From Geodermatophilus obscurus (lineage in GTDB: Bacteria > Actinomycetota > Actinomycetes > Mycobacteriales > Geodermatophilaceae): a stretch of DNA of 64,000 bases. The notes beneath the pieces were generated by a model, which worked only from the letters and a program-made list of their open reading frames with translations, ran no database searches and had not been told where the DNA came from. The stretch's first letter is position 1, and each line of letters starts with the position of its first letter. The position numbers and the translations under genes are program-made. The DNA lies in NCBI RefSeq assembly GCF_900143215.1, contig NZ_FRDM01000001.1, positions 248,001-312,000 of the forward strand, written 5' to 3'. This document shows positions 1-64,000 of this stretch, piece by piece.

Positions 1-1
1 C

Positions 2-1435
2 TGCAGCACGGCACCACCGGAGGCGGAGGTCGAGGTCACCTTCGAGCGGCCCCTGGCCATCCCGCCGCTGGCGGACTCACGGGTGGAGGCGGACGGCACC
101 CGGGTCTTCCGGCTGACCGCCGACGAAGGTGCCACCGAGTTCCTGGACGGCACCGAGACCGCGACGTGGGGGTTCAACGGCTCCTACCTCGGCCCCACCC
201 TCCGTGCCGAGCGTGGCGAGCGGGTCGCGGTGGAGGTCACCAACGGCCTCGACGAGGGCACCACCGTGCACTGGCACGGCATGCACCTGCCCGCGGCGAT
301 GGACGGCGGGCCGCACCAGATGATCGAGCCGGGGGACACCTGGCGCCCGCACTGGACGATCGACCAGCCCGCCGCGACGCTCTGGTACCACCCCCATCCG
401 CACGGGGAGACCGAGGAGCACGTCTACCGCGGCCTGGCCGGCATGTTCCTCCTCGACGACGGCACGGCTGCCGCCGCCGGACTGCCGCACGACTACGGCG
501 TCGACGACATCCCGGTCATCGTCCAGGACAAGCGGTTCGCCGAGGACGGCCGGCTCACCCTGGACGACAGCGGCAACGAGATCGGCACCCTCGGCGGCAC
601 GGTCATGGCCAACGGGACCCTCGGTGCTGTCCACGAGGTGATCACCGAGCGGATCCGCCTGCGCCTGCTCAACGGCTCCACCGCGCGGACCTATAGCTTC
701 GGCTTCGACGACGGCCGCAGCTTCCAGCTCGTCGGCACCGACGGCGGCCTGCTCCCCACCCCGGTCGAGACCGACCACGTCCGCCTCTCGCCCGGCGAGC
801 GCGCCGAGATCATCGTCGCGATGGAGGAGGGCACCGAGGTGATGCTGCGCTCCACCCCACCCGACCTCGGTGCGGTGGTGGCGCCGGCGGCCTTCGGCGG
901 CGATGACGCGTTCGACGTCCTGCTGCTGCGGGCGGCCGACGACCTGACCGCCTCACCCCAGGTCGCGGCCACGCTGACCGACCCGCCGCCACCCGACGAG
1001 TCCGACCCGTCCGACGTCACACGCAGCTTCGTGCTCGAGGGCCGCAGCATCAACGGCAAGACCATGGACATGGACCGGATCGACGAAGTAGTCACGGTCG
1101 ACACCGCCGAGGTGTGGGAGGTGCGCAGCCGCAACCCCTTCCCCCACAACTTCCACGTCCACGACGTGCAGTTCCGGGTGCTGAGCATCGACGGCGAGGC
1201 ATCACCACCGGAGCTCGCCGGCCGCAAGGACACCGTGTACCTGGAGCCGCAGCGCACCTACCGGCTGCTGCTCACCTTCGAGGACTACACCGATCCGCGG
1301 TACCCGTACATGTTCCACTGCCACCTCCTCCTGCACGAGGACGAGGGGATGATGGGCCAGTTCGTGGTGCTCGAGCCGGGGCAGGAGCCGGAGCAGTCCC
1401 CCAGCGGCTCCTCCGGGCACGACCACGGCGACTGA
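2..1435 (+). CDS. Multicopper oxidase (5' end outside the window)
   Basis: Copper-dependent oxidase of the CueO/bilirubin oxidase class, expected to work outside the membrane in copper tolerance or metal oxidation. The frame is open from base 2, so the true start lies upstream. The first visible residue is Cys followed by a Ser/Thr/Pro-rich stretch, which could be a lipobox cysteine. All four copper-binding blocks are present: HWHG near residue 85, HPHPHG near 130, HNFHVHDVQF near 380 and HCHLLLHEDEGMMG near 440. The Cys and Met ligands of the type 1 site are in the last block. The protein ends in a short His/Asp tail. A GTG at 83 could be called as the start but would remove conserved sequence (FERPLAIPPL). 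Family assignment is firm; the substrate is unknown. Confidence 0.93.
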   Translation, partial: CSTAPPEAEVEVTFERPLAIPPLADSRVEADGTRVFRLTADEGATEFLDGTETATWGFNGSYLGPTLRAERGERVAVEVTNGLDEGTTVHWHGMHLPAAMDGGPHQMIEPGDTWRPHWTIDQPAATLWYHPHPHGETEEHVYRGLAGMFLLDDGTAAAAGLPHDYGVDDIPVIVQDKRFAEDGRLTLDDSGNEIGTLGGTVMANGTLGAVHEVITERIRLRLLNGSTARTYSFGFDDGRSFQLVGTDGGLLPTPVETDHVRLSPGERAEIIVAMEEGTEVMLRSTPPDLGAVVAPAAFGGDDAFDVLLLRAADDLTASPQVAATLTDPPPPDESDPSDVTRSFVLEGRSINGKTMDMDRIDEVVTVDTAEVWEVRSRNPFPHNFHVHDVQFRVLSIDGEASPPELAGRKDTVYLEPQRTYRLLLTFEDYTDPRYPYMFHCHLLLHEDEGMMGQFVVLEPGQEPEQSPSGSSGHDHGD

Positions 1436-1475
1436 CCGCCCTCCGCTCCGACACCCGAGATCCCGGAATCCGTCC

Positions 1476-1667
1476 ATGCACGAGGCCAGCACCGCTGGTC
1501 GACGTGGACCCGTCCGCGCAGAAGGCATCCTCCGCGGGCACGTCGTCGTGCCGAGCCTGCTCACCGGCACCGCCGTCGGCGTCATCACGGGCGCCGTCGC
1601 ACTCCTGCTCCTGCGCGTGGTGCGCCCGCGGTCGGAGAGGCGCGGACGGCCGAGGCCGGGTGCATGA
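1476..1667 (+). CDS. Possible small single-span membrane protein
   Basis: A 63-residue frame 40 bases after the multicopper oxidase on the same strand. It holds one clear hydrophobic segment (residues about 24-47, PSLLTGTAVGVITGAVALLLL) followed by an Arg-rich tail, as expected for a membrane helix with a cytoplasmic basic end. There is no good Shine-Dalgarno sequence and no recognised family. It could be a small partner of the oxidase or a chance frame in GC-rich DNA. Confidence 0.3.
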   Translation: MHEASTAGRRGPVRAEGILRGHVVVPSLLTGTAVGVITGAVALLLLRVVRPRSERRGRPRPGA

Positions 1668-1722
1668 GGATCGAGTGGGAGAGCGGCTCCGGGGACGGGG
1701 CTGGCCCGCTCGGCGCACCCGG

Positions 1723-2079
1723 TCACCCACCAGCGGCCGGCCTCGTCCGCACACCCTCTCGCGCGTCACCCGGGTCTGCTGCGACGCGACGGTTGTGTCC
1801 GATCACCAGGCCGGTCGTCAGGACGAGTTGCGCGAGCAGTACCCCGCCACCGTAAAGCCAGCCATCCTCACGAGTGCTGCTCAGCCGATCCACGGCGGCC
1901 AACCCCGAGGCAATGCCCGCAAGCCCGAGCAGGTGTGCCCACGAGGGGACGGACACGCTCGGCCGCCCGGTGAAGCGCACCTGGCGACGACCGGACCGAC
2001 GGATCATCACGAGCAAGGGGGCGGCGAGCATGGGGACGGCGGCAACCAACGCCACCCACCACGGCCACGTGTTCGCCAC
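1723..2079 (-). CDS. Hypothetical membrane protein, about three spans
   Basis: A 118-residue protein with hydrophobic segments near residues 5-25, 48-62 and 75-95, separated by basic loops (RRSGRRQVR). The composition looks like a real integral membrane protein rather than a shadow frame. No family is recognised. It lies 118 bases downstream of the GNAT gene on the same strand and may be transcribed with it. The C-terminal 20 residues are rich in Arg, Gly and Ala and carry no clear feature. Confidence 0.55.
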   Translation of the reverse strand: MANTWPWWVALVAAVPMLAAPLLVMIRRSGRRQVRFTGRPSVSVPSWAHLLGLAGIASGLAAVDRLSSTREDGWLYGGGVLLAQLVLTTGLVIGHNRRVAADPGDAREGVRTRPAAGG

Positions 2080-2197
2080 GGGGTAGCTCTACCCCCACGG
2101 GCGACGAACTTCCGCTGGACTGCCCCGATAGGGCTGCACCCGGTCGGTATGCAGCCGGACGTCGGGCTCTCGGACCGACGCGCAGCACGATCGACGG

Positions 2198-2887
2198 TCA
2201 CGAGCGAGAGCCAGCACGAGCGTACTGATCGATCCCAGGGCTGCGCGCCGCCGGTCGGCGGGCCATGAACCAGTTGGGCACGCCGAGCACGTCGGCCCGC
2301 GCCACGACCTCAAAACCGAAGCGCCGGTAGAGCCGGACGTTCTCGGCCTTGTCCGTCTCGAGGTAACCGGACTCACCGTCGCGGTCCAGGCCTCCGACGT
2401 ACTCGGCGAGCAGCCGGCTGCCGACACCCTGGCCCCGCACGAGCGGGTCGACGGCGACCGGGCCGAGGTGGGAGTGCGGCGTCCCGGGGTCTCGGCCGCT
2501 CCATGCCGCGAGCCACCGCAGGAGCCGAGGGGCTCGGGGACCCGCCCGGACGAGGGTGGGTGGCAACCGCAGCCACTGGCCGCGGTCCGGTCGGCAGTGC
2601 CGCGATGACGTGTAGGCGGCGATGCCGACCAGCCGGTCCCCCTGCCACGCGCCCAGGAGGTGACGGGTGGAGGGGGTGAGCAGCACGCCGAACGCCCGGT
2701 TCATGACCTCGACGCGGCGCGACAGGTCCGGGCCGAGGGCGGCGACGTGCATGGGGTTGTCCTGCATCGCCCTCGCCGCCAGCAGGGCAGCCGTGGCTCG
2801 CTGTGCCGGCGGAACCGGAGCGATCACCACGTCTCGTCCGAGCACCGGAGTGCTGCGTCGCGTCGTCGCGCTGTCCCTGCGCGTCAT
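2198..2887 (-). CDS. GNAT family N-acetyltransferase
   Basis: A 229-residue acyl-CoA-dependent acetyltransferase. The acetyl-CoA binding motif A is visible as HLGPVAVDPLVRGQGVGSRLL (about residues 145-165), followed by the usual C-terminal YLETDKAENVRLYRRFGFEVV block. The start at 2887 (ATG, MTRRDS) overlaps the stop of the upstream membrane gene by four bases (ATGA), so the two are translationally coupled. The substrate cannot be told from sequence; small-molecule or puromycin-type acetyltransferases have this shape. Confidence 0.85.
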   Translation of the reverse strand: MTRRDSATTRRSTPVLGRDVVIAPVPPAQRATAALLAARAMQDNPMHVAALGPDLSRRVEVMNRAFGVLLTPSTRHLLGAWQGDRLVGIAAYTSSRHCRPDRGQWLRLPPTLVRAGPRAPRLLRWLAAWSGRDPGTPHSHLGPVAVDPLVRGQGVGSRLLAEYVGGLDRDGESGYLETDKAENVRLYRRFGFEVVARADVLGVPNWFMARRPAARSPGIDQYARAGSRS

Positions 2888-3300
2888 CTCCGGCTCCTCC
2901 TCCGCAGGGCGGCGGCGAGCAGCCCGGCGAGGGCGCCCAGCACCACGGATCGTGCGATCTCCAGCACCGCGCCGAGAACCAGGAGACGGCCGTCGACGTC
3001 GGGCAGCGTCCGGAGGGTCACCGGGAGGGCCACGAGGACGACGCCGAACACGGCGCCGGCCAGGGTGAGCGTGAGCACCGGCCGCGGCACCCGCCCGACC
3101 GCCACCACGCCGATCCAGGTCGCGATCACGACGCCGAACAGCAGCACGACCGTGGGTGCCGGCCGGAGCGCCTCCCGGAGGCCGGTGAGTTCGGCCAACG
3201 GGAACAGCAGCGCGAGCGAGCCGAGCCCCAAGGCCACCGGCCAGCTCACCTCCGACCCGGGGCGGCCCGGTGGTCCGGCGGGGGAGCCCGGGATCGCCAT
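2884..3300 (-). CDS. Hypothetical four-span membrane protein
   Basis: A 138-residue protein with four hydrophobic helices (about residues 20-38, 48-65, 73-95 and 110-130) and a basic C-terminus (RRRSRR). No family is recognised. It is the first gene of a two-gene unit with the GNAT acetyltransferase, joined by an ATGA overlap. It is divergent from the histidine kinase at 3435, and the space between them is only 134 bases. The function is unknown. Confidence 0.7.
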   Translation of the reverse strand: MAIPGSPAGPPGRPGSEVSWPVALGLGSLALLFPLAELTGLREALRPAPTVVLLFGVVIATWIGVVAVGRVPRPVLTLTLAGAVFGVVLVALPVTLRTLPDVDGRLLVLGAVLEIARSVVLGALAGLLAAALRRRSRR

Positions 3301-3421
3301 GCCGGGGGACGCTAGGCAGCACGCCGGGCGGGCACATCAGCCGCGGTGCGTCATCGGAGGTCGCCGTGGAGCGACCTCTCGTGTCGTCGCGGCGGGGATG
3401 GCCGGTCGGGAACGGGATTCC

Positions 3422-3427
3422 TACGCT
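3422..3427 (+). promoter_or_regulatory. -10 element TACGCT of the histidine kinase gene
   Basis: TACGCT ends 7 bases before the GTG at 3435. This is the spacing of a leaderless transcript, and it sets the kinase start at 3435 rather than at earlier in-frame codons. Confidence 0.6.
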
Positions 3428-3434
3428 GACCGGC

Positions 3435-4628
3435 GTGCTCGACATCAGGGAGCCGGCCCCGGGAGCCGGCGTCGCCGGGGTGGACCGGCGCCTGACCGAT
3501 GCGCTGCTCGCGACGACGCAGACCCTGATGGTCGCGCTGCTCATCGCCGCCGCTCGACCGGGGTTCGGCCCGGAGACTGCCTGGGCCTTCCTGTTCGCCG
3601 TCGGCTTCGGCGGGCTCCTCCTGGCCGGCCGGCGTGCCCCGCGCCTGGTGCTGGCGCTGACCGTCCTGGGCATCTTCGCGTACTACATCCTCGACCTCCC
3701 CGGGATCGGCATCGCCCTGCCCGCGGTCGCGGTGCTGTACCGCGCGGCCGAGGTCGGCGTCCTCGGCTGGGCGGTCGTGGCCGGCAGCGCGCTGGTGGCG
3801 GTCGGCGCGGTGGCCCAGGTGGCGCAGGGCTTCCAGCCCACCACGTACCTCATCGGCCACGACCTGCTGACCAACCTGGCGCTGGTCGCCGCGTCGATCG
3901 CCCTGGGCGTGAGCGTGCGTGCCCGCCGGGAGACGCGCTCCTCCCAGGAACGGCTGCGGGCGATGACCACCGCCGAGCAGGCCCGTGAGGCCGAGCGGCG
4001 GCTGCAGGCGGAGCGGGTGCGCATCGCCCAGGACCTGCACGACTCGGTCGGCCACGCGATGTCCGTCATCGCACTGCACGGCAACGTCGCCGCCGAGGCC
4101 GTCGGACGCGACGACGACGCCGCCCGGCGCGCGATCGAGCAGATCGGTGCGGCCACCTCGGCGCAGCTGCGGGAGCTGCGCGCCACGGTCAAGCTCCTGC
4201 GGTCCCCGGCCGCCGACGTCGAGCGGGGCGCGGTGTGCCTCTCGGGACTCGACCGCCTGGCCGACGCGGCCCGGGAGGCGGGCCTCCCGGTCGGCATCGA
4301 CGTCGCCGTGGACGACGACTGCCTCGACGGCGCGATCGAGGCGGCCGCCTACCGGATCGTGCAGGAGTCGCTCACCAACGTGATCCGGCACTCCGGCGCC
4401 AGGCACGCTGCGGTCACCGCCGGCATCCGTGACGACCGGCTGGAGCTGGTGATCACCGATGACGGCCCGGGCGGCTCCGCAGCAGGGCCGTCGTCGCCAG
4501 GCGGTGGCCAGGGGCTGCTCGGCATGCGCGAGCGGGCCGCCGTGCTCGGTGGGCAGCTCCAGGCCGGCCGCGGGAAGGCGGGCGGGTTCGTGGTCCACGC
4601 GGTGCTTCCGACGAGGCTGGCGTCGTGA
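3435..4628 (+). CDS. NarL-type sensor histidine kinase (HisKA_3/HATPase)
   Basis: A 397-residue membrane sensor kinase. About five N-terminal hydrophobic helices (residues 20-160) are followed by a coiled linker, then the HisKA_3 dimerisation box ERVRIAQDLHDSVGH with the phospho-acceptor His at residue 202. The ATPase domain has the N box (EAAAYRIVQESLTNVIRHS), DDGPGG and a GLLGMRERAAVLGG motif. GTG start chosen because a -10 element lies 7 bases upstream and earlier in-frame sequence lacks family character. The response regulator that should be its partner starts at 4625 with a 4-base overlap but is truncated, so the kinase is probably an orphan. Confidence 0.9.
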   Translation: MLDIREPAPGAGVAGVDRRLTDALLATTQTLMVALLIAAARPGFGPETAWAFLFAVGFGGLLLAGRRAPRLVLALTVLGIFAYYILDLPGIGIALPAVAVLYRAAEVGVLGWAVVAGSALVAVGAVAQVAQGFQPTTYLIGHDLLTNLALVAASIALGVSVRARRETRSSQERLRAMTTAEQAREAERRLQAERVRIAQDLHDSVGHAMSVIALHGNVAAEAVGRDDDAARRAIEQIGAATSAQLRELRATVKLLRSPAADVERGAVCLSGLDRLADAAREAGLPVGIDVAVDDDCLDGAIEAAAYRIVQESLTNVIRHSGARHAAVTAGIRDDRLELVITDDGPGGSAAGPSSPGGGQGLLGMRERAAVLGGQLQAGRGKAGGFVVHAVLPTRLAS

Positions 4629-4735
4629 TCCGGATCGTGCTCGTGGACGACCAGGAGCCGGTGCGCACGGGGCTGCGGGCCCCGGCCGAGCGCGACGGCG
4701 ACATCCCCGTCGCGGGCGAGGCGGGCACCGTTCAC
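4625..4735 (+). pseudogene. Truncated NarL-family response regulator
   Basis: GTG at 4625 overlaps the kinase stop (GTGA). The translation begins as a receiver domain, IRIVLVDDQEPVRTGLR, including the acidic Asp pair, and stays alignable to about residue 35 (VAGEAGT). Sequence after about 4730 no longer looks like a receiver: the phospho-acceptor Asp, the rest of the domain and the whole LuxR-type helix-turn-helix are missing. The frame runs on in unrelated sequence to 5032. It is a 5' remnant, most likely left by a deletion that also removed part of the neighbouring FAD monooxygenase gene. Confidence 0.8.
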
Positions 4736-4804
4736 GATCAGGGGTCGAGTCCCGATGTCGTGCGTCCCCCCCACACGGCCCGCCCTTCCAGGCCGGCTGC
4801 AGGT

Positions 4805-5146
<342 letters not shown>

Positions 5147-5761
5147 TCAGCGGAGGTGTGATGCGGCGTCGTCCCCACCGGGGCCCGCGACGCCTGCCAG
5201 AGCGGCGTGGGCATACGCGTCCGCATCGGCACGGGTGATCGGCCGTCGGAGCAGCACCCGCTGGTGGAACAGCGGCCCGGTGGCCGATACGAGCAGTTGC
5301 TGGGCGTCGGTGCCCGCGCGGATGTCGCCTCGTTCGATCGCCCGCCGTACGACGACCTCGCTCCGCCGGTACCGGTCGGCCCAGAACCGGCTGAGCGCCT
5401 CCGCCGCTTCGGGTGTACGGAAGGACGCGGCGATCACGGCTGTGGTCAGCGACGGTTCCACCATCAGGGCCTCGTAGAGCTCCCGATTGATGGCGGTCAG
5501 GTCGCCTGCCAGTGAGCCGGTGTCCGGTGGGCGCCAGTCGTCCTCGGTGCCCAGGTGGAGCAGATCCACCAGCAGCATGGCCACGCTGCCCCAGCGGCGG
5601 TAGATGGTCGTCCGGTGCACGCCCGACCGGTCGGCGACGTCCTCGATGCTCAAGGCGTCGTAGCCCTGCTCGGTCAGCAGTGCATCCAGTGCGGCCAGGA
5701 CATCGGCACGGATCCTGGCGGTGCGCCCCCCAGGTCGTCGGCTCGGCACGTCGTCGGACAC
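5147..5761 (-). CDS. TetR family transcriptional regulator
   Basis: A 204-residue repressor. The N-terminal helix-turn-helix is clear (residues about 17-60: ALDALLTEQGYDALSIEDVA, then DRSGVHRTTIYRRWGS). The C-terminal ligand-binding half resembles the TetR_C_11 group. It is divergent from the Vgb-like gene at 5820, and a 24-base inverted repeat lies between the two starts. Downstream on its own strand is the monooxygenase remnant, 23 bases away. It probably represses both directions and responds to a small aromatic or antibiotic-like ligand; the ligand is inference. Confidence 0.9.
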   Translation of the reverse strand: MSDDVPSRRPGGRTARIRADVLAALDALLTEQGYDALSIEDVADRSGVHRTTIYRRWGSVAMLLVDLLHLGTEDDWRPPDTGSLAGDLTAINRELYEALMVEPSLTTAVIAASFRTPEAAEALSRFWADRYRRSEVVVRRAIERGDIRAGTDAQQLLVSATGPLFHQRVLLRRPITRADADAYAHAALAGVAGPGGDDAASHLR

Positions 5762-5770
5762 TGGTGCAAT

Positions 5771-5794
5771 CTAACGCTACAGCAGTAGCATTAG
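5771..5794. promoter_or_regulatory. Probable TetR operator
   Basis: CTAACGCTAC and GTAGCATTAG form 10-base inverted arms around AGCA, with one mismatch. The site begins 10 bases from the tetR start and ends 26 bases before the start of the Vgb-like gene, the usual place for an autoregulatory TetR operator. Confidence 0.75.
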
Positions 5795-5819
5795 CCATCT
5801 TTGCGGTCCGGAGGCGCTG

Positions 5820-6728
5820 ATGTTCGTGACCGAGTACGACGTGGGTCCAGGGGCCTACGGGGTGGCCGTCGACCCGGACGGCGCCGTGTGGACGACCCTG
5901 GTGGAGCGCGGCGAACTGGTGCGACTCGATCCCGATGGAGCGCGTAGCCGAGTTCGTCTCGACGGCGGGCAGGGCCGACCGATGGTGCCGGTGGTCGGGC
6001 CGGATCGGGCCGTGTGGTTCAGCCGCGGCGACGGTTCCATCGGGCGGGTCGACCCGTCCGGATCCGTGTCCTCGGTACCCGTACCCACTCCGGACGGGTC
6101 ACCGTACGGACTCTGCGCCGGTCCGGATGGCGCTCTCTGGTACACGCTGCTGTCCGCGGACCGGATCGGCCGGTTGGCCCTCGACGGGACGGTCGACGAG
6201 TTCTCCCTCGCCGCAGGGAGCATGCCGTCCCTGATCACAGCGGGGAGCGACGGCGCGCTGTGGTTCACCCTCCACCGGGCCGACGCGATCGGTCGGATGA
6301 CGACCGACGGCGATGTCAGCACCTTCCGGCTGCCGACGGTCGGCGCCGGTCCGGTCGGGATCCATGCCGGCCGGGACGAGGTCTGGTTCGCCGAGATAGG
6401 CGCCGGTCAGGTCGGGCGCATCGATGCCGATGGGAGGATCCACGAGTTCCCGCTGCCGGATCGCGGCAGTAGGCCGCACGCCGTCGCCACCGACGATGGC
6501 GGCTGCTGGGTGACCCTGTGGGGCAGCAGTTCCACGGTGCGGCTCGACGCCCGGGGTCAGGTCGTCGACGAAGTGGTCTTCCGTCCCGGAGCTGAACCGC
6601 ACGGTGTGGCCGTCGCGGTCGACGGGTCGGTCTGGGTCGCGCTGGAGGCGGGCTCACTGGCACGGCTCACCCGCCAGCGGATCGCTGTCCCTGCGCCGGC
6701 AACGGACCTTCGTGTCCGGTCCGGGTGA
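5820..6728 (+). CDS. Virginiamycin B lyase-like beta-propeller protein
   Basis: A 302-residue protein made of repeated blades with the signature GPDGAVWFT / GPDGALWYT and IGRLALDG / IGRMTTDG / VGRIDADG, typical of the seven-bladed Vgb/streptogramin lyase family. Vgb opens the ring of type B streptogramins by elimination; many actinobacterial homologues have unproven function. No signal peptide is seen, which fits a cytosolic enzyme. The ATG at 5820 has CCGGAGG about 7 bases upstream. The gene is divergent from tetR with a shared operator, so its expression is probably inducible. Whether it is a true resistance enzyme cannot be told here. Confidence 0.82.
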   Translation: MFVTEYDVGPGAYGVAVDPDGAVWTTLVERGELVRLDPDGARSRVRLDGGQGRPMVPVVGPDRAVWFSRGDGSIGRVDPSGSVSSVPVPTPDGSPYGLCAGPDGALWYTLLSADRIGRLALDGTVDEFSLAAGSMPSLITAGSDGALWFTLHRADAIGRMTTDGDVSTFRLPTVGAGPVGIHAGRDEVWFAEIGAGQVGRIDADGRIHEFPLPDRGSRPHAVATDDGGCWVTLWGSSSTVRLDARGQVVDEVVFRPGAEPHGVAVAVDGSVWVALEAGSLARLTRQRIAVPAPATDLRVRSG

Positions 6729-6996
6729 CGGCCTCAGGACCGATGGACGACGAGCAATGCGCTCCTGGCCTCGGGAACGACGTCGACGGGCTCCGTGCAG
6801 GCCATGACCACCCCGGCCGCGGCGTCAGGATGTTCGTCGATCGACGTCCTGTCGGTGCAGGCCAGGCGCAGCTCGCCACTCGGATCCCCGGTGCACGCGC
6901 CGATCCTCGAGCCGCGGTCAGGGAGGTACGGCGGGGCGACGAGGCCAGTTCGGTGACTCACCCGCCGAGGATCCGTGAACCCCCGAGGAGGCGACC
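6729..6996. other. Intergenic stretch without a supported gene
   Basis: 268 bases between the Vgb-like gene and the serine hydrolase. Short frames exist on both strands but none has a ribosome site or family resemblance. GAGG precedes the ATG at 6997. Nothing else is seen. Confidence 0.5.
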
Positions 6997-8499
6997 ATGA
7001 GGGCTTGGGTGCTACGCGCCAAGACGCTGTGGGGTTGCCTGGCCTGCGTCGCGCTGCTGTGCCTGACCGGCGCGCCGCCGACGTGGGCGGCGACGGATGA
7101 GATCGACCCCGCCGCGATCGATCGGGTGGCCGCCGAGTCCTTCGCCGCCACGCGGCTTCCGGGCATGGCGCTGGCGGTCACCCACGGCGAGGACTTTCTG
7201 CTGGTCAAGGGCTACGGCTCGGCGGGGGGCGGCCGGCCGGTGACCGCATCCACCCAGTTCCGGCTCGCGTCCTTGAGCAAGTCCTTCACCGCCCTGGCGG
7301 TGCTGCAGCTCGTCGACGCGGGCCGGGTGGACCTGGACGCCCCGATCCGGCGCTACCTGCCGACGTTCACGGTCGCCGACGCGGGGGCCGCCGACCGGAT
7401 CACCGTCCGGGACCTGCTCAACCAGACCAGTGGCCTGGCCGACGCCGGCTTCGATCCCAACGACGGCCGGTCGACGACGATCAGCAGCCGGCTGGCGGCT
7501 CTGCGCACCGCCCGGCCCGTCGCCGGTCCCGGCTCGGAGTTCCACTACTTCGACCCCAACTACCAGGTGCTCGCCGCCCTGGTGCAGACGATCGCCGGAA
7601 CGCCGTTCGCCGACCACCTCGACCGGCAGGTGTTCGAACCCCTCGGCATGAGCAGCACCCTGACCGCGCCCACCACGCAGGCCGCGACCGCGCTCGCCCC
7701 GCGGCTCGCCCAAGGGCACGTGCTGGTGTTCGGCCAGCCGGTGGCCCGCGACGAACTCGACGGTTTCGCCGCCGGTTCCACCGGCATCGTCTCCACCGCC
7801 GAGGACATGGCTCGCTGGCTGATCGCGCAGGCCAACGGCGGGCAGGTCGGCAGCCGCCGCGTGCTCAGCGAGGAAGGCGTGCAGATGATGCACACCCCGC
7901 CGTCCGGCATCGACACGACCTACGCCATGGGCTGGACGGTGCCGGGACCGGGCAACGGGCCGGTCCGGCTGGAGCACACAGGTGTCCTGTCCACCTCCTT
8001 CGCCGAACAGGTACTGCTGCCCGAGGAGGGCTACGGCATCGCGGTGCTCTTCGACGGCAACTACGCGCTGGCCGACACCGTCGGGGTGGCCGACCGGATC
8101 GCCGCACTGCTCGCCGGCGGCCCACCCGCGGGCTCCTTCCCCCGCACCCTTGTCGTGGCGGTAGCGCTCGCCGTCCTCACCGTCGTCACCCTGGCGCTGC
8201 GCGGCCGGGCTGTTCTGCGCCGACGTGCCTGGGCGAACCGCCACCTGCGCGCGCCGTGGTGGCGACTGGCGCCTGGTCTGCTCTGGCTGCTGCTACCCAC
8301 AGCGCTGCTCGTCGGGCTGCCCGCGCTGGTGCTCCGGACCATCGGGCGCGCCTTCACCCATGAGCAGCTCGCCCTGTCCATGCCCGACGTCATCATCTGG
8401 CTGGGTGTCGGCGCGGTGACCGGGATGGGACTGGCAGCCGCCCGGGTGATCACGCTGATACGCCTCCGCCGTCCCCAGCCCCGGTACGTGGAACCCTGA
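6997..8499 (+). CDS. Exported serine hydrolase (class C beta-lactamase/PBP-like) with membrane tail
   Basis: A 500-residue protein. An N-terminal signal sequence (residues 1-32, ending PPTWAA) is followed by a beta-lactamase-fold domain: the SxxK box is SLSK near residue 91, and the third box is HTG near 327. The second box, YxN in most members, reads YFD within FHYFDPNYQVLA (about residue 182). After residue 370 come about three hydrophobic helices, giving a membrane-anchored C-terminus. Members of this group include D-aminopeptidases and esterases as well as beta-lactamases, so antibiotic resistance should not be assumed. It stands alone between intergenic regions. Confidence 0.88.
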   Translation: MRAWVLRAKTLWGCLACVALLCLTGAPPTWAATDEIDPAAIDRVAAESFAATRLPGMALAVTHGEDFLLVKGYGSAGGGRPVTASTQFRLASLSKSFTALAVLQLVDAGRVDLDAPIRRYLPTFTVADAGAADRITVRDLLNQTSGLADAGFDPNDGRSTTISSRLAALRTARPVAGPGSEFHYFDPNYQVLAALVQTIAGTPFADHLDRQVFEPLGMSSTLTAPTTQAATALAPRLAQGHVLVFGQPVARDELDGFAAGSTGIVSTAEDMARWLIAQANGGQVGSRRVLSEEGVQMMHTPPSGIDTTYAMGWTVPGPGNGPVRLEHTGVLSTSFAEQVLLPEEGYGIAVLFDGNYALADTVGVADRIAALLAGGPPAGSFPRTLVVAVALAVLTVVTLALRGRAVLRRRAWANRHLRAPWWRLAPGLLWLLLPTALLVGLPALVLRTIGRAFTHEQLALSMPDVIIWLGVGAVTGMGLAAARVITLIRLRRPQPRYVEP

Positions 8500-8518
8500 T
8501 GTCTGCGGAACCCTGATG
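8490..8518. repeat. Short direct duplication at the gene end
   Basis: GGAACCCTGATG occurs twice with a 17-base period. The first copy contains the TGA stop of the serine hydrolase. It looks like a slippage duplication of the stop region. Confidence 0.7.
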
Positions 8519-8672
8519 CATCCGGAGAAGCCGAGCGAGAGCCACTGAGTGTGTCCAGGACCGGTACCAGCAGCATTCGGTGACCGTCACGGCCGGGGGT
8601 GAGGCGTCGACGTCAATCCCATCTGGATCGCCGTGCCGCGGATCCGGCGACCGCGGTCGCTGCTCGAGGGCG

Positions 8673-9467
8673 TCACCGGTGTGCGGGCACCCGCTCGGCC
8701 AGGAACTCCTCCCAGGTCCGCTGGCCGACGGCTCGCTCCGGCGCCAGGTTCGCCCCGGCCCGGAACGCGCGAGCCGCATCTCCAGGGGTCCGGACCGGCA
8801 TGGTCAGCCGGTGCCGACCCCGTGCCCGGAGGTAACTGCGGATCAGCTCGTCCATCCCGTACACACGCGGCCCGCCGAGGTCGGGCACCAGCCCGGCCGG
8901 CCGGTCGAGGGCCAGCTCGACCAGCCGGGCCGCCACCTCACCGGCGTCGACCGGCTGGAACCGGAAGCCGGTCGGAACGGGGATCACCGGCATCTTCGCC
9001 ATCCCCTGCACCGTGGCCAGGGTCAACTCGTGGAACTGGGTGGCTCGCAGGGTGGTCCACGGCAGTCCTGACTCGGCGATGATCCGCTCGGCGGCCAGCT
9101 TGGCGGCGAAGTAGCCGAACATGGTCCGGTCCATCCGGCCGGTCACCGGGATGCGGTCGGCGCCCACCACGGAGATGAACACGAGGTGCCGGACGCCGGA
9201 CGCGGCAGCCGCGTCGACCAGCCGACGGGCCTTGACGTCGTCGCCCTTGGCGGTGCCGGCCAGGTGCACGATCGTGTCCACGCCCTGCACGGCGGCGTCG
9301 ACACCCTCGCCGCTGACCAGGTCGCCGGTCACGAACTCGACACCCTCCGCCGGCTCGTGACTGCCTCGGCTGAGCACACGCACCGCGCCGGCGGCCTCCG
9401 CCAGCAGCGGGGTGACCAGGCGTCCCAGCGTGCCCGTGCCGCCGGTCACCAGGATCGGGGTTCCCAT
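8673..9467 (-). CDS. NmrA-like NAD(P)-binding oxidoreductase
   Basis: A 264-residue atypical short-chain dehydrogenase. The nucleotide-binding motif is ILVTGGTGTLGR at the N-terminus, followed by GVDTIVHLAG and an F-x-x-K region (FGYFAAKLAAERII) in place of the YxxxK pair. This is the NmrA/quinone-reductase-like branch. It is divergent from the ECF41-type sigma factor gene at 9563. ECF41 sigma factors are known to sit beside and control a gene for a carboxymuconolactone decarboxylase, oxidoreductase or epimerase, so this gene is the probable target of the sigma factor. The substrate is not known. Confidence 0.88.
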   Translation of the reverse strand: MGTPILVTGGTGTLGRLVTPLLAEAAGAVRVLSRGSHEPAEGVEFVTGDLVSGEGVDAAVQGVDTIVHLAGTAKGDDVKARRLVDAAAASGVRHLVFISVVGADRIPVTGRMDRTMFGYFAAKLAAERIIAESGLPWTTLRATQFHELTLATVQGMAKMPVIPVPTGFRFQPVDAGEVAARLVELALDRPAGLVPDLGGPRVYGMDELIRSYLRARGRHRLTMPVRTPGDAARAFRAGANLAPERAVGQRTWEEFLAERVPAHR

Positions 9468-9489
9468 GGTCTTCTCCCATCTCGTCGGT

Positions 9490-9529
9490 CCGGAAGTGCC
9501 CTTCCGGTCACATCCGCGGGGTCCCGCGG
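9490..9529. promoter_or_regulatory. Two adjacent hairpins in the leader before the NmrA-like gene
   Basis: CCGGAAG/CTTCCGG with a 4-base loop (9490-9507) and CCGCGGG/CCCGCGG with a 2-base loop (9514-9529). Both lie between the nmrA-like start and the candidate sigma-factor promoter, so they would be in its 5' leader. Their role is unknown. Confidence 0.5.
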
Positions 9530-9538
9530 GTCTACGCC

Positions 9539-9568
9539 TGTGACACGGCGCGACGAGGGGATGTGACA
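9539..9568 (-). promoter_or_regulatory. Candidate ECF41 promoter elements (TGTCACA)
   Basis: Read on the minus strand, TGTCACA occurs at 9568-9562 and again at 9545-9539. TGTCACA is the -35 element described for ECF41 sigma factors. Sixteen bases after the first copy the sequence reads TGTC, one base from the expected CGTC -10. Transcription would run towards the NmrA-like gene. The spacing and partial -10 match make this a candidate only. Confidence 0.45.
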
Positions 9569-10456
9569 GACGTGGACGACCGCGCGTGGTTGGCCCAGCG
9601 GTTCGAGGAGCAGCGGCCGCGGCTGCGGGCGGTGGCCTATCGCATGCTCGGGTCGGTGAGCGAGGCCGACGACGCCGTCCAGGAGGCCTGGCTGCGGCTG
9701 AGCCGGTCGGATCCGAGTGCGGTCGAGAACCTGGGTGCCTGGCTGACCACGGTGGTGGCGCGGGTCGCGCTGAACCTGCTGCGCTCCCGCGCGCAGCGGC
9801 GGGAGGAGCCGCTCGACGTGCACGTGCCCGACCCGATCGTCAGCCGCGAATCCGGGCTCGACCCGGAGCACGAGGCGGTGCTCGCCGACTCGGTCGGGCT
9901 CGCGCTGCTGGTGGTGCTCGAGACGCTGACGCCGGCTGAGCGGCTCGCCTTCGTGCTGCACGACATGTTCGGCGTGCCCTTCGAGGAGATCGCGCCGATG
10001 ATCGAGCGCACGCCGGCCGCTGCGCGGCAGCTGGCCAGCCGCGCCCGCCGCCGGGTTCGAGGACGAGCGCCGGCTCCGGATCCGGATCTCGCCCGCCAAC
10101 GGGCGGTCGTCGACGCCTTCTTCGCCGCCGCCCGCAACGGCGACTTCGACGGCCTCGTCGCCGTGCTGGATCCGGACGTCGTGCTGCGGTCCGACGGCGG
10201 AACCAGGCGCACCCGCCTGTCGGTGGTCTACAGAGGCGCATCGACGGTGGCCGAGCAGGCGATCACCTTCGGCCGGCTCTCGCCCTTCGCGCGGCCGGCG
10301 CTGGTCAACGGTGCCGCCGGAGTGGTGGTCGCGGCGCAGGGCCGCCCACTGTCGGTCATGGGCTTCACCGTCACCGACGGGCGGATCGTCGCCATCGACG
10401 TGCTCTCCGACCCGGACCGCCTGGCCCGCCTCGACCTCGCCGTGCTCGACGACTGA
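9563..10456 (+). CDS. sigJ: ECF sigma factor, SigJ/ECF41 type
   Basis: A 297-residue sigma factor. Region 2 (residues about 12-75: RAVAYRMLGSVSEADDAVQEAWLRL) and region 4 (about 115-165) are followed by a SnoaL-like C-terminal domain (about 180-290). The linker motif VPDPIV and the C-terminal SDGGTRRT and SDPDRLARL correspond to the conserved linker, DGGGK and NPDKL motifs of ECF41. In that group the C-terminal domain replaces an anti-sigma factor as the activity switch, and no anti-sigma gene is seen nearby. The GTG start at 9563 lies within one of the TGTGACA copies. The likely target is the divergent NmrA-like gene. Confidence 0.9.
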   Translation: MTDVDDRAWLAQRFEEQRPRLRAVAYRMLGSVSEADDAVQEAWLRLSRSDPSAVENLGAWLTTVVARVALNLLRSRAQRREEPLDVHVPDPIVSRESGLDPEHEAVLADSVGLALLVVLETLTPAERLAFVLHDMFGVPFEEIAPMIERTPAAARQLASRARRRVRGRAPAPDPDLARQRAVVDAFFAAARNGDFDGLVAVLDPDVVLRSDGGTRRTRLSVVYRGASTVAEQAITFGRLSPFARPALVNGAAGVVVAAQGRPLSVMGFTVTDGRIVAIDVLSDPDRLARLDLAVLDD

Positions 10457-10918
10457 TCATCCACGGCAGCGGCTCTTGATCATCGTGGCCAGCCGCATGC
10501 CTGCTCGTTAGCGGCCATGCGGGCGGCATGGCGCACGACGACGAAGGGGTGTTCATGGCCCCTTCCCGGACGTGGGAAGCAACCGCCGCCTGGCAAGGCG
10601 GGGGCGAAACCGGCAAGTGGCATGAGCGACTGCCGCTGGGGCCCGGTGACGCGCCCCGGGTCTCGTGCCGCTTGCATGCGGGCTACTCCTGCGGGATCAG
10701 GGCAGCGTAGTGGGCCTGCTCGGCCTGATCTCGAGTGCGAGCAGAGCACCGGCCGGCATCCCGCTACCGGCCGAGGACGGTGGTGCGAGGCGTCACGCCC
10801 GCTGGCGAGTCCCGGTCACGCGTCGCCGACGAGGGCGACTGCGGCCCGGAGCGCGATCAGCCTCAACGCGAACGATGTCGCGGGACACCTCCCGCACGGT
10901 GTCCCGGCATCTCTGTCG
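10457..10918. other. Intergenic region with palindromic sequence, no supported gene
   Basis: About 460 bases between sigJ and tRNA-Gly. TGATCATC occurs twice near its start (about 10456 and 10478), and GAAGGGG/CCCCTTC form a hairpin at 10543-10565 that could end sigJ transcription. Imperfect inverted sequence rich in GCCATGC/GCATGCC lies in between. Frames in the region have no ribosome site or family resemblance. Confidence 0.5.
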
Positions 10919-10989
10919 AGCGGGTGACGGGAATCGAACCCGCATGGCCAGCTTGGAAGGCTGGGGCTCTACCATTGAGCTACACCCGC
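10919..10989 (-). tRNA. tRNA-Gly (anticodon TCC)
   Basis: Seventy-one bases with acceptor arms GCGGGTG/CACCCGC, D-arm TAGCTCAATGGTAGAGC, anticodon loop CTTCCAA with anticodon TCC, and T-arm GGGTTCGATTCCC. CCA is not encoded. Confidence 0.95.
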
Positions 10990-11077
10990 GACGGTGCCCC
11001 GACAGCGTAGCCGCTGGCGTTCCGGCCACCTGCGCCGCGTCGTCCCCGCTCGGACGGGACCTAGACTCGACCCGCCA

Positions 11078-11151
11078 CGGGGTGTGGCGCAGCTTGGTAG
11101 CGCACCCGCTTTGGGAGCGGGGGGCCGCAGGTTCAAATCCTGTCACCCCGA
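11078..11151 (+). tRNA. tRNA-Pro (anticodon TGG)
   Basis: Seventy-four bases with acceptor arms CGGGGTG/CACCCCG, anticodon loop TTTGGGA with anticodon TGG, and T-arm AGGTTCAAATCCT. It lies about 130 bases upstream of tig, the usual actinobacterial arrangement. Confidence 0.95.
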
Positions 11152-11279
11152 CCGTCTCCGTCCTCCCGGTCCGCCGGACCGGCGTCCCCGCGGCTGTCTC
11201 TAGACTCGGGGGTCGACCCGGCGTCGTCCGTCTTGCCCGGCGCCCCATCCCCATCTGTCGATCGAGGAGCACTGCCGCT

Positions 11280-12755
11280 GTGAAGAGCACCATCGAGGAA
11301 CTGGGCCCCACGCGGGTCCGGATGGCGATCGAGGTGCCGTGGGGGGACCTGGACCACGCCTTCGGTGAGGTCTACAAGGAGCTCGGCCGCCAGGTGCGCG
11401 TGCCCGGCTTCCGCCCCGGCAAGGTGCCCAACCGGGTGCTCGACCAGCGCGTCGGCCGGCCGCTCGTCCTCGAGCAGGTCATCAACCACGCCATCCCCGA
11501 GGTCTACTCCGAGGTCGTGCGGGAGAACCAGGTGCGCGTCCTGGGCCAGCCGGACATCGAGGTGACCCGCCTCGACGACAACGACACCCTCGCCTTCACC
11601 GCCGAGGTCGACGTCGCCCCCAAGGTCGAGGTGCCGTCGCTGGACGAGCTCGCGGTCACCGTCGACGACGTCGAGGTCACCGACGAGGAGATCGACCAGC
11701 AGATCTCGGTCATGCGCGAGCGCTTCGGCATGCTCACCGGCGTCGACCGCGCCGCCCAGGACGGTGACTTCGTCTCCATCGACCTCGAGGCCAAGCTCGG
11801 CGACGAGGTCCTCGAGGACGGCTCGACCACCGGCATGTCCTACGAGGTCGGCTCCGGCAACCTCATGGAGGGCCTCGACGACGCCGTCCGCGGGCTGTCC
11901 GCCGACGAGTCCACCACCTTCCAGACCGCGCTGCTCCAGGGCCCGAACGCCGGCGAGACGGCCGACGTCACCGTCACCGTCCGCTCGGTGAAGACCAAGG
12001 AGCTGCCGGAGCTGGACGACGAGTTCGCCTCCACCGCCAGCGAGTTCGACACCCTCGAGGAGCTGCGGGAGGACGTGCGCACCCGGCTGGCTCGCACCAA
12101 GGTGCTGCAGCAGGGTGCGCAGGCCCGCGACAAGCTGGTCGAGCACCTGCTCGAGACCGTCGAGGTGCCGATCCCGGAGAACCTCGTCGAGCGCGAGATC
12201 GAGTGGCGCAACCAGGCCATGCAGAACGAGCTGCAGCAGGCCGGCATGGACTGGGACTCGTTCCTGCAGATGTCCGGGGTCGAGAGCCAGGAGGCCTACG
12301 ACGCCGACCAGCGGAAGAACATCGAGGAGGCGGTGCGCACCCAGTTCATCCTGGACGCCATCGCCGACGCCCGTGAGGTCACCGTCGACAACGACGACCT
12401 CTCGGCGCAGATCATGGCCCAGGCCCAGCGCAACCGGATGAGCCCGGAGCAGTACGCCCAGCAGCTGCAGCAGGGCGGCAACATCGCCGAGTTCGTCGCC
12501 GACGTCCGCCGCACCAAGACCCTCGCCCAGCTCCTGGAGCAGACGACGATCACCGACGCCTCGGGCAACGTGGTCGACCTCGAGGCGCTGCGGCCGAGGA
12601 CGGTGCAGGCCCCGGCCGACGCCGAGGACGCCGACGCCGAGGACGCCGACGCCGAGGACGCCGAGGAGGCCCCGGACGCCGAGGTCGCCGACGCGACCGC
12701 CGCCGAGGCGACCGAGGGCGCGACCGAGGACACCGAGGACGTCACCAAGAGCTGA
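11280..12755 (+). CDS. tig: Trigger factor
   Basis: Ribosome-associated chaperone and peptidyl-prolyl isomerase, 491 residues. The ribosome-binding domain has the signature GFRPGKVPNRV (residue about 44), then the FKBP-type domain (about 165-245, GDFVSIDLEA ... GPNAGETADV) and the helical C-terminal domain. GTG start chosen because homology begins at once (KSTIEELGPTRVRM). The last 50 residues are a low-complexity acidic tail built from DAEDADAED repeats. The gene precedes clpP1-clpP2, the classic actinobacterial order, and ends in a strong hairpin. Confidence 0.97.
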   Translation: MKSTIEELGPTRVRMAIEVPWGDLDHAFGEVYKELGRQVRVPGFRPGKVPNRVLDQRVGRPLVLEQVINHAIPEVYSEVVRENQVRVLGQPDIEVTRLDDNDTLAFTAEVDVAPKVEVPSLDELAVTVDDVEVTDEEIDQQISVMRERFGMLTGVDRAAQDGDFVSIDLEAKLGDEVLEDGSTTGMSYEVGSGNLMEGLDDAVRGLSADESTTFQTALLQGPNAGETADVTVTVRSVKTKELPELDDEFASTASEFDTLEELREDVRTRLARTKVLQQGAQARDKLVEHLLETVEVPIPENLVEREIEWRNQAMQNELQQAGMDWDSFLQMSGVESQEAYDADQRKNIEEAVRTQFILDAIADAREVTVDNDDLSAQIMAQAQRNRMSPEQYAQQLQQGGNIAEFVADVRRTKTLAQLLEQTTITDASGNVVDLEALRPRTVQAPADAEDADAEDADAEDAEEAPDAEVADATAAEATEGATEDTEDVTKS

Positions 12756-12792
12756 GAGCGGCCACCCGAGCACGCTCGCGGCGAGCCGCGCA

Positions 12793-12841
12793 CGACCGAC
12801 GCCGTCCCACCCCGGGCTCCGGGGAGGGGCGGCGTCGGTCG
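12793..12841 (+). terminator. Hairpin terminator after tig
   Basis: CGACCGACGCCG (12793-12804) pairs perfectly with CGGCGTCGGTCG (12830-12841), and the loop can pair further. There is no T tract, as is common in actinobacteria. Confidence 0.75.
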
Positions 12842-12872
12842 TCCCGGGAGGCGATGGACCGGCCGGCCGCTG

Positions 12873-12883
12873 CGCCCACGGCG
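12873..12883. promoter_or_regulatory. Candidate ClgR binding site upstream of clpP1
   Basis: CGCCCACGGCG followed by AA fits the ClgR consensus CGCYNANRGCGWW at every defined position. ClgR activates clpP genes in actinobacteria. It lies about 175 bases before the clpP1 start and about 42 bases before a possible -10 (TAGGGT at 12925-12930). Confidence 0.6.
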
Positions 12884-13047
12884 AACACCCCCCGCGTCGG
12901 GACTGCCCCCTCCAGCACGCGCGTTAGGGTCGACGCAGACCCAGATCGGCACCGGGTACACCGCACCGCGGCGGTGCCCGGCCCGGCACCACCAGCCCCG
13001 CCCAGCGAGACCGACTGCACGACAGTCCAACGGAGGTCACCGCACCC

Positions 13048-13683
13048 GTGAGCACCAACCCGAACCAGGCGAGCGCGCCGCTCCTGCGTGGCGCCGCCGG
13101 GGGGATGAACCTCGGCGACTCCGTCTACGAGCGCCTGCTGCGCGAGCGCATCATCTTCCTGGGCACCCAGGTCGACGACGTCATCGCCAACCAGCTGGCC
13201 GCGCAGATGCTGCTGCTGTCGGCTGAGGACCCCAAGCAGGACATCCACCTGTACATCAACTCGCCCGGCGGCTCGGTGAGCGCCGGCATGGCCATCTACG
13301 ACACGATGCAATTCATCGACTGCGACGTGGCCACCTACGGCATGGGCCTGGCCGCCTCGATGGGCCAGTTCCTGCTGACCGCCGGCTCCAAGGGCAAGCG
13401 CTACGCCCTGCCGCACGCGCGGATCATGATGCACCAGCCCTCGGCCGGCGTCGGCGGCACCGCGGCCGACATCGCCATCCAGGCCGACCTGTTCCGGCGC
13501 ACGAAGCGCGAGCTCAACGAGCTGCAGTCCTTCCACACCGGCCAGCCGATCGAGCAGATCGAGCGGGACTCCGACCGCGACCGCTGGTTCACCGCGCAGG
13601 AGGCCCTCGAGTACGGCTTCGTCGACCACGTCGTCAGCCGTGCCGCCATGACCGACCAGGCCAACCCGGTCACCGACAACTGA
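13048..13683 (+). CDS. clpP1: ATP-dependent Clp protease proteolytic subunit 1
   Basis: Serine peptidase of 211 residues that forms the Clp barrel. The catalytic triad is Ser104 ([10 protein letters not shown]), His129 (MMHQPS) and Asp178 (DRDRW). The GTG start at 13048 follows an AGGTC-type weak site and leaves a 20-residue N-terminal extension before [11 protein letters not shown], part of which may be a processed propeptide. It is followed after 18 bases by a second clpP. In actinobacteria ClpP1 and ClpP2 form a mixed tetradecamer, so the two proteins very likely act together with ClpX (14611) and ClpC. Confidence 0.97.
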
Positions 13684-13701
13684 CGGTTCGGAGGAACTGA
13701 C

Positions 13702-14328
13702 ATGAGCTTCGAGATGCCCTCCAGCCGTTACATCCTGCCCTCCTTCGTGGAGCGCACGAGCTACGGCATGAAGGAGTCCAACCCGTACAACAAGCTCTTC
13801 GAGGAGCGGATCATCTTCCTCGGGGTGCAGATCGACGACGCGTCGGCCAACGACGTGATGGCCCAGCTGATCACGCTGGAGTCCAGCGACCCCGACCGCG
13901 ACATCACGATCTACATCAACTCGCCCGGTGGCTCCTTCACCTCGCTGATGGCCATCTACGACACGATGATGTTCGTCCGGCCCGACATCCAGACCGTCTG
14001 CATGGGCCAGGCCGCCTCGGCCGCCGCCGTCCTGCTCGCGGCCGGCACCCCCGGCAAGCGCCTCGCGCTGCCGTACTCGCGCGTGCTGATCCACCAGCCC
14101 TCCGGCGAGGCCGGCGGTCAGGTCTCGGACCTGGAGATCCACGCCGCGGAGATCGAGCGGGTGCGCCTGCAGATGGAGCAGATCCTGGCGCGGCACACCG
14201 GCCGCACCGCCGAGCAGATCCGGGCCGACATCGACCGCGACAAGATCCTCACGGCCGAGGAGGCGAAGGCCTACGGCATCGTCGACGAGGTCATCCAGAG
14301 CCGGAAGCTGAACGCGCTCCCGGCCTGA
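13702..14328 (+). CDS. clpP2: ATP-dependent Clp protease proteolytic subunit 2
   Basis: Second ClpP subunit, 208 residues, with the triad Ser106 ([11 protein letters not shown]), His131 ([11 protein letters not shown]) and Asp180 (DIDRDK). It has its own ribosome site (GGAGG before ATG 13702). It shares the fold but is clearly diverged from ClpP1, as expected for a hetero-oligomeric pair. ATPase docking in such pairs is generally on the ClpP2 face; that is family knowledge and not visible here. A hairpin downstream separates it from clpX. Confidence 0.97.
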
Positions 14329-14342
14329 TCACCCGAACCGGG

Positions 14343-14379
14343 ACGGGTCGAGTGTGCGCGTGTCGGGCGCTCGACCCGT
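14343..14379 (+). terminator. Hairpin between clpP2 and clpX
   Basis: ACGGGTCGAG (14343-14352) and CTCGACCCGT (14370-14379) are perfect 10-base inverted arms with a 17-base loop, 15 bases after the clpP2 stop. Confidence 0.65.
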
Positions 14380-14610
14380 ACCGTCGGGGGACGCGGGACG
14401 CATGTGGTCACGGCGCCGCCCCCGCCGGGCGAGTCATCGCCCTCCGGGGTCGGGGCCAGCAGGTACGGTCGGCGAGCACCCGATCCCCGGCCCGACGTGC
14501 CGGGAGGAGAGCCTCGCCGGAGTGGGCCGAGCGCGGGACATCAGCACCATCAACAGGCGGGCTCCTGAGACACCAGGAGCCTGGAATCCCCCCGAGGTGG
14601 AGGTCAGCAG

Positions 14611-15882
14611 GTGGCACGAATCGGTGAGAGCGGTGACCTGCTCAAGTGCTCGTTCTGCGGGAAGAGCCAGAAGCAGGTCAAGAAGCTCATCGCTGGCCCC
14701 GGGGTCTACATCTGCGACGAGTGCATCGACCTCTGCAACGAGATCATCGAGGAAGAGCTCTCGGAGTCGTCGGACCTGAAGTTCGACGAGCTGCCGAAGC
14801 CCAAGGAGATCCACGACTTCCTCGAGCAGTACGTCATCGGCCAGGACAAGGCCAAGCGTGCGCTCTCGGTCGCGGTCTACAACCACTACAAGCGGGTGCA
14901 GGCCGGTAACCCCGGCGGTCGCGACGACTCCGTCGAGCTGGCCAAGTCCAACATCCTGCTGATGGGCCCGACCGGCTGCGGCAAGACCCACCTCGCCCAG
15001 ACGCTGGCCCGGATGCTCAACGTCCCGTTCGCCATCGCCGACGCCACGGCGCTCACCGAGGCCGGCTACGTCGGTGAGGACGTCGAGAACATCCTGCTCA
15101 AGCTGATCCAGGCCGCCGACTACGACGTCAAGCGGGCCGAGACCGGCATCATCTACATCGACGAGGTCGACAAGATCGCCCGCAAGAGCGAGAACCCGTC
15201 GATCACCCGCGACGTCTCCGGCGAGGGCGTGCAGCAGGCGCTGCTGAAGATCCTCGAGGGGACGACGGCGTCGGTGCCCCCGCAGGGTGGCCGCAAGCAC
15301 CCGCACCAGGAGTTCATCCAGATCGACACGACGAACGTGCTGTTCATCGTGGGCGGCGCCTTCGCCGGGCTGGAGAAGATCATCGAGCAGCGGGCCGGCA
15401 AGCAGGGGATCGGCTTCGGCGCCGAGGTCCGCGGCAAGAAGGAGATCGAGGAGGCCAACGCCTTCGCCGAGGTCATGCCCGAGGACCTGCTGAAGTTCGG
15501 GATGATCCCCGAGTTCGTCGGCCGGCTCCCCGTCATCACCAGCGTGGAGAAGCTGGACCGCGACGCGCTGATGAACATCCTGACCGAGCCGAAGAACGCC
15601 CTGGTGCGCCAGTACCGGCGGCTGTTCGAGCTCGACGGGGTGGAGCTGGAGTTCACCGACGACGCCCTCGAGTCGATCGCCGACCAGGCCATCCTCCGCG
15701 GCACCGGAGCCCGTGGGCTCCGCGCGATCATGGAGGAGGTCCTGCAGTCGGTGATGTACGACGTCCCCAGCCGGGACGACGTCGCCTCTGTGATGATCAC
15801 CAAGGAGGTCGTGCTCGAGCACGTCAACCCGACGATCGTGCCGCGCAAGCCCAGCCGGGAGCGCCGCGAGAAGTCGGCCTGA
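14611..15882 (+). CDS. clpX: ATP-dependent Clp protease ATPase subunit ClpX
   Basis: AAA+ unfoldase of 423 residues that feeds ClpP. The N-terminal zinc domain has CSFC and CDEC pairs (residues about 13-38). Walker A is GPTGCGKT (about 118-125), Walker [11 protein letters not shown] (about 180-189), the [22 protein letters not shown] pore-loop region follows, and the C-terminal AAA+ lid has [16 protein letters not shown] start at 14611 with GGAGG 13 bases upstream. The 282-base space before it holds the clpP2 hairpin and presumably its own promoter. Confidence 0.98.
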
Positions 15883-15898
15883 CCCCAGGCGCACCGCC

Positions 15899-15928
15899 GA
15901 CGGCCCGTCCCCCAGGGGGCGGGCCGTC
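15899..15928 (+). terminator. Hairpin terminator after clpX
   Basis: GACGGCCCG (15899-15907) and CGGGCCGTC (15920-15928) are perfect arms around a C/G-rich loop, 17 bases after the clpX stop. Confidence 0.8.
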
Positions 15929-15947
15929 GCGCTTCCCGGGGTCGTGT

Positions 15948-15994
15948 GTGCGCGGATCGGCAGGTCCTGGCCGAGGAACTGCCGGTCAGCGCAC
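15948..15994. repeat. 47-bp palindromic repeat, copy 1
   Basis: Outer arms GTGCGCGGATCGGCAG and CTGCCGGTCAGCGCAC pair with two mismatches. A second 47-bp copy in the same orientation lies at 16980-17026; about 36 of 47 positions agree, with the arms best conserved. The two copies bracket the DUF559-like gene. Confidence 0.75.
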
Positions 15995-16067
15995 TCGGTC
16001 GATAAGGACTGTCCACAGATCCCCCCGGCCGGCCTGCACCAGGCGTTCCGCGCAGCAGCCTCCCGGC

Positions 16068-16988
16068 ATGGCGTTCGACGTGTCGGCGGTGGTGGGCCCG
16101 CAGGGCTGGGTGACCAGCGAGGAGCTCCTCATCCGGGTGAGCCCGCGCACCGTGGGCTCGTGGGTCGCCGCCGGCAAGCTGGTCCGGCTGCGGCCCGGCG
16201 TCCTGGCCCTGCCGTCCGCGGCGCAGCAGTGGCGCACCCGGCTGGCCGCAGCACTCGAGGGACGGGAGGCAGTGGCCAGCCACGGCACGGCGCTGGCGCT
16301 GTGGGGCCTCGCGGCGCACCCGAGCGGTCCGGTGCACGTCTCCGTCGGCACTTCGATGAGCGCCCGCGGCTCCGCAGGGATGGTGGTACACCGGGCTCCG
16401 GCCATCTGGGCCGAACGGCGCCGCGTCGACGGGCTGGCGGTCACCTCGGTCGAGCGGTCCGTCGTCGACTCCTGGCCGCGGCCGGCCGGGCTCGACCGCA
16501 CGGCCGTCCGGGCGGCGGCCATCACCGCGGTGCGGGATCGGCACTGCTCACCGCGGGACCTCCTGACCGAGCTGGCGCGCCGACCCCGGCTCGGTGACCG
16601 CACGGAGCTGTCCCGCCTGGCGACGCTGCTGGCCGACGGCTGTCGCAGCGAGCTGGAGATCTGGGGCTGTCTCCAGGTGCTGCGCGCGCCCGGGATGCCG
16701 CCGTTCGTGCAGCAGCGCCGGGTGACGGTCGCCGGCCGCACGTTCGTCCTGGATGCCGGGTACGACGACGTCCTGCTGGCCGTGGAGATGGACGGGGCCG
16801 CCTGGCACGGGTCGCGCACCCAGCGAGAGGCCGACATCGCTCGGGACGCGCTGCTCGCGACGATCGGGTGGCAGACCCTGCGCTTCGGCTACGCGCGCAT
16901 GACGAGGTCTCCCGATGCCTGCCGTCGCGAGATCCTCGCTGCCCGGCAGGCCCGCTTGCGCCTCTTCGCGGCCGACCGGGTGCGCTGA
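16068..16988 (+). CDS. DUF559/AbiEi-like protein of unknown function
   Basis: A 306-residue protein. The N-terminus looks like a winged helix of the AbiEi antitoxin type ([37 protein letters not shown]). The C-terminus has the Vsr/DUF559 nuclease-like fold ([24 protein letters not shown] ... [11 protein letters not shown]). ATG at 16068 is chosen because homology starts there. Such genes occur in many scattered copies in actinobacteria and have no proven function. No toxin gene is adjacent. The gene is bracketed by two related 47-bp hairpins, one overlapping its stop codon, and sits convergent to valS, so it may be a later arrival in the core cluster. Confidence 0.78.
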
Positions 16989-17026
16989 TCGGCAGATCCT
17001 GAGTCGAGACCTGCCGACCAGCGCAC
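16980..17026. repeat. 47-bp palindromic repeat, copy 2
   Basis: GTGCGCTGATCGGCAG and CTGCCGACCAGCGCAC pair with one mismatch. It covers the stop codon of the DUF559-like gene and lies between two convergent genes, so it can also act as a bidirectional terminator. Confidence 0.8.
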
Positions 17027-17039
17027 ACAGACGCCGCGG

Positions 17040-19625
17040 TCAGGACTCCGCGGGTGGGGCGAGGACGACGTCCACGGCGAGCGGGCCGTTCCCGGGGGCG
17101 ACGGTCAGCGAGGCGATCCGGCCGGCCTCGGCCAGGTCGCTGCGCGCGGCCTCCACCAGCGGCACCTGCTCGGCCGGCGCGGTCACCGTCGCGGACTCGA
17201 CGTCGGCCCGCATGGAGACCTTGGCGTCGGACTTGGCCTTGCGGACCCCGGCCAGCGCGGCCGCCACCACCGAGACCACCGCCGGGTCCCCGCCGGCCGG
17301 CAGTCCGGCGGCGGCCGGCCACGGCGCGCGGTGCACCGAGCCGGACTGCCACCAGGACCAGACCTCCTCGGTGACGAACGGCAGCACTGGCGCGAACAGC
17401 CGCAGCTGCACCGACAGCGCCAGCGCCAGCGCGGCCCGGGCGGACTCGGCGGCCGGCCCCGACCCGTACGCGCGGGACTTCACCAGCTCCACGTAGTCGT
17501 CGCAGAACGACCAGAAGAACGCCTCGGCCACCTCGAGCGCGCGGGTGTAGTTGTGGGCCTCCATCGCGGCGGTCGCCTCGTCGACGACACCCGCCAGCCC
17601 GGCCAGCAGGCCCCGGTCGACCGGCTCGGTCACCTGGTCCGGGGACGCCGCCGCCGAGGCGCCCAGGCCGAGCACGAACTTCCCGACGTTGAGGATCTTG
17701 ATGGCGAGCCGGCGGCCGACCTTCATCTGCGCCTCGTCGAACGGCGAGTCCGCCCCCGGCCGGGCCCCGGCGGCCCGCCAGCGCACCGCGTCGGTGCCGT
17801 AGCGCTCCAGCACGTCGATCGGCGTGACGACGTTGCCCTTCGACTTCGACATCTTCTTGCGGTCGGGGTCGACGACGAAGCCGGAGATGGTGGCGTGCGT
17901 CCACGGCACCGTGCCGTGCTCGAAGTGCGAGCGGACGACGGTGGAGAACAGCCAGGTCCGGATGATGTCGTGGGCCTGCGGGCGCTGGTCCATCGGGAAG
18001 ACGTGCGCGAACAGCTCCGGGTCGGTGTCCCAGCCCGAGGCCACCTGCGGCGACAGCGACGACGTCGCCCAGGTGTCCATGACGTCGGGGTCGGCGAGAA
18101 AGCCGCCGGGCACGCCGCGCTGGTCCTCGGAGAAGCCCTCGGGGACGTCGGACGACGGATCGACCGGCAGCGCCGACTCGGGCGCGAGGATCGGCTCGTC
18201 GTACACCGGGTCACCGGAGGAGTCCAGCCGGTACCAGACCGGGAACGGGACGCCGAAGAACCGCTGCCGGCTGATCAGCCAGTCGCCGTTGAGGCCCTCG
18301 ACCCAGTTCTCGTACCGGTACCGCATGTGCTCGGGCACCCACTGGATCTCCCGGCCCCGCGCGACCAGCGCCTCACGCAGGGCGGCGTCCCGGCCGCCGT
18401 TGCGGATGTACCACTGCCGCGTGGTGACGATCTCCAGCGGCCGTTCGCCCTTCTCGTAGAACTTCACCGGGTGGGTGATCGCCCGCGGCTCGCCGTCCAG
18501 GTCCCCGGACTGCTGCAGCAGCTCGACCATCCGCTGCTGGGCGCTGAACACCGTCTTGCCGGCCAGCTCGGCGTACGTCTCGGCGGGCACCCCGGGCGGC
18601 GCCTCGGGCAGCAGCCGGCCGTCCCAGCCGACGATCGCGCGGGTGGGCAGCTGCAGCTCGCGCCACCAGGTGACGTCGTTGAGGTCGCCGAAGGTGCAGA
18701 TCATCGCGATGCCCGAGCCCTTGTCCGGCTCCGCGAGGCGGTGCGCCACCACGGGCACCTCGACGTCGAAGACCGGCGTCCGCACGGTCTGGCCGAACAG
18801 CGACCGGTAGCGCTCGTCGTCGGGGTGCGCGACCAGCGCGACGCAGGCCGGGATCAGCTCGGGCCGGGTGGTCTCGATGAACACCGGGCCGGCCGGGCCG
18901 GAGAACGAGATCCGGTGGTAGGCGCCGGGCCGCTCGCGGTCCTCGAGCTCGGCCTGCGCGACCGCCGTCCGGAAGGTGACGTCCCAGAGGGTCGGCGCCT
19001 CCTGCGCGTAGGCCTCGCCACGGGCGAGGTTGTGCAGGAACATCCGCTGCGCGGTCGCCCGGGAGGTCTCCGAGATCGTCCGGTAGACGTTCGACCAGTC
19101 CACCGACAGCCCGACCCGGCGCCACAGCTGCTCGAAGGCCCGCTCGTCCTCCTCGGTCAGCCGCATGCACAGCTCGACGAAGTTGCGGCGCGAGACCGGC
19201 TGCTGGTCCTTGCCCGGCTTGGCCGGCGGCGTGAAGCCCTCGTCGTAGGGGAGCGAGGGGTCGCAGCGCACGCCGTAGTAGTTCTGCACGCGGCGCTCGG
19301 TGGGCAGGCCGTTGTCGTCCCAGCCCATCGGGTAGTAGACGTGCTTGCCGCGCATCCGCTGGTAGCGGGCGACGATGTCGGTGTGCGTGTAGCTGAACAC
19401 GTGCCCGACGTGCAGCGAGCCGCTGGCCGTCGGCGGCGGGGTGTCGATCGACCAGGTCTGCTTCCGGGGCGCCGCGAGAGCGGCCGCGCGGTCGAAGGCG
19501 TAGGTGTCGTCCTCGGCCCAGCGGCCGATCCACTTGTCCTCGAGCCCGTCGAGCGACGGCTTCTCCGGTACGCCGACCGCGACTCCCGGCGCAGCGGTGT
19601 CCGGGGTGCGGGTGTCGGTGACCAT
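17040..19625 (-). CDS. valS: Valyl-tRNA synthetase
   Basis: Class I aminoacyl-tRNA synthetase of 861 residues that charges tRNA-Val. The HIGH motif is HVGH (about residue 75, in [20 protein letters not shown]) and the KMSKS loop is [21 protein letters not shown]. The editing domain is intact ([25 protein letters not shown]). ATG 19625 is chosen because the family N-terminus ([17 protein letters not shown]) follows within 25 residues. It is divergent from folC with only 42 bases between starts. Confidence 0.97.
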
Positions 19626-19667
19626 GTCCCTGAGTCTAGGAACTGCGCGGCTGGCATCCTGGAGAGG

Positions 19668-21011
19668 ATGAGCAGCGACCTGACCCGCGTCGAGGAAGAG
19701 CTGCTGGCCCGCTGGCCCGAGACCCGTCTGCAGCCCTCGCTGGCCCGCATCTCCGCCCTGGTCGACCTGCTCGGTTCCCCGCACCGCGCCTACCCCGTCG
19801 TGCACGTGGCCGGCACCAACGGCAAGACGACGACGGCGCGGATGGTCGACGAGCTGCTGCGGGGCTTCGGCCTGCGGGTGGGCCGCTTCACCAGCCCGCA
19901 CCTGCAGTCGGTGCGGGAGCGCATCGTGCTGGACGGCGAGCCGGTTCCCGCCGAGCGGTTCGTGGAGACCTACGACGACATCGCGCCCTACGTGCAGATG
20001 GTCGACGCCGCCGGCGAGCACCCGATGAGCTTCTTCGAGGTCATGGTCGGCCTGGCCTACGCGACCTTCGCCGAGGCGCCGGTCGACGTCGCGGTCGTCG
20101 AGGTCGGCATGGGCGGCACGTGGGACGCCACCAACGTCGTCGACGCCCGCGTCGCGGTCGTCACCCCGGTCGCGCTGGACCACGCCGAGTACCTCGGTCC
20201 GGACGTCGGCACGATCGCCGGGGAGAAGGCCGGGGTCATCAAGCCCGACGCGGTCGCGGTGCTGGCCCGCCAGCAGCCCGCGGCGCTGGACGCGCTGGTC
20301 CGCCGCGCGGTCGAGGTGGAGGCCGTGGTCGCCCGCGAGGGCACGGAGTTCGGCGTGCTGGACCGGCGGGTCGCCGTCGGCGGGCAGCAGCTGCGCCTGC
20401 AGGGTCTCGGCGGTGAGTACGAGGACGTCTTCCTCCCGCTCTTCGGCGCCCACCAGGCGCAGAACGCCGCGACCGCGCTGGCCGCCGTCGAGGCCTTCCT
20501 CGGCGCCGGGGCGGCGACCGGCACGATCGACGTGGACACGGTGCGCGCCGCGTTCGCCGCCGTCCGCTCGCCCGGGCGGCTGGAGCGGGTGCGCACCAGC
20601 CCGACGGTGCTGGTCGACGCCGCGCACAACCCCGCCGGCATGGCCGCGACCGTCGACGCGATCCGGGAGTCCTTCGACTTCACCCGGCTGGTCGGCGTGG
20701 TGGGCGTGGTCCACGGCAAGGACGTCGCCGGGATGCTCACCGCGCTCGAGGAGGTCTGCGCCGAGCTGGTGGTCACCCAGCACAGCTCGCCGCGCGCGAT
20801 GCCGGCCGACGAGCTCGGCGCGCTGGCGGTCGACGTCTTCGGCGCCGACCGGGTCAGCGTCTCACCGCGGCTGCCCGAGGCGCTCACCGAGGCGATCGAG
20901 CTGGCCGAGGCCGGGCCGGACGACGCGCTGGGCGGCTCCGGCGTGCTGGTCACCGGCAGCGTGATCACCGCGGGGGAGGCCCGCACCCTGATGGGCGGGA
21001 CCACGCCGTGA
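19668..21011 (+). CDS. folC: Folylpolyglutamate/dihydrofolate synthase
   Basis: Mur-ligase family enzyme of 447 residues that adds glutamate to folates and, in many bacteria, to dihydropteroate. The ATP loop is [13 protein letters not shown] (about residues 45-58). Other family blocks are [39 protein letters not shown] and [12 protein letters not shown] 19668 has GGAGAGG just upstream. The stop overlaps the DUF4233 gene by four bases (GTGA), and ndk follows, an arrangement seen across actinobacteria. Confidence 0.96.
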
Positions 21012-21406
21012 CGGCGCCGGACCCGGTGCGGGCGGCCCGGGCGCTGCGCGGAGCCGCGGCCGGCGTGCTGGTGCTCGAGGGCATCGCGGTGCTGTTCGTG
21101 CCGCGCGGCATCGCGCAGACCGAGGAGGGCCTCGGCGGTGTGCAGCTGACGCTGCTGCTGGTGCTGGCCGTCGTCCTCGTGCTGGCCAGCGGGGTGCAGC
21201 GCCGTCCCCAGGGCCTGGTCGTGGCCACCGCGCTGCAGGTGCCGCTGCTGCTCACCGGTCTGATCAACAGCGTGATGTGGTTCGTCGGCGGGGTCTTCGT
21301 GCTGATCTGGCTGTACCTGCTGCAGGTCCGCAAGGAGCTGCTGGGCTCGCCGTTCGGGGAGCCGGGCCCCCGTTCGGACGACGACGCCGGCGCGGGCGCC
21401 GCGTAG
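21008..21406 (+). CDS. DUF4233 family membrane protein
   Basis: A 132-residue protein with four hydrophobic segments (residues about 12-31, 44-61, 68-85 and 86-104) and an acidic C-terminal tail. It is the small membrane protein that regularly sits between folC and ndk in actinobacteria. The function is unknown. GTG start overlaps the folC stop. It ends in TAG, one of four such stops in the window; the TAG is also the first part of the ndk -10 element TAGGCT. Confidence 0.88.
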
Positions 21407-21409
21407 GCT
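21404..21409 (+). promoter_or_regulatory. -10 element TAGGCT of ndk
   Basis: TAGGCT ends 8 bases before the ndk GTG, consistent with a leaderless transcript. It overlaps the TAG stop of the preceding gene. Confidence 0.5.
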
Positions 21410-21417
21410 CCGCGCTC

Positions 21418-21840
21418 GTGTCTGAAGCCACCCCCGCCCGCACCCTGGTCCTCGTCAAGCCCGACGGCGTCGCCCGTGGCCTGGTCGGCGAGGTGATCGC
21501 GCGGCTGGAGGCCAAGGGCCTGCGCCTGGTCGCCGCCGAGCTGCGCACCCTGACCCGCGAGGTCGCCGAGGAGCACTACGGCGAGCACCGCGAGAAGCCG
21601 TTCTTCGGCCCGCTGGTCGAGTTCATCACCGGCGGCCCGCTGCTCGCGCTCGTCGTCGAGGGCCCGCGGGCGGTCGAGGCGTTCCGCGCCCTGGCCGGCG
21701 CCACCGACCCGGTCAAGGCCGCCCCCGGCACCATCCGCGGCGACTTCGGCCTCGAGGTGCAGAACAACATCGTCCACGGCTCGGACTCCGACGAGTCCGC
21801 CGCCCGCGAGATCGCGCTGTTCTTCCCGAAGCTGGGCTGA
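21418..21840 (+). CDS. ndk: Nucleoside diphosphate kinase
   Basis: Balances nucleoside triphosphate pools by phosphate transfer through a histidine. It has 140 residues, the normal length, with the N-terminal [18 protein letters not shown] and the active-site motif NNIVHGSDS, with phospho-His at residue 120. GTG 21418 is chosen because homology starts at residue 8 and a -10 element lies just upstream. Confidence 0.97.
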
Positions 21841-21848
21841 GGCCCGTC

Positions 21849-21910
21849 CGCGAGATCTGCACACCGGTCGTCATCGGGGCGCTGATGACCGCCACTGTGC
21901 AGATCTCGCG
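21849..21910. repeat. 62-bp palindromic element
   Basis: CGCGAGATCTGCACA (21849-21863) and TGTGCAGATCTCGCG (21896-21910) are perfect 15-base inverted arms, with a weaker inner pairing around GGTCGTCATC/GATGACCG. It begins 8 bases after the ndk stop and can act as its terminator. The shape is that of a dispersed actinobacterial palindrome rather than a plain terminator. Confidence 0.85.
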
Positions 21911-21925
21911 GCGACCGGCGCCGTC

Positions 21926-21931
21926 TACCCT
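21926..21931 (+). promoter_or_regulatory. -10 element TACCCT of the radical SAM gene
   Basis: TACCCT ends 9 bases before the ATG at 21941, close to leaderless spacing. Confidence 0.45.
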
Positions 21932-21940
21932 GGACGGGTC

Positions 21941-23869
21941 ATGAACGGTGAATCGCTGTACCCCCGTCTCGAACCGCTCCTCGCGCAGGTGCAGAAGCCG
22001 ATCCAGTACGTCGGTGGTGAGCTGAACGCGCAGGTCAAGGCGTGGGACGACGTCGCCGTCCACTGGGCGCTGATGTACCCCGACGCCTACGAGGTCGGGC
22101 TGCCCAACCAGGGCCTGATGATCCTGTACGAGGTGCTCAACGAGCGGCCCGACGCCCTCGCCGAGCGCACCTACGCCGTCTGGCCCGATCTCGCCGCCCT
22201 GATGCGCGAGCACGACGTCGGTCAGTTCACCGTCGACTCGCACCGCGCGGTCGCCCACTTCGACCTGCTCGGCGTCAGCTTCGCCACCGAGCTGGGCTAC
22301 ACCAACCTGCTCGAGGCCCTCGACCTCGCCGGGGTGCCGCTGCACGCCGTCGACCGCGACGAGACGCACCCGGTCGTGGTGGCCGGCGGGCACGCCGCGT
22401 TCAACCCCGAGCCGGTCGCCGACTTCGTCGACTGCGCCGTCCTCGGCGACGGCGAGCAGGTCGTCGGCGACATCACCGACGTCGTGGCGGCGTGGAAGCA
22501 GCAGGGCCGGCCCGGCGGCCGGCTCGAGCTGCTGGCCCGCCTCGCCCGCGTCGACGGCGTCTACGTGCCGCGGTTCTACGCCGTCTCCTACGGTCCGGAC
22601 GGCGCCATCGCGGCCGTCACCCGCACCCGCGACGACGTCCCCGCGCGGGTCGGCAAGCGCACCGTGATGGACCTCGACGAGTGGCCCTACCCGAAGACGC
22701 CGCTGGTGCCGCTCGCCGAGAGCGTGCACGAGCGGATGAGCGTGGAGATCTTCCGCGGCTGCACCCGCGGCTGCCGGTTCTGCCAGGCCGGGATGATCAC
22801 CCGCCCGGTGCGGGAGCGGACCATCACCGGCATCGGCTCGATGGTCGAGCAGGGGCTGCGGGCGACCGGGTACGAGGAGGTCGGGCTGCTCTCGCTGTCC
22901 AGCGCCGACCACTCCGAGATCGGCCAGGTCGCCAAGCAGCTCGCCGACCGCTACGAGGGCACCAACACCGGGCTCTCCCTGCCGAGCACCCGGGTCGACG
23001 CCTTCAACGTCACCCTCGCCAACGAGCTGTCCCGCAACGGCCGCCGCTCCGGCCTGACCTTCGCCCCCGAGGGCGGCAGCGAGCGGATCCGCCGGGTGAT
23101 CAACAAGACGGTCTCCAAGGACGACCTCGTCCGCACGGTCACCACCGCGTACGCCAACGGCTGGACGCAGGTGAAGCTCTACTTCATGTGCGGTCTGCCG
23201 ACCGAGACCGACGAGGACGTGCTGGAGATCGCGGAGCTGGCGGTCGAGGTCATCCGCGCCGGCCGGGAGGCCAGCGGCCGCAAGGACATCCGCTGCACCG
23301 TCTCCATCGGCGGCTTCGTGCCCAAGCCGCACACGCCCTTCCAGTGGGCCGGGCAGGCCAGTGCCGAGACGATCGACTCCCGGCTCCGGCTCCTCCGGCA
23401 GGCGATCAACAGCGACCGCCGCACCGGCCGCTCGATCGGCCTGCGCTACCACGACGGCAAGCCCGGCGTGATCGAGGGCCTGCTCTCCCGCGGCGACCGC
23501 CGGGTCGGCCGGGTCATCGAGCGGGTGTGGCGCGAGGGCGGCCGGTTCGACGGCTGGAGCGAGCACTTCTCCTACGAGCGCTGGACCGCCGCGGCCGCCG
23601 GGGAGCTGGCGCCCCTCGGCGTCGACCTCGACTGGTACACCACCCGCGAGCGCGACCAGGACGAGATCCTGCCCTGGGACCACCTGGACTCCGGGCTGGA
23701 CAAGGAGTGGCTCTGGGACGACTGGCAGGACGCCCTCAGCGAGGAGGAGGTCGCCGACTGCCGGTGGACCCCCTGCTACGACTGCGGCGTCTGCCCGACC
23801 AACGGCACCGAGATCCAGATCGGGCCGACCGGGCGCAGCCTGCTCCCGCTCACGGTCGTCGGCCGGTAG
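21941..23869 (+). CDS. TIGR03960 family B12-binding-type radical SAM protein
   Basis: A 642-residue radical SAM protein. The N-terminal third resembles a B12-binding fold (VGLPNQGLMILYEVLN ... FATELGYTNLLEALD ... VVAGGHAAFNPEP). The iron-sulfur cluster motif is CTRGCRFC (about residue 272). The C-terminus contains CYDCGVC (about 616), which may bind a further metal. Its gene is almost always next to a TIGR03936/DUF2344 gene, as here with a one-base TAGTG overlap. The reaction is not established; a role in RNA modification has been suggested because of the neighbouring rne. It ends in TAG. Confidence 0.92.
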   Translation: MNGESLYPRLEPLLAQVQKPIQYVGGELNAQVKAWDDVAVHWALMYPDAYEVGLPNQGLMILYEVLNERPDALAERTYAVWPDLAALMREHDVGQFTVDSHRAVAHFDLLGVSFATELGYTNLLEALDLAGVPLHAVDRDETHPVVVAGGHAAFNPEPVADFVDCAVLGDGEQVVGDITDVVAAWKQQGRPGGRLELLARLARVDGVYVPRFYAVSYGPDGAIAAVTRTRDDVPARVGKRTVMDLDEWPYPKTPLVPLAESVHERMSVEIFRGCTRGCRFCQAGMITRPVRERTITGIGSMVEQGLRATGYEEVGLLSLSSADHSEIGQVAKQLADRYEGTNTGLSLPSTRVDAFNVTLANELSRNGRRSGLTFAPEGGSERIRRVINKTVSKDDLVRTVTTAYANGWTQVKLYFMCGLPTETDEDVLEIAELAVEVIRAGREASGRKDIRCTVSIGGFVPKPHTPFQWAGQASAETIDSRLRLLRQAINSDRRTGRSIGLRYHDGKPGVIEGLLSRGDRRVGRVIERVWREGGRFDGWSEHFSYERWTAAAAGELAPLGVDLDWYTTRERDQDEILPWDHLDSGLDKEWLWDDWQDALSEEEVADCRWTPCYDCGVCPTNGTEIQIGPTGRSLLPLTVVGR

Positions 23870-24636
23870 TGGCGCGCCAGCCCGAGGGGCCGCCCCCGCC
23901 GCCCACCGTGCAGAAGCTGCGGCTGCGCTACGCCAAGCGCGGCCCGCTGCGCTTCGCCTCGCACCGCGACCTCGCCCGCGCCCTGGAGCGGGCGCTGCGC
24001 CGCGCGCGGGTGCCCATGGCCTTCTCCGCCGGCTTCACGCCGCACCCGAAGATCTCCTACGTCGGCGCGGCCCCCACCGGGGCGGCGAGCGAGGCCGAGT
24101 ACCTGGAGATCGGCCTGGCCGAGCGCCGGGACCCGGAGGAGGTGCGCGCCGCGCTGGACGCCTCGCTGCCCCCGGGCATCGACGTCCTGGAGTGCGTGGA
24201 GGCCGCCGAGGGCAGCGGGTCGCTGGCCGACCGGATCGACGCCGCGGCCTGGCGGGTGGAGCTGCCGGGCGTGTCGCCGGCCGACCTGGCCCGGGCCGTC
24301 GAGGCGTTCCTGGCCGCCGACGTGGTCACCGTCGAGAAGCGCACCAAGAACGGCCTGCGTGACGTCGACGCGCGGGCGGCCGTGGCCGGTGCGTCGGCGG
24401 CCGAGGAGGCAGGTTGTGCCATACTGCACATGGTCGTCCGGCAGGTGACGCCCGCCGTTCGACCCGACGACGTGTTGGCCGCCCTGGTTGCCGTCGCCGA
24501 CCTGCGCCCGCCGTCGCCCCCACGGGCCGTGCGTGAGGCGCAGGGCCGGCTCGACGACACCGGGACCGTGGCCGACCCGCTCGGCCCGGACCGCGTTGCG
24601 GGCGCCCGCTGCCAGGGGGAGCCCGCGGCGGTCTGA
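23869..24636 (+). CDS. TIGR03936 family protein (DUF2344)
   Basis: A 255-residue protein with the family opening LRLRYAKRGPLRFASHRDLARALERALRRA and FSAGFTPHPKISY. It is encoded next to the TIGR03960 radical SAM protein in most actinobacteria and is fused to it in some other bacteria, so the two probably form one enzyme system. GTG start at 23869 overlaps the preceding TAG by one base. The function is unknown. Confidence 0.9.
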   Translation: MARQPEGPPPPPTVQKLRLRYAKRGPLRFASHRDLARALERALRRARVPMAFSAGFTPHPKISYVGAAPTGAASEAEYLEIGLAERRDPEEVRAALDASLPPGIDVLECVEAAEGSGSLADRIDAAAWRVELPGVSPADLARAVEAFLAADVVTVEKRTKNGLRDVDARAAVAGASAAEEAGCAILHMVVRQVTPAVRPDDVLAALVAVADLRPPSPPRAVREAQGRLDDTGTVADPLGPDRVAGARCQGEPAAV

Positions 24637-24889
24637 CCGTTGGGCCGGGGGCTCCACGCCGTCGCGCGGCACGGCTGCCAGACGTGACGCACCCGAGCAC
24701 CACCTGAGACCTGCACCACCGGCGCCCGGCCGCGGCAACTCCTCGCCCGGACACCGGCCCACAGACTTCGCGAGCCGAGCCTGCCGCCGCACCCGGCGCG
24801 GAGGCCTGACCCGCCCAACCCGTGCTCCTGCGCGGCCGCCAGTCCCCGTGATCGGCGCCCGGGAGCACCACACAGGAGGCGAGCCACAC
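24637..24889. other. Leader region of the RNase E/G gene
   Basis: 253 bases with no supported gene. It must hold the rne promoter and 5' leader, which in many bacteria carries autoregulatory structure. AGGAGG at 24874-24879 is the ribosome site. No clear hairpin or -10 element was identified. Confidence 0.4.
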
Positions 24890-27800
24890 GTGGCCGACCA
24901 GATCCAGGACAACACCCCCACCCCCACCCCCGCCGACGAGGGCCTCGACCCGGCCGCTCTGCCGGAGGGCGCCGAGACCCCCGTGGCGGAGGCCGAGCTG
25001 CAGGCCGCCGAGGCCGGCGAGGACGACGACGCCGGCGAGGAGGCCGCCGCGGTGGAGGCCGGGGGAGCGGCTCCCGAGGCCGAGGAGCCCCCGGGCTTCC
25101 GCTTCGGCGCCCAGTTCAGCTCCCCGGAGCCCACCGCGGTCATCGCCCGTCCTCGGCGGCGGGCCACCCGCCCGGCCAGCGCGGCCGATCCCGGCGACCA
25201 CCCGCCGGCACCGCCCGCGGCCCCGACCATCCCGGCGTTCGTGAGCTTCGTCGCGCCCGCCGAGACGGACGTCCCAGCCCCGCAGCGCCGGCGCAGCCGC
25301 CGTCCGCTGGCCGAGTCGCCTCCGGTCGAGGAGTCCGACGTCGAGCCGGCCGAGGACACCGAGGACGAGACCCCGGCGCCGCGCTCCCGGCGCAGCCGCT
25401 CCCGGCGGCGCTCCGGCGGCGACGAGGCGCCCGCGGTCACCGAGGACGACGACGCCGACGAGGACCAGGCCGCGGAGGCCGAGGGCGACACCGACGCCGA
25501 CGATGCCGACGACAACGGGTCCGCGGGCAGCCGGCGCCGCCGCCGGGGCCGCCGGGGCCGGGGGCGCGGGCGCAGCGGCGAGGACGCCGCCGACAACGAC
25601 GACGACTCCGACGAGGACTCCGGCGACCAGCAGGGCGCCGACGAGACCGACGAGGACAGCGACACCGACGCCGACAGCGGTGAGGACACCGCCGAGGACG
25701 ACGAGGGCGAGGCCGGCTCCAGCACCCGCCGCCGCCGCCGGCGGCGCCGCCGCGGGAGCACCGGTGAGGGCGGCGAGACCGCCGTCGACAGCGACGACGA
25801 CCGCCCCGAGCGGGCCGGTCGCAACGGCCGGACCACCAGCGACGACGACGTCAAGGGCGTCACCGGCTCCACGCGGCTCGAGGCCAAGCGGCAGCGCCGC
25901 CGGGACGGCCGGGACAACGGCCGCCGGCGGGCGCCGATCCTCACCGAGGCCGAGTTCCTCGCCCGCCGCGAGGCCGTCGACCGCACGATGGTCATCCGCC
26001 AGCGCGGCGAGCGCACCCAGATCGCCGTCCTCGAGGACGACGTCCTCGTCGAGCACTACGTGACCCAGGCGCAGGCGACGTCCTTCGCCGGCAACGTCTA
26101 CCTCGGCCGGGTGCAGAACGTGCTGCCCAGCATGGAGGCGGCGTTCATCGACATCGGCAAGGGGCGCAACGCCGTCCTGTACGCCGGTGAGGTCAACTGG
26201 GACGCCGCGGGGCTGTCCGGCAAGCAGCGCTCCATCGAGCAGGCGCTGAAGTCCGGCGACAAGGTGCTGGTGCAGGTCACCAAGGACCCGATCGGCCACA
26301 AGGGCGCCCGGCTCACCCAGCAGGTCAACTTGCCCGGCCGGTTCCTGGTCTACGTGCCCGGTGGCTCGATGACCGGCATCAGCCGCAAGCTGCCCGACAC
26401 CGAGCGGACGCGGCTCAAGGACATCCTCAAGAAGATCGTCCCCGAGGACGCCGGCGTCATCATCCGCACCGCCGCCGAGGGCGCCTCGGAGGAGGAGCTG
26501 ACCCGCGACGTCGCCCGGCTGCAGGCGCAGTGGGACGTCATCCAGAAGAAGGCGGAGTCGAGCAGCAACGCACCCTCGCTGCTCTACGGCGAGCCCGACC
26601 TGGCCATCCGGGTCATCCGCGACGTCTTCAACGAGGACTTCAAGGAGCTCGTCGTCCAGGGCGACGACGCCTGGGACACCGTCGAGGCCTACGTCGCGCA
26701 CGTCTCCCCGGAGCTGGTCGGCCGGCTGACCCGGCACACCGGCGAGGGCGACGTCTTCCGCGACCTGCGCATCGACGAGCAGCTGGCCAAGGCGCTGGAC
26801 CGCAAGGTGTGGCTGCCCTCGGGCGGCTCGCTGGTCATCGACCGCACCGAGGCGATGACCGTCGTCGACGTCAACACCGGCAAGTTCACCGGTTCCGGCG
26901 GCAACCTCGAGTCGACCGTCACGCGCAACAACATGGAGGCGGCCGAGGAGATCGTCCGCCAGCTCCGGCTGCGCGACATCGGCGGCATCATCGTCATCGA
27001 CTTCATCGACATGGTGCTCGAGAGCAACCGCGACCTGGTGCTGCGGCGGCTGACCGAGTGCCTGGGCCGCGACCGCACCAAGCACCAGGTCGCCGAGGTC
27101 ACCTCGCTGGGCCTGGTGCAGATGACCCGCAAGCGGGTCGGCCAGGGCCTGCTCGAGGTCTTCTCCGAGCCGTGCGAGCACTGCCGCGGCCGGGGTGTCG
27201 TCGTGCACGTCGACCCGGTGGACGAGAAGCGCCGCGGCGGCGGGAACGCCGGGAGCGGCAACGGCGGCAACGTCCGCCGCGACCAGCAGCGCGGCGGCAA
27301 GGACAACGGGGCCAAGGACAGCGGGGCCAAGGACAGCGGGTCCAAGGACAGCGGGGTCCGGGACGCCGAGCCGGCCGAGACCGTCGTGGACGGTGCGGAG
27401 GCACCGGTTCCGGACGGCGCGGACGGCGAGGGCGAGAACCAGCGCTCCGGCGGGAGCCGGCGCAGCCGCGGTCGCCGCAACCGCAGCCAGTCCGGCGAGG
27501 AGCGCGCGGCCGAGGACGCCGCCGTGCTCGCCGCCGTCGGCGGGCCGGCGGACGCCGCCGCGGTCGAGGGCATCGACACGCCCGACGCCCCGGCCGGGAA
27601 CACCGACACGCCCGATCCCGAGGTCGCCGCGGTCGAGCCCGACCAGCCCGACGCGGTGACCCCCGAGCAGGCGCCCGAACCCGTCGCCGAGCCCGCTCAG
27701 CAGCCGGCTCCCGCGGAGCTCACTGGTGGACCGGCCCCCGCGGAGCAGGCCCTCGCCGAGCCGTCGCTCGCCGAGCCGGTGGACCGGGCCCTGAGCGCCG

Positions 27801-28030
27801 AGGGGTCCGACGACGAGGCCGTGCCCCCCGGTGCCGGCCCGGACGACCCCGGCCCGATGGACGACGAGCCCCCCGCGGAGCCGGCTCCCGCCGACGCGCC
27901 GCCGTCCGGGGGAGCGACGGGGGAGAGCCAGCCGCCGGTGGCCGACGACGGCAGCGGGACCGCCACGCCGGTCACCCGCCCACGGCGCCGCCGGGCCGCC
28001 AGCCGCCCGGCGGGCCCACCGGCGTCGTAG
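24890..28030 (+). CDS. rne: Ribonuclease E/G family endoribonuclease
   Basis: RNA processing and decay enzyme of 1046 residues. A 350-residue N-terminal extension alternates acidic runs and Arg-rich blocks ([25 protein letters not shown]), as in actinobacterial RNase E. The core follows: S1 domain (NVYLGRVQNVLPSMEAAFIDIG), the catalytic VVDVNTGKF (Asp near residue 660) and IDFIDM (near 705), and the zinc-link CEHC (near 762). The C-terminus is disordered, with KDSG repeats and Pro/Ala/Glu-rich sequence. Both tails are expected scaffolds for RNA and partner proteins. GTG start with AGGAGG 10 bases upstream. It ends in TAG. Confidence 0.96.
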   Translation: MADQIQDNTPTPTPADEGLDPAALPEGAETPVAEAELQAAEAGEDDDAGEEAAAVEAGGAAPEAEEPPGFRFGAQFSSPEPTAVIARPRRRATRPASAADPGDHPPAPPAAPTIPAFVSFVAPAETDVPAPQRRRSRRPLAESPPVEESDVEPAEDTEDETPAPRSRRSRSRRRSGGDEAPAVTEDDDADEDQAAEAEGDTDADDADDNGSAGSRRRRRGRRGRGRGRSGEDAADNDDDSDEDSGDQQGADETDEDSDTDADSGEDTAEDDEGEAGSSTRRRRRRRRRGSTGEGGETAVDSDDDRPERAGRNGRTTSDDDVKGVTGSTRLEAKRQRRRDGRDNGRRRAPILTEAEFLARREAVDRTMVIRQRGERTQIAVLEDDVLVEHYVTQAQATSFAGNVYLGRVQNVLPSMEAAFIDIGKGRNAVLYAGEVNWDAAGLSGKQRSIEQALKSGDKVLVQVTKDPIGHKGARLTQQVNLPGRFLVYVPGGSMTGISRKLPDTERTRLKDILKKIVPEDAGVIIRTAAEGASEEELTRDVARLQAQWDVIQKKAESSSNAPSLLYGEPDLAIRVIRDVFNEDFKELVVQGDDAWDTVEAYVAHVSPELVGRLTRHTGEGDVFRDLRIDEQLAKALDRKVWLPSGGSLVIDRTEAMTVVDVNTGKFTGSGGNLESTVTRNNMEAAEEIVRQLRLRDIGGIIVIDFIDMVLESNRDLVLRRLTECLGRDRTKHQVAEVTSLGLVQMTRKRVGQGLLEVFSEPCEHCRGRGVVVHVDPVDEKRRGGGNAGSGNGGNVRRDQQRGGKDNGAKDSGAKDSGSKDSGVRDAEPAETVVDGAEAPVPDGADGEGENQRSGGSRRSRGRRNRSQSGEERAAEDAAVLAAVGGPADAAAVEGIDTPDAPAGNTDTPDPEVAAVEPDQPDAVTPEQAPEPVAEPAQQPAPAELTGGPAPAEQALAEPSLAEPVDRALSAEGSDDEAVPPGAGPDDPGPMDDEPPAEPAPADAPPSGGATGESQPPVADDGSGTATPVTRPRRRRAASRPAGPPAS

Positions 28031-28099
28031 GCCCCCTGCAGGGGCCCGCCGCGAGCGTGCGAGCGGTGGGACCCTGCGGCAGGGCCGTCGGGGCTCGGG

Positions 28100-28105
28100 T
28101 ACGCT
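28100..28105 (+). promoter_or_regulatory. -10 element TACGCT of the rplU-rpmA-obgE operon
   Basis: TACGCT about 127 bases before rplU. The transcript would carry a leader of about 120 bases rich in inverted sequence (for example GCACCGC/GCGGTGC-like blocks), fitting autoregulation by L21, which is inference. Confidence 0.45.
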
Positions 28106-28232
28106 GGTCGGGTTGCACCGCCCCGGTGCCGCGCACCGCACGGTGCCGCCTGGGAGGCGGTCAGCCCGTCCAGCACCCGGCGCCCGACGTCCGGGCGCAC
28201 GCAGGACATGACAGAGGCGATCGAGGAGTTCA

Positions 28233-28547
28233 GTGGTGTACGCAGTCGTGAAGGCCGGTGGCCGGCAGCACAAGGTGGCCGTGGGCGACCGGTTCACGGT
28301 CAACCGTCTCGTGGGTGAGGCGGGCGACACTGTCACCCTCCCGGCCCTGCTCCTGGTCGACGGCGACACCGTCACCAGCGACGCGGAGACCCTGGCCGGG
28401 GTGACCGTGACCGGCGAGATCGTCGGCCACGGCAAGGGCCCGAAGATCCGCATCCACAAGTTCAAGAACAAGACCGGTTACCACAAGCGTCAGGGGCACC
28501 GTCAGCCCCTCACCGACGTCGTGGTCCGCGACATCACGAAGGGCTGA
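28233..28547 (+). CDS. rplU: 50S ribosomal protein L21
   Basis: A 104-residue large-subunit protein. Typical blocks are [40 protein letters not shown] and a final [14 protein letters not shown] lies about 5 bases before GTG 28233; the next codon is also GTG, so the start could be 28236. It heads the conserved rplU-rpmA-obgE unit. Confidence 0.98.
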
Positions 28548-28554
28548 CGACGAC

Positions 28555-28812
28555 ATGGCACACAAGAAGGGCGCCTCGTCCTCCCGCAACGGCCGCGACT
28601 CGAACGCGCAGCGCCTCGGCGTCAAGCGCTTCGGGGGCCAGGTCGTGAAGGCGGGAGAGATCATCGTCCGCCAGCGCGGCACCCACTTCCACCCGGGCCT
28701 GGGTGTCGGCCGCGGCGGCGACGACACGCTGTTCGCGCTGCAGCCCGGTGCCGTGACCTTCGGCACGCGGCGGGGACGCAAGACCGTCTCCATCTCCGCG
28801 GTCGAGGCCTGA
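28555..28812 (+). CDS. rpmA: 50S ribosomal protein L27
   Basis: An 85-residue large-subunit protein near the peptidyl transferase centre, with the N-terminal [28 protein letters not shown]. There is no N-terminal cleavable extension of the Firmicutes kind. It follows rplU by 7 bases and precedes obgE. Confidence 0.98.
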
Positions 28813-28886
28813 GCACTCGAACGATCCGCTCGACGAGCGCACGGGCTTCGGCTCGTGCGCTCGTGGCGTTTCGGGACAGCTGATCC

Positions 28887-30452
28887 ATGGCCGCTTTCGT
28901 CGACCGCGTGGTCGTGCACGTCGCCGCCGGCAACGGCGGGCACGGCGTCGCCTCGATCCACCGCGAGAAGTTCAAGCCGCTCGGCGGCCCCGACGGGGGC
29001 AACGGCGGCAACGGCGGGGACGTCGTCCTCGAGGTGGACCCCAGCGTGCACACGCTGCTGGACTTCCACCACCGCCCGCACCAGAAGGCCGGCAACGGCC
29101 GGCCCGGTGAGGGCAGCAACCGCCACGGTGCCCGCGGCGAGGACCGCGTGCTGCGCGTCCCCGCCGGCACCGTGGTCAGCACCCCTGACGGCCGGGTGAT
29201 CGCCGACCTGGTGGGCGCCGGCACCCGGGTCGTCCTGGCGCACGGCGGCAAGGGCGGCCTGGGCAACGCCGCGCTGGCCAACGCCCGCCGGAAGGCGCCG
29301 GGCTTCGCGCTGCTCGGGGAGCCGGGTGAGGCCTTCGACGCCGTCATCGAGCTCAAGAGCATCGCCGACGTCGGCCTGGTCGGCTTCCCGTCCGCCGGCA
29401 AGTCCTCGCTGATCGCGGCCATGTCCGCGGCGCGGCCGAAGATCGCCGACTACCCGTTCACCACGCTGGTGCCCAACCTCGGCGTCGTCCGCGCCGGCGA
29501 CACCGTCTTCACGATGGCCGACGTGCCCGGGCTGATCCCCGGCGCGTCCGAGGGCCGCGGGCTGGGCCTGGAGTTCCTCCGCCACATCGAGCGCTGCGCC
29601 GTCCTGGTGCACGTCGTCGACATGGCCACGATGGAGCCCGGCCGCGACCCGGAGAGCGACATCGAAGCGCTGCAGCACGAGCTGGCGCAGTACCGCGGGG
29701 ACCTCGTCGACCGGCTGCGGGTCGCCGTCCTCAACAAGATCGACGTGCCCGACGGGCGCGAGCTGGTCGATCTGGTCCGCGAGCCGCTGGAGCAGCGCGG
29801 ACTGCAGGTGTTCCCGGTCAGCGCCGCGACCGGCGAGGGGCTGCGTGAGCTCGGCTTCGCGCTGGCGCGGGCGGTGGAGGAGTACCGCGCCGCGCTGCCC
29901 GAGCCCGAGCCGGTGCGGCTCACCCTCACCCCGCGCGCGGTCGACGACGGCGGCTTCACCGTCGAGCGCGACCCGGAGGACGAGGGCGCGTTCACCGTGC
30001 GCGGGACCAAGCCCGAGCGCTGGGTGCGCCAGACGGACTTCACCAACGACGAGGCCGTGGGGTTCCTGGCCGACCGGCTCAACCGGCTCGGCGTCGAGGA
30101 CGCCCTGCAGCAGGCCGGCGCGCGGGAGGGTGACACCATCGTCATCGGCGACGTGGCCTTCGACTACGTCCCGACGCTGCCGGCCGGCACGCTGAGCGTC
30201 GAGGAGACCGCCGGCCTCGGTGGACGCGGCACCGACTCCCGCATCGACGCGCCGCACCGGGTGCGCGCCGAGGAGCGGCTGGCCGCCAAGCGGGCCCGCC
30301 GGGTGCCCTACGAGCTCACCGAGACCTGGACCGACGACGACCTGCCCGAGGACGACCTGCCCGAGGACGGCCTGCCCGAGGACGGCCTGCCCGAGGACGA
30401 CCTGCCCGAGGACGACCTGCCCGAGGACGACCTGCCCGAGGACGACGCGTGA
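28887..30452 (+). CDS. obgE: Obg family GTPase
   Basis: Ribosome-assembly and stress GTPase of 521 residues. The glycine-rich Obg domain ([43 protein letters not shown]) is followed by the G domain ([10 protein letters not shown] at about 170, [20 protein letters not shown]) and the C-terminal OCT domain (about 350-430). The last 40 residues are seven copies of (D/G)LPED, an acidic repeat that is not part of the family core. It overlaps proB by four bases (GTGA), so growth control and proline synthesis genes are co-translated, as in other actinobacteria. Confidence 0.97.
30339..30443 (+). repeat. Seven-copy 15-bp tandem repeat in the obgE 3' end
   Basis: The 15-base unit starting GACCTGCCCGAG encodes DLPED or GLPED seven times in frame. 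Units are nearly identical, so copy number probably varies between strains without breaking the frame. Confidence 0.9.
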
Positions 30453-31570
30453 GTCCGCGCGCGGAGATCGCCGGTGCGCGCCGGGTCGTGGTCAAGGTCG
30501 GCTCGTCGTCGCTGACCAGCCTGCCCGGTGGGCTGGACGAGCAGCGGCTGGCCGCCCTGGTCGACGTCCTCGGCGCGGTGCACGGGCAGGGCCGCGAGGT
30601 CGTGCTCGTCTCCTCGGGAGCGATCGCCGCCGGGCTGGCCCCGCTCGGGGTCGCCGGTCGGCCGCGGGACCTCGCCACCGCCCAGGCCGCTGCCAGCGTC
30701 GGCCAGCTGCGGCTGGTGCAGACCTACGCCGACGCCTTCGCCCGGCACGACGTCACCGTCGGCCAGGTGCTGCTCACCGCCGACGACCTCACCCGGCGCA
30801 GCCATTACCGCAACGCCCAGCGCACCCTGGAGCGGCTGCTGACCCTCGGCGTGCTGCCGATCGTGAACGAGAACGACACGGTGGCCACCGAGGAGATCCG
30901 GTTCGGCGACAACGACCGGCTGGCCGCGCTCGTCGCCCACGTCGCCCGGGCCGACGCGCTGCTGCTGCTCAGCGACGTCGACGGCGTCTACGACGGCGAC
31001 CCGCGGCAGGGCCCGGCGCAGCTGATCGACACCGTGCGCGACCCGGCGGACCTCGGCCAGGTCACCCTCGGCACCGCCCGCCGCAACGGCGTGGGCACCG
31101 GGGGGATGGCCACCAAGGTCGAGGCCGCGATGATCGCTGCGCACGCCGGCGTCCCCGTCGTCGTGACCTCGACCGCGCAGGCCGCCGCCGCGCTGGCCGG
31201 AGAGCCCGTGGGCACCCGCTTCGCCGTCATGGGTCCCCGGCCCCGCGCCCGCCAGTTCTGGCTGCGCTTCGCCACCCGGCCGCGCGGCCGGCTGCACCTC
31301 GACGCGGGTGCGGTCCGGGCGCTGCGCGAGCGCGGCGCCTCGCTGCTGCCGGCCGGCATCACCGCCGTGGCGGGGGAGTTCCTCGCCGACGACCCGGTGG
31401 AACTGGTCGGCCCCGACGGCGCCGTGGTGGCCCGCGGGCTGGTCGCCTACGACGCCCGGGAGCTGCCGCCGCTGCTGGGCCGCAGGACCAGCGAGCTGGA
31501 CCCGGAGTACCAGCGCGAGATCGTGCACCGCGACGAGATGGTGCTGGTCCGGCGTCCGTCCCTGGGCTGA
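30449..31570 (+). CDS. proB: Glutamate 5-kinase
   Basis: First enzyme of proline synthesis, 373 residues. The kinase domain shows [22 protein letters not shown], the [24 protein letters not shown] loop and [12 protein letters not shown]; the C-terminal PUA domain covers about 275-360. The start overlaps obgE. Its usual partner proA is 8.6 kb away at 40147, with unrelated genes in between. Confidence 0.97.
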
Positions 31571-31579
31571 GCCCGCGGA

Positions 31580-32068
31580 TCAGGTCGCGAAGACGAACCT
31601 GGTCGCGTCCGTGGGGTAGGACGTCCACGCCAGCACGCGGACGGGGTCGAGCGCGAGCGCGCCCGCGAAGGACTCCGCGCCGGCGCCGTACTCGGGGTAC
31701 TTCGCGTGGGACTCCTCCGCCAGCCGCCGGGTGAGTGCCCGGTCGGGCGAGGCCGGTCGCACGCGGCCCTCGACGACGACGGCCCGCTGGGGGTCCGGCA
31801 GGTGCATGGCGACCTGCGGGCGCTCGCGGGCGGTGCGGACGTGCACCGCGTCGTCCCCGCCGCCGTAGTACCAGACGTCGTCGAGCCAGAGCCCGTCCAC
31901 GGGGACGACGTGCGGCCGACCGTCGGCCCGGCAGGTGATCACCCAGTACTGCCGCGCCGACGCGAGCCGCGCCCGGACCACGGCCCAGCCGAGGGTGGTG
32001 CTCGGCGTGCCGTACCCGGTGGGGAGCCGCAGGGGCTCCGCGCGTGGCTCCCTGTTCCCTTCCCGCAT
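31580..32068 (-). CDS. Pyridoxamine 5'-phosphate oxidase family protein
   Basis: A 162-residue flavin-binding split-barrel protein: YWVITCRADGRPHVVPVDGLWLDD (about 45-68) and YYGGGDDAVHVRTARERPQVAMHL. Small proteins of this group bind FMN, F420 or haem, and the cofactor here is not certain. It is convergent with proB and divergent from the deformylase gene. ATG 32068 lies near CGGGAGG, which supports the start. Confidence 0.85.
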   Translation of the reverse strand: MREGNREPRAEPLRLPTGYGTPSTTLGWAVVRARLASARQYWVITCRADGRPHVVPVDGLWLDDVWYYGGGDDAVHVRTARERPQVAMHLPDPQRAVVVEGRVRPASPDRALTRRLAEESHAKYPEYGAGAESFAGALALDPVRVLAWTSYPTDATRFVFAT

Positions 32069-32119
32069 GGTGACCTCCCGCCGTCCACCAGCGATACCCG
32101 CACTGGGAGACTGCCGACC

Positions 32120-32605
32120 GTGACGATCCGTCCCATCCGCGAGCTCGGTGACCCGGTCCTCCGCACGCCCGCCGACGAGGTGCGCAGCTTCGACAAGGAG
32201 CTCGCCGCTCTCGTCCGCGACCTGGAGGACACCGTCGCCGACCCCGGCCGGGCCGGCGTGGCCGCGCCGCAGATCGGCGTCGGACTGCGCGCGTTCTCCT
32301 ACAACGTCGACGGGCGCATCGGGCACGTGGTCAACCCGCGGATCGTCGAGCTGTCCGAGGACACCCAGGACGGCGACGAGGGCTGCCTGTCCATCCCCGG
32401 CCTCTGGGCGCCCACGCTGCGGGCGATGCACGCCGTCGTGGAGGGGTTCGACGTGCACGGCGAGCCGATCCGGCTGGAGGGCACCGGCCTCATGGCCCGC
32501 GCGCTGCAGCACGAGGTCGACCACCTCGACGGCAAGGTGTTCCTCGACCGGCTCACCGGGAACGCCCGCAAGGCCGCGCTCCGCGCACTGCGCGACCGGG
32601 GCTGA
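32120..32605 (+). CDS. def: Peptide deformylase
   Basis: Removes the N-formyl group from new proteins; 161 residues. The three family motifs are GVAAPQIG (47-53 region), EGCLSIP with metal ligand Cys89, and HEVDHLDG with His131, Glu132 and His135. GTG 32120 is chosen because the family N-terminus (IRPIRELGDPVLRTPA) begins at residue 3. Twenty-two bases separate it from the next gene, which has its own -10. Confidence 0.96.
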   Translation: MTIRPIRELGDPVLRTPADEVRSFDKELAALVRDLEDTVADPGRAGVAAPQIGVGLRAFSYNVDGRIGHVVNPRIVELSEDTQDGDEGCLSIPGLWAPTLRAMHAVVEGFDVHGEPIRLEGTGLMARALQHEVDHLDGKVFLDRLTGNARKAALRALRDRG

Positions 32606-32614
32606 CCCGCCCTC

Positions 32615-32620
32615 TACGGT
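32615..32620 (+). promoter_or_regulatory. -10 element TACGGT of the PEP mutase family gene
   Basis: TACGGT ends 7 bases before GTG 32628, the leaderless spacing. Confidence 0.55.
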
Positions 32621-32627
32621 GGCGCTC

Positions 32628-33410
32628 GTGACCGACCTCGCCACCCGCGCCCGCACCCTGCTGGACCTGCACACCGCCCCGGAGATCCTGGTCCTCGCCA
32701 ACGTGTGGGACGTCGTCTCCGCGCAGGTGGTCGCCGGCACCGAGGGCGTCCGCGCGCTGGCCACCGCCAGCCACGGCATCGCCGCGACCTTCGGCTACCA
32801 GGACGGCGAGAACATCCCGCTCGACCTGCACCTGGACATGGTGTCCCGCATCGTCGCGGCCGTGGACCTGCCGGTGAGCATGGACATGGAGGCCGGCTAC
32901 GGGGACGCGGGGGAGACCGCGCGCCGGGCGATCGCCGCGGGCGTCGTCGGCGGCAACCTCGAGGACCAGATGAAGCCGCTCGACGAGGCCGTGGCCGCCG
33001 TCGAGGCGGTGCTGCGCGCCGGCCGGGACGCCGGGATCGACTTCGTGCTCAACGCCCGCACCGACACCTTCGTCCGCGCCGCCGAGGACGCCGACCGCGG
33101 CGAGCTCGTCGCCGAGGCGCTCCGCCGCGGCCGGGCCTACCTGGAGGTCGGCGCGCCGGTCGTCTTCGTGCCGCGCCTGGTCGACCGGGACGAGATCGCG
33201 GCGGTCGTGGAGGGCCTCGGCCGCAACAGGCTCACGCTGATCAGCGTCCCCGGCGCCTCGCTGCCGGCCCGCGAGCTGCAGCAGCTCGGGGTGGCCCGCG
33301 TCTCCACCGGCCCGTTCACCCAGCGGGTCGCGCTCACCGCGCTGCAGGACGCGACGGCGGCGATGGTCGCCGGCGGCACCCTCCCGCCGGGCACCCGCGC
33401 GCTGAACTGA
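32628..33410 (+). CDS. Isocitrate lyase/PEP mutase superfamily protein
   Basis: A 260-residue TIM-barrel enzyme of the PEP mutase/2-methylisocitrate lyase group: NVWDVVSAQVVAG, ATASHGIAATFGYQDGE, metal site SMDMEAGYGD, GGNLED and NARTDTF. It lacks the KKCGH loop of isocitrate lyase, so it is not the glyoxylate shunt enzyme. Carboxyvinyl-phosphonate and oxaloacetate-type lyase activities are known in relatives; the real substrate is unknown. It probably forms its own leaderless transcript. Confidence 0.9.
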   Translation: MTDLATRARTLLDLHTAPEILVLANVWDVVSAQVVAGTEGVRALATASHGIAATFGYQDGENIPLDLHLDMVSRIVAAVDLPVSMDMEAGYGDAGETARRAIAAGVVGGNLEDQMKPLDEAVAAVEAVLRAGRDAGIDFVLNARTDTFVRAAEDADRGELVAEALRRGRAYLEVGAPVVFVPRLVDRDEIAAVVEGLGRNRLTLISVPGASLPARELQQLGVARVSTGPFTQRVALTALQDATAAMVAGGTLPPGTRALN

Positions 33411-33507
33411 CCGTCCGCGCGGGCCGGTCGCGCACGAGGCGGTGCGCGTGATGCGGCTACCGGTGGGTAACGAGCCCCGGGACGACGACGTCACGAGAGG
33501 TGGACGC

Positions 33508-34683
33508 ATGTCCGAGCTGCTGACCGGGGACTTCTTCGGCTACGAGTCGCTGCTGTCCGACGCCGAGCGCAAGGAGCTGCAGGCGCTCCGCGAGTTCCTC
33601 GAGACCGAGGTGCGGCCTGGGGTGAACGCCGCCTGGGCGGCCGCCGAGTTCCCCATGGACCTGATCCCGCGGTTCGCCGAGGTGGGCGCGGTGGGTCGGG
33701 GGTACGAGTGGGACGGCCGCCCCGCCACCTCCCGGCTCTACAACGGCTTCCAGGCCCTCGAGCTCTCCCGCGTCGACCCGTCGATGGCCACGTTCCTGGG
33801 CGTGCACAACGGCCTGGCGATGGGCTCGATCATGATCCTCGGGTCGGAGGAGCAGCGACAGCGCTGGATCCCGGCGATGATGCGGCTCGACGCCGTCGGC
33901 GCCTTCGCGCTCACCGAGCCCGAGGGCGGTTCCGACGTGGCCCGCGGCCTGCGCACCACCGCTCGGCGCGAGGGCGACGAGTGGGTGCTGGACGGCGCCA
34001 AGCGGTGGATCGGCAACGGGACCTTCGCCGACCACGTCGTGGTGTTCGCCCGTGACGTGGCCGACGACCAGGTCAAGACGTTCGTCGTCGACAAGGGCAC
34101 GCCCGGGTTCACCGCCACCAAGATCGAGGACAAGTTCGCGCTGCGCACGGTGCAGAACGCCGACCTGACCTTCACCGGTTGCCGCGTCCCCGCCGACGCC
34201 AAGCTGGCGGGCGGCAACTCCTTCAAGGACGTCAACAAGGTGCTCAAGGTGACCCGCGGCGGGGTGGCGTGGTCCGGCGTCGGCTGCCAGATGGGCGCCT
34301 ACGAGGCAGCGCTCCGCTACGCGCGGGAGCGCGAGCAGTTCGGCCGACCGATCGGCTCCTTCCAGCTGGTCCAGGACCTGCTGGCCCGCATGCTCGGCAA
34401 CGTCACCGCCGCGCTGGGCATGGTGGTGCGGGTCGCTCAGCTGCAGGAGGCCGGTGACCTGCGCGACGACCAGGCGGCGCTGGCCAAGAGCTACGTCACC
34501 ACCCGGGGCCGGGAGACCGTCGCGATGGCCCGGGAGGTGTTCGGCGGCAACGGCATCGTCCTCGGCAACGACGTCATCCGGTACTTCGCCGACGCCGAGG
34601 CGTTGTACTCCTACGAGGGCACCCGGGAGATCAACACGCTGATCGTCGGACGGTCGGTGACCGGGCTCAGCGCCTTCGTCTGA
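33508..34683 (+). CDS. Acyl-CoA dehydrogenase
   Basis: FAD-dependent acyl-CoA dehydrogenase of 391 residues. The signature FALTEPEGGSDVA (about 138-150), the catalytic-base region YEGTREINTLIVGRSVTG near residue 370, and the glutaryl-CoA-dehydrogenase-like TFLGVHNGLAMGSIM are seen. The glutaryl-CoA or related branch is possible. ATG 33508 with GAGAGG 8 bases upstream is preferred over a GTG at 33442, because only the shorter form matches the family length. Confidence 0.92.
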   Translation: MSELLTGDFFGYESLLSDAERKELQALREFLETEVRPGVNAAWAAAEFPMDLIPRFAEVGAVGRGYEWDGRPATSRLYNGFQALELSRVDPSMATFLGVHNGLAMGSIMILGSEEQRQRWIPAMMRLDAVGAFALTEPEGGSDVARGLRTTARREGDEWVLDGAKRWIGNGTFADHVVVFARDVADDQVKTFVVDKGTPGFTATKIEDKFALRTVQNADLTFTGCRVPADAKLAGGNSFKDVNKVLKVTRGGVAWSGVGCQMGAYEAALRYAREREQFGRPIGSFQLVQDLLARMLGNVTAALGMVVRVAQLQEAGDLRDDQAALAKSYVTTRGRETVAMAREVFGGNGIVLGNDVIRYFADAEALYSYEGTREINTLIVGRSVTGLSAFV

Positions 34684-34712
34684 GCCCCGCACCCCCAGGA
34701 CCGGACCCGGGG

Positions 34713-35018
34713 TCAGCCGGTCAGTCCGGCGCCGGGGACGACCAGGCCGAGGACGGCGAACTCCGTGGTCGGCAGCGGGACCGCCGGGGACTGCCCGGCG
34801 ACCTCGGCCGTGACCGGGCCGACCACCTCTGCCTCGTAGCGGTCGTGGGCCTCCCGCGACTCCCACACCTCCACCACCTGGAAGCCCGCGTCGGTGACCC
34901 GCGCCAGGTGCACGAGCAGGCCCTCGACCGTGCCGCCGGTCCGGCGGAGCAGTTCGGCGTGCACGGCGTCGTACAGCGCGGCCGGTGCCGGGACGTCGAC
35001 GACCACGCCCCAGGTCAC
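34713..35018 (-). CDS. Small dimeric alpha/beta-barrel protein (antibiotic biosynthesis monooxygenase-like)
   Basis: A 101-residue protein. GLLVHLARVTDAGFQVVEVWESREAHDRYEAEVVGPV is the core of the ferredoxin-like ABM/EthD fold. GTG 35018 overlaps the stop of the MDMPI gene (GTGA) and has GAGGAG upstream, so it is the second gene of a two-gene operon. The substrate is unknown. Confidence 0.75.
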   Translation of the reverse strand: MTWGVVVDVPAPAALYDAVHAELLRRTGGTVEGLLVHLARVTDAGFQVVEVWESREAHDRYEAEVVGPVTAEVAGQSPAVPLPTTEFAVLGLVVPGAGLTG

Positions 35019-35668
35019 CGGGAGCTCCTCAGGGAGTCGCCGTGCCGGCGGGCGGACAGCTCCGCCGCGCCCTCGCCGGACAGCCGGTCCAGCCCGGCCT
35101 CCCGCCCGGTGGCCAGCAACAGCAGCGCGGCGATCGGCCCCTCGACCGGGAGGCCGGACCCGACGGCCCAGTCGGCGTCGGTCGCGGTCAGCCGGAACCC
35201 CCGGAGCCGCCGGCGGGCCCGGAACGGGAAGCCCGTGTCCCAGACCCGCTGGGCGGCCGCCGCGGCGGCCGCCGGGGGCACGGGCCGGGTCCGGCCCAGC
35301 GGGACGGTGATGTCCTGACCGTGGACGAGGACGTCGATGAGCGGTTCCAGCGGGGTGATGAACGGAGCCGTGCGCCGCGAGCCGACCATCGCCCGCAGCC
35401 GCCGCGCGCACTCCGCGGGCGGCAGGGGAGCGGCGCGCAGGGCGCTGTCGCGGATCATCCGGTCGAAGCTGCCCCCCGCGCGCACGGCGCCGACCAGCGC
35501 GGCGCCGAGGCCCATGTGCGCCTGCGTGAGGTGGACGGCGACGTCCCCCACGCGCCAGGCGTCGCAGAGCGAGGCCGTCCGCCACTCCGCCGGGGAGAGG
35601 TCCTCGAGGAGGTCGGCGAGGCTGGTGCGCTCCGCATCGATGGTCCGCCACACGTCGTCGGGGTCCAT
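35015..35668 (-). CDS. Maleylpyruvate isomerase family mycothiol-dependent enzyme
   Basis: A 217-residue member of the MDMPI/DinB-like superfamily: DVWRTIDAERTSLADLLEDLSPAEWRTASLCDAWRVGDVAVHLTQAHM, where the last His and the later HGQDI motif form the usual metal-binding set. Enzymes of this group use mycothiol, the actinobacterial thiol, which supports the taxonomic assignment. It is divergent from a marR gene with a palindrome between them and is coupled to the small ABM-like gene. Confidence 0.88.
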   Translation of the reverse strand: MDPDDVWRTIDAERTSLADLLEDLSPAEWRTASLCDAWRVGDVAVHLTQAHMGLGAALVGAVRAGGSFDRMIRDSALRAAPLPPAECARRLRAMVGSRRTAPFITPLEPLIDVLVHGQDITVPLGRTRPVPPAAAAAAAQRVWDTGFPFRARRRLRGFRLTATDADWAVGSGLPVEGPIAALLLLATGREAGLDRLSGEGAAELSARRHGDSLRSSR

Positions 35669-35683
35669 GGTGCCTCCACCGAT

Positions 35684-35702
35684 TGGTACGATGCTCGAAC
35701 CA
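35684..35702. promoter_or_regulatory. Probable MarR operator
   Basis: TGGTACGA and TCGAACCA form 8-base inverted arms around TGC with one mismatch. It lies in the 70-base gap between the divergent MDMPI and marR genes. Confidence 0.65.
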
Positions 35703-35738
35703 TCTAGTCAGAGAACCTGACCACCGTCAAGGGGGAGA

Positions 35739-36185
35739 GTGGCCGAGACAGCGGGCGAGCGGCAGAACCTCGGTCTGCTCTGCTTCTATCCGCACCGGGC
35801 CATGGAGGCGCGGCTGATCGCGGCCCTGGCCACCGCGGGGTTCGACGACATCACTCCGGCGCAGGGCCGCATCGCCGCCCGGATCGGGCCTGCGGGCACG
35901 CGGCTCACCGCCCTGGCCGAGCAGGCGCTGGTGACCAAGCAGACCGCGGGTCACCTCGTCGACCAGCTGGAGCGAGCCGGCTACGTCCGCCGGGTGCCCG
36001 ACCCCACCGACGCCCGGGCCCGGCTGGTGCAGATGGCCGAGCGTGGGCACGAGGTCGTCGCGGTGGCCCGCCGGGTCGAGGCGGAGGTGGAGGCCGAGTG
36101 GGCGGCGCACCTGGGGGAGGAGGCCACTGCCCAGCTGCGCGCGGCCCTCGAGCGGCTGCGGGAGATCACCGATCCGTACCGCTGA
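35739..36185 (+). CDS. MarR family transcriptional regulator
   Basis: A 148-residue winged-helix regulator. The DNA-binding part is TRLTALAEQALVTKQTAGHLVDQLERAGYVRRVPDPTDARARLV (about 53-97), with the wing in the PDPTDARAR loop. Long helices at both ends form the dimer interface. GTG start with GGGGAGAG just upstream. It probably controls itself and the divergent MDMPI-ABM operon. Confidence 0.92.
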   Translation: MAETAGERQNLGLLCFYPHRAMEARLIAALATAGFDDITPAQGRIAARIGPAGTRLTALAEQALVTKQTAGHLVDQLERAGYVRRVPDPTDARARLVQMAERGHEVVAVARRVEAEVEAEWAAHLGEEATAQLRAALERLREITDPYR

Positions 36186-36255
36186 CCGGACCAGCTGGCT
36201 ACGCAGGTGTCGCGTCCCTGGCCAGGTCGGCCTGGCCAACCTGGCCCGAACACCT

Positions 36256-36261
36256 TACGGT
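36256..36261 (+). promoter_or_regulatory. -10 element TACGGT of the toxin-antitoxin operon
   Basis: TACGGT ends 6 bases before ATG 36268, the leaderless spacing. Confidence 0.55.
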
Positions 36262-36267
36262 AGGGGC

Positions 36268-36489
36268 ATGACGCACATCAACGTTCAGGAGGCGAAGACG
36301 CGGCTGTCCCAGCTGCTCGCGGCCGCCGAGCGCGGCGAGGAGGTCGTCATCGCACGGGGCGGCAGGCCGGTGGTGCGTCTCGTGCCGGTCGACGAGCCCG
36401 CGCCCCGCCCCGTCGGCTTCGTGGCGGGTTCCGTCCCCGAGGCGTTCTCCGAGCCCCTGCCGGACGACGAACTGGCCCGCTGGGAGTGA
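36268..36489 (+). CDS. Phd/YefM-type antitoxin
   Basis: A 73-residue antitoxin. The N-terminal DNA-binding and dimerisation part is THINVQEAKTRLSQLLAAAERGEEVVIARGGRPVVRLVPV; the C-terminal part is acidic and would wrap the toxin. It overlaps the PIN toxin gene by four bases (GTGA), so the antitoxin is made first. Autoregulation is expected from the family. Confidence 0.92.
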   Translation: MTHINVQEAKTRLSQLLAAAERGEEVVIARGGRPVVRLVPVDEPAPRPVGFVAGSVPEAFSEPLPDDELARWE

Positions 36490-36878
36490 CCTCGCTGCTC
36501 CTCGACACCCACGCACTGCTGTGGGTCCTGGTGGATCCAGAACGCATCCCCGCAGCGACCCTCGCGACCGTACGGGCGCCGGAGACCAACGTGTACGTCT
36601 CCGCGGCCAGCGCCTGGGAGATCGCCACGAAGCACCGATTGGGCAAGCTGGAGGGCGCGGCCGCGGTGGTGAGCGGTTATCGGGAGCACCTCGCCAGGCT
36701 GCGGGCGGAGGAGCTCGCCATCGCCGGGCACCACGCGCTCACCGCCGGCAGCCTGCAGTGGTCCCACCGCGACCCGTTCGACCGGGTGATCGTCGCCCAG
36801 GCGGTGCTGGAGTCCCTTCCCGTCGTCACGAGTGACGCCGCGCTCGTGGGTTTCCCGGCGATCCGCACCGTGTGGTGA
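36486..36878 (+). CDS. PIN-domain toxin (VapC family)
   Basis: A 130-residue PIN ribonuclease. The acidic residues of the metal site are visible: Asp7 (LLLDTHALLW), Glu45 (ASAWEIATKH), Asp96/Asp99 (RDPFDRVIVAQA) and Asp117 (TSDAAL). This LLLDTHALLW/SAWEIA branch pairs with Phd-type antitoxins, as here. GTG start overlaps the antitoxin stop. RNA targets of such toxins are often tRNAs; the target here is unknown. The catalytic set looks complete, so it should be active. Confidence 0.92.
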   Translation: MTSLLLDTHALLWVLVDPERIPAATLATVRAPETNVYVSAASAWEIATKHRLGKLEGAAAVVSGYREHLARLRAEELAIAGHHALTAGSLQWSHRDPFDRVIVAQAVLESLPVVTSDAALVGFPAIRTVW

Positions 36879-36887
36879 CCCGCCCGC

Positions 36888-37280
36888 TCAGCGGGCGGCG
36901 CAGGCCGCGCAGGTGCCGAAGACCTCCAGCTGGTGCTGGACGTCGGCGAAGCCGTGCTCGGCGGCGACTCGGGCGGCCCACCGCTCGACCGGCGGGTCGG
37001 CCACCTCGACGGTGCGGCCGCAGGAGCGGCACACCAGGTGGTGGTGGTGCACCGGAGAGCAGCGCCGGTAGGCGGCCTCGCCCTCGTTCCGGAGCACGTC
37101 GACCAGGCCGTCGTCCACCAGGGCCTGCAGCGCTCGGTAGACCGTCGCCAGGCCCACGGCGTCGCCGCGCTCGCGGAGCAGGGCGTGCAGGTCCTGGGCG
37201 GTGCGGAAGCCGTCCTGGTCGTCGAGCAGGGCCAGGACTGCGCTGCGCTGCCGGGTCTGCCGGCGCGGCGCCTCGGTCAC
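36888..37280 (-). CDS. zur: Zinc uptake regulator, Fur family
   Basis: A 130-residue metalloregulator. Winged helix at the N-terminus (GLATVYRALQALVDDGLVDVL), then the histidine-rich hinge HHHHLVC, with structural zinc cysteines Cys84/Cys87 and Cys124/Cys127. Zur rather than Fur is supported by its place as the last gene of the znuACB operon, overlapping znuB by four bases, and by the Zur-type palindrome at the znuA start. It would repress the operon, and so itself, when zinc is plentiful. Confidence 0.9.
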   Translation of the reverse strand: MTEAPRRQTRQRSAVLALLDDQDGFRTAQDLHALLRERGDAVGLATVYRALQALVDDGLVDVLRNEGEAAYRRCSPVHHHHLVCRSCGRTVEVADPPVERWAARVAAEHGFADVQHQLEVFGTCAACAAR

Positions 37281-38299
37281 GCTCGTCCCCCCGTCCCCGC
37301 CGACGGCGCCGCGTGCTCGCCGTGCTCGTCGTAGTGCACCCCCGTGCCGGTGCGGTGCACCGCGTGCAGGTGGCCGTCGTGGTCGTAGTCGACGTGGTCA
37401 CCGTGCGGCACTGCCGGGTGCCCGCAACCGGCACCGTGCTCGTGCGGGTGGGCGGCGTGCACCTCGGCGCGGCGCCGGTGCCGGCGGCGGGCGGTCGCCT
37501 CGCGCACCGCGACCGCGGCCGTGGCCAGCAGGAACAGCGCGATCGCCAGCAGCACGATGGTGCCGCCGGACGGCGTGCCGGTGTAGTACGAGGCGGTCGT
37601 GCCGACGACGCTGGTGACCAGGCCGATCCCGCAGGCCAGGTACACGGTCTGGCGGAAGCTGCGCGCCAGCTGCTGGGCGACCGCGCTCGGCACGATCATC
37701 AGCGCGCTGATCAGCAGCAGCCCCACGACCCGCATGGACAGCACGACGGTCGCCGCCACCAGGGCCGCCAGCACGATGTTGAGCGCCAGCACCGGCAGGC
37801 CGACCGCGCGGGCGTACTCCTCGTCGTCGCTCACGGCGTACAGCCGCTGCCCGAGGAGCGACACGACGCCGAGCACGACGACGGTGATGACGCCGAAGAC
37901 CGCGACGTCCGCGGTGGTCGTGGTGGTGATCGCGCCGAACAGGTAGGCCTCGAGGTTGGTGGCCTGCCCCTGCGGGGCGAGGCTCAGCAGCACCACGCCG
38001 CCGGCGATGCCGCCGTAGAACAGCACGGCGAGGGCGACGTCGCCACTGGTGCGGCCGCGGGCGCGCACCAGTTCGATGAGCACCGCGCCGAGCACGGCGG
38101 CCACCAACGCCGTCCCGACCGGGGCGGTGGAGGTCAGGACGCCGACCGCGACACCGGTGAGCGCGACGTGCCCGAGGCCGTCACCGAGCAGCGAAAGCCG
38201 GCGCTGCACCAGGAAGACGCCGACCGCCGGGGCCACCAGGCCGACCATCAGCGAGGCCAGCAGCGCCCGCTGCATGAAGCCGTACTCGAGGACCTCCAC
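37277..38299 (-). CDS. znuB: Zinc ABC transporter permease
   Basis: A 340-residue ABC-3 family permease with about eight membrane helices (residues 10-270): LASLMVGLVAPAVGVFLVQRRLSLLGDGLGHVALTG is the family start. An unusual cytoplasmic tail after residue 275 is rich in His and Asp (HPHEHGAGCGHPAVPHGDH, DYDHDGHLHAVH) and could buffer or sense zinc. One base separates it from the ATPase gene, and it overlaps zur. Zinc rather than manganese is inferred from zur and the His-rich segments. Confidence 0.93.
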   Translation of the reverse strand: MEVLEYGFMQRALLASLMVGLVAPAVGVFLVQRRLSLLGDGLGHVALTGVAVGVLTSTAPVGTALVAAVLGAVLIELVRARGRTSGDVALAVLFYGGIAGGVVLLSLAPQGQATNLEAYLFGAITTTTTADVAVFGVITVVVLGVVSLLGQRLYAVSDDEEYARAVGLPVLALNIVLAALVAATVVLSMRVVGLLLISALMIVPSAVAQQLARSFRQTVYLACGIGLVTSVVGTTASYYTGTPSGGTIVLLAIALFLLATAAVAVREATARRRHRRRAEVHAAHPHEHGAGCGHPAVPHGDHVDYDHDGHLHAVHRTGTGVHYDEHGEHAAPSAGTGGRA

Positions 38300-38300
38300 C

Positions 38301-39086
38301 TCAGCGCCCTCCGTCCGTGGTCACCCGGGGCTGGTCCAGGCGGTACCCGCGCGAGGGCGCCAGCCCGGTGCCCTCGGGGTGGTGGTGCCCGTCGGTCGCG
38401 GACTCGGCCCCGGCCCCGGCCAGCGGCCCGTCGTAGCCGATCCGGCCGTGGTCGACGACGACCGCCCGGGTGAGGACGCCGGCCAGCGCCGCGGTCTCGT
38501 GCGTGACGACCAGCAGCGTGGTCCCGGTGGCCGACACGTCGGCCAGGACGGCGGCCAGCGCGTCCTGGCTGGCGGCGTCCACCCCGGCGGTCGGTTCGTC
38601 CATGACCAGCAGCTCCGGCTCGGCGGCCAGTGCGCGGGCGACCAGCACCCGGCGCTGCTGGCCTCCGGACAGCGAGGCGACCGGGTCGCCGAGCCGGTCG
38701 GCCAGCCCGACCGCGGCGACGGCGTCCTGCACCGCGGCGCGGTCGGCAGGGCGCAGCCGGCCGAACGGGCCCAGCCGGGCCAGCCGGCCGACGCCGACCA
38801 CCTCGCGCACCGTGGCGGGGACCGCGCCGCTCACCGTGTGCCGCTGCGGCACGTAGCCGATCCGGCCGCGCTCGCGCGATCGCCCGACCGGAGCGCCGAG
38901 GACCTCCACCTCACCGCCCAGCACCGTGGCCAGGCCGAGCAGTCCGCGGGCCAGCGTGGTCTTGCCCGACCCGTTGGAGCCCAGGACGGCGACCGCCTCG
39001 CCGTCGGCCACGGTGAGGTCGACGCCCTGGACGACGGCGACGTCGCCGTAGCCGATGCGGGCGCCCCGCAGCCGGATGGCGCTCAT
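38301..39086 (-). CDS. znuC: Zinc ABC transporter ATP-binding protein
   Basis: A 261-residue ABC ATPase. Walker A is GSNGSGKTTLA (about 36-46), the Q loop is in IGYVPQRH, the signature is LSGGQQRR and Walker B LLVMDEPTAGVD, with the switch His in VVTHETAAL. A short His-bearing tail (TDGHHHPEG) is present. ATG 39086 overlaps the znuA stop (ATGA). Confidence 0.95.
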   Translation of the reverse strand: MSAIRLRGARIGYGDVAVVQGVDLTVADGEAVAVLGSNGSGKTTLARGLLGLATVLGGEVEVLGAPVGRSRERGRIGYVPQRHTVSGAVPATVREVVGVGRLARLGPFGRLRPADRAAVQDAVAAVGLADRLGDPVASLSGGQQRRVLVARALAAEPELLVMDEPTAGVDAASQDALAAVLADVSATGTTLLVVTHETAALAGVLTRAVVVDHGRIGYDGPLAGAGAESATDGHHHPEGTGLAPSRGYRLDQPRVTTDGGR

Positions 39087-40072
39087 GAGCAGGACTGGCC
39101 CTCCCGCAGCGTGGCCAGGTTGGCCCGCATGACCTCGAGGTAGTCGCTGCCGGCCGACTCGTCGGTGAGGCCCTCGATCGGGTCGAGGACGGCGGTCCGC
39201 ACCCCGGCCTCGGTCGCGACGGTCTCGGCGACCGCGGGGTCGACGAGGGTCTCGGTGTAGACGGTGGTCACCCCGCGCTCCCGGACGAGGGCGGTGATCT
39301 CCGCGAGCTGCGCGGGGTCCGGCTCCTGGGAGGGGCTGAGCCCGCTGATGCCGACCACCTCGAGACCGTAGCGGTCGGCGAGGTAGCCGAACGCGTCGTG
39401 GCCGGTGACCAGGGTGTCCACCGCGCAGCCCGCCAGGCCGTCCTGGATCTCGGTGTCCAGCGCCTCGAGGTCGGCCCGCAGCGCGGCGGCGTTCTGCTCG
39501 AAGCCCGCCGCGCCGTCGGGGTCGGCCTCGGCCAGCCGCTCGGCCAGGGCGTCGCCGACGGAGGCGAGCCGGATCGGGTCCAGCCAGAAGTGCGGGTCGA
39601 GCGCCTCGTCGTCCCCGGCGTGTTCCGCGTGCTCCTCGGCGGTCTCGCCCTCGGCGGCGTGCTCCTCGGCGGCGTGCTCCTCGGCGGTCAGCGTGAGGTC
39701 GGCGGCCTGGCCGGCGTCCCAGGCGGTGCCGGCGGCCTCGGTGGCGGCGACCGCGTCGAGGGCCGGCTGGAACCCGTCCAGGTAGACGAGCAGGTCGGCC
39801 TCGGCGACCGCGGCGACGTCCCGCGGGGCCAGTTCCAGGTCGTGGGCCTCCGCGCCGGGCGGGGTGAGCGAGGAGACGTCCAGCCGGTCGCCACCGACGC
39901 GCTCCGCCGCCCACTCCAGCGGGTAGAAGCCAGCGACGACGGTGAGCCCGTCCCCGGCACCGTCCCCGGCACCGCCCGCGGCGGCGTCGTCGGAGCCGCC
40001 GCACCCGGCCAGCGCGAGGGCGGCGGCCGAGGCGGTCGCGGCGGTCACGGCACGCGTCGTCCAGATGCTCAT
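39083..40072 (-). CDS. znuA: Zinc ABC transporter substrate-binding lipoprotein
   Basis: Binds zinc outside the membrane and delivers it to ZnuBC. A lipoprotein signal ends in LALAGC (about residues 20-25). The cluster 9 fold is clear: VVAGFYPLEWAAERVGGDRLDVSSLTPPGAEAHDLELAPRD with the first His ligand, an acidic and His-rich loop (EEHAAEEHAAEGETAEEH), DPHFWLDP and GHDAFGYL. ATG 40072 is preferred over ATG 40081: it gives a normal signal peptide, and GAGAAT ends 7 bases upstream as a leaderless -10, whereas the earlier ATG lies inside the Zur palindrome. Confidence 0.93.
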   Translation of the reverse strand: MSIWTTRAVTAATASAAALALAGCGGSDDAAAGGAGDGAGDGLTVVAGFYPLEWAAERVGGDRLDVSSLTPPGAEAHDLELAPRDVAAVAEADLLVYLDGFQPALDAVAATEAAGTAWDAGQAADLTLTAEEHAAEEHAAEGETAEEHAEHAGDDEALDPHFWLDPIRLASVGDALAERLAEADPDGAAGFEQNAAALRADLEALDTEIQDGLAGCAVDTLVTGHDAFGYLADRYGLEVVGISGLSPSQEPDPAQLAEITALVRERGVTTVYTETLVDPAVAETVATEAGVRTAVLDPIEGLTDESAGSDYLEVMRANLATLREGQSCS

Positions 40073-40086
40073 GAGAATCATTCTCG
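40072..40086. promoter_or_regulatory. Zur box overlapping the znuA promoter and start
   Basis: TGAGAATCATTCTCG is a 7-1-7 palindrome with a perfect GAGAAT-C-ATTCTC core, matching the actinobacterial Zur box form. It covers the proposed -10 and start of znuA, so bound Zur would block transcription of znuACB-zur. Confidence 0.8.
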
Positions 40087-40133
40087 CACAGGGAGTGTGG
40101 GTCGAGGGAGCCGGAGATCCGCCCGCCCCCGCG

Positions 40134-40139
40134 TACGCT
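40134..40139 (+). promoter_or_regulatory. -10 element TACGCT of proA
   Basis: TACGCT ends 7 bases before GTG 40147, the leaderless spacing. It is divergent from the znuA promoter, with about 50 bases between the two. Confidence 0.6.
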
Positions 40140-40146
40140 CGCGGGC

Positions 40147-41403
40147 GTGTCCGACGTCTCCGGCCTGCCGCTGATCGGGGCCGCGGCGCTGCGCGCCCGC
40201 GCCGCCGCCCGGGTGCTGCGCACCCTGCCCACCGACACCAAGGACGCCGCGCTGCGCGCCATGGCCGACGCGCTGGTCGAGCGCGCCGACGAGGTGCTCG
40301 CCGCCAACGCCGCCGACGTGGAGGCGGCCGCGGCCGACGGCACCCCGGCCTCGGTCCTCGACCGGCTGCGGCTGGATCCCGGCCGCATCGCCGGGGTGGC
40401 CGACGCGCTGCGCGAGCTGGTCGCGCTGCCCGACCCGGTCGGCGACGTCGTCCGCGGGTCGACGCTGCCCAACGGGCTGCAGCTGCGCCAGGTCCGGGTG
40501 CCCCTCGGCGTGGTCGGCATCGTCTACGAGGCCCGGCCCAACGTGACCGTCGACGCGGCGGGCCTGTGCCTCAAGAGCGGCAACGCGGCGCTGCTGCGCG
40601 GCTCGGCCTCGGCGTTCGGCACGAACACCGCGCTGGTCGCCGTCCTCACCGAGGCGGCGCAGAAGGCCGGGCTGCCGGCCGGCTCGGTCGAGCTGCTGCC
40701 GGCCGACCGCGCCTCGGTCGGCGAGCTGCTGAACGCCCGCGGGGTCGTCGACGTGGTGATCCCGCGCGGCGGGGCGTCGCTGATCCAGCGGGTGGTGCGC
40801 GAGGCGCGGGTGCCGGTCATCGAGACCGGCGAGGGCAACTGCCACGTCTACGTCGACGCCTCGGCCGACCCCGCGACCGCCGAGGCCATCGTGCTCAACG
40901 CCAAGACCCACCGGGTCAGCGTCTGCAACTCCGCCGAGACGCTGCTGGTGCACCGCGACGTGGCGTTCCTGCCGCGCCTGCTGTCCGCGCTCGTGGACGC
41001 CGGCGTGACGCTGCACGGGGACGCCGCCGCGCAGGCCGCGCACAGCGCCGTCCTCCCCGCCGGCGACGAGGACTGGGCGACAGAGTACCTGTCGATGGAC
41101 ATGGCGGTGCGGGTGGTCGACGACCTGCCGGCCGCGCTGGACCACATCGAGCGGTGGGGGAGCGGGCACTCCGAGGCGATAGTCGCCGACTCCGCGCGCG
41201 CCATCGCCGACTTCACCGCCGGGGTGGACGCCGCCGCGGTCCTGGTCAACGCCTCGACCCGGTTCACCGACGGCGGGGAGTTCGGCTTCGGCGCCGAGAT
41301 CGGCATCTCCACCCAGAAGCTGCACGCCCGCGGTCCGCTGGGCCTGCCGGAGCTGACGTCCACCACCTACGTCGTGACGGGGACCGGCCACACCCGCCGC
41401 TGA
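40147..41403 (+). CDS. proA: Gamma-glutamyl phosphate reductase
   Basis: Second enzyme of proline synthesis, NADPH-dependent, 418 residues of the aldehyde dehydrogenase superfamily. Signature blocks are [42 protein letters not shown] and the active-site VSVCNSAET with Cys260. It works on the unstable product of ProB, whose gene is 8.6 kb upstream at 30449. GTG start supported by the -10 element. Confidence 0.97.
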
Positions 41404-41433
41404 CGCCCGTCACGGCCCCGATCGAGGAGTCGC

Positions 41434-42321
41434 ATGCCCCGCCCGCCGTCGCAGTCCCCGCAGTTCTCCTCGGTCTCCGACGTCGGCAAGCGGCTGGCGG
41501 CGGCCGGCTACCTGCCCGACGCCCAGATCTCGACCACGGTCTTCCTCGCCGACCGGCTGGGCAAGCCGTTGCTGGTCGAGGGACCGGCGGGCACGGGCAA
41601 GACCGAGCTGGCCAAGGCGCTGGCGGCGTCCACCGGGTCGGAGCTGATCCGGCTGCAGTGCTACGAGGGCCTCGACGAGGCGCGGGCGCTGTACGAGTGG
41701 AACTACAAGAAGCAGCTGCTGCGCATCCAGGCGTCGCAGGGCGCCGACGGCGCGGACTGGAACACCGTCCACGACGACATCTTCGGCGAGGAGTTCCTGC
41801 TGTCCCGGCCGCTGCTGACCGCCATCCGGCGCACCGAGCCGACCGTGCTGCTCATCGACGAGACCGACAAGGCCGACGTCGAGGTGGAGGGCCTGCTGCT
41901 GGAGGTGCTCAGCGACTTCCAGGTCACCATCCCCGAGCTCGGCACGGTGACCGCGGCGCGCCGGCCGATGGTGGTGCTGACCTCCAACGCCACGCGGGAG
42001 CTGTCCGAGGCGCTCAAGCGGCGCTGCCTGTACCTGGCGCTGGACTACCCGTCGGCCGCGCGGGAGCGGGAGATCGTGCTGTCGCGGGTGCCCGACCTCG
42101 CCCCGGGTCTGGCCGAGCAGCTGGTGCGCACCGTCCGGGCGTTGCGCGCGCTGGAGCTCAAGAAGTCCCCGTCGATCTCCGAGACCCTCGACTGGGCGCA
42201 GACGCTGCTCGAGCTGGGGCTGGACACCCTCGACGAGCCGGCGGTCCGCTCGACGCTGGGCGTGGTGCTCAAGCACGCCAGCGACCAGGAGCGGGCCGCG
42301 GCCGAGCTGCGGCTCAACTGA
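41434..42321 (+). CDS. MoxR family AAA+ ATPase
   Basis: A 295-residue AAA+ chaperone-like ATPase. Walker A is EGPAGTGKTELAKA (about 49-62), Walker B VLLIDETDKAD, followed by the sensor 1 VLTSNATRELSEAL. MoxR proteins usually act with a VWA-domain partner, and the next gene encodes one, with a one-base TGATG overlap. It fits the CoxD-like branch, which helps mature metalloenzymes such as carbon monoxide dehydrogenase; no such enzyme is in the window. Confidence 0.93.
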   Translation: MPRPPSQSPQFSSVSDVGKRLAAAGYLPDAQISTTVFLADRLGKPLLVEGPAGTGKTELAKALAASTGSELIRLQCYEGLDEARALYEWNYKKQLLRIQASQGADGADWNTVHDDIFGEEFLLSRPLLTAIRRTEPTVLLIDETDKADVEVEGLLLEVLSDFQVTIPELGTVTAARRPMVVLTSNATRELSEALKRRCLYLALDYPSAAREREIVLSRVPDLAPGLAEQLVRTVRALRALELKKSPSISETLDWAQTLLELGLDTLDEPAVRSTLGVVLKHASDQERAAAELRLN

Positions 42322-43751
42322 TGTCGGTTCCGGGTCCGGCTGCTGGGTCCGGCGGGCTCGCCGGGCACCTCGACGGCTTCGTCCGCGCAGTCCGCGACGC
42401 CGGCATCCCGGTCGGCATCAGCCAGGCCGTGGACGCCGCCGAGATCCTCACCGTGGTCGACCTCCTCGACCGCGAGCAGCTGCGGCACGGCCTCGCAGCG
42501 GTGCTGCTGCAGCGGGCGGCGCAGCGGCCCGCCTACGACGTGCTGTTCGACCTGTGGTGGCCGCTGTCCGACCGGCCGGCGCTCCCCTCGGCCGTGGATC
42601 CGGACGACGGCGAGCCGGGGGAGCCCGGCGAGTCCACCTTCGACCTGCCCGACGGCACCGACCTGGCGCAGCTCATGCGCGAGGAGCTGGGCCGGCTGCT
42701 GCTCGACGGCGACGAGGAGGCGCTGCGCCGCTTCGCGCGCGAGGCGGTCGACCAGCTGGGCCGGACGGCGCCGTCGCCCTCGGGGCAGTCCTTCTTCAGC
42801 TACCGGGTGATGCGGGCGCTCTCGCCGGACACCCTGGTCGCCCAGCTGCTGGCCGGCCTGCTCGGGAACGCCGGGCGCGGCGGGCTGGCCGAGCAGGTGG
42901 CCCGCCAGACGGTGCGCGAGCGGCTGGCCGCCTTCCGGGCCGCGGTGGAGGCCGAGGTCCGGCGGCGGACGGCGGCCGAGCGCGGCCGGGACAAGGTCGC
43001 GAAGAACGCCGTCCGCCCGCTGGCCGACCAGGTCGACTTCCTGCGCGCCCAGGCCGCGGACCTCGCCGAACTGCGCCGGACGGTGGCCCCGCTGGCCCGG
43101 CGGCTGGCCGTGCGGCTCTCGGCGCGACGACAGCTGGGCCGGGAGGGCCGGCTGGACTTCCGCAAGACCGTCCGGGCGTCGCTGGGCACCGGCGGCGTGC
43201 CGGTGGTGACCCACCACCGGCCGCGGAAGGTGCACAAGCCGGAACTGGTCGTGCTGTGCGACGTCAGCGGCTCGGTGGCCGGCTTCAGCCACTTCACGCT
43301 GATGCTGACCCAGGCGCTGCGCGAGCACTTCTCCGGCGTCCGGGCGTTCGCCTTCGTCGACTCCACCGACGAGGTGACCCGCTTCTTCCGCCCCGGCGCG
43401 GACGTCGCCGACGCGGTCGCCCGGATCGGCCGGGAGGCCGACGTCGTCGCGTTCGACGGGCACAGCGACTACGGAACGGCGTTCGAGGTGTTCGCCGACC
43501 GCTGGGCCTCGGCGGTCGGTCCGAAGACGTCGCTGCTCGTGCTCGGCGACGGGCGCACCAACTTCCGTTCGCCGGGGCTGCCGGTGCTGGCCGACCTCGT
43601 CCGCCGCTCGCGCACGGCGCACTGGCTCAACCCCGAGCCCCGGCGGCTGTGGGGCAGCGGCGACTCCGCCGCGGACCGCTACGGCGAGGTCGTCGACATG
43701 GTCGAGTGCCGCAACGCCGCCCAGCTCGCGGACTTCGTCACCACGCTCTGA
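42321..43751 (+). CDS. VWA domain-containing CoxE-like protein
   Basis: A 476-residue partner of the MoxR ATPase. The C-terminal von Willebrand A domain has the metal site DVSGSVAGFS (about 312-321) and the later DGHSDYGTAF, LGDGRTN and LNPEP motifs of the CoxE group. The N-terminal half is helical and charged. One-base overlap with the upstream gene shows translational coupling. The MoxR-VWA pair is often found near nadD in actinobacteria; its client is unknown. Confidence 0.9.
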   Translation: MSVPGPAAGSGGLAGHLDGFVRAVRDAGIPVGISQAVDAAEILTVVDLLDREQLRHGLAAVLLQRAAQRPAYDVLFDLWWPLSDRPALPSAVDPDDGEPGEPGESTFDLPDGTDLAQLMREELGRLLLDGDEEALRRFAREAVDQLGRTAPSPSGQSFFSYRVMRALSPDTLVAQLLAGLLGNAGRGGLAEQVARQTVRERLAAFRAAVEAEVRRRTAAERGRDKVAKNAVRPLADQVDFLRAQAADLAELRRTVAPLARRLAVRLSARRQLGREGRLDFRKTVRASLGTGGVPVVTHHRPRKVHKPELVVLCDVSGSVAGFSHFTLMLTQALREHFSGVRAFAFVDSTDEVTRFFRPGADVADAVARIGREADVVAFDGHSDYGTAFEVFADRWASAVGPKTSLLVLGDGRTNFRSPGLPVLADLVRRSRTAHWLNPEPRRLWGSGDSAADRYGEVVDMVECRNAAQLADFVTTL

Positions 43752-43985
43752 GCGGCCTGCCGTCGCGTACCCGCGGCGGACGACGGTCGTCCGACGCGGT
43801 GGGTGCCGGGTGTCGCGGCGCCCGGTGGTCCCCCGTCCGCGGGGGCCGCTGCCGGCCGCGACCGGCAGCTCGGGGGAGGCGGTCGTGCCGGGCCCGCGCT
43901 GGTCCCCGGCTGGAGTCCCTGGCGGGGAGGCTCCGCGCCCGCTGTCCGGGGCCGGTCCTCGCGGGCCGGTCCCGGACCGCCCGGA

Positions 43986-43991
43986 TAGTCT
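43986..43991 (+). promoter_or_regulatory. -10 element TAGTCT of nadD
   Basis: TAGTCT ends 6 bases before GTG 43998, the leaderless spacing. The 246-base gap upstream holds no supported gene. Confidence 0.5.
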
Positions 43992-43997
43992 CGTTCG

Positions 43998-44738
43998 GTG
44001 GCAGGTCGGCGGGTCGGGGTGATGGGCGGGACGTTCGACCCCGTCCACCACGGGCACCTCGTGGCGGCGAGCGAGGTGGCGGTCCTGTTCGGTCTGGACG
44101 AGGTGGTCTTCGTGCCCACCGGCCAGCCGTGGCAGAAGGGCGACCGCGAGGTGGCGCCGGCCGAGGACCGCTACCTCATGACCGTCATCGCCACCGCCTC
44201 CAACCCCCGGTTCTCCGTGAGCCGGGTGGACGTCGACCGCGGCGGCCCCACCTACACCATCGACACGCTCGGCGACCTGAAGCGGCAGCGGCCCGACGAC
44301 GAGCTGTTCTTCATCACCGGCGCGGACGCGCTCGCACAGATCCTCAGCTGGCGGGACAGCGACGCCTGCTTCGCCCTGGCGCACTTCATCGGCGTCACCC
44401 GACCCGGCTTCGACCTGGGGGCCTCCCACCTGCCGGAGGGGACGGTCAGCCTGGTCGAGGTGCCGGCGCTGGCGATCAGCTCCAGCGACTGCCGCGCTCG
44501 CGTCGGCCGGGGGATGCCGGTCTGGTACCTGGTGCCCGACGGCGTCGTGCAGTACATCGAGAAGCGCGGGCTATACCGCACGCCGGACACGGCCCGCGGC
44601 CTCGCCCGCGAGGACGTCCCCCGTGCCGGGCCGTCCGGCGACCGCCCGACCTACGACCGCCCGCCGGCGACGACTCCCCGGGCCGAGGGCCAGCCTCCCG
44701 AACCACCGACCACCGATCTCCAGGAGGTACCCCGATGA
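43998..44738 (+). CDS. nadD: Nicotinate-nucleotide adenylyltransferase
   Basis: NAD synthesis enzyme that adenylates nicotinate mononucleotide; 246 residues. The nucleotidyltransferase motif is [16 protein letters not shown] (residues 6-21), with [13 protein letters not shown] (about 160-172) near the C-terminal core. A disordered Pro-rich tail of about 45 residues follows. The stop overlaps rsfS by four bases (ATGA), the usual nadD-rsfS pair. Confidence 0.96.
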
Positions 44739-45313
44739 CCGCCTCGACCGAGGCGCGGGAGACCGCACTGCTGGCCGCCCAGGCCGCCGCGGACAAGCTG
44801 GCTACCAACGTCGCGATCGTCGACGTCAGCGAGCGGCTGGCCATCACCGACGCCTTCGTGCTCGCCTCGGCGCCCAACGAGCGCCAGGTGCAGGCCATCG
44901 TCGACGAGGTGGAGGAGCGCCTCCGCCGGCACGGCGTCAAGCCGGTGCGCCGGGAGGGCGTGGCCGAGGCGCGCTGGGTGCTCCTGGACTTCGTCGACGT
45001 CGTCGTCCACGTGCAGCACGCCGAGGAGCGCGCGTACTACGCGCTGGAGCGGCTCTGGAAGGACTGCCCGACGATCCCCTTCGTCGACAGCGCGGCACCG
45101 TCCGGCGAGACGCAGCCAGGGGAGGCGCAGCCCGACGGGGCTTCGTACGCGAGCAGCGCGACGCTGTCGGCCGACGACGTCGACCCAGCCAGCGCCGACC
45201 CGACGCCCTTGAGGCCCGAGCCCGCGGACGACTTCCCGGTGGGCCGTGCCCCGGCGGACGGTGCTCCGCTGGAGGAGGACGGCCCCTCCGCGCCGGAGAC
45301 GACCGGCAGGTGA
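44735..45313 (+). CDS. rsfS: Ribosomal silencing factor RsfS
   Basis: Binds L14 and blocks subunit joining when nutrients are short. The conserved domain occupies residues about 10-120 ([24 protein letters not shown] ... [28 protein letters not shown]). The protein has 192 residues, longer than usual because of a disordered acidic tail of about 75 residues. AGGAGG is 7 bases before the ATG. It is coupled to nadD on one side and to the phosphatase gene on the other. Confidence 0.96.
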
Positions 45314-46041
45314 GCGACGTCCCGGCGCTGCCGGTCCCGCGGCTGGTCCTCTGGCGGCACGGGCGCACCGAGTGGAACGCCGCGGGGCGGTTCCAGGGCC
45401 AGCTGGACCCGCCGCTGGACGAGGTGGGCCGCCGCCAGGCGCGGCGGGCCGCCCCACACCTGGCCGCACCGCTGCCCGAGGGCACCCTCGTGGTCTCCAG
45501 CGACCTCGGGCGGGCCGCCGAGACCGCGGTCGCGCTCACCGACGTGCTCGGTGTGCCGCTGCGGCTGGACCCCCGCCTGCGCGAGGTCGACATGGGTTCG
45601 TGGGAGGGGCTGACCCGGCACGAGGTCGCCGAGCGCCATCCCGAGCAGTACGCCGACTGGCTGGCCGGCCGGCCCATCACCGGACGCGGTGGGGAGGACT
45701 CCGCCGACGTACCCGCGCGGGCGCTGGCCGCGCTGCGCGACCTCCCCGAGGCGCCGGCGGCCGTCGTCGTCACCCACGGTGGCACCTCCGCACGCCTGAT
45801 CGAGGCCCTGCTCGGACTGGGCCCCGAGCACCGCCGCGTCTTCGGCCCCCTCGCGAACTGTGCGTGGAGCGAGCTGGCCGAGCAGAGCGGCCGGTGGCGG
45901 CTGCTGCGGCACAACACCTCCGCACCCGAGCTGCCCGACGGCCCGGTTCCTCCGCCGCAGCCGGGCGCGCGTCGCCCGGACGCCGGCGCCAGCCCCGAGG
46001 AGGGCGCGCCGGGCCCCGCGCAGGACGCCGACGCACTGTGA
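45310..46041 (+). CDS. Histidine phosphatase family protein
   Basis: A 243-residue member of the phosphoglycerate mutase-like superfamily. The phospho-His motif is LWRHGRTEWNAAGRFQGQ (RHG near residue 18); the second catalytic His is in VVTHGGTSA. The family contains phosphatases of varied substrates, including glucosyl-3-phosphoglycerate phosphatase next to nadD-rsfS in mycobacteria, so that activity is a fair guess. A Pro-rich tail of about 40 residues follows. It overlaps rsfS by four bases. Confidence 0.88.
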   Translation: MSDVPALPVPRLVLWRHGRTEWNAAGRFQGQLDPPLDEVGRRQARRAAPHLAAPLPEGTLVVSSDLGRAAETAVALTDVLGVPLRLDPRLREVDMGSWEGLTRHEVAERHPEQYADWLAGRPITGRGGEDSADVPARALAALRDLPEAPAAVVVTHGGTSARLIEALLGLGPEHRRVFGPLANCAWSELAEQSGRWRLLRHNTSAPELPDGPVPPPQPGARRPDAGASPEEGAPGPAQDADAL

Positions 46042-46079
46042 TCCCCGCCGTGGCCGCTCGGCCGCGGGAGGGCGCGGGC

Positions 46080-46085
46080 TAGCCT
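46080..46085 (+). promoter_or_regulatory. -10 element TAGCCT of the degV gene
   Basis: TAGCCT ends 6 bases before ATG 46092, the leaderless spacing. Confidence 0.55.
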
Positions 46086-46091
46086 CGCCGG

Positions 46092-46982
46092 ATGCCCGTC
46101 GCCGTGGTCACCGACTCCTCGGCGTACCTGCCCGCCCGGCTGCTCGAGCAGTACGCCGTCGAGGTGGTCCCGCTCTACGTGGTCCTGGCCGGGCACTCCG
46201 GCCGCGAGGGGGCCGACATCGGGCCGGCGGACGTCGCCCGGGCGCTCGGCACCCGCGGGCAGCGGGTCTCGACCTCTCGGCCGACCCCCGGCGACTTCGT
46301 CGCCGCCTACCGCCGGCGGCTGGACGCCGGGGCCGACCACATCGTCTCGGTGCACCTGTCCGCGGAGCTCTCCGGCACGGTGGACGCCGCCCGGCTGGCT
46401 GCCACCCAGGTCGGCGAGCACATCGTGACGGTCGTCGACTCGCGCTCCGCGGCGATGGGCAACGGGTTCGCCGTGCTCGCCGCGGCCCGGGCGGCAGCGC
46501 GCGGGGAGGACACGGCGACCGTGGCGGCGGCCGCCCGGGACACCGCCGCCGCCACCCGCACGCTGTTCGTCGTGGACACCCTGGAGCACCTGCGCCGGGG
46601 CGGCCGCATCGGGCACGCCGCCTCGATGATCGGCACCGCGCTCTCGGTCAAGCCGGTCCTGCACGTCGCCGACGGCCGGGTGGTGCCGCTGGAGAAGGTG
46701 CGCACGACGGCCCGGGCCCTCGTCCGCCTGGTCCAGCGGGCGGTGGAGGCCGCGGCCGGGCAGCCGGTCATGGTGGCCGTGCACCACCTGGCCGCCCCGG
46801 AGCGGGCCGAGCGGCTGGCCGCCGACCTCAAGGAGCGGGTGCCCGGTCTGCGCGAGCTCTACGTCAGCGAGCTCGGCGCGGCGATCGGCGCCCACGTCGG
46901 GCCGGGCGCCGTGGGCCTCGTCGTGGCCCCGGCCGCGACGGCACCCGCGCAGGACCAACCGCAGCAGGCAGAGGACCGGTAG
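46092..46982 (+). CDS. DegV family fatty acid-binding protein
   Basis: A 296-residue DegV protein, a fatty-acid carrier (FakB-like) fold. Family blocks are VAVVTDSSAYLP at the N-terminus, STSRPTPGDFVAAYRR, SVHLSAELSGTVDAARLAA, VVDSRSAAMGNGF and the C-terminal SELGAAIGAHVGPGAVGLVV. FakA is not nearby. It ends in TAG. It stands alone between the phosphatase and comEA genes, with its own leaderless promoter. Confidence 0.94.
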   Translation: MPVAVVTDSSAYLPARLLEQYAVEVVPLYVVLAGHSGREGADIGPADVARALGTRGQRVSTSRPTPGDFVAAYRRRLDAGADHIVSVHLSAELSGTVDAARLAATQVGEHIVTVVDSRSAAMGNGFAVLAAARAAARGEDTATVAAAARDTAAATRTLFVVDTLEHLRRGGRIGHAASMIGTALSVKPVLHVADGRVVPLEKVRTTARALVRLVQRAVEAAAGQPVMVAVHHLAAPERAERLAADLKERVPGLRELYVSELGAAIGAHVGPGAVGLVVAPAATAPAQDQPQQAEDR

Positions 46983-47106
46983 CCGGCAGGGGCTGAGCAC
47001 CGGCGCAGCGTGCCCGCCTGGGCCGGCTCCGGGCTCGTCGGGATCCACAGCGGCCAGGCCCGTCCACAGTTCGTCGTCGGCCCGGCCGATCGGAGGCGTC
47101 GCTCCC

Positions 47107-47112
47107 TAGCGT
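47107..47112 (+). promoter_or_regulatory. -10 element TAGCGT of comEA
   Basis: TAGCGT ends 7 bases before GTG 47120, the leaderless spacing. Confidence 0.55.
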
Positions 47113-47119
47113 CGCGCCG

Positions 47120-47947
47120 GTGCGCCTCTCCTCCCGCCGCAGCGATGACGCCGACCTGATCCGGCAACGGCTGCGGGTCCTGCTGGACGAGCGCCGTCCA
47201 CCGGGCTGGGTGCCCGACGAGGAGGCGCTCGACGCCGAAGGGGAGGAGGAGGGCCCGGTCGCGGCGGCGGACGACGGGCTGCCCGCCGGCCTCGGGCGGC
47301 ACCGTGCCCCCGACAGCGCCGTCCGGGTGGCCCCCGGGCGCCGCGCCGTGTGGTCGCTGTGGGTCGTCGGCCTGCTCGCCGCGCTCCTGGTGGTCGGGAG
47401 CACGTGGTCCGGCCGCCCGCAGGTGGAGCCCGCGCCGGCCGAACCCGCACCCGCCGCGTCCCCGGCCGCGGAGGGCCCGGCCGCGGCGCCGCCGGTGGGG
47501 GTCGCGACGGACTCCGCGGCCACGGTCGTCGTCTCGGTGGTGGGGTCGGTGGCCCGGCCCGGGCTGGTCACCCTGCCCGAGGGGGCGCGGATCGCCGACG
47601 CGGTGACGGCCGCGGGCGGGCTGCTGCCCGACGCCGACCTCGCCTCGGTCAACCTCGCCGCCGTCGTCTCCGACGGCCAGCAGGTGGCGGTCGGCGTCCC
47701 CGGCGCGGCGCCGGCCGGCGGCACCGTCGGCAGAACGGACGCTCCGTCCGGTACCGGCCCGGTGGACCTCAATGCGGCCACCGCTGCCGACCTCGACGCG
47801 CTGCCGGGGATCGGGCCGGTCCTCGCCCAGCGGATCGTGGAGCACCGCGAGCGCAACGGGCCCTTCCGCAGCGTGGAGCAGCTCGACGACGTCCCCGGCA
47901 TCGGCCCGGCCACCTACGCCGAGCTGGCCGAGCTGGTGACCGTGTGA
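47120..47947 (+). CDS. comEA: ComEA family DNA-binding protein
   Basis: A 275-residue envelope protein of the DNA uptake type. A charged N-terminal part is followed by one membrane helix (about residues 76-95, VWSLWVVGLLAALLVVGS), a Pro/Ala linker, an SLBB domain (VSVVGSVARPGLVTLPEGARIADAVTAAGG) and C-terminal helix-hairpin-helix motifs (VDLNAATAADLDALPGIGPVLAQRI). It is followed directly by comEC. Whether the organism is naturally competent cannot be told, since most of the pilus genes are not in the window. Confidence 0.94.
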   Translation: MRLSSRRSDDADLIRQRLRVLLDERRPPGWVPDEEALDAEGEEEGPVAAADDGLPAGLGRHRAPDSAVRVAPGRRAVWSLWVVGLLAALLVVGSTWSGRPQVEPAPAEPAPAASPAAEGPAAAPPVGVATDSAATVVVSVVGSVARPGLVTLPEGARIADAVTAAGGLLPDADLASVNLAAVVSDGQQVAVGVPGAAPAGGTVGRTDAPSGTGPVDLNAATAADLDALPGIGPVLAQRIVEHRERNGPFRSVEQLDDVPGIGPATYAELAELVTV

Positions 47948-50900
47948 GGTCGGCGCCGGAGCGCTGGTCGTGGGTGGACCTGCGGCTCGCGCCCGTGGCG
48001 GCGACGGTCTGGGGCGCCACCCTGCTGGCGCCGCTGCTGCCGGTCCCGGTGCTGGCCGGCGCGGTACCGGTCGCCGTCCTCGCCGCGGTCTGGGTGTCCT
48101 GGCGCAGCCGCTCACCCGCCGCGGTCGTGCTGCTGGGTGTCCTGGCCGGGCTGGCCGTCACCGCGGCGACCGCGGCGGTGCGGGAGGCCGCACGGGAGGC
48201 CTCACCGCTCGCCGGGGCCGCCGGGGAACGCCGCACCGTCGACCTCGACCTGGAACTGGACGGCGACCCGACGGCGGTCCGCGGGGGAGGCCCGCCGCGC
48301 GTCGTCGTCGAGGCCACGGTCACCGCGCTGCACGACGGCGGGACGCGTACCCGGCTGGACGACGCCGTGGTCCTCTTCGGCTCCGCCGACGAGTGGCTCG
48401 GACTGCTGCCGGGCCAGGCCGTGCGCGTCCGGGCCGCGGTCTCCCCGGCCGCCGCGGAGGAGGGCCTGGTGGCCCGGCTGTCGGCGCGGGCGCCGCCGGC
48501 GTCGGTGGGCGACCCGCGGTGGACGCAGCGGGTCGCCGGCGACCTGCGGGAGGAGCTGCGCGGGTCCGCCGTCGACGTGCTCGGGCCGCAGGCAGGTGGG
48601 CTGCTGCCCGGCCTGGTCGTGGGGGACACGCGGTCGATGGACCCGGTGCTCGTCGAGGACTTCCGGCGGGCAGGGCTCGCCCACCTGACGGCCGTGTCCG
48701 GGGCGAACGTGGCGATCGTGCTCGCCGGGGTGCTCGCACCGCTGCGCCGGCGGGCGGTCGACCGGCGCGTGCAGGCGCTGGTCGCGGCGGTAGCGCTCGC
48801 CGGGTTCGTGGTGCTCGCCCGGCCCAGCGCCAGCGTCGTCCGCGCGGCGGCCATGGGCGCGGTGACGCTGCTGGCGCTGGCGGCCGGCCGGTCCCGCGCG
48901 GCCCTGCCGGCACTGGGCGCGGCCGTCGTCGTGCTGCTGCTCCTCGACCCCGGCCTCGCGCGGGACGCCGGCTTCGCCCTCTCCGTCGCGGCCACGGCGG
49001 CCATCGTGCTGCTGTCACCGGGCTGGTCCCGACGCCTGCGCGGCCGCGGCTGGCCGCTGCCGCTGGCCGACGCGGTGGCCGTCGCCGCGGCCGCGGGGCT
49101 GGCCACCGCGCCGCTGGTGGCCGGACTCTCCGGTCTGGTGAGCCCGGTGTCGCTGCCGGCCAACCTGCTCGCCGCGCCGGCCGTCGCCCCGGCCACCGTG
49201 CTGGGCCTGCTGGCCGCGCTCGCGCACCCGGTCCTGCCCCCGGTCGGCGATGCGCTCGTCTGGCTGGCGGGGTGGCCGGTGCGGTGGCTGGTCGTCGTCG
49301 CGCAGCGCGCCGCGGCGCTGCCCGACGGCGCCACCGGCTGGCCGGCCGGCATCCGGGGCGCGGTGCTGCTGACCGTGCTGATCCTGGCGGTCGGCTGGCT
49401 GCTGTGGCGCTTCCCCCGCACCCGGCCGCTGGCGCTCGCGGCTCTCGTCGGCGTCGTGGTGCTGGGCTGGCCGCTGCGACAGCTGACCCGCGGCTGGCCG
49501 CCCGAGCACACCGTCCTCGTCGCCTGCGACGTCGGCCAGGGTGACGCCCTGGTGGTGCCGACCGCACCGGGGGAGGGACTGCTCGTCGACGCCGGGCCCG
49601 ACGTCGGTTCGGTCGACCGCTGCCTGGACCGGCTCGGGATCGACACGCTGCCCCTGGTGCTGCTCACCCACCTCGACGCCGACCACGTCGGCGGACTGGC
49701 CGGGGCGCTGTCCGGCAGGGCGGTCGGCGTGGTCGCCACCGGCACGCTCTCGCCCGCCGAGGACCGGGCCGGCCGCCTGGATGCCGCGGTGCGCCGGACG
49801 GGCGCCGAGCGGGAGGTCCTCGTCTCGGGGGACCGCCGCACGGTCGGGACGGCGACGATCGAGGTGCTCGCCCCGCCGCCGGAGGTCGCCACGGCCGCGG
49901 TGCCGGCCAACGACCTGTCACTGGTGGTCCGCGTGACCCAGCGCGGGCTCCGGGTCCTGCTCACCGGCGACCTGAGCGGTGCGGCGGAGGCGCGCATCGT
50001 CGCCCGCGGGGTCGACCTGCGGGCCGACGTGCTCAAGGTGCCGCACCACGGCAGCGCCGACGCCGACCGGGGCTTCTTCGCCGCCACCGGGGCGCGGGTG
50101 GCGCTGGTGTCCGTCGGCGCGGACAACACCTACGGGCACCCGACTGCACGGGTGCTGTCCTGGCTGGCGCAGCAGGGGGTGCGGGTGCACCGCACCGACC
50201 GGGCCGGCGACCTCGCGGTGGTCGGGGACGCCGGGGCCTGGGGCGTCGCCGGCCGCGGTCCCGGGGACGGCGTCGCCGCGGCCGGCCGGTCCGGCTCACC
50301 GGGGGAGGAGGGGGTCGGCGGGCCGGCCGTCGTCCGCGCGGGACGGCGGGAGCGTCGGCACCGCGTGACACCATGCCGGCGTGGCCGCAGCACCCCCCGC
50401 ACCGACCTCCCGCCTGCGCGCCGTGGTCGGCGAGGAGGAGCTGCTGCGCTCCCGCGCCGTGTCCGCCGTGCGCGCCGCCGTGCTCGAGCGCCACCCCGAC
50501 GCCGAGCTGCACGAGCTGCCGGCGCAGGGCCTGCCCGTCGGTCAGCTGGCCGACGTCCTCGCCCCCTCGCTGTTCGGCACGCACCGGCTGGTCGTCGTCA
50601 CGGGGGTGCACGAGGCCGCCGGCGCGCTCGTCGAGGCGCTCACCGGCTACACCAAGGACCCCGACCCCGACCTGACGCTCGTGGTCGTGCACTCCGGCGG
50701 GAAGCGCAACGAGGCGCTGGTCAAGGCCTTCACCGCCGCCGGGGCGGCCGTCGACGACTGCCCGAAGGTCAGCTCGGTGGGCGACCGGATCGCCTTCGTG
50801 CGCAACGAGGTCCGCTCGGCGGGTGGCCGGATCACCCCGGACGCGGCGTCGGCGCTGGTCGAGGCGATCGGTGCGGACCTGCGGCAGCTGTCCTCGGCGG

Positions 50901-51138
50901 CCACGCAGCTGGTCTCGGACTTCGGCGGCTCGATCGACGCCGACGCCGTCGCGCGGTTCCACCGCGGGCAGGCCGAGGTCACCGGCTTCACCGTCGCCGA
51001 GCGGGTTCTCGTCGGCGACCGGCAGGGCTCGTTGGAGATGCTGCGCTGGGCGCTGCAGCGCGGCGTCGCGCACGTGCTCATCGCCGACGCGATCGCCGAC
51101 GGGGTGCGGACCGCGGCGCGGGTCTCCTCGGTCCGTAG
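47944..51138 (+). CDS. comEC: ComEC/Rec2 family DNA channel, frame runs far into holA
   Basis: Membrane channel for single-stranded DNA entry. GTG 47944 overlaps the comEA stop. The competence domain has many helices (about residues 10-65 and 250-510, with GLVVGDTRSMDPVLVEDFRRAGLAHLTAVSGANVAIV), then a metallo-beta-lactamase domain (VACDVGQGDALVV, LTHLDADHVGG, VPHHGSAD) ending near 50230. The same frame has no stop until 51138, giving a 1064-residue protein whose last 250 residues are Arg/Ala/Gly-rich and overlap holA by 758 bases. The extension looks like a shadow of holA. A nearby stop in another frame (TGA 50366-50368) would end comEC 12 bases before holA, so a frameshift near 50240-50360 is likely. 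Confidence 0.85.
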   Translation: MRSAPERWSWVDLRLAPVAATVWGATLLAPLLPVPVLAGAVPVAVLAAVWVSWRSRSPAAVVLLGVLAGLAVTAATAAVREAAREASPLAGAAGERRTVDLDLELDGDPTAVRGGGPPRVVVEATVTALHDGGTRTRLDDAVVLFGSADEWLGLLPGQAVRVRAAVSPAAAEEGLVARLSARAPPASVGDPRWTQRVAGDLREELRGSAVDVLGPQAGGLLPGLVVGDTRSMDPVLVEDFRRAGLAHLTAVSGANVAIVLAGVLAPLRRRAVDRRVQALVAAVALAGFVVLARPSASVVRAAAMGAVTLLALAAGRSRAALPALGAAVVVLLLLDPGLARDAGFALSVAATAAIVLLSPGWSRRLRGRGWPLPLADAVAVAAAAGLATAPLVAGLSGLVSPVSLPANLLAAPAVAPATVLGLLAALAHPVLPPVGDALVWLAGWPVRWLVVVAQRAAALPDGATGWPAGIRGAVLLTVLILAVGWLLWRFPRTRPLALAALVGVVVLGWPLRQLTRGWPPEHTVLVACDVGQGDALVVPTAPGEGLLVDAGPDVGSVDRCLDRLGIDTLPLVLLTHLDADHVGGLAGALSGRAVGVVATGTLSPAEDRAGRLDAAVRRTGAEREVLVSGDRRTVGTATIEVLAPPPEVATAAVPANDLSLVVRVTQRGLRVLLTGDLSGAAEARIVARGVDLRADVLKVPHHGSADADRGFFAATGARVALVSVGADNTYGHPTARVLSWLAQQGVRVHRTDRAGDLAVVGDAGAWGVAGRGPGDGVAAAGRSGSPGEEGVGGPAVVRAGRRERRHRVTPCRRGRSTPRTDLPPARRGRRGGAAALPRRVRRARRRARAPPRRRAARAAGAGPARRSAGRRPRPLAVRHAPAGRRHGGARGRRRARRGAHRLHQGPRPRPDARGRALRREAQRGAGQGLHRRRGGRRRLPEGQLGGRPDRLRAQRGPLGGWPDHPGRGVGAGRGDRCGPAAAVLGGHAAGLGLRRLDRRRRRRAVPPRAGRGHRLHRRRAGSRRRPAGLVGDAALGAAARRRARAHRRRDRRRGADRGAGLLGP

Positions 51139-51373
51139 CGCCAACCCCGGCGACCTGGCGCGCACGCTCAAGATGCCGCCGTGGAAGGTCAAGCGGGCGC
51201 AGTCGCAGGCGCGGGGCTGGAGCATCGAGGGCCTGCAGCAGGCGATCGGCGTGGCAGCCGAGCTCAATGCCGACGTCAAGGGTGCCGCTGCCAGCGCCGA
51301 CTACGCACTCGAGAGCGCCATCCGGCGGATCGTCGCCATCAGGCGGGAGACCGGGCGCGGCGTGCGCGGCTGA
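50381..51373 (+). CDS. holA: DNA polymerase III delta subunit
   Basis: Clamp-loader subunit of 330 residues. LRAVVGEEELLRSRAVSAVRAAVLERHPDAELHELPA is the family start; the AAA+-like core and C-terminal helical domain (GFTVAERVLVGDRQGSLEMLRWALQRGV ... KMPPWKVKRAQSQARGW) follow. It lies between comEC and rpsT, the common actinobacterial position. GTG 50381 gives the normal length. Confidence 0.95.
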   Translation: MAAAPPAPTSRLRAVVGEEELLRSRAVSAVRAAVLERHPDAELHELPAQGLPVGQLADVLAPSLFGTHRLVVVTGVHEAAGALVEALTGYTKDPDPDLTLVVVHSGGKRNEALVKAFTAAGAAVDDCPKVSSVGDRIAFVRNEVRSAGGRITPDAASALVEAIGADLRQLSSAATQLVSDFGGSIDADAVARFHRGQAEVTGFTVAERVLVGDRQGSLEMLRWALQRGVAHVLIADAIADGVRTAARVSSVRSANPGDLARTLKMPPWKVKRAQSQARGWSIEGLQQAIGVAAELNADVKGAAASADYALESAIRRIVAIRRETGRGVRG

Positions 51374-51402
51374 CCGCGGCGGACACGGGCGACCCCTGGG
51401 TG

Positions 51403-51441
51403 CGACGAGCCCCCGTCCCGCAAGGGGAGGGGGGCTCGTCG
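51403..51441. terminator. Bidirectional terminator between holA and rpsT
   Basis: CGACGAGCCCCC (51403-51414) and GGGGGCTCGTCG (51430-51441) are perfect 12-base arms between the convergent holA and rpsT genes. Confidence 0.88.
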
Positions 51442-51467
51442 GACGGCATCGCGGACGCGGCCGGGGG

Positions 51468-51734
51468 TCAGCTGGAAAGGCCGGACAGCTGCTTGGCCAT
51501 GCCCGACTTGCGGTTCGCGGCCTGGTTCTTGTGGATGACGCCCTTGCTGGCGGCCTTGTCCAGCGCCTTGCTGGCGGTCTGCAGCGCGGTCGTCGCGGCC
51601 GCGGCGTCCCCGGTGGCAGCGGCCGCGCGGAAGCGGCGGACGGCCGTCTTCAGGGCGGACTTGACGGCAACGTTGCGCTGACGCGCCTTCTCGTTGGTCT
51701 TGTTCCGCTTGATCTGGGACTTGATGTTCGCCAC
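51468..51734 (-). CDS. rpsT: 30S ribosomal protein S20
   Basis: An 88-residue small-subunit protein that binds 16S rRNA. The typical basic start is [20 protein letters not shown], followed by [20 protein letters not shown]. It is convergent with holA and divergent from lepA. Confidence 0.98.
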
Positions 51735-51916
51735 GCGTGAGCCTCGGGGGTGTCTCGGAGGGGGGTACTTCTGGACAATGCGTCCGGACGGCGTGCGTCA
51801 GCGGACCGGTCTGCCAAGATACCAGCGTCGCCTGGCCGGCCCCAACCCGCGGGTACGCGCCCGGGCCCCGGGCGTGCGCTGGACGAGGCGGCGGGCCGTG
51901 GGACGATGGGGGCACT

Positions 51917-53761
51917 GTGACGACTCCCGCCTACACCGACCCGGCCCGCATCCGGAACTTCTGCATCATCGCCCACATCGACCACGGCAAGTCGACGCTG
52001 GCCGACCGGATGCTCGAGGTCACCGGCCTCGTCGAGGGCCGTCACATGCGCGCCCAGTACCTCGACCGCATGGACATCGAGCGCGAGCGCGGCATCACCA
52101 TCAAGGCGCAGAACGTGCGGCTGCCGTGGACCCCGCGGTCAGGAGCGCACAGCGGCACCGAGTACGTGCTCGACATGATCGACACCCCGGGGCACGTCGA
52201 CTTCACCTACGAGGTGTCGCGGTCCCTGGCCGCCTGCGAGGGCGCGGTCCTCCTGGTCGACGCCGCACAGGGCATCGAGGCGCAGACGCTGGCCAACCTG
52301 TACCTGGCGCTGGAGAACGACCTCGCGATCATCCCGGTGCTGAACAAGATCGACCTGCCGGCCGCCCAGCCCGAGCGGTACGCCGAGGAGATCGCGCACA
52401 TCATCGGCTGCGAGCCCGACGACGTCCTGCGGGTCAGCGGCAAGACCGGTGTCGGCGTCCCCGAGTTGCTGGACCGGATCGTCGAGGAGATCCCCGCCCC
52501 GACGGGCGTCGCCCAGGGGCCGGCCCGGGCGATGATCTTCGACTCCGTCTACGACATCTACCGCGGCGTCATCACCTACGTCCGCGTCGTCGACGGCCGG
52601 ATCTCGGCCCGTGACAAGATCAAGATGATGTCGACCGGCGCGACCCACGAACTGCTGGAGATCGGCGTCATCTCCCCGGAGCCCAAGCCGGTCGAGAGCC
52701 TCGGCGTCGGCGAGGTCGGCTACTTCATCACCGGGGTGAAGGACGTCCGCCAGTCCCGGGTCGGTGACACGGTCACCCTGCAGCACAAGCCGGCGGCCGA
52801 GTCGATCGGCGGCTACCGCGACCCCAAGCCGATGGTCTACTCCGGCCTCTACCCGATCGACGGCAGCGAGTACCCGCTGCTGCGCGAGGCGCTGGACAAG
52901 CTGCTGCTCAACGACGCCGCGCTGACCTACGAGCCGGAGACGTCCGCCGCGCTCGGGTTCGGGTTCCGCGTCGGCTTCCTCGGCCTGCTGCACCTGGAGA
53001 TCGTCCGCGAGCGGCTGGAGCGCGAGGCCGGCATCAGCCTCATCTCCACCGCGCCGAACGTCGTCTACCGGGTGGTCATGGAGGACGGCAGCGAGATCAC
53101 CGTGACCAACCCCAGCGACTGGCCCGAGGGCAAGATCGACAAGGTCTTCGAGCCGATCGTCAACGCGACGATCATCGCGCCCAGCGACTACACCGGCGCG
53201 ATCATGGAGCTGTGCCAGAGCCGCCGCGGGCAGCTCGGCGGTATGGATTACCTGAGCGAGTCGCGGGTCGAGCTGCGCTACACGCTGCCCCTCGGTGAGA
53301 TCATCTTCGACTTCTTCGACGCGCTGAAGTCGCGCACCCGCGGCTACGCCAGCCTCGACTACGCCGAGGCCGGCGAGCAGGAGTCGTCGCTGGTCAAGGT
53401 GGACATCCTGCTGCAGGGCGAGGCCGTCGACGCGTTCAGCGCGATCGTGCACAAGGACAAGGCCTACAGCTACGGCGTGATGATGGCCGGCAAGCTGCGC
53501 GAGCTCATCCCGCGGCAGCAGTTCGAGGTGCCCATCCAGGCCGCCGTCGGCTCCCGGGTCATCGCCCGCGAGACGGTCCGCGCCATCCGCAAGGACGTCC
53601 TCGCCAAGTGCTACGGCGGTGACATCTCCCGCAAGCGGAAGCTGCTGGAGAAGCAGAAGGAGGGCAAGAAGCGGATGAAGATGGTCGGCCGCGTCGAGGT
53701 CCCCCAGGAGGCCTTCGTGGCCGCGCTCTCCACCAACGAGTCCACCGCCTCCAAGAAGTGA
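51917..53761 (+). CDS. lepA: Elongation factor 4 (LepA)
   Basis: Ribosome-associated GTPase of 614 residues. The G domain has [15 protein letters not shown], the switch [18 protein letters not shown] and NKIDLPAA. The C-terminal domain [28 protein letters not shown] is diagnostic of LepA rather than EF-G. GTG 51917 matches the family start ([18 protein letters not shown]). It overlaps the MOSC gene by four bases (GTGA). Confidence 0.97.
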
Positions 53762-54417
53762 CCCGCGGCCGCCTCGACGCGGTCTGCGTCTCCGGCTCCG
53801 ACCTGCTCCCGTTGCCCGGCCGGCGCCCGAACCGGAGCGGCATCGACAAGCGGCCGGTCGCCGGGCGGGTCGCCGTCCACCTGCTCGGCCTGGACGGCGA
53901 CGTCCAGGTCAACCGCAGGTACCACGGCGGCGAGGGCCAGGCGGTCTACGCCTACGCTCAGGAGGACGCCGGCTGGTGGGCCGCCGAGCTGGACCGCGAG
54001 CTGCCGGCCGGCCGGTTCGGCGAGAACCTGCGGACGACGGGCCTGGACCTCACCGGCGCGGTGCTGGGTGAGCGCTGGCGGGTCGGGACGGCGCTGCTCG
54101 AGGTGACCTCCTGCCGGATCCCGTGCGCCAACTTCGAGCGCTTCTGGGGCGTGCCGCAGCTGGTCAAGCGGTTCACCGCCCGCGGTGCCAGCGGCGCCTA
54201 TCTGCGGGTGCTCGAGACCGGGGACGTCGGCGCGGGCGACGCCGTCGAGGTGGTCTCCCGACCCGACCACGGCGTCACCGTGGGCCAGCTGTTCCGGGCG
54301 ACGACCACCCAGCGGCGCCGGCTGCCGGAGATCGCCCCCGCCCTCGAGCACCTGCCGCTCAGGGACCGACCGAAGGTCGCGGCCCGGATCCAGAAGCGGC
54401 TCGCCGCCACGGCCTGA
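53758..54417 (+). CDS. MOSC domain protein
   Basis: A 219-residue protein of the YiiM type: [57 protein letters not shown], and [14 protein letters not shown], which contains the conserved cysteine that serves as a molybdenum-sulfur site in the family. Relatives reduce N-hydroxylated compounds with the molybdenum cofactor. GTG start overlaps the lepA stop. Confidence 0.92.
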
Positions 54418-54597
54418 CCGGCCCGGCGCCTCCCGCGCCCGTGGTCCGCATCGCCGCCGGCCGGTCCGCACTCCATCAGCGTGCTCGTCACCGGTCCGGC
54501 GCGGGAGCCTGGCGCCGCGGGCCTGCGGTCCTTCCGCTGCCCGCTCCCCGGTTCCACCATCGGGGGGCATCGGACAGCTGGCCGCCGGGAGGTACCG

Positions 54598-56400
54598 ATG
54601 ACACGAGCAGCGTCCCCGCAGGGCGTCCCGGTGCAGCGACGCGGGTCCCCCGACGTCGACGTGCTGGTCGTGGGCGCCGGCCCGACCGGCCTCACGCTGG
54701 CCTGCGACCTGCGCCGCCGCGGTCTGGCCGTCCGGGTGGTCGAGCGGCTGCCGCAGCCGGAGCCCAAGTCGCGCGGCAAGGGCGTGCAGCCACGCACCCT
54801 TGAGGTGTTCGACGACCTGGGCGTCGTCGACCGGGTGCTCGAGGCCGGCTGGTCCCGCGACCTGCGGGTGCGCTGGTACGTCCAGCGGGAGCTGCTCGTC
54901 GACCTGCGCCTGCCGGGGCGCGACCCGCTGCCCGACACCCCGCACCCGAACCTCGTGCTCATCCCGCAGTGGCGCACCGAGCAGGTGCTGCGCGAGCGGC
55001 TGACGGAGCTGGGCGGAACGGTCGAGGAGGGCCGCGAGCTGGTGGACCTGGAGCAGCAGGAGGACGGCGTCCTCGCCCGCGTCGCGACGTCCCCCGCCGG
55101 CGTCGCGGAGACGATCCGGGCCGCCTGGGTGGTGGGCTGCGACGGCGGCCACAGCCGGGTGCGGGATCTGCTGGGGCTGGCGCTGGAGGGGGACTCGCGC
55201 GCGGAGCGCTTCCTGTTCGGCGACGTGGAGGTCGACGGGCTGGAGCCGGCCGACAGCGGGTACGTGTGGTTCGACGGTGGTGAGTACCTCGCGGCCAGCC
55301 CGTTCCGCGGACTGCGCTCGTGGCAGGTGCAGGCCAGCCTGCCCGCGGGAACCCTGGAGCCCGAGTCGCTGGAGCTGCTGCAGCGGCTGTTCACCGAGCG
55401 CAGCGGGCTGTCGCACGTCCGCCTCTCCTCCCCGACCTGGCTGTCCACCTGGCACAGCAACGTGCGGCTGGTCGACCGCTACCGGGTGGGCCGGGTGCTG
55501 GTGGCCGGGGACGCCGCGCACCTGCACAGCCCCGTCGGCGGCCAGGGGATGAACACCGGCGTCCAGGACGCGTACAACCTCGGCTGGAAGCTCGCGCTGG
55601 TGGTCCGGGGCCGCGCACCCGACCGCCTCCTCGACACCTACGAGGAGGAGCGCCGGCCCATCGCGCAGGCCGTGCTGAGCGGCAGCGACCTCGGATACCG
55701 CGCGGTCTTCGGCGCCGACCCGGTCACCACCTTCCTCCGCGAGCACGTCCTGACCCCCGCGCTGCGGGTCCCGGCCGTGCAGCGGGCCATCCTCGGGGGC
55801 GTCAGCGAGCTGGACCTGCACCACCGGGGCAGCTCCCTGGCGGAGGAGCACGGCACGCCGCTGACCGCCACCCGCTGGAGCCCCGGCCACGACGACGAGC
55901 GCGCCGACGCGGTGGACCGGCTCCGCTTCGCCCGGGGCGTCCACGCGGGCGACCGGGCCCCGGACGGCGTCGTCCGGGACGCGTCCACCGGGCGAACCGG
56001 GCGGCTGTTCGACGCCTTCCGCGGTCCGCACGCCACCCTGCTGCTGTTCGACGGCGACGCCCGCACCGACGACGGCTACGCCTCGCTCGCCGGGATCGCC
56101 GACGGCGTCGAGCGGCTGTTCGGCGCCGACGTCCGCCCGTGGGTGGTGGTGTGGGGACCGCAGCCGCCCGCCGAGCTGGCCGGGCGGCGGGTGCTCCTCG
56201 ACCCGGACGGCGAGACGCACCGGCGCTACGGTGCGACCGCCGAGGCCCTGTACCTGATCCGCCCGGACGGCTACGTCGGGCTGCGCGCCCAGCCGGCCTC
56301 GGAGGAGGTCCTCGTCCGGTACCTGAGGCGGGTGTTCGACCGCGCCGGAGCCGACGTCCCGCAGCCGGAGTCCGCCTCGTCGACGGGGAGCTCGCGCTGA
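54598..56400 (+). CDS. FAD-dependent monooxygenase (PheA/TfdB type)
   Basis: A 600-residue flavoprotein hydroxylase. The FAD motif is VDVLVVGAGPTGLTLACDLRRRG near the N-terminus, followed by WVVGCDGGHSRVRDLL (about 178) and GDAAHLHSPVGGQGMNTGVQDAYNLGWKL (about 303-331). The C-terminal thioredoxin-like domain ends in YLIRPDGYVGLRAQPASEE. ATG 54598 follows GGGAGG. Substrates in this family are phenols or polyketides. A remnant of a second such gene lies at 4805-5123. Confidence 0.92.
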   Translation: MTRAASPQGVPVQRRGSPDVDVLVVGAGPTGLTLACDLRRRGLAVRVVERLPQPEPKSRGKGVQPRTLEVFDDLGVVDRVLEAGWSRDLRVRWYVQRELLVDLRLPGRDPLPDTPHPNLVLIPQWRTEQVLRERLTELGGTVEEGRELVDLEQQEDGVLARVATSPAGVAETIRAAWVVGCDGGHSRVRDLLGLALEGDSRAERFLFGDVEVDGLEPADSGYVWFDGGEYLAASPFRGLRSWQVQASLPAGTLEPESLELLQRLFTERSGLSHVRLSSPTWLSTWHSNVRLVDRYRVGRVLVAGDAAHLHSPVGGQGMNTGVQDAYNLGWKLALVVRGRAPDRLLDTYEEERRPIAQAVLSGSDLGYRAVFGADPVTTFLREHVLTPALRVPAVQRAILGGVSELDLHHRGSSLAEEHGTPLTATRWSPGHDDERADAVDRLRFARGVHAGDRAPDGVVRDASTGRTGRLFDAFRGPHATLLLFDGDARTDDGYASLAGIADGVERLFGADVRPWVVVWGPQPPAELAGRRVLLDPDGETHRRYGATAEALYLIRPDGYVGLRAQPASEEVLVRYLRRVFDRAGADVPQPESASSTGSSR

Positions 56401-56520
56401 GGTCCGACGGGACGCGAGGGGTCCGCCGAGTGGGCCGGGGCGCGGCACTCCGACGTCCGGTCCTCAGCCGGGGCACCGAGCCCTCCGCGGGCCGACCTCG
56501 GAGCAGGGCGGCCCGCCGAC

Positions 56521-57063
56521 TCAGGAGTCCAGCAGGAGCCTGAGCTCGTCGCGCACGGCCGAGAGGTCGACCCCGCGGTCGTGCAGCACCTTGGCCGCCA
56601 GCCCCTGACCCTCACGGAGCAGGCCGAGCACGATGTGCCCGTCGGTGATGGTCCTCGCGCGCATCGCCAACGCCTCGCGCAGCGACAGCTCGAGCACCTT
56701 CTTCGCGCGGGACGTGAAGGGGATGTGCGCGGGGCTCCTGGGCAGCCGGCCGCGGCGCGGGGCGTCCAGTGCGCCCGGGCCGAAGGTCGCCTCGGCGACG
56801 TCCCGGACGGCGTCCAGGTCGATGCCCAGGGTCCGTAGCGCCTCGGCGTCGAGCTCCGCGGTCCTGAGGTGGGCGGCGACCGCCTCGGCCACCTCGTCGT
56901 GGTCGAGCCCGTGCCGGCGCAGGACGGCCGTCGTCGGGGTGTCCAGCCGCAGCTGGGCGAGCAGCAGGTGCTCGGTGCCGATGTGGCCGTGCCGGAGGGC
57001 ACGGGCCTCCTCCTGCGCCAGCACGACGACCTGGCGGGCGTCGGCGGTGAAGCGTTCGAACAC
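56521..57063 (-). CDS. Stand-alone Clp N-domain protein
   Basis: A 180-residue protein made of two ClpC-type N-domain repeats: FTADARQVVVLAQEEARALRHGHIGTEHLLLAQL (residues about 5-40) and FTSRAKKVLELSLREALAMRARTITDGHIVLGLL (about 115-150). There is no ATPase domain, so it can only bind substrates, adaptors or ClpC itself. It starts 2 bases after the helix-turn-helix gene and is clearly co-transcribed. A role as a decoy or adaptor for the Clp protease is inference. Confidence 0.9.
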   Translation of the reverse strand: MFERFTADARQVVVLAQEEARALRHGHIGTEHLLLAQLRLDTPTTAVLRRHGLDHDEVAEAVAAHLRTAELDAEALRTLGIDLDAVRDVAEATFGPGALDAPRRGRLPRSPAHIPFTSRAKKVLELSLREALAMRARTITDGHIVLGLLREGQGLAAKVLHDRGVDLSAVRDELRLLLDS

Positions 57064-57065
57064 GG

Positions 57066-57299
57066 TCAGTCCCTCCGCCGGAGCGGCCCGCGGCCGCCTG
57101 CGTGCTTCTTGTGCACCGCCTGCCTCGTGACGCCCAGCAGGTGGGCGATCTGCTCCCAGGTCCAGCCCTGGTCCCGGGCGTTCTCCACCTGCAGGACCTC
57201 CAGCCGCTCGACGAGGGTCCGCAGCGCGCGGACCGCCTTCAGCCCGACCGCGGGGTCGCGGCTGCTGGCGGCGGAGGCCACCTGTGCTGTGTCGGCCAT
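57066..57299 (-). CDS. Helix-turn-helix protein paired with the Clp N-domain protein
   Basis: A 77-residue DNA-binding protein. ALRTLVERLEVLQVENARDQGWTWEQIAHLLGVTRQAVHKKHAG carries the helix-turn-helix near the C-terminus. ATG 57299 is chosen over 57335 because a promoter (TTGACA, 17 bases, GACAGT) ends 7 bases before it, and because the longer form would begin inside the operator. It probably represses its own operon through the two identical palindromes at 57303-57346. Confidence 0.85.
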   Translation of the reverse strand: MADTAQVASAASSRDPAVGLKAVRALRTLVERLEVLQVENARDQGWTWEQIAHLLGVTRQAVHKKHAGGRGPLRRRD

Positions 57300-57346
57300 G
57301 ACGTCAACTGTCGTTGACGCAACGAGCCGTGTCAACTGTCGTTGAC
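57300..57346 (-). promoter_or_regulatory. Leaderless promoter embedded in two identical 16-bp operators
   Basis: GTCAACTGTCGTTGAC occurs at 57303-57318 and 57331-57346 (plus-strand reading), each with 6-base inverted arms, 28 bases apart. On the minus strand TTGACA (57335-57330) lies mostly in the outer operator and GACAGT (57312-57307) in the inner one, 17 bases apart. The start codon follows 7 bases later. A bound dimer at each site would cover both promoter boxes. Confidence 0.85.
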
Positions 57347-57357
57347 GCGGCAGGGTG

Positions 57358-57657
57358 TCAGTGGATTTGGTGGTGGGTGACGGTGCGTTCGCGGTCGACC
57401 AGCCAGCGGTCGTCCTCCGGGTAGAAGACGGCGGTCGAGACGTCGTCCCCGGCGAAGGCGCGGACGGCGTCCAGCGAGGTCCAGAAGCTGAGGGTGACGA
57501 CCTCGGTACGGCCGTCGTCGAGGTCCCGGGTGAGCAGGTGCGCCTCGAGGTTCCCGGGAGTGGCGCGGTACTGCGCGATGCCGGTGTCGCGGACGTAGGC
57601 GACGTAGGCGTCGCGGTCCTCGGTGCGGACCCAGCCGCGCCAGGTGCGGGCGATCAT
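57358..57657 (-). CDS. Small dimeric alpha/beta-barrel protein
   Basis: A 99-residue protein with the ABM-like fold: MIARTWRGWV ... YVAYVRDTGIAQYRATPGNLEAHLL ... EVVTLSFWTSLDAVRAFAGDD, and the C-terminal TVTHHQI. It resembles DUF-type quinol or haem-handling monooxygenases of unknown substrate. GAGGAGG is upstream of the ATG at 57657. It ends just before the double operator of the helix-turn-helix gene. Confidence 0.82.
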   Translation of the reverse strand: MIARTWRGWVRTEDRDAYVAYVRDTGIAQYRATPGNLEAHLLTRDLDDGRTEVVTLSFWTSLDAVRAFAGDDVSTAVFYPEDDRWLVDRERTVTHHQIH

Positions 57658-57678
57658 CGTCCACCCCTCCTCGAGGGT

Positions 57679-58200
57679 TCAGGCCACGGCTGCCTCGTCG
57701 CCTCCGGTCAGCCGCAGCAGGTCGGCGTAGGTGAGCGAGACCATCGTGTGGTGGTCGCCACCGCCGGCCCAGAGCAGTGGGTGCGCCGCGAGGTCGACGT
57801 CGACCAGCGCGCGCAGCGGGGCGGGGTGGCCGGTCGGTGCCACCCCGCCGACCTCCTGGCCGGTCGCCGCGAGGACGAGGTCCGGCGAGGCCCGCCGCAC
57901 CCGCCGCGCGCCGACCAGGGCCGCCACCTTCGCCGTTTCCACGCGGTGCGCGCCGCTGGCCAGCACCAGCAGCGGGGCGCCGTCGGCGTCGAACACGAGG
58001 CTGTTGGCGATGGCGCCCACCGCGCAGCCGAGCGCCGCGGCCGCGGCGGCTGCCGTCGGCACCGGCTGGTCGAAGCGGCGCACCTCGGCGTCCACCCCGG
58101 CCTCGCGGAGCGCGGCGACCACCCGGTCGACCGGGCTCCCGGTGCTGCCCCCGGGTCCGCTCCCGCCCGGCGGAGCCGGGGTGGCAGCAGAGTCGCTCAC
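57679..58200 (-). CDS. YbaK/EbsC family aminoacyl-tRNA deacylase
   Basis: A 173-residue member of the YbaK/prolyl-tRNA editing superfamily, which hydrolyses mischarged tRNA. FDQPVPTAAAAAAALGCAVGAIANSLVFDADGAPLLVLASGAHRVETAKVAALVG and the GQEVGGVAPTGHP loop are diagnostic. GTG 58200 overlaps the stop of the upstream oxidoreductase gene by four bases. Confidence 0.9.
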   Translation of the reverse strand: MSDSAATPAPPGGSGPGGSTGSPVDRVVAALREAGVDAEVRRFDQPVPTAAAAAAALGCAVGAIANSLVFDADGAPLLVLASGAHRVETAKVAALVGARRVRRASPDLVLAATGQEVGGVAPTGHPAPLRALVDVDLAAHPLLWAGGGDHHTMVSLTYADLLRLTGGDEAAVA

Positions 58201-59162
58201 AGGGTGAAGACGATCTTCCCCGCAGTCCGGCCCTCGAGCATGCGCTCGAAGCCCTCGCGCGCCTGCGCCAGCGGCAGCTCGACGTCGATCACCGGGCGGA
58301 CGCCGGTGGCCGTGCACATCCGCAGGAGCGCCTCGAGCTCCTCACGGGTGCCCATCGTCGAGCCGATGACCGACAGCTGGGTGAAGAACACCCGGTTCAG
58401 CTCGGCACCGGGGTTGGCGCCGGTGGTCGCGCCGGAGATGACGATGACGCCGCCGGGCTTGAGCGACTTGACGCTGTGGCTCCAGGTCGCCTCGCCGACG
58501 GTCTCCATCACGCCGTCCACCCGCTCGGGCAGCCGGGCGCCGGTCTCGAACGCCTGATCCGCACCGAGGTCGAGGGCGCCCTGCCGCTTCTCCTCGCTGC
58601 GGCCGGTCACCCACACCCGGAAGCCGGCGGCCTTGCCGAGCACGACCAGCGCGGTGGCGACGCCGCCGCTGGCGCCCTGCACGAGCACGGTCTGGCCCGG
58701 CCGCAGCCCGGACTTCACGAAGAGCATCCGGTAGGCGGTCAGCCAGGCGGTGGGCAGGCACGCGGCCTCGGCGAGGGACAGCTCGGCCGGCTTGCGCAGC
58801 ACGTTGCGCCGGGGGACGGCGACCCGCTCGGCCATCGTGCCCTGGTGGAGCTCGGAGAACAGCGTGCGCTTGGGGTCGAGCGTCTCGTCCCCGATCCAGT
58901 CCGGGCTCGCGACGACGCCGTGGACGACGACCTCGTTGCCGTCCTCGTCGAGCCCGGCCGCGTCGGTGCCCAGGATCATCGGCATCCGCTCCTGCGGCAG
59001 CCCGACCCCGCGCAGGCTGAACAGGTCGTGGTGGTTCAGCGAGACGGCCTTGACCTGCACCGTCGTCCAGCCGTCGGACACCTCCGGCTCGGGGCGCTCA
59101 CCGACCTCCAGGACGGAGAGCGGGTCCTTCGGGGCGGGCGTCGAGACGAAGGCAGCGAGCAT
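58197..59162 (-). CDS. Zinc-binding-type alcohol dehydrogenase/quinone oxidoreductase family protein
   Basis: A 321-residue medium-chain dehydrogenase. N-terminal GroES-like fold (VKAVSLNHHDLFSLRGVG) and a Rossmann fold with VLVQGASGGVATALVVLGKAAGFRVWVTGRS, close to the AxxGxxG motif of quinone oxidoreductases. The structural zinc cysteines are absent. NADPH-dependent reduction of quinones or enones is likely but unproven. It is translationally coupled to the YbaK gene. Confidence 0.9.
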   Translation of the reverse strand: MLAAFVSTPAPKDPLSVLEVGERPEPEVSDGWTTVQVKAVSLNHHDLFSLRGVGLPQERMPMILGTDAAGLDEDGNEVVVHGVVASPDWIGDETLDPKRTLFSELHQGTMAERVAVPRRNVLRKPAELSLAEAACLPTAWLTAYRMLFVKSGLRPGQTVLVQGASGGVATALVVLGKAAGFRVWVTGRSEEKRQGALDLGADQAFETGARLPERVDGVMETVGEATWSHSVKSLKPGGVIVISGATTGANPGAELNRVFFTQLSVIGSTMGTREELEALLRMCTATGVRPVIDVELPLAQAREGFERMLEGRTAGKIVFTL

Positions 59163-59281
59163 GGTCGGACGCTAACGGAGGGACCCACCGGCGGCGACGT
59201 CGGGCCGCGCCCGCAGGGGTGGGCAGGACCGTCGCCGTCCGGGACCATCCGAGGTCCAGGCCCTGCCGACCGGAGACGGCG

Positions 59282-60166
59282 ATGACCGTGCCCACACCAC
59301 CGCAGCCCCTGCTCGTCGACGCCCGCAACGCCGAGATGGCCAGCGCCTGGAACGGCGAGGAGGGCGCGGACTGGGCGGCACGGGCCGACCGCTTCGACGC
59401 GGCCTCGGCGGCCTTCGACCCGGCGCTGTTCGCCGCGGCCGGGACCGGCGCGGCCGACCGGGTGCTCGACGTGGGGTGCGGCGCGGGGGTCTCGACCCGC
59501 GCGGCGGCGCGCGCGGCGCCCAGCGGGCACGCGACCGGGATCGACCTGTCGGCTCCGCTGCTGGCCGAGGCGCGCCGGCGCAGCGCGGCCGCGGGGCTGG
59601 CCAACACGACGTTCCTCCAGGGTGACGCCCAGGTGCACCCCTTCGAGCCCGCGGCGTTCGACGTCGTCGTCAGCCGGTTCGGGGTGATGTTCTTCGGCGA
59701 TCCGGTGGCGGCCTTCGGCAACGTGGCGCGGGCCCTGCGCCCAGGCGGGCGGCTGGCGGTGCTGTCGTGGCAGCCGCTGGCCCGCAACGAGTGGCTGCTC
59801 GTGCTCCGCCGGACCCTGGCCGCCGGCCGACCGCTGCCCGAACCGCCGGGGGACGCTCCCGGGCCGTTCGGCCTGTCCGACCCCGACCACGTCCGCCGGG
59901 TCCTGGCCGCCGCGGGGTTCGGGTCGGTCCACCTCGCCGAGGTGCCGGGAGCAGTGCGGCTGGGCGCCGACGCCGAGGACGCGTTCGACTTCGTCTCCGG
60001 GCTGGGGATGGCCCGGGGCCTCCTCGGCGGGCTCGACGACGGCGCCCGGCGGGCCGTGCTCGACGAGCTGCGGGCCGCGCTGGCCGAGCACGCGACACCC
60101 GACGGGGTCCTGCTCGGTGCGGCCGCCTGGCTGACCACCGCCCACCGGGGTGCAGCGGTCGGCTGA
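59282..60166 (+). CDS. Class I SAM-dependent methyltransferase
   Basis: A 294-residue methyltransferase. Motif I is [20 protein letters not shown] (about 59-78), followed by GIDLSAPLLAEARRR, a motif II-like FDVVVSRFGVMFFGDP and LRPGGRLAVLSW. The family includes UbiE/MenG-like and small-molecule methyltransferases; the substrate is unknown. ATG 59282 is chosen on family length. It stands alone, divergent from the oxidoreductase gene. Confidence 0.9.
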   Translation: MTVPTPPQPLLVDARNAEMASAWNGEEGADWAARADRFDAASAAFDPALFAAAGTGAADRVLDVGCGAGVSTRAAARAAPSGHATGIDLSAPLLAEARRRSAAAGLANTTFLQGDAQVHPFEPAAFDVVVSRFGVMFFGDPVAAFGNVARALRPGGRLAVLSWQPLARNEWLLVLRRTLAAGRPLPEPPGDAPGPFGLSDPDHVRRVLAAAGFGSVHLAEVPGAVRLGADAEDAFDFVSGLGMARGLLGGLDDGARRAVLDELRAALAEHATPDGVLLGAAAWLTTAHRGAAVG

Positions 60167-60180
60167 GTCAGCTGGGCCGG

Positions 60181-60248
60181 CGAGTGAGCAGTTGCCGTCG
60201 GCGACACGCACGCACACGCCGGGCGGAACGGCCGCAACTCCCCACTCG
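60181..60248. repeat. 68-bp imperfect palindrome
   Basis: CGAGTGAGCAGTTGC (60181-60195) and GCAACTCCCCACTCG (60234-60248) pair at 13 of 15 positions. It lies 14 bases after the methyltransferase stop and may end its transcript. It resembles the dispersed palindromes elsewhere in the window in shape, not in sequence. Confidence 0.7.
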
Positions 60249-60257
60249 GCAGGCGGC

Positions 60258-60516
60258 CAGCGGACGATGACACGCCCTCCGCTTCCGCGCCTCGGTCCGC
60301 TCCTCGCTCGCTGGCGCTCGCTGCGATGCTCCCGAGCCTGTCAGCGGACGATGACACCTGTCCGCTTCCGCGCCTCGGTCCGCGCCTCGCTCGCTGGCGC
60401 TCGCTGCGATGCCCCTCGAGGGCGGCTGTCAGCGGACGACGACCCGTGTCCGCTTCCGCGCCTCGGTCCGCGCCTCGCTCGCTGGCGCTCGCTGCGATGC
60501 CCCTCGAGGGCGGCTG

Positions 60517-60517
<1 letters not shown>
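60258..60517. repeat. Three tandem copies of an 84-88 bp unit at the selD 3' end
   Basis: Units begin at 60258 (84 bp), 60342 (88 bp) and 60430 (88 bp), each with CAGCGGACGATGAC or a near copy. That sequence also occurs at 60518, where it is the complement of the last selD codons (VIVR). Each unit also holds CTCGCTCGCTGGCGCTCGCT, which can fold on itself. The array arose by tandem duplication that includes the selD end. Confidence 0.9.
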
Positions 60518-61536
<1,019 letters not shown>

Positions 61537-61559
61537 CAGGCCACCGTAGGCTCCCCGGC

Positions 61560-61652
61560 GGAGGCGTCAGGGTGTCTGGTGGCCCCCGCGGCCTCTAAAG
61601 CCGACGTGGCCGAGCATCTCGGTCAGGCGGGTTCGATTCCCGTCCGCCTCCG
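61560..61652 (+). tRNA. selC: Selenocysteine tRNA with anticodon CTA (reads UAG)
   Basis: A 93-base tRNA between selD and selA. Acceptor GGAGGCG pairs with CGCCTCC (the next pair is U-C); D-stem of six with GG in the loop; T-arm GCGGG-TTCGATT-CCCGT; long variable arm GGCCGAG-CAT-CTCGGTC. These are tRNASec features, and the location fits. The anticodon stem CGGC/GCCG closes the loop CTCTAAA, so bases 34-36 are CTA. The normal tRNASec loop is CTTCAAA with TCA. CCA is not encoded. An anticodon CTA pairs with UAG, so Sec would be inserted at UAG. Such tRNASec(CUA) has been reported from Geodermatophilus and Blastococcus. Confidence 0.92.
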
Positions 61653-61727
61653 CCGACCCCGCCCGCCCGCGGGCCGCCGTCCCGACCGGGGCGCGGCCCG
61701 CCAGGGCCGCGGGCACCGGCTGCGACC

Positions 61728-61733
61728 TACGCT
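61728..61733 (+). promoter_or_regulatory. -10 element TACGCT of selA
   Basis: TACGCT ends 8 bases before ATG 61742, close to the leaderless spacing. Confidence 0.55.
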
Positions 61734-61741
61734 CGGCGCCG

Positions 61742-63052
61742 ATGAGGAACGACCCGCGGCGGCAGGTGCCGCGCACCGACGCGTTGCTCGCCGACCCGCA
61801 GCTGGTCGCCGCCGCCGACCGGCTGGGCCGCGACCTGGTCAAGGCGGCCGTCCAGGACGTCCAGCGGCGCGTCCGCGACGGCGTGCTCGCCCCCGGCGAC
61901 GCCGTGCCCGCCGTCCTGGCCGCCTTGCCGGCGACGGCCGGCAGCCTGCGGCCGGTGCTCAACGCGACCGGCGTCCTCGTGCACACCAACCTGGGGCGCG
62001 CGCCGCTGTCCCCGGCCGCGGTGGCGGCGGTCGTCGCCGCCAGCGGCACCACCGACGTCGAGCTCGACCTGGTCACCGGCCGGCGCGGACCCCGGGGCGA
62101 GGCAGCGCTGGCCGCGCTGGTCGACGCCGTCCCGGCCGCGGAGGCCGCCCTGGTGGTGAACAACTGCGCCGCCGCGCTGGCGCTGGTGGCCACCGCGCTC
62201 GGCGGCGAGCTGGTCATCGCCCGCGGCGAGCTGGTCGAGATCGGCGACGGCTTCCGCATCCCCGAGCTGCTCGAGGCCACCGGTGCCCGGCTCCGCGAGG
62301 TCGGGACGACGAACCGGGTCGCGCTCGAGGACTACCGGCGCGTGCTTGGCCCCGGCACCGGCGCGGTGCTCAAGGTGCACCCGTCGAACTTCGTGGTGCG
62401 CGGCTTCACCCGCTCGGTGCCGGTGGCCGAGCTCGCCGCGGGGCTGGCCGGCAGCGGGGTCCCGCTGGTGGCCGACGTCGGCTCCGGCCTGCTGCGCCCG
62501 CACCCGGTGCTGCCCGACGAGCCGGACCTGCAGACCACCCTCGCCGACGGCGCCGACCTGGTGCTGGCCAGCGGCGACAAGCTGCTCGGCGGGCCGCAGG
62601 CCGGGATCGTGCTCGGCCGCGCCGACCTGGTGCAGCGGCTGCGGCGGCACCCGCTCTACCGGGCGCTCCGCGTGGACAAGACGACGCTGGCCGCGCTGGA
62701 GGCCACGCTGCGCGGCCCGCAGCCGCCGGTGCAGCAGATGCTCGCCGCGGACGTCGACGGCCTGCGCCGCCGCGCCGCCGCGGTCGCCGCCCGGTTGACG
62801 GTCGCCGGGCTGGACGCGGTCGCGGTCGACTCGCAGGCCCGCGTCGGCGGGGGAGGGGCGCCGGAGCACCCGCTGCCCAGCGCCGCGGTGTCACTGCCCG
62901 CCGGGTTCGCGGTGCCGCTGCGCGCCGGGACGCCCCCGGTGGTCGGGTACCTCGCGGGGGACCGCACCCTGCTCGACCTCCGCAGCCTGCGCACCGAGGA
63001 CGACGAGGCGCTGGCCGCCGCGGTGCTGGAGGTGGCCCGCCGGTGGACGTGA
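61742..63052 (+). CDS. selA: L-seryl-tRNA(Sec) selenium transferase
   Basis: PLP enzyme of 436 residues that turns Ser-tRNASec into Sec-tRNASec. Family blocks are RPVLNATGVLVHTNLGRAPLS, VNNCAAALAL, EIGDGFRIPE, HPSNFVVRGF and the PLP lysine in SGDKLLGGPQAG (Lys280). It must recognise the unusual tRNA, but SelA is known to read the body of tRNASec and not the anticodon, so no change is expected. It overlaps selB by 10 bases. Confidence 0.97.
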   Translation: MRNDPRRQVPRTDALLADPQLVAAADRLGRDLVKAAVQDVQRRVRDGVLAPGDAVPAVLAALPATAGSLRPVLNATGVLVHTNLGRAPLSPAAVAAVVAASGTTDVELDLVTGRRGPRGEAALAALVDAVPAAEAALVVNNCAAALALVATALGGELVIARGELVEIGDGFRIPELLEATGARLREVGTTNRVALEDYRRVLGPGTGAVLKVHPSNFVVRGFTRSVPVAELAAGLAGSGVPLVADVGSGLLRPHPVLPDEPDLQTTLADGADLVLASGDKLLGGPQAGIVLGRADLVQRLRRHPLYRALRVDKTTLAALEATLRGPQPPVQQMLAADVDGLRRRAAAVAARLTVAGLDAVAVDSQARVGGGGAPEHPLPSAAVSLPAGFAVPLRAGTPPVVGYLAGDRTLLDLRSLRTEDDEALAAAVLEVARRWT

Positions 63053-64000
63053 TCGCGACCGCGGGCCACGTCGACCACGGCAAGTCCACGCTGGTCCGCG
63101 CGCTCACCGGCATGGAGCCCGACCGGTGGGAGGAGGAGCGCCGCCGCGGCCTGACCATCGACCTCGGCTTCGCGTGGACCACGCTGCCCTCCGGGCGCCG
63201 GCTCGCGGTCGTCGACGTGCCCGGTCACGAGCGCTTCGTCGGCAACATGCTCGCCGGCGTCGGCTCGGTGCCCGCCGCGCTGGTCGTGGTCGCGGCCGAC
63301 GACGGCTGGTCGGCGCAGACTGCCGAGCACGTCGCCGTCCTCGACGCGCTCGGCGTGCGGCACGCGCTGCTCGCCGTCACCAAGGCCGACCTCGCCGACC
63401 CCGCCCCGGTGCTCGCCGACGTGCGCGAGCGGCTGGCCGCGACCTCGATGGGGAACGGGCCGATGGGCGAGGTCCCGGGGGTGGCGGTCAGCGCCGCCAC
63501 CGGCGCGGGTGTGCCGGACGTCGTCGCCGCGCTGGAGGCGGTGCTCGCCGGGTTGCCGGCGCCGGACCGGGACGCGCCGGTGCGGCTGTGGATCGACCGC
63601 GCCTTCCCGGTCACGGGCGCCGGCACGGTGGTCACCGGGACCCTCGCCGCCGGCCGCGTCGCCGCCGGGGACCGGCTGCAGCTCGGCGACCGCGAGGTCG
63701 GCGTCCGCGGCGTGCACTCCCTGGGGCAGCCGGTCGAGCGGGCCCAGGCCACCGCACGGGTGGCCCTGAACTTGCGCGGCACGTCCGTCGAGGAGCTGTC
63801 CCGCGGTGACGCCCTGCTCACCCCCGGGGCGTTCCGCTCGACAGCCGAGCTCGACGTCACCCTGGCCCGCGCGCCGGAGGACCGGCTGCCCGCGGAGGTC
63901 GTCGTGCACGTCGGCTCGGCCGCGGTCGGCGCGCGGCTGCGCCCGCTGGACGGGGCGGCGGTGCGGCTGCGGCTGGCCACACCGCTGCCGCTGCGGGTCG
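63043..64000 (+). CDS. selB: Selenocysteine-specific elongation factor SelB (3' end outside the window)
   Basis: GTPase that carries Sec-tRNASec to the ribosome and binds the SECIS hairpin. The visible 319 residues hold the G domain (IATAGHVDHGKSTLVRALTG, RGLTIDLGFAW, DVPGHERFVGNMLAG, TKADLAD) and the start of domains 2-3. The winged helices that bind SECIS lie beyond the window. GTG 63043 is chosen because it gives the usual length before ATAGHVDHGK; GTG 63049 is the alternative. Confidence 0.96.
   Translation, partial: MDVIATAGHVDHGKSTLVRALTGMEPDRWEEERRRGLTIDLGFAWTTLPSGRRLAVVDVPGHERFVGNMLAGVGSVPAALVVVAADDGWSAQTAEHVAVLDALGVRHALLAVTKADLADPAPVLADVRERLAATSMGNGPMGEVPGVAVSAATGAGVPDVVAALEAVLAGLPAPDRDAPVRLWIDRAFPVTGAGTVVTGTLAAGRVAAGDRLQLGDREVGVRGVHSLGQPVERAQATARVALNLRGTSVEELSRGDALLTPGAFRSTAELDVTLARAPEDRLPAEVVVHVGSAAVGARLRPLDGAAVRLRLATPLPLRV

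Follow-up and report, generated by a model that had tools for sequence, protein, structure and literature searches.

The tRNA gene near the end of a 64,000-nucleotide stretch of Geodermatophilus DNA (the window) is very probably the selC gene of a species in which the code for selenocysteine (Sec) has moved from UGA to UAG. We put the probability of this reading, which draws on sequence comparisons within and beyond the family Geodermatophilaceae, at about 95%. The observation at its base is confirmed, in that a complete tRNASec gene lies between selD and selA.

A complete tRNASec gene within a Sec module

The window spans G000:C48:248001-312000 of a 5.24-Mb genome (99.7% complete, 112 contigs). 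A Sec module in the order selD, tRNA gene, selA, and selB occupies its end, with the following features:

60517 to 61536, minus strand: selD, selenide water dikinase, 339 aa (TIGR00476, 382.8 bits)
61560 to 61654, plus strand: selC, tRNASec with a CUA anticodon (RF01852 match at 61560 to 61651; ARAGORN)
61592 to 61600, plus strand: anticodon loop including the closing pair (comparison with tRNASec of the family)
61595 to 61597, plus strand: anticodon CTA, complementary to UAG (sequence, ARAGORN, and loop pattern)
61742 to 63052, plus strand: selA, L-seryl-tRNA(Sec) selenium transferase, 436 aa (TIGR00474, 408.9 bits)
63043 to 64000, plus strand: first part of selB, Sec-specific elongation factor (place, length, and plasmid modules)

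Both selA and selD scored above the cut-offs of their family models. The name selB is based on place, length, and the sel modules of plasmids; the gene passes the end of the window and is complete on the contig as an open frame of 586 aa (G000:C48:311043-312800). The arrangement given in the original prediction, with selC between selD and selA and selB in the same set, therefore holds, by the TIGR models for selD and selA and by place for selB. The SelD of the window has Cys at what we take to be the position where some SelD proteins have Sec. The closest SelA to that of the window came from Geodermatophilus africanus (93% identity). A tandem repeat at 60258 to 60537 (period 88, 3.2 copies, 91% matches) extends into the 3′ end of selD, and the end of selD is thus echoed downstream.

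A cmscan search returned a full-length tRNA-Sec match at 61560 to 61651 on the plus strand (RF01852, 65.1 bits; gathering score, 47; E = 5.5e-11) that covered all 91 model positions (1 to 91). ARAGORN placed the gene at 61560 to 61654 with anticodon CTA and labeled it tRNA-Pyl, a label that we ascribe to the CTA anticodon. The covariance model and the anticodon at 61595 to 61597 thus bear out the predicted tRNASec with a CUA anticodon, and two structural details of the prediction were also recovered, namely the loop CTCTAAA (61593 to 61599) and, in the RF01852 alignment, the long variable arm. The UCA anticodon, which is usual for bacterial tRNASec though not defining, is absent, and CTA stands in its place. 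A C-G pair closes the loop; within the family, the seven tRNASec with TCA have U-A at this place. Discriminator G73 is present (base 61652, 3′ of the acceptor stem), and the 3′ CCA is encoded only in part, as CC followed by G. The RF01852 alignment also gave a long D stem with a 4-nt loop, with a few nonstandard pairs overall; in what would be the 13-bp acceptor/T branch, two acceptor-branch positions lack standard pairs.

A second tRNASec with a TCA anticodon, which the original prediction had set against itself, was looked for genome-wide. The whole-genome RF01852 search, in which 150 of 1,264 first-look candidates were scored, found no further tRNASec with this or another anticodon. The other match above the cut-off, on C27 (48.2 bits), was rejected as a second tRNASec because it is an ordinary tRNA-Ser(tga), and the six matches below the cut-off were Gly, Ser, Leu, Ser, Thr, and Met tRNAs. 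Given the completeness of the assembly, its 112 contigs, and the share of candidates scored, a missed copy is unlikely but possible.

Predicted selenoprotein genes with TAG at the Sec site

Three predicted selenoprotein genes of the same genome carry an in-frame TAG at the Sec site: formate dehydrogenase (FDH) alpha, a UGSC-family protein, and a fusion of thioredoxin-reductase-like (TrxR-like) and UGSC domains. The FDH alpha gene on C27 encodes 1096 aa (NF041513, 1919.9 bits) and has one in-frame TAG, at residue 187, in the context QIENQARI-U-HSATVPGL. On C52, a UGSC-family protein of 180 aa (NF041046, 143.3 bits; cut-off, 125) has TAG as the U of UGSC, as does the 479-aa fusion frame on C83 (L195:686-2122). 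The TrxR-like part of the fusion fell below the cut-off of TIGR01292 (146.6 bits; cut-off, 343) and above that of PF07992, and its UGSC part scored above the cut-off of PF24696 (122.9 bits) and below that of NF041046 (104.1 bits).

Selenoprotein families in which the Sec site is a TAG with a hairpin behind it, as the prediction would have them, were thus found in three genes. Its other counter-indication, TGA selenoproteins in the absence of TAG ones, was not seen; the Sec codon is TAG in all three genes and TGA in none. These sequences support the interpretation that Sec is read from UAG in this genome. The stricter wording "UAG, not UGA" stands for the genome as far as it was searched and may fail in some relatives (Geodermatophilus sp. 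LHW52908, discussed below). Under the standard table the FDH and UGSC frames end early at the TAG; together with the tRNA-Pyl mislabel given by ARAGORN, these cut frames are a warning for annotation.

Two frames that follow the C83 fusion gene look related to each other by eye, and the C52 UGSC gene is preceded by a frame similar to them. That preceding frame matched no NCBIfam or Pfam family at 0.001.

SECIS hairpins

A hairpin lies 3′ of the TAG in all three genes, with a five-base loop (GGUCU, AGUGU, or AGUCU), seven closing pairs, and the apical loop at nt 22 to 26, counted from the T of TAG. SECIS stretches were gathered with a filter for the loop plus at least five pairs, and the FDH and UGSC loci that were read lost none of their TAG sites to it. 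Across 24 distinct TAG sequences, taken from FDH and various UGSC types, pairing holds in 94.6% of cells, although many of these cells reflect few events because the alignment mixes gene families. Both sides had changed in six of the seven pairs, and none of the 500 shuffles and no slid control reached the covariation score. The count of further pair types does not stand out, since 118 of 500 shuffles reached it. In a smaller, picked set of 14 sequences, 90.8% of cells pair. The folding energy of single stretches was unexceptional compared with shuffles (z = -1.75, -1.48, and -0.50; z = -0.96 for a longer FDH stretch).

A covariance model built from 14 sequences was searched over the whole genome of the window. 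Its three strong matches (46.6 to 54.6 bits; next match, 24.5 bits) were exactly the three TAG genes, partly by construction, since the model holds two of the three sequences exactly and close kin of all. Among the 17 weaker matches (24.5 bits or less; 150 of 16,747 candidates scored), none had a TAG with the loop motif and full stem. Because the model was built from such sequences, this result counts against more selenoproteins of that type and not against other selenoproteins. The model matched at E = 1e-4 or better in at least 98 of 112 family genomes.

Codon and anticodon across the Geodermatophilaceae

RF01852 was found in 108 of the 112 family genomes (E = 1e-9 or better), and the other four had no match. 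The CTA form of tRNASec, detected by a loop-to-T-arm pattern, was present in 101 of the 112 genomes and the reversed control pattern in none, so chance is not a reasonable alternative. The remaining seven genomes with tRNASec all belong to genera g5 to g7, and all read TCA.

The codon followed the same division. With at most six candidates scored per genome and stops tallied by hand, FDH gave 126 matches in 100 of the 112 genomes (E = 1e-100 or better), and one TAG was in frame in each of the 118 matches that cover Sec residue 187. At the 34 FDH loci read, TAG was the Sec codon in every case. Three of the 118 matches (in G024, G009, and G029) have a TGA besides the TAG; mixed coding was rejected for them because this TGA lies 902 to 905 aa past the Sec site, at the natural gene end, which comes 910 aa past the site in the FDH of the window's genome. 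Eight partial matches made up the rest, six without a stop and two, both in G079, with one stop each (a TGA and a TAG). UGSC proteins gave 95 matches in 54 of the 112 genomes, and by hand tally 72 of these had one TAG, 23 had no stop, and none had TGA or TAA. Ten stop-less loci were read; five had Cys in the motif (L129 to L131, L203, and L212), and a motif search did not find the motif in the other five (L200, L201, and L208 to L210). In the nine g5 to g7 genomes, a relaxed FDH search recovered homologues that carry a single TGA; these came from four genomes, each belonging to g7, and have the TGA at the Sec site and the same loop spacing as in the TAG genes. Both states of the Sec code thus survive in one family, UCA/TGA in some genera and CUA/TAG in the rest.

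Several records stood apart. Genome G079 has a CUA tRNASec, and both of its FDH copies (L274 and L275, on C12 and C4) lack the Sec-codon stretch and are frameshifted there, reflecting either loss or an assembly error at a hairpin. Genome G070 has FDH fragments with internal stops. Two CTA tRNASec with unlike variable arms (L114 and L115) occur in one 88%-complete draft genome (G037), which is perhaps a mixed bin. A record named Bacillus sp. AZ43 (UNVERIFIED_ORG; L045) has a CTA tRNASec and a SelA that falls within a Blastococcus group, and it is probably misnamed.

Alternative readings of the tRNA and the TAG codons

A CUA anticodon is shared with tRNAPyl, and the ARAGORN label could be taken to mean that the gene is a pyrrolysine tRNA and UAG a pyrrolysine codon. 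We regard this as extremely improbable, since the gene matches RF01852 at full length above the cut-off, sits between selD and selA, and differs as a set from the TCA tRNASec of the family at just four positions, and since the TAG codons stand at the Sec sites of known selenoprotein families. Another proposal is a general amber suppressor that inserts Ser at any UAG, a role for which unconverted Ser-tRNASec would in principle be available. The hairpin at fixed spacing in all three TAG genes found makes such a role highly unlikely. The affinity of EF-Tu for Ser-tRNASec also argues against it, being about 100-fold weaker than that for Ser-tRNASer according to the relevant passage of PMC7609411.

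It might instead be supposed that the TAG genes are pseudogenes with chance nonsense mutations and that the tRNA is a relic. Decay does occur in the family, as the two FDH copies of G079, both broken at the Sec site, and the FDH fragments of G070 attest. A TAG that is in frame in 118 of 118 FDH matches covering the Sec residue, however, and a codon that varies together with the anticodon (in the g5 to g7 genomes and in a plasmid FDH) leave this account a negligible chance. All three proposals were weighed and rejected on the RF01852 match, the sel context, the hairpins, and the uniform TAG.

Proposed pathway and origin of the code switch

A selC with a changed code thus remains the preferred reading. 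What was seen here is the tRNA with its sel genes, the hairpins behind in-frame TAGs, and a codon that differs between genomes along with the anticodon. Charging, conversion, decoding, release-factor competition, and enzyme activity are inferred from what is established about the pathway, whose course would be the standard bacterial one. SerRS would load tRNASec(CUA) with serine, and SelA would turn Ser-tRNASec into Sec-tRNASec with selenophosphate from SelD. SelB would then deliver Sec-tRNA(CUA) to a UAG that has a SECIS hairpin after it, where the competitor would be RF1 and not RF2. A UAG with no hairpin would remain a stop.

Only four tRNA positions split 58 CTA rows, which count some genes twice because two collections were used, from the seven TCA tRNAs of the family, some of which are identical. 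Two of these positions are the first and second anticodon bases, and the other two form the stem pair that closes the loop (C-G in CTA, U-A in TCA). The smallest visible set of changes is two anticodon bases, one stem pair, and one codon per selenoprotein. The enzymes that handle tRNASec are described in part of PMC7609411 as not binding the anticodon arm, and E. coli tRNASec with altered anticodons decodes many codons, as summarized in PMC10778597. Because these enzymes ignore the anticodon arm, the switch may have required no more than the two anticodon bases, the one stem pair, and new codons in a few genes. A likely path would start from a genome that had one to a few selenoproteins and whose anticodon and codons both changed within a short time, and a compensatory change of the stem pair may have accompanied the two anticodon base changes.

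In a SelA tree of 81 rows, made with a quick method and midpoint rooting, a single branch (SH-aLRT, 100) sets the 46 CTA rows apart from the rest; the change count omits nine of the 81 rows, for which the fetched DNA gave no tRNASec call. The TCA call of ARAGORN for L081 was rejected as false, its sequence not being a tRNASec, so the TCA rows number 25 at most and not 26. The two TCA members of the family on the tree (L084 and L104, from the G072 and G074 contigs) group with other families. Given this placement, the tree yields one code boundary and not the order of events or a UCA ancestor of the family. L079, which gave no tRNA call, adjoins the CTA group.

Relation to known systems

Mukai et al. 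(Angew. Chem., 2016) reportedly confirmed UAG-Sec in Geodermatophilus and Blastococcus by labeling or mass spectrometry. Section 17 of PMC5330540, which cites the primary report, describes three Geodermatophilaceae genomes with a CUA tRNASec and matching Sec-TAG genes for FDH and UGSC proteins, and the same source reports a Sec-TAG AhpC in Blastococcus saxobsidens. The literature named in the original prediction is therefore right in substance, as that section covers the same family, and the window adds one more genome to a code variant already described. The present case shares the CUA anticodon, the family, and the Sec-TAG FDH and UGSC genes with the published ones and differs in being another genome. 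UAG-Sec is thus not new at the family level, and the value of the finding is as a clean comparative case and as a lead to the use of two codons. Beyond the account in section 17 of PMC5330540 are the counts over 112 genomes, the UCA/TGA lineages in the same family, the four tRNA positions, the fusion of TrxR-like and UGSC domains encoded with TAG, and a relative that has a second tRNASec. Marine metagenomes have already yielded the UGSC family and a fusion that contains it (PMC2398784), and the passages of that paper on UGSC name no TrxR-like fusion.

Elsewhere, PMC10778597 summarizes how UAG, UAA, and ten sense codons have been reused. The UGU-decoding tRNASec of Aeromonas salmonicida covered there likewise pairs a non-UGA Sec codon with a matching anticodon, but its Sec codon is a sense codon, whereas that of Geodermatophilus is a stop codon. 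In comparison with tRNAPyl, the CUA anticodon is held in common, whereas the selC of the window scores as tRNASec and sits among sel genes.

The conjugative Arthrobacter plasmid pYA7-1a carries a whole module (fdh, selD, tRNASec, selA, and selB). Its FDH is 64% identical to that of the window's genome over an alignment of 1080, with Sec codon TGA at the same site, and the anticodon of its tRNASec is TCA. This standard UGA-Sec module has the same gene order around selC and a loop-like stretch in FDH at the same spacing but reads UCA/TGA, whereas the window genome reads CUA/TAG. It is the cleanest control, the same kind of protein and residue with another codon and another anticodon. Within the family, the two code states offer matched pairs for testing how SelB, SECIS elements, and release factors cope with a change of codon. 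FDH-selD-tRNASec-selA-selB modules were seen on plasmids of Arthrobacter (conjugative) and Tsukamurella (L270:1-9279, L271:1-9200, and L277), where the Sec trait forms a movable unit.

A relative with two tRNASec genes

Geodermatophilus sp. LHW52908 (G058) has two tRNASec genes by RF01852, one with CTA (65.3 bits) and one with TCA (81.8 bits). We lean slightly toward the reading that this strain has regained the old code as a second one and would read Sec from both UAG and UGA in one cell, the latter by way of the UCA tRNASec and an AhpD-like gene with TGA. If it does use both codons, it offers a natural test of whether horizontal transfer can restore a lost codon meaning. Titles and abstract openings in a partial search of the open-access literature announced no two-codon Sec genome.

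The UCA tRNASec lies at C17:1173-1263, on a contig other than that of the CUA tRNASec. About 0.3 kb away and divergent from it is the AhpD-like frame (C17:1579-2154; tRNA and frame together, L105:1169-2157), which has 192 codons and one in-frame TGA. Its peroxidase-related product scored above the TIGR01926 cut-off and has the motif CFY-U, with the TGA at CxxU. Homologues matched in 51 of 396 phylum genomes searched, LHW52908 included, and the best 12 matches in other genomes (10 genomes) had one TGA each. Of 30 such loci fetched, 26 were readable at the motif, with TGA in 13 (LHW52908 included) and Cys in 13. A hairpin (ACGCAG-AGUUU-CUGCGU) lies 3′ of the TGA; its loop is two bases closer to the codon than that of the TAG genes, and its folding energy is not unusual compared with shuffles (z = 0.22). 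LHW52908 also has a TAG-FDH and a TAG-UGSC gene. One SelB was found in it, a second match being weak (37% identical over query residues 4 to 265), so both tRNASec would depend on the same elongation factor.

The first 20 kb of C17 contain transposase frames, some recognized by eye, and an ALIL element. These nearby insertion sequences suggest a mobile cassette of selenoprotein and tRNA, whose codon meaning came with it into a host that had dropped that meaning. A chimeric assembly is possible as the source of C17. Contamination is countered by matches of its 20.8- to 26.4-kb region to the genus and by the G+C content. This region matches G. sabuli DSM 46844 (G053) in several pieces at 80 to 92% and in others at 68 to 75%, and 16 of 26 Geodermatophilus genomes match it, mostly in one piece at 66 to 69%. 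The G+C content is 0.76 in that 20-kb part and 0.61 to 0.68 in the first 6 kb, where the tRNA and the AhpD-like gene lie. With these genus matches and this G+C pattern, C17 looks like Geodermatophilus DNA with a foreign insert.
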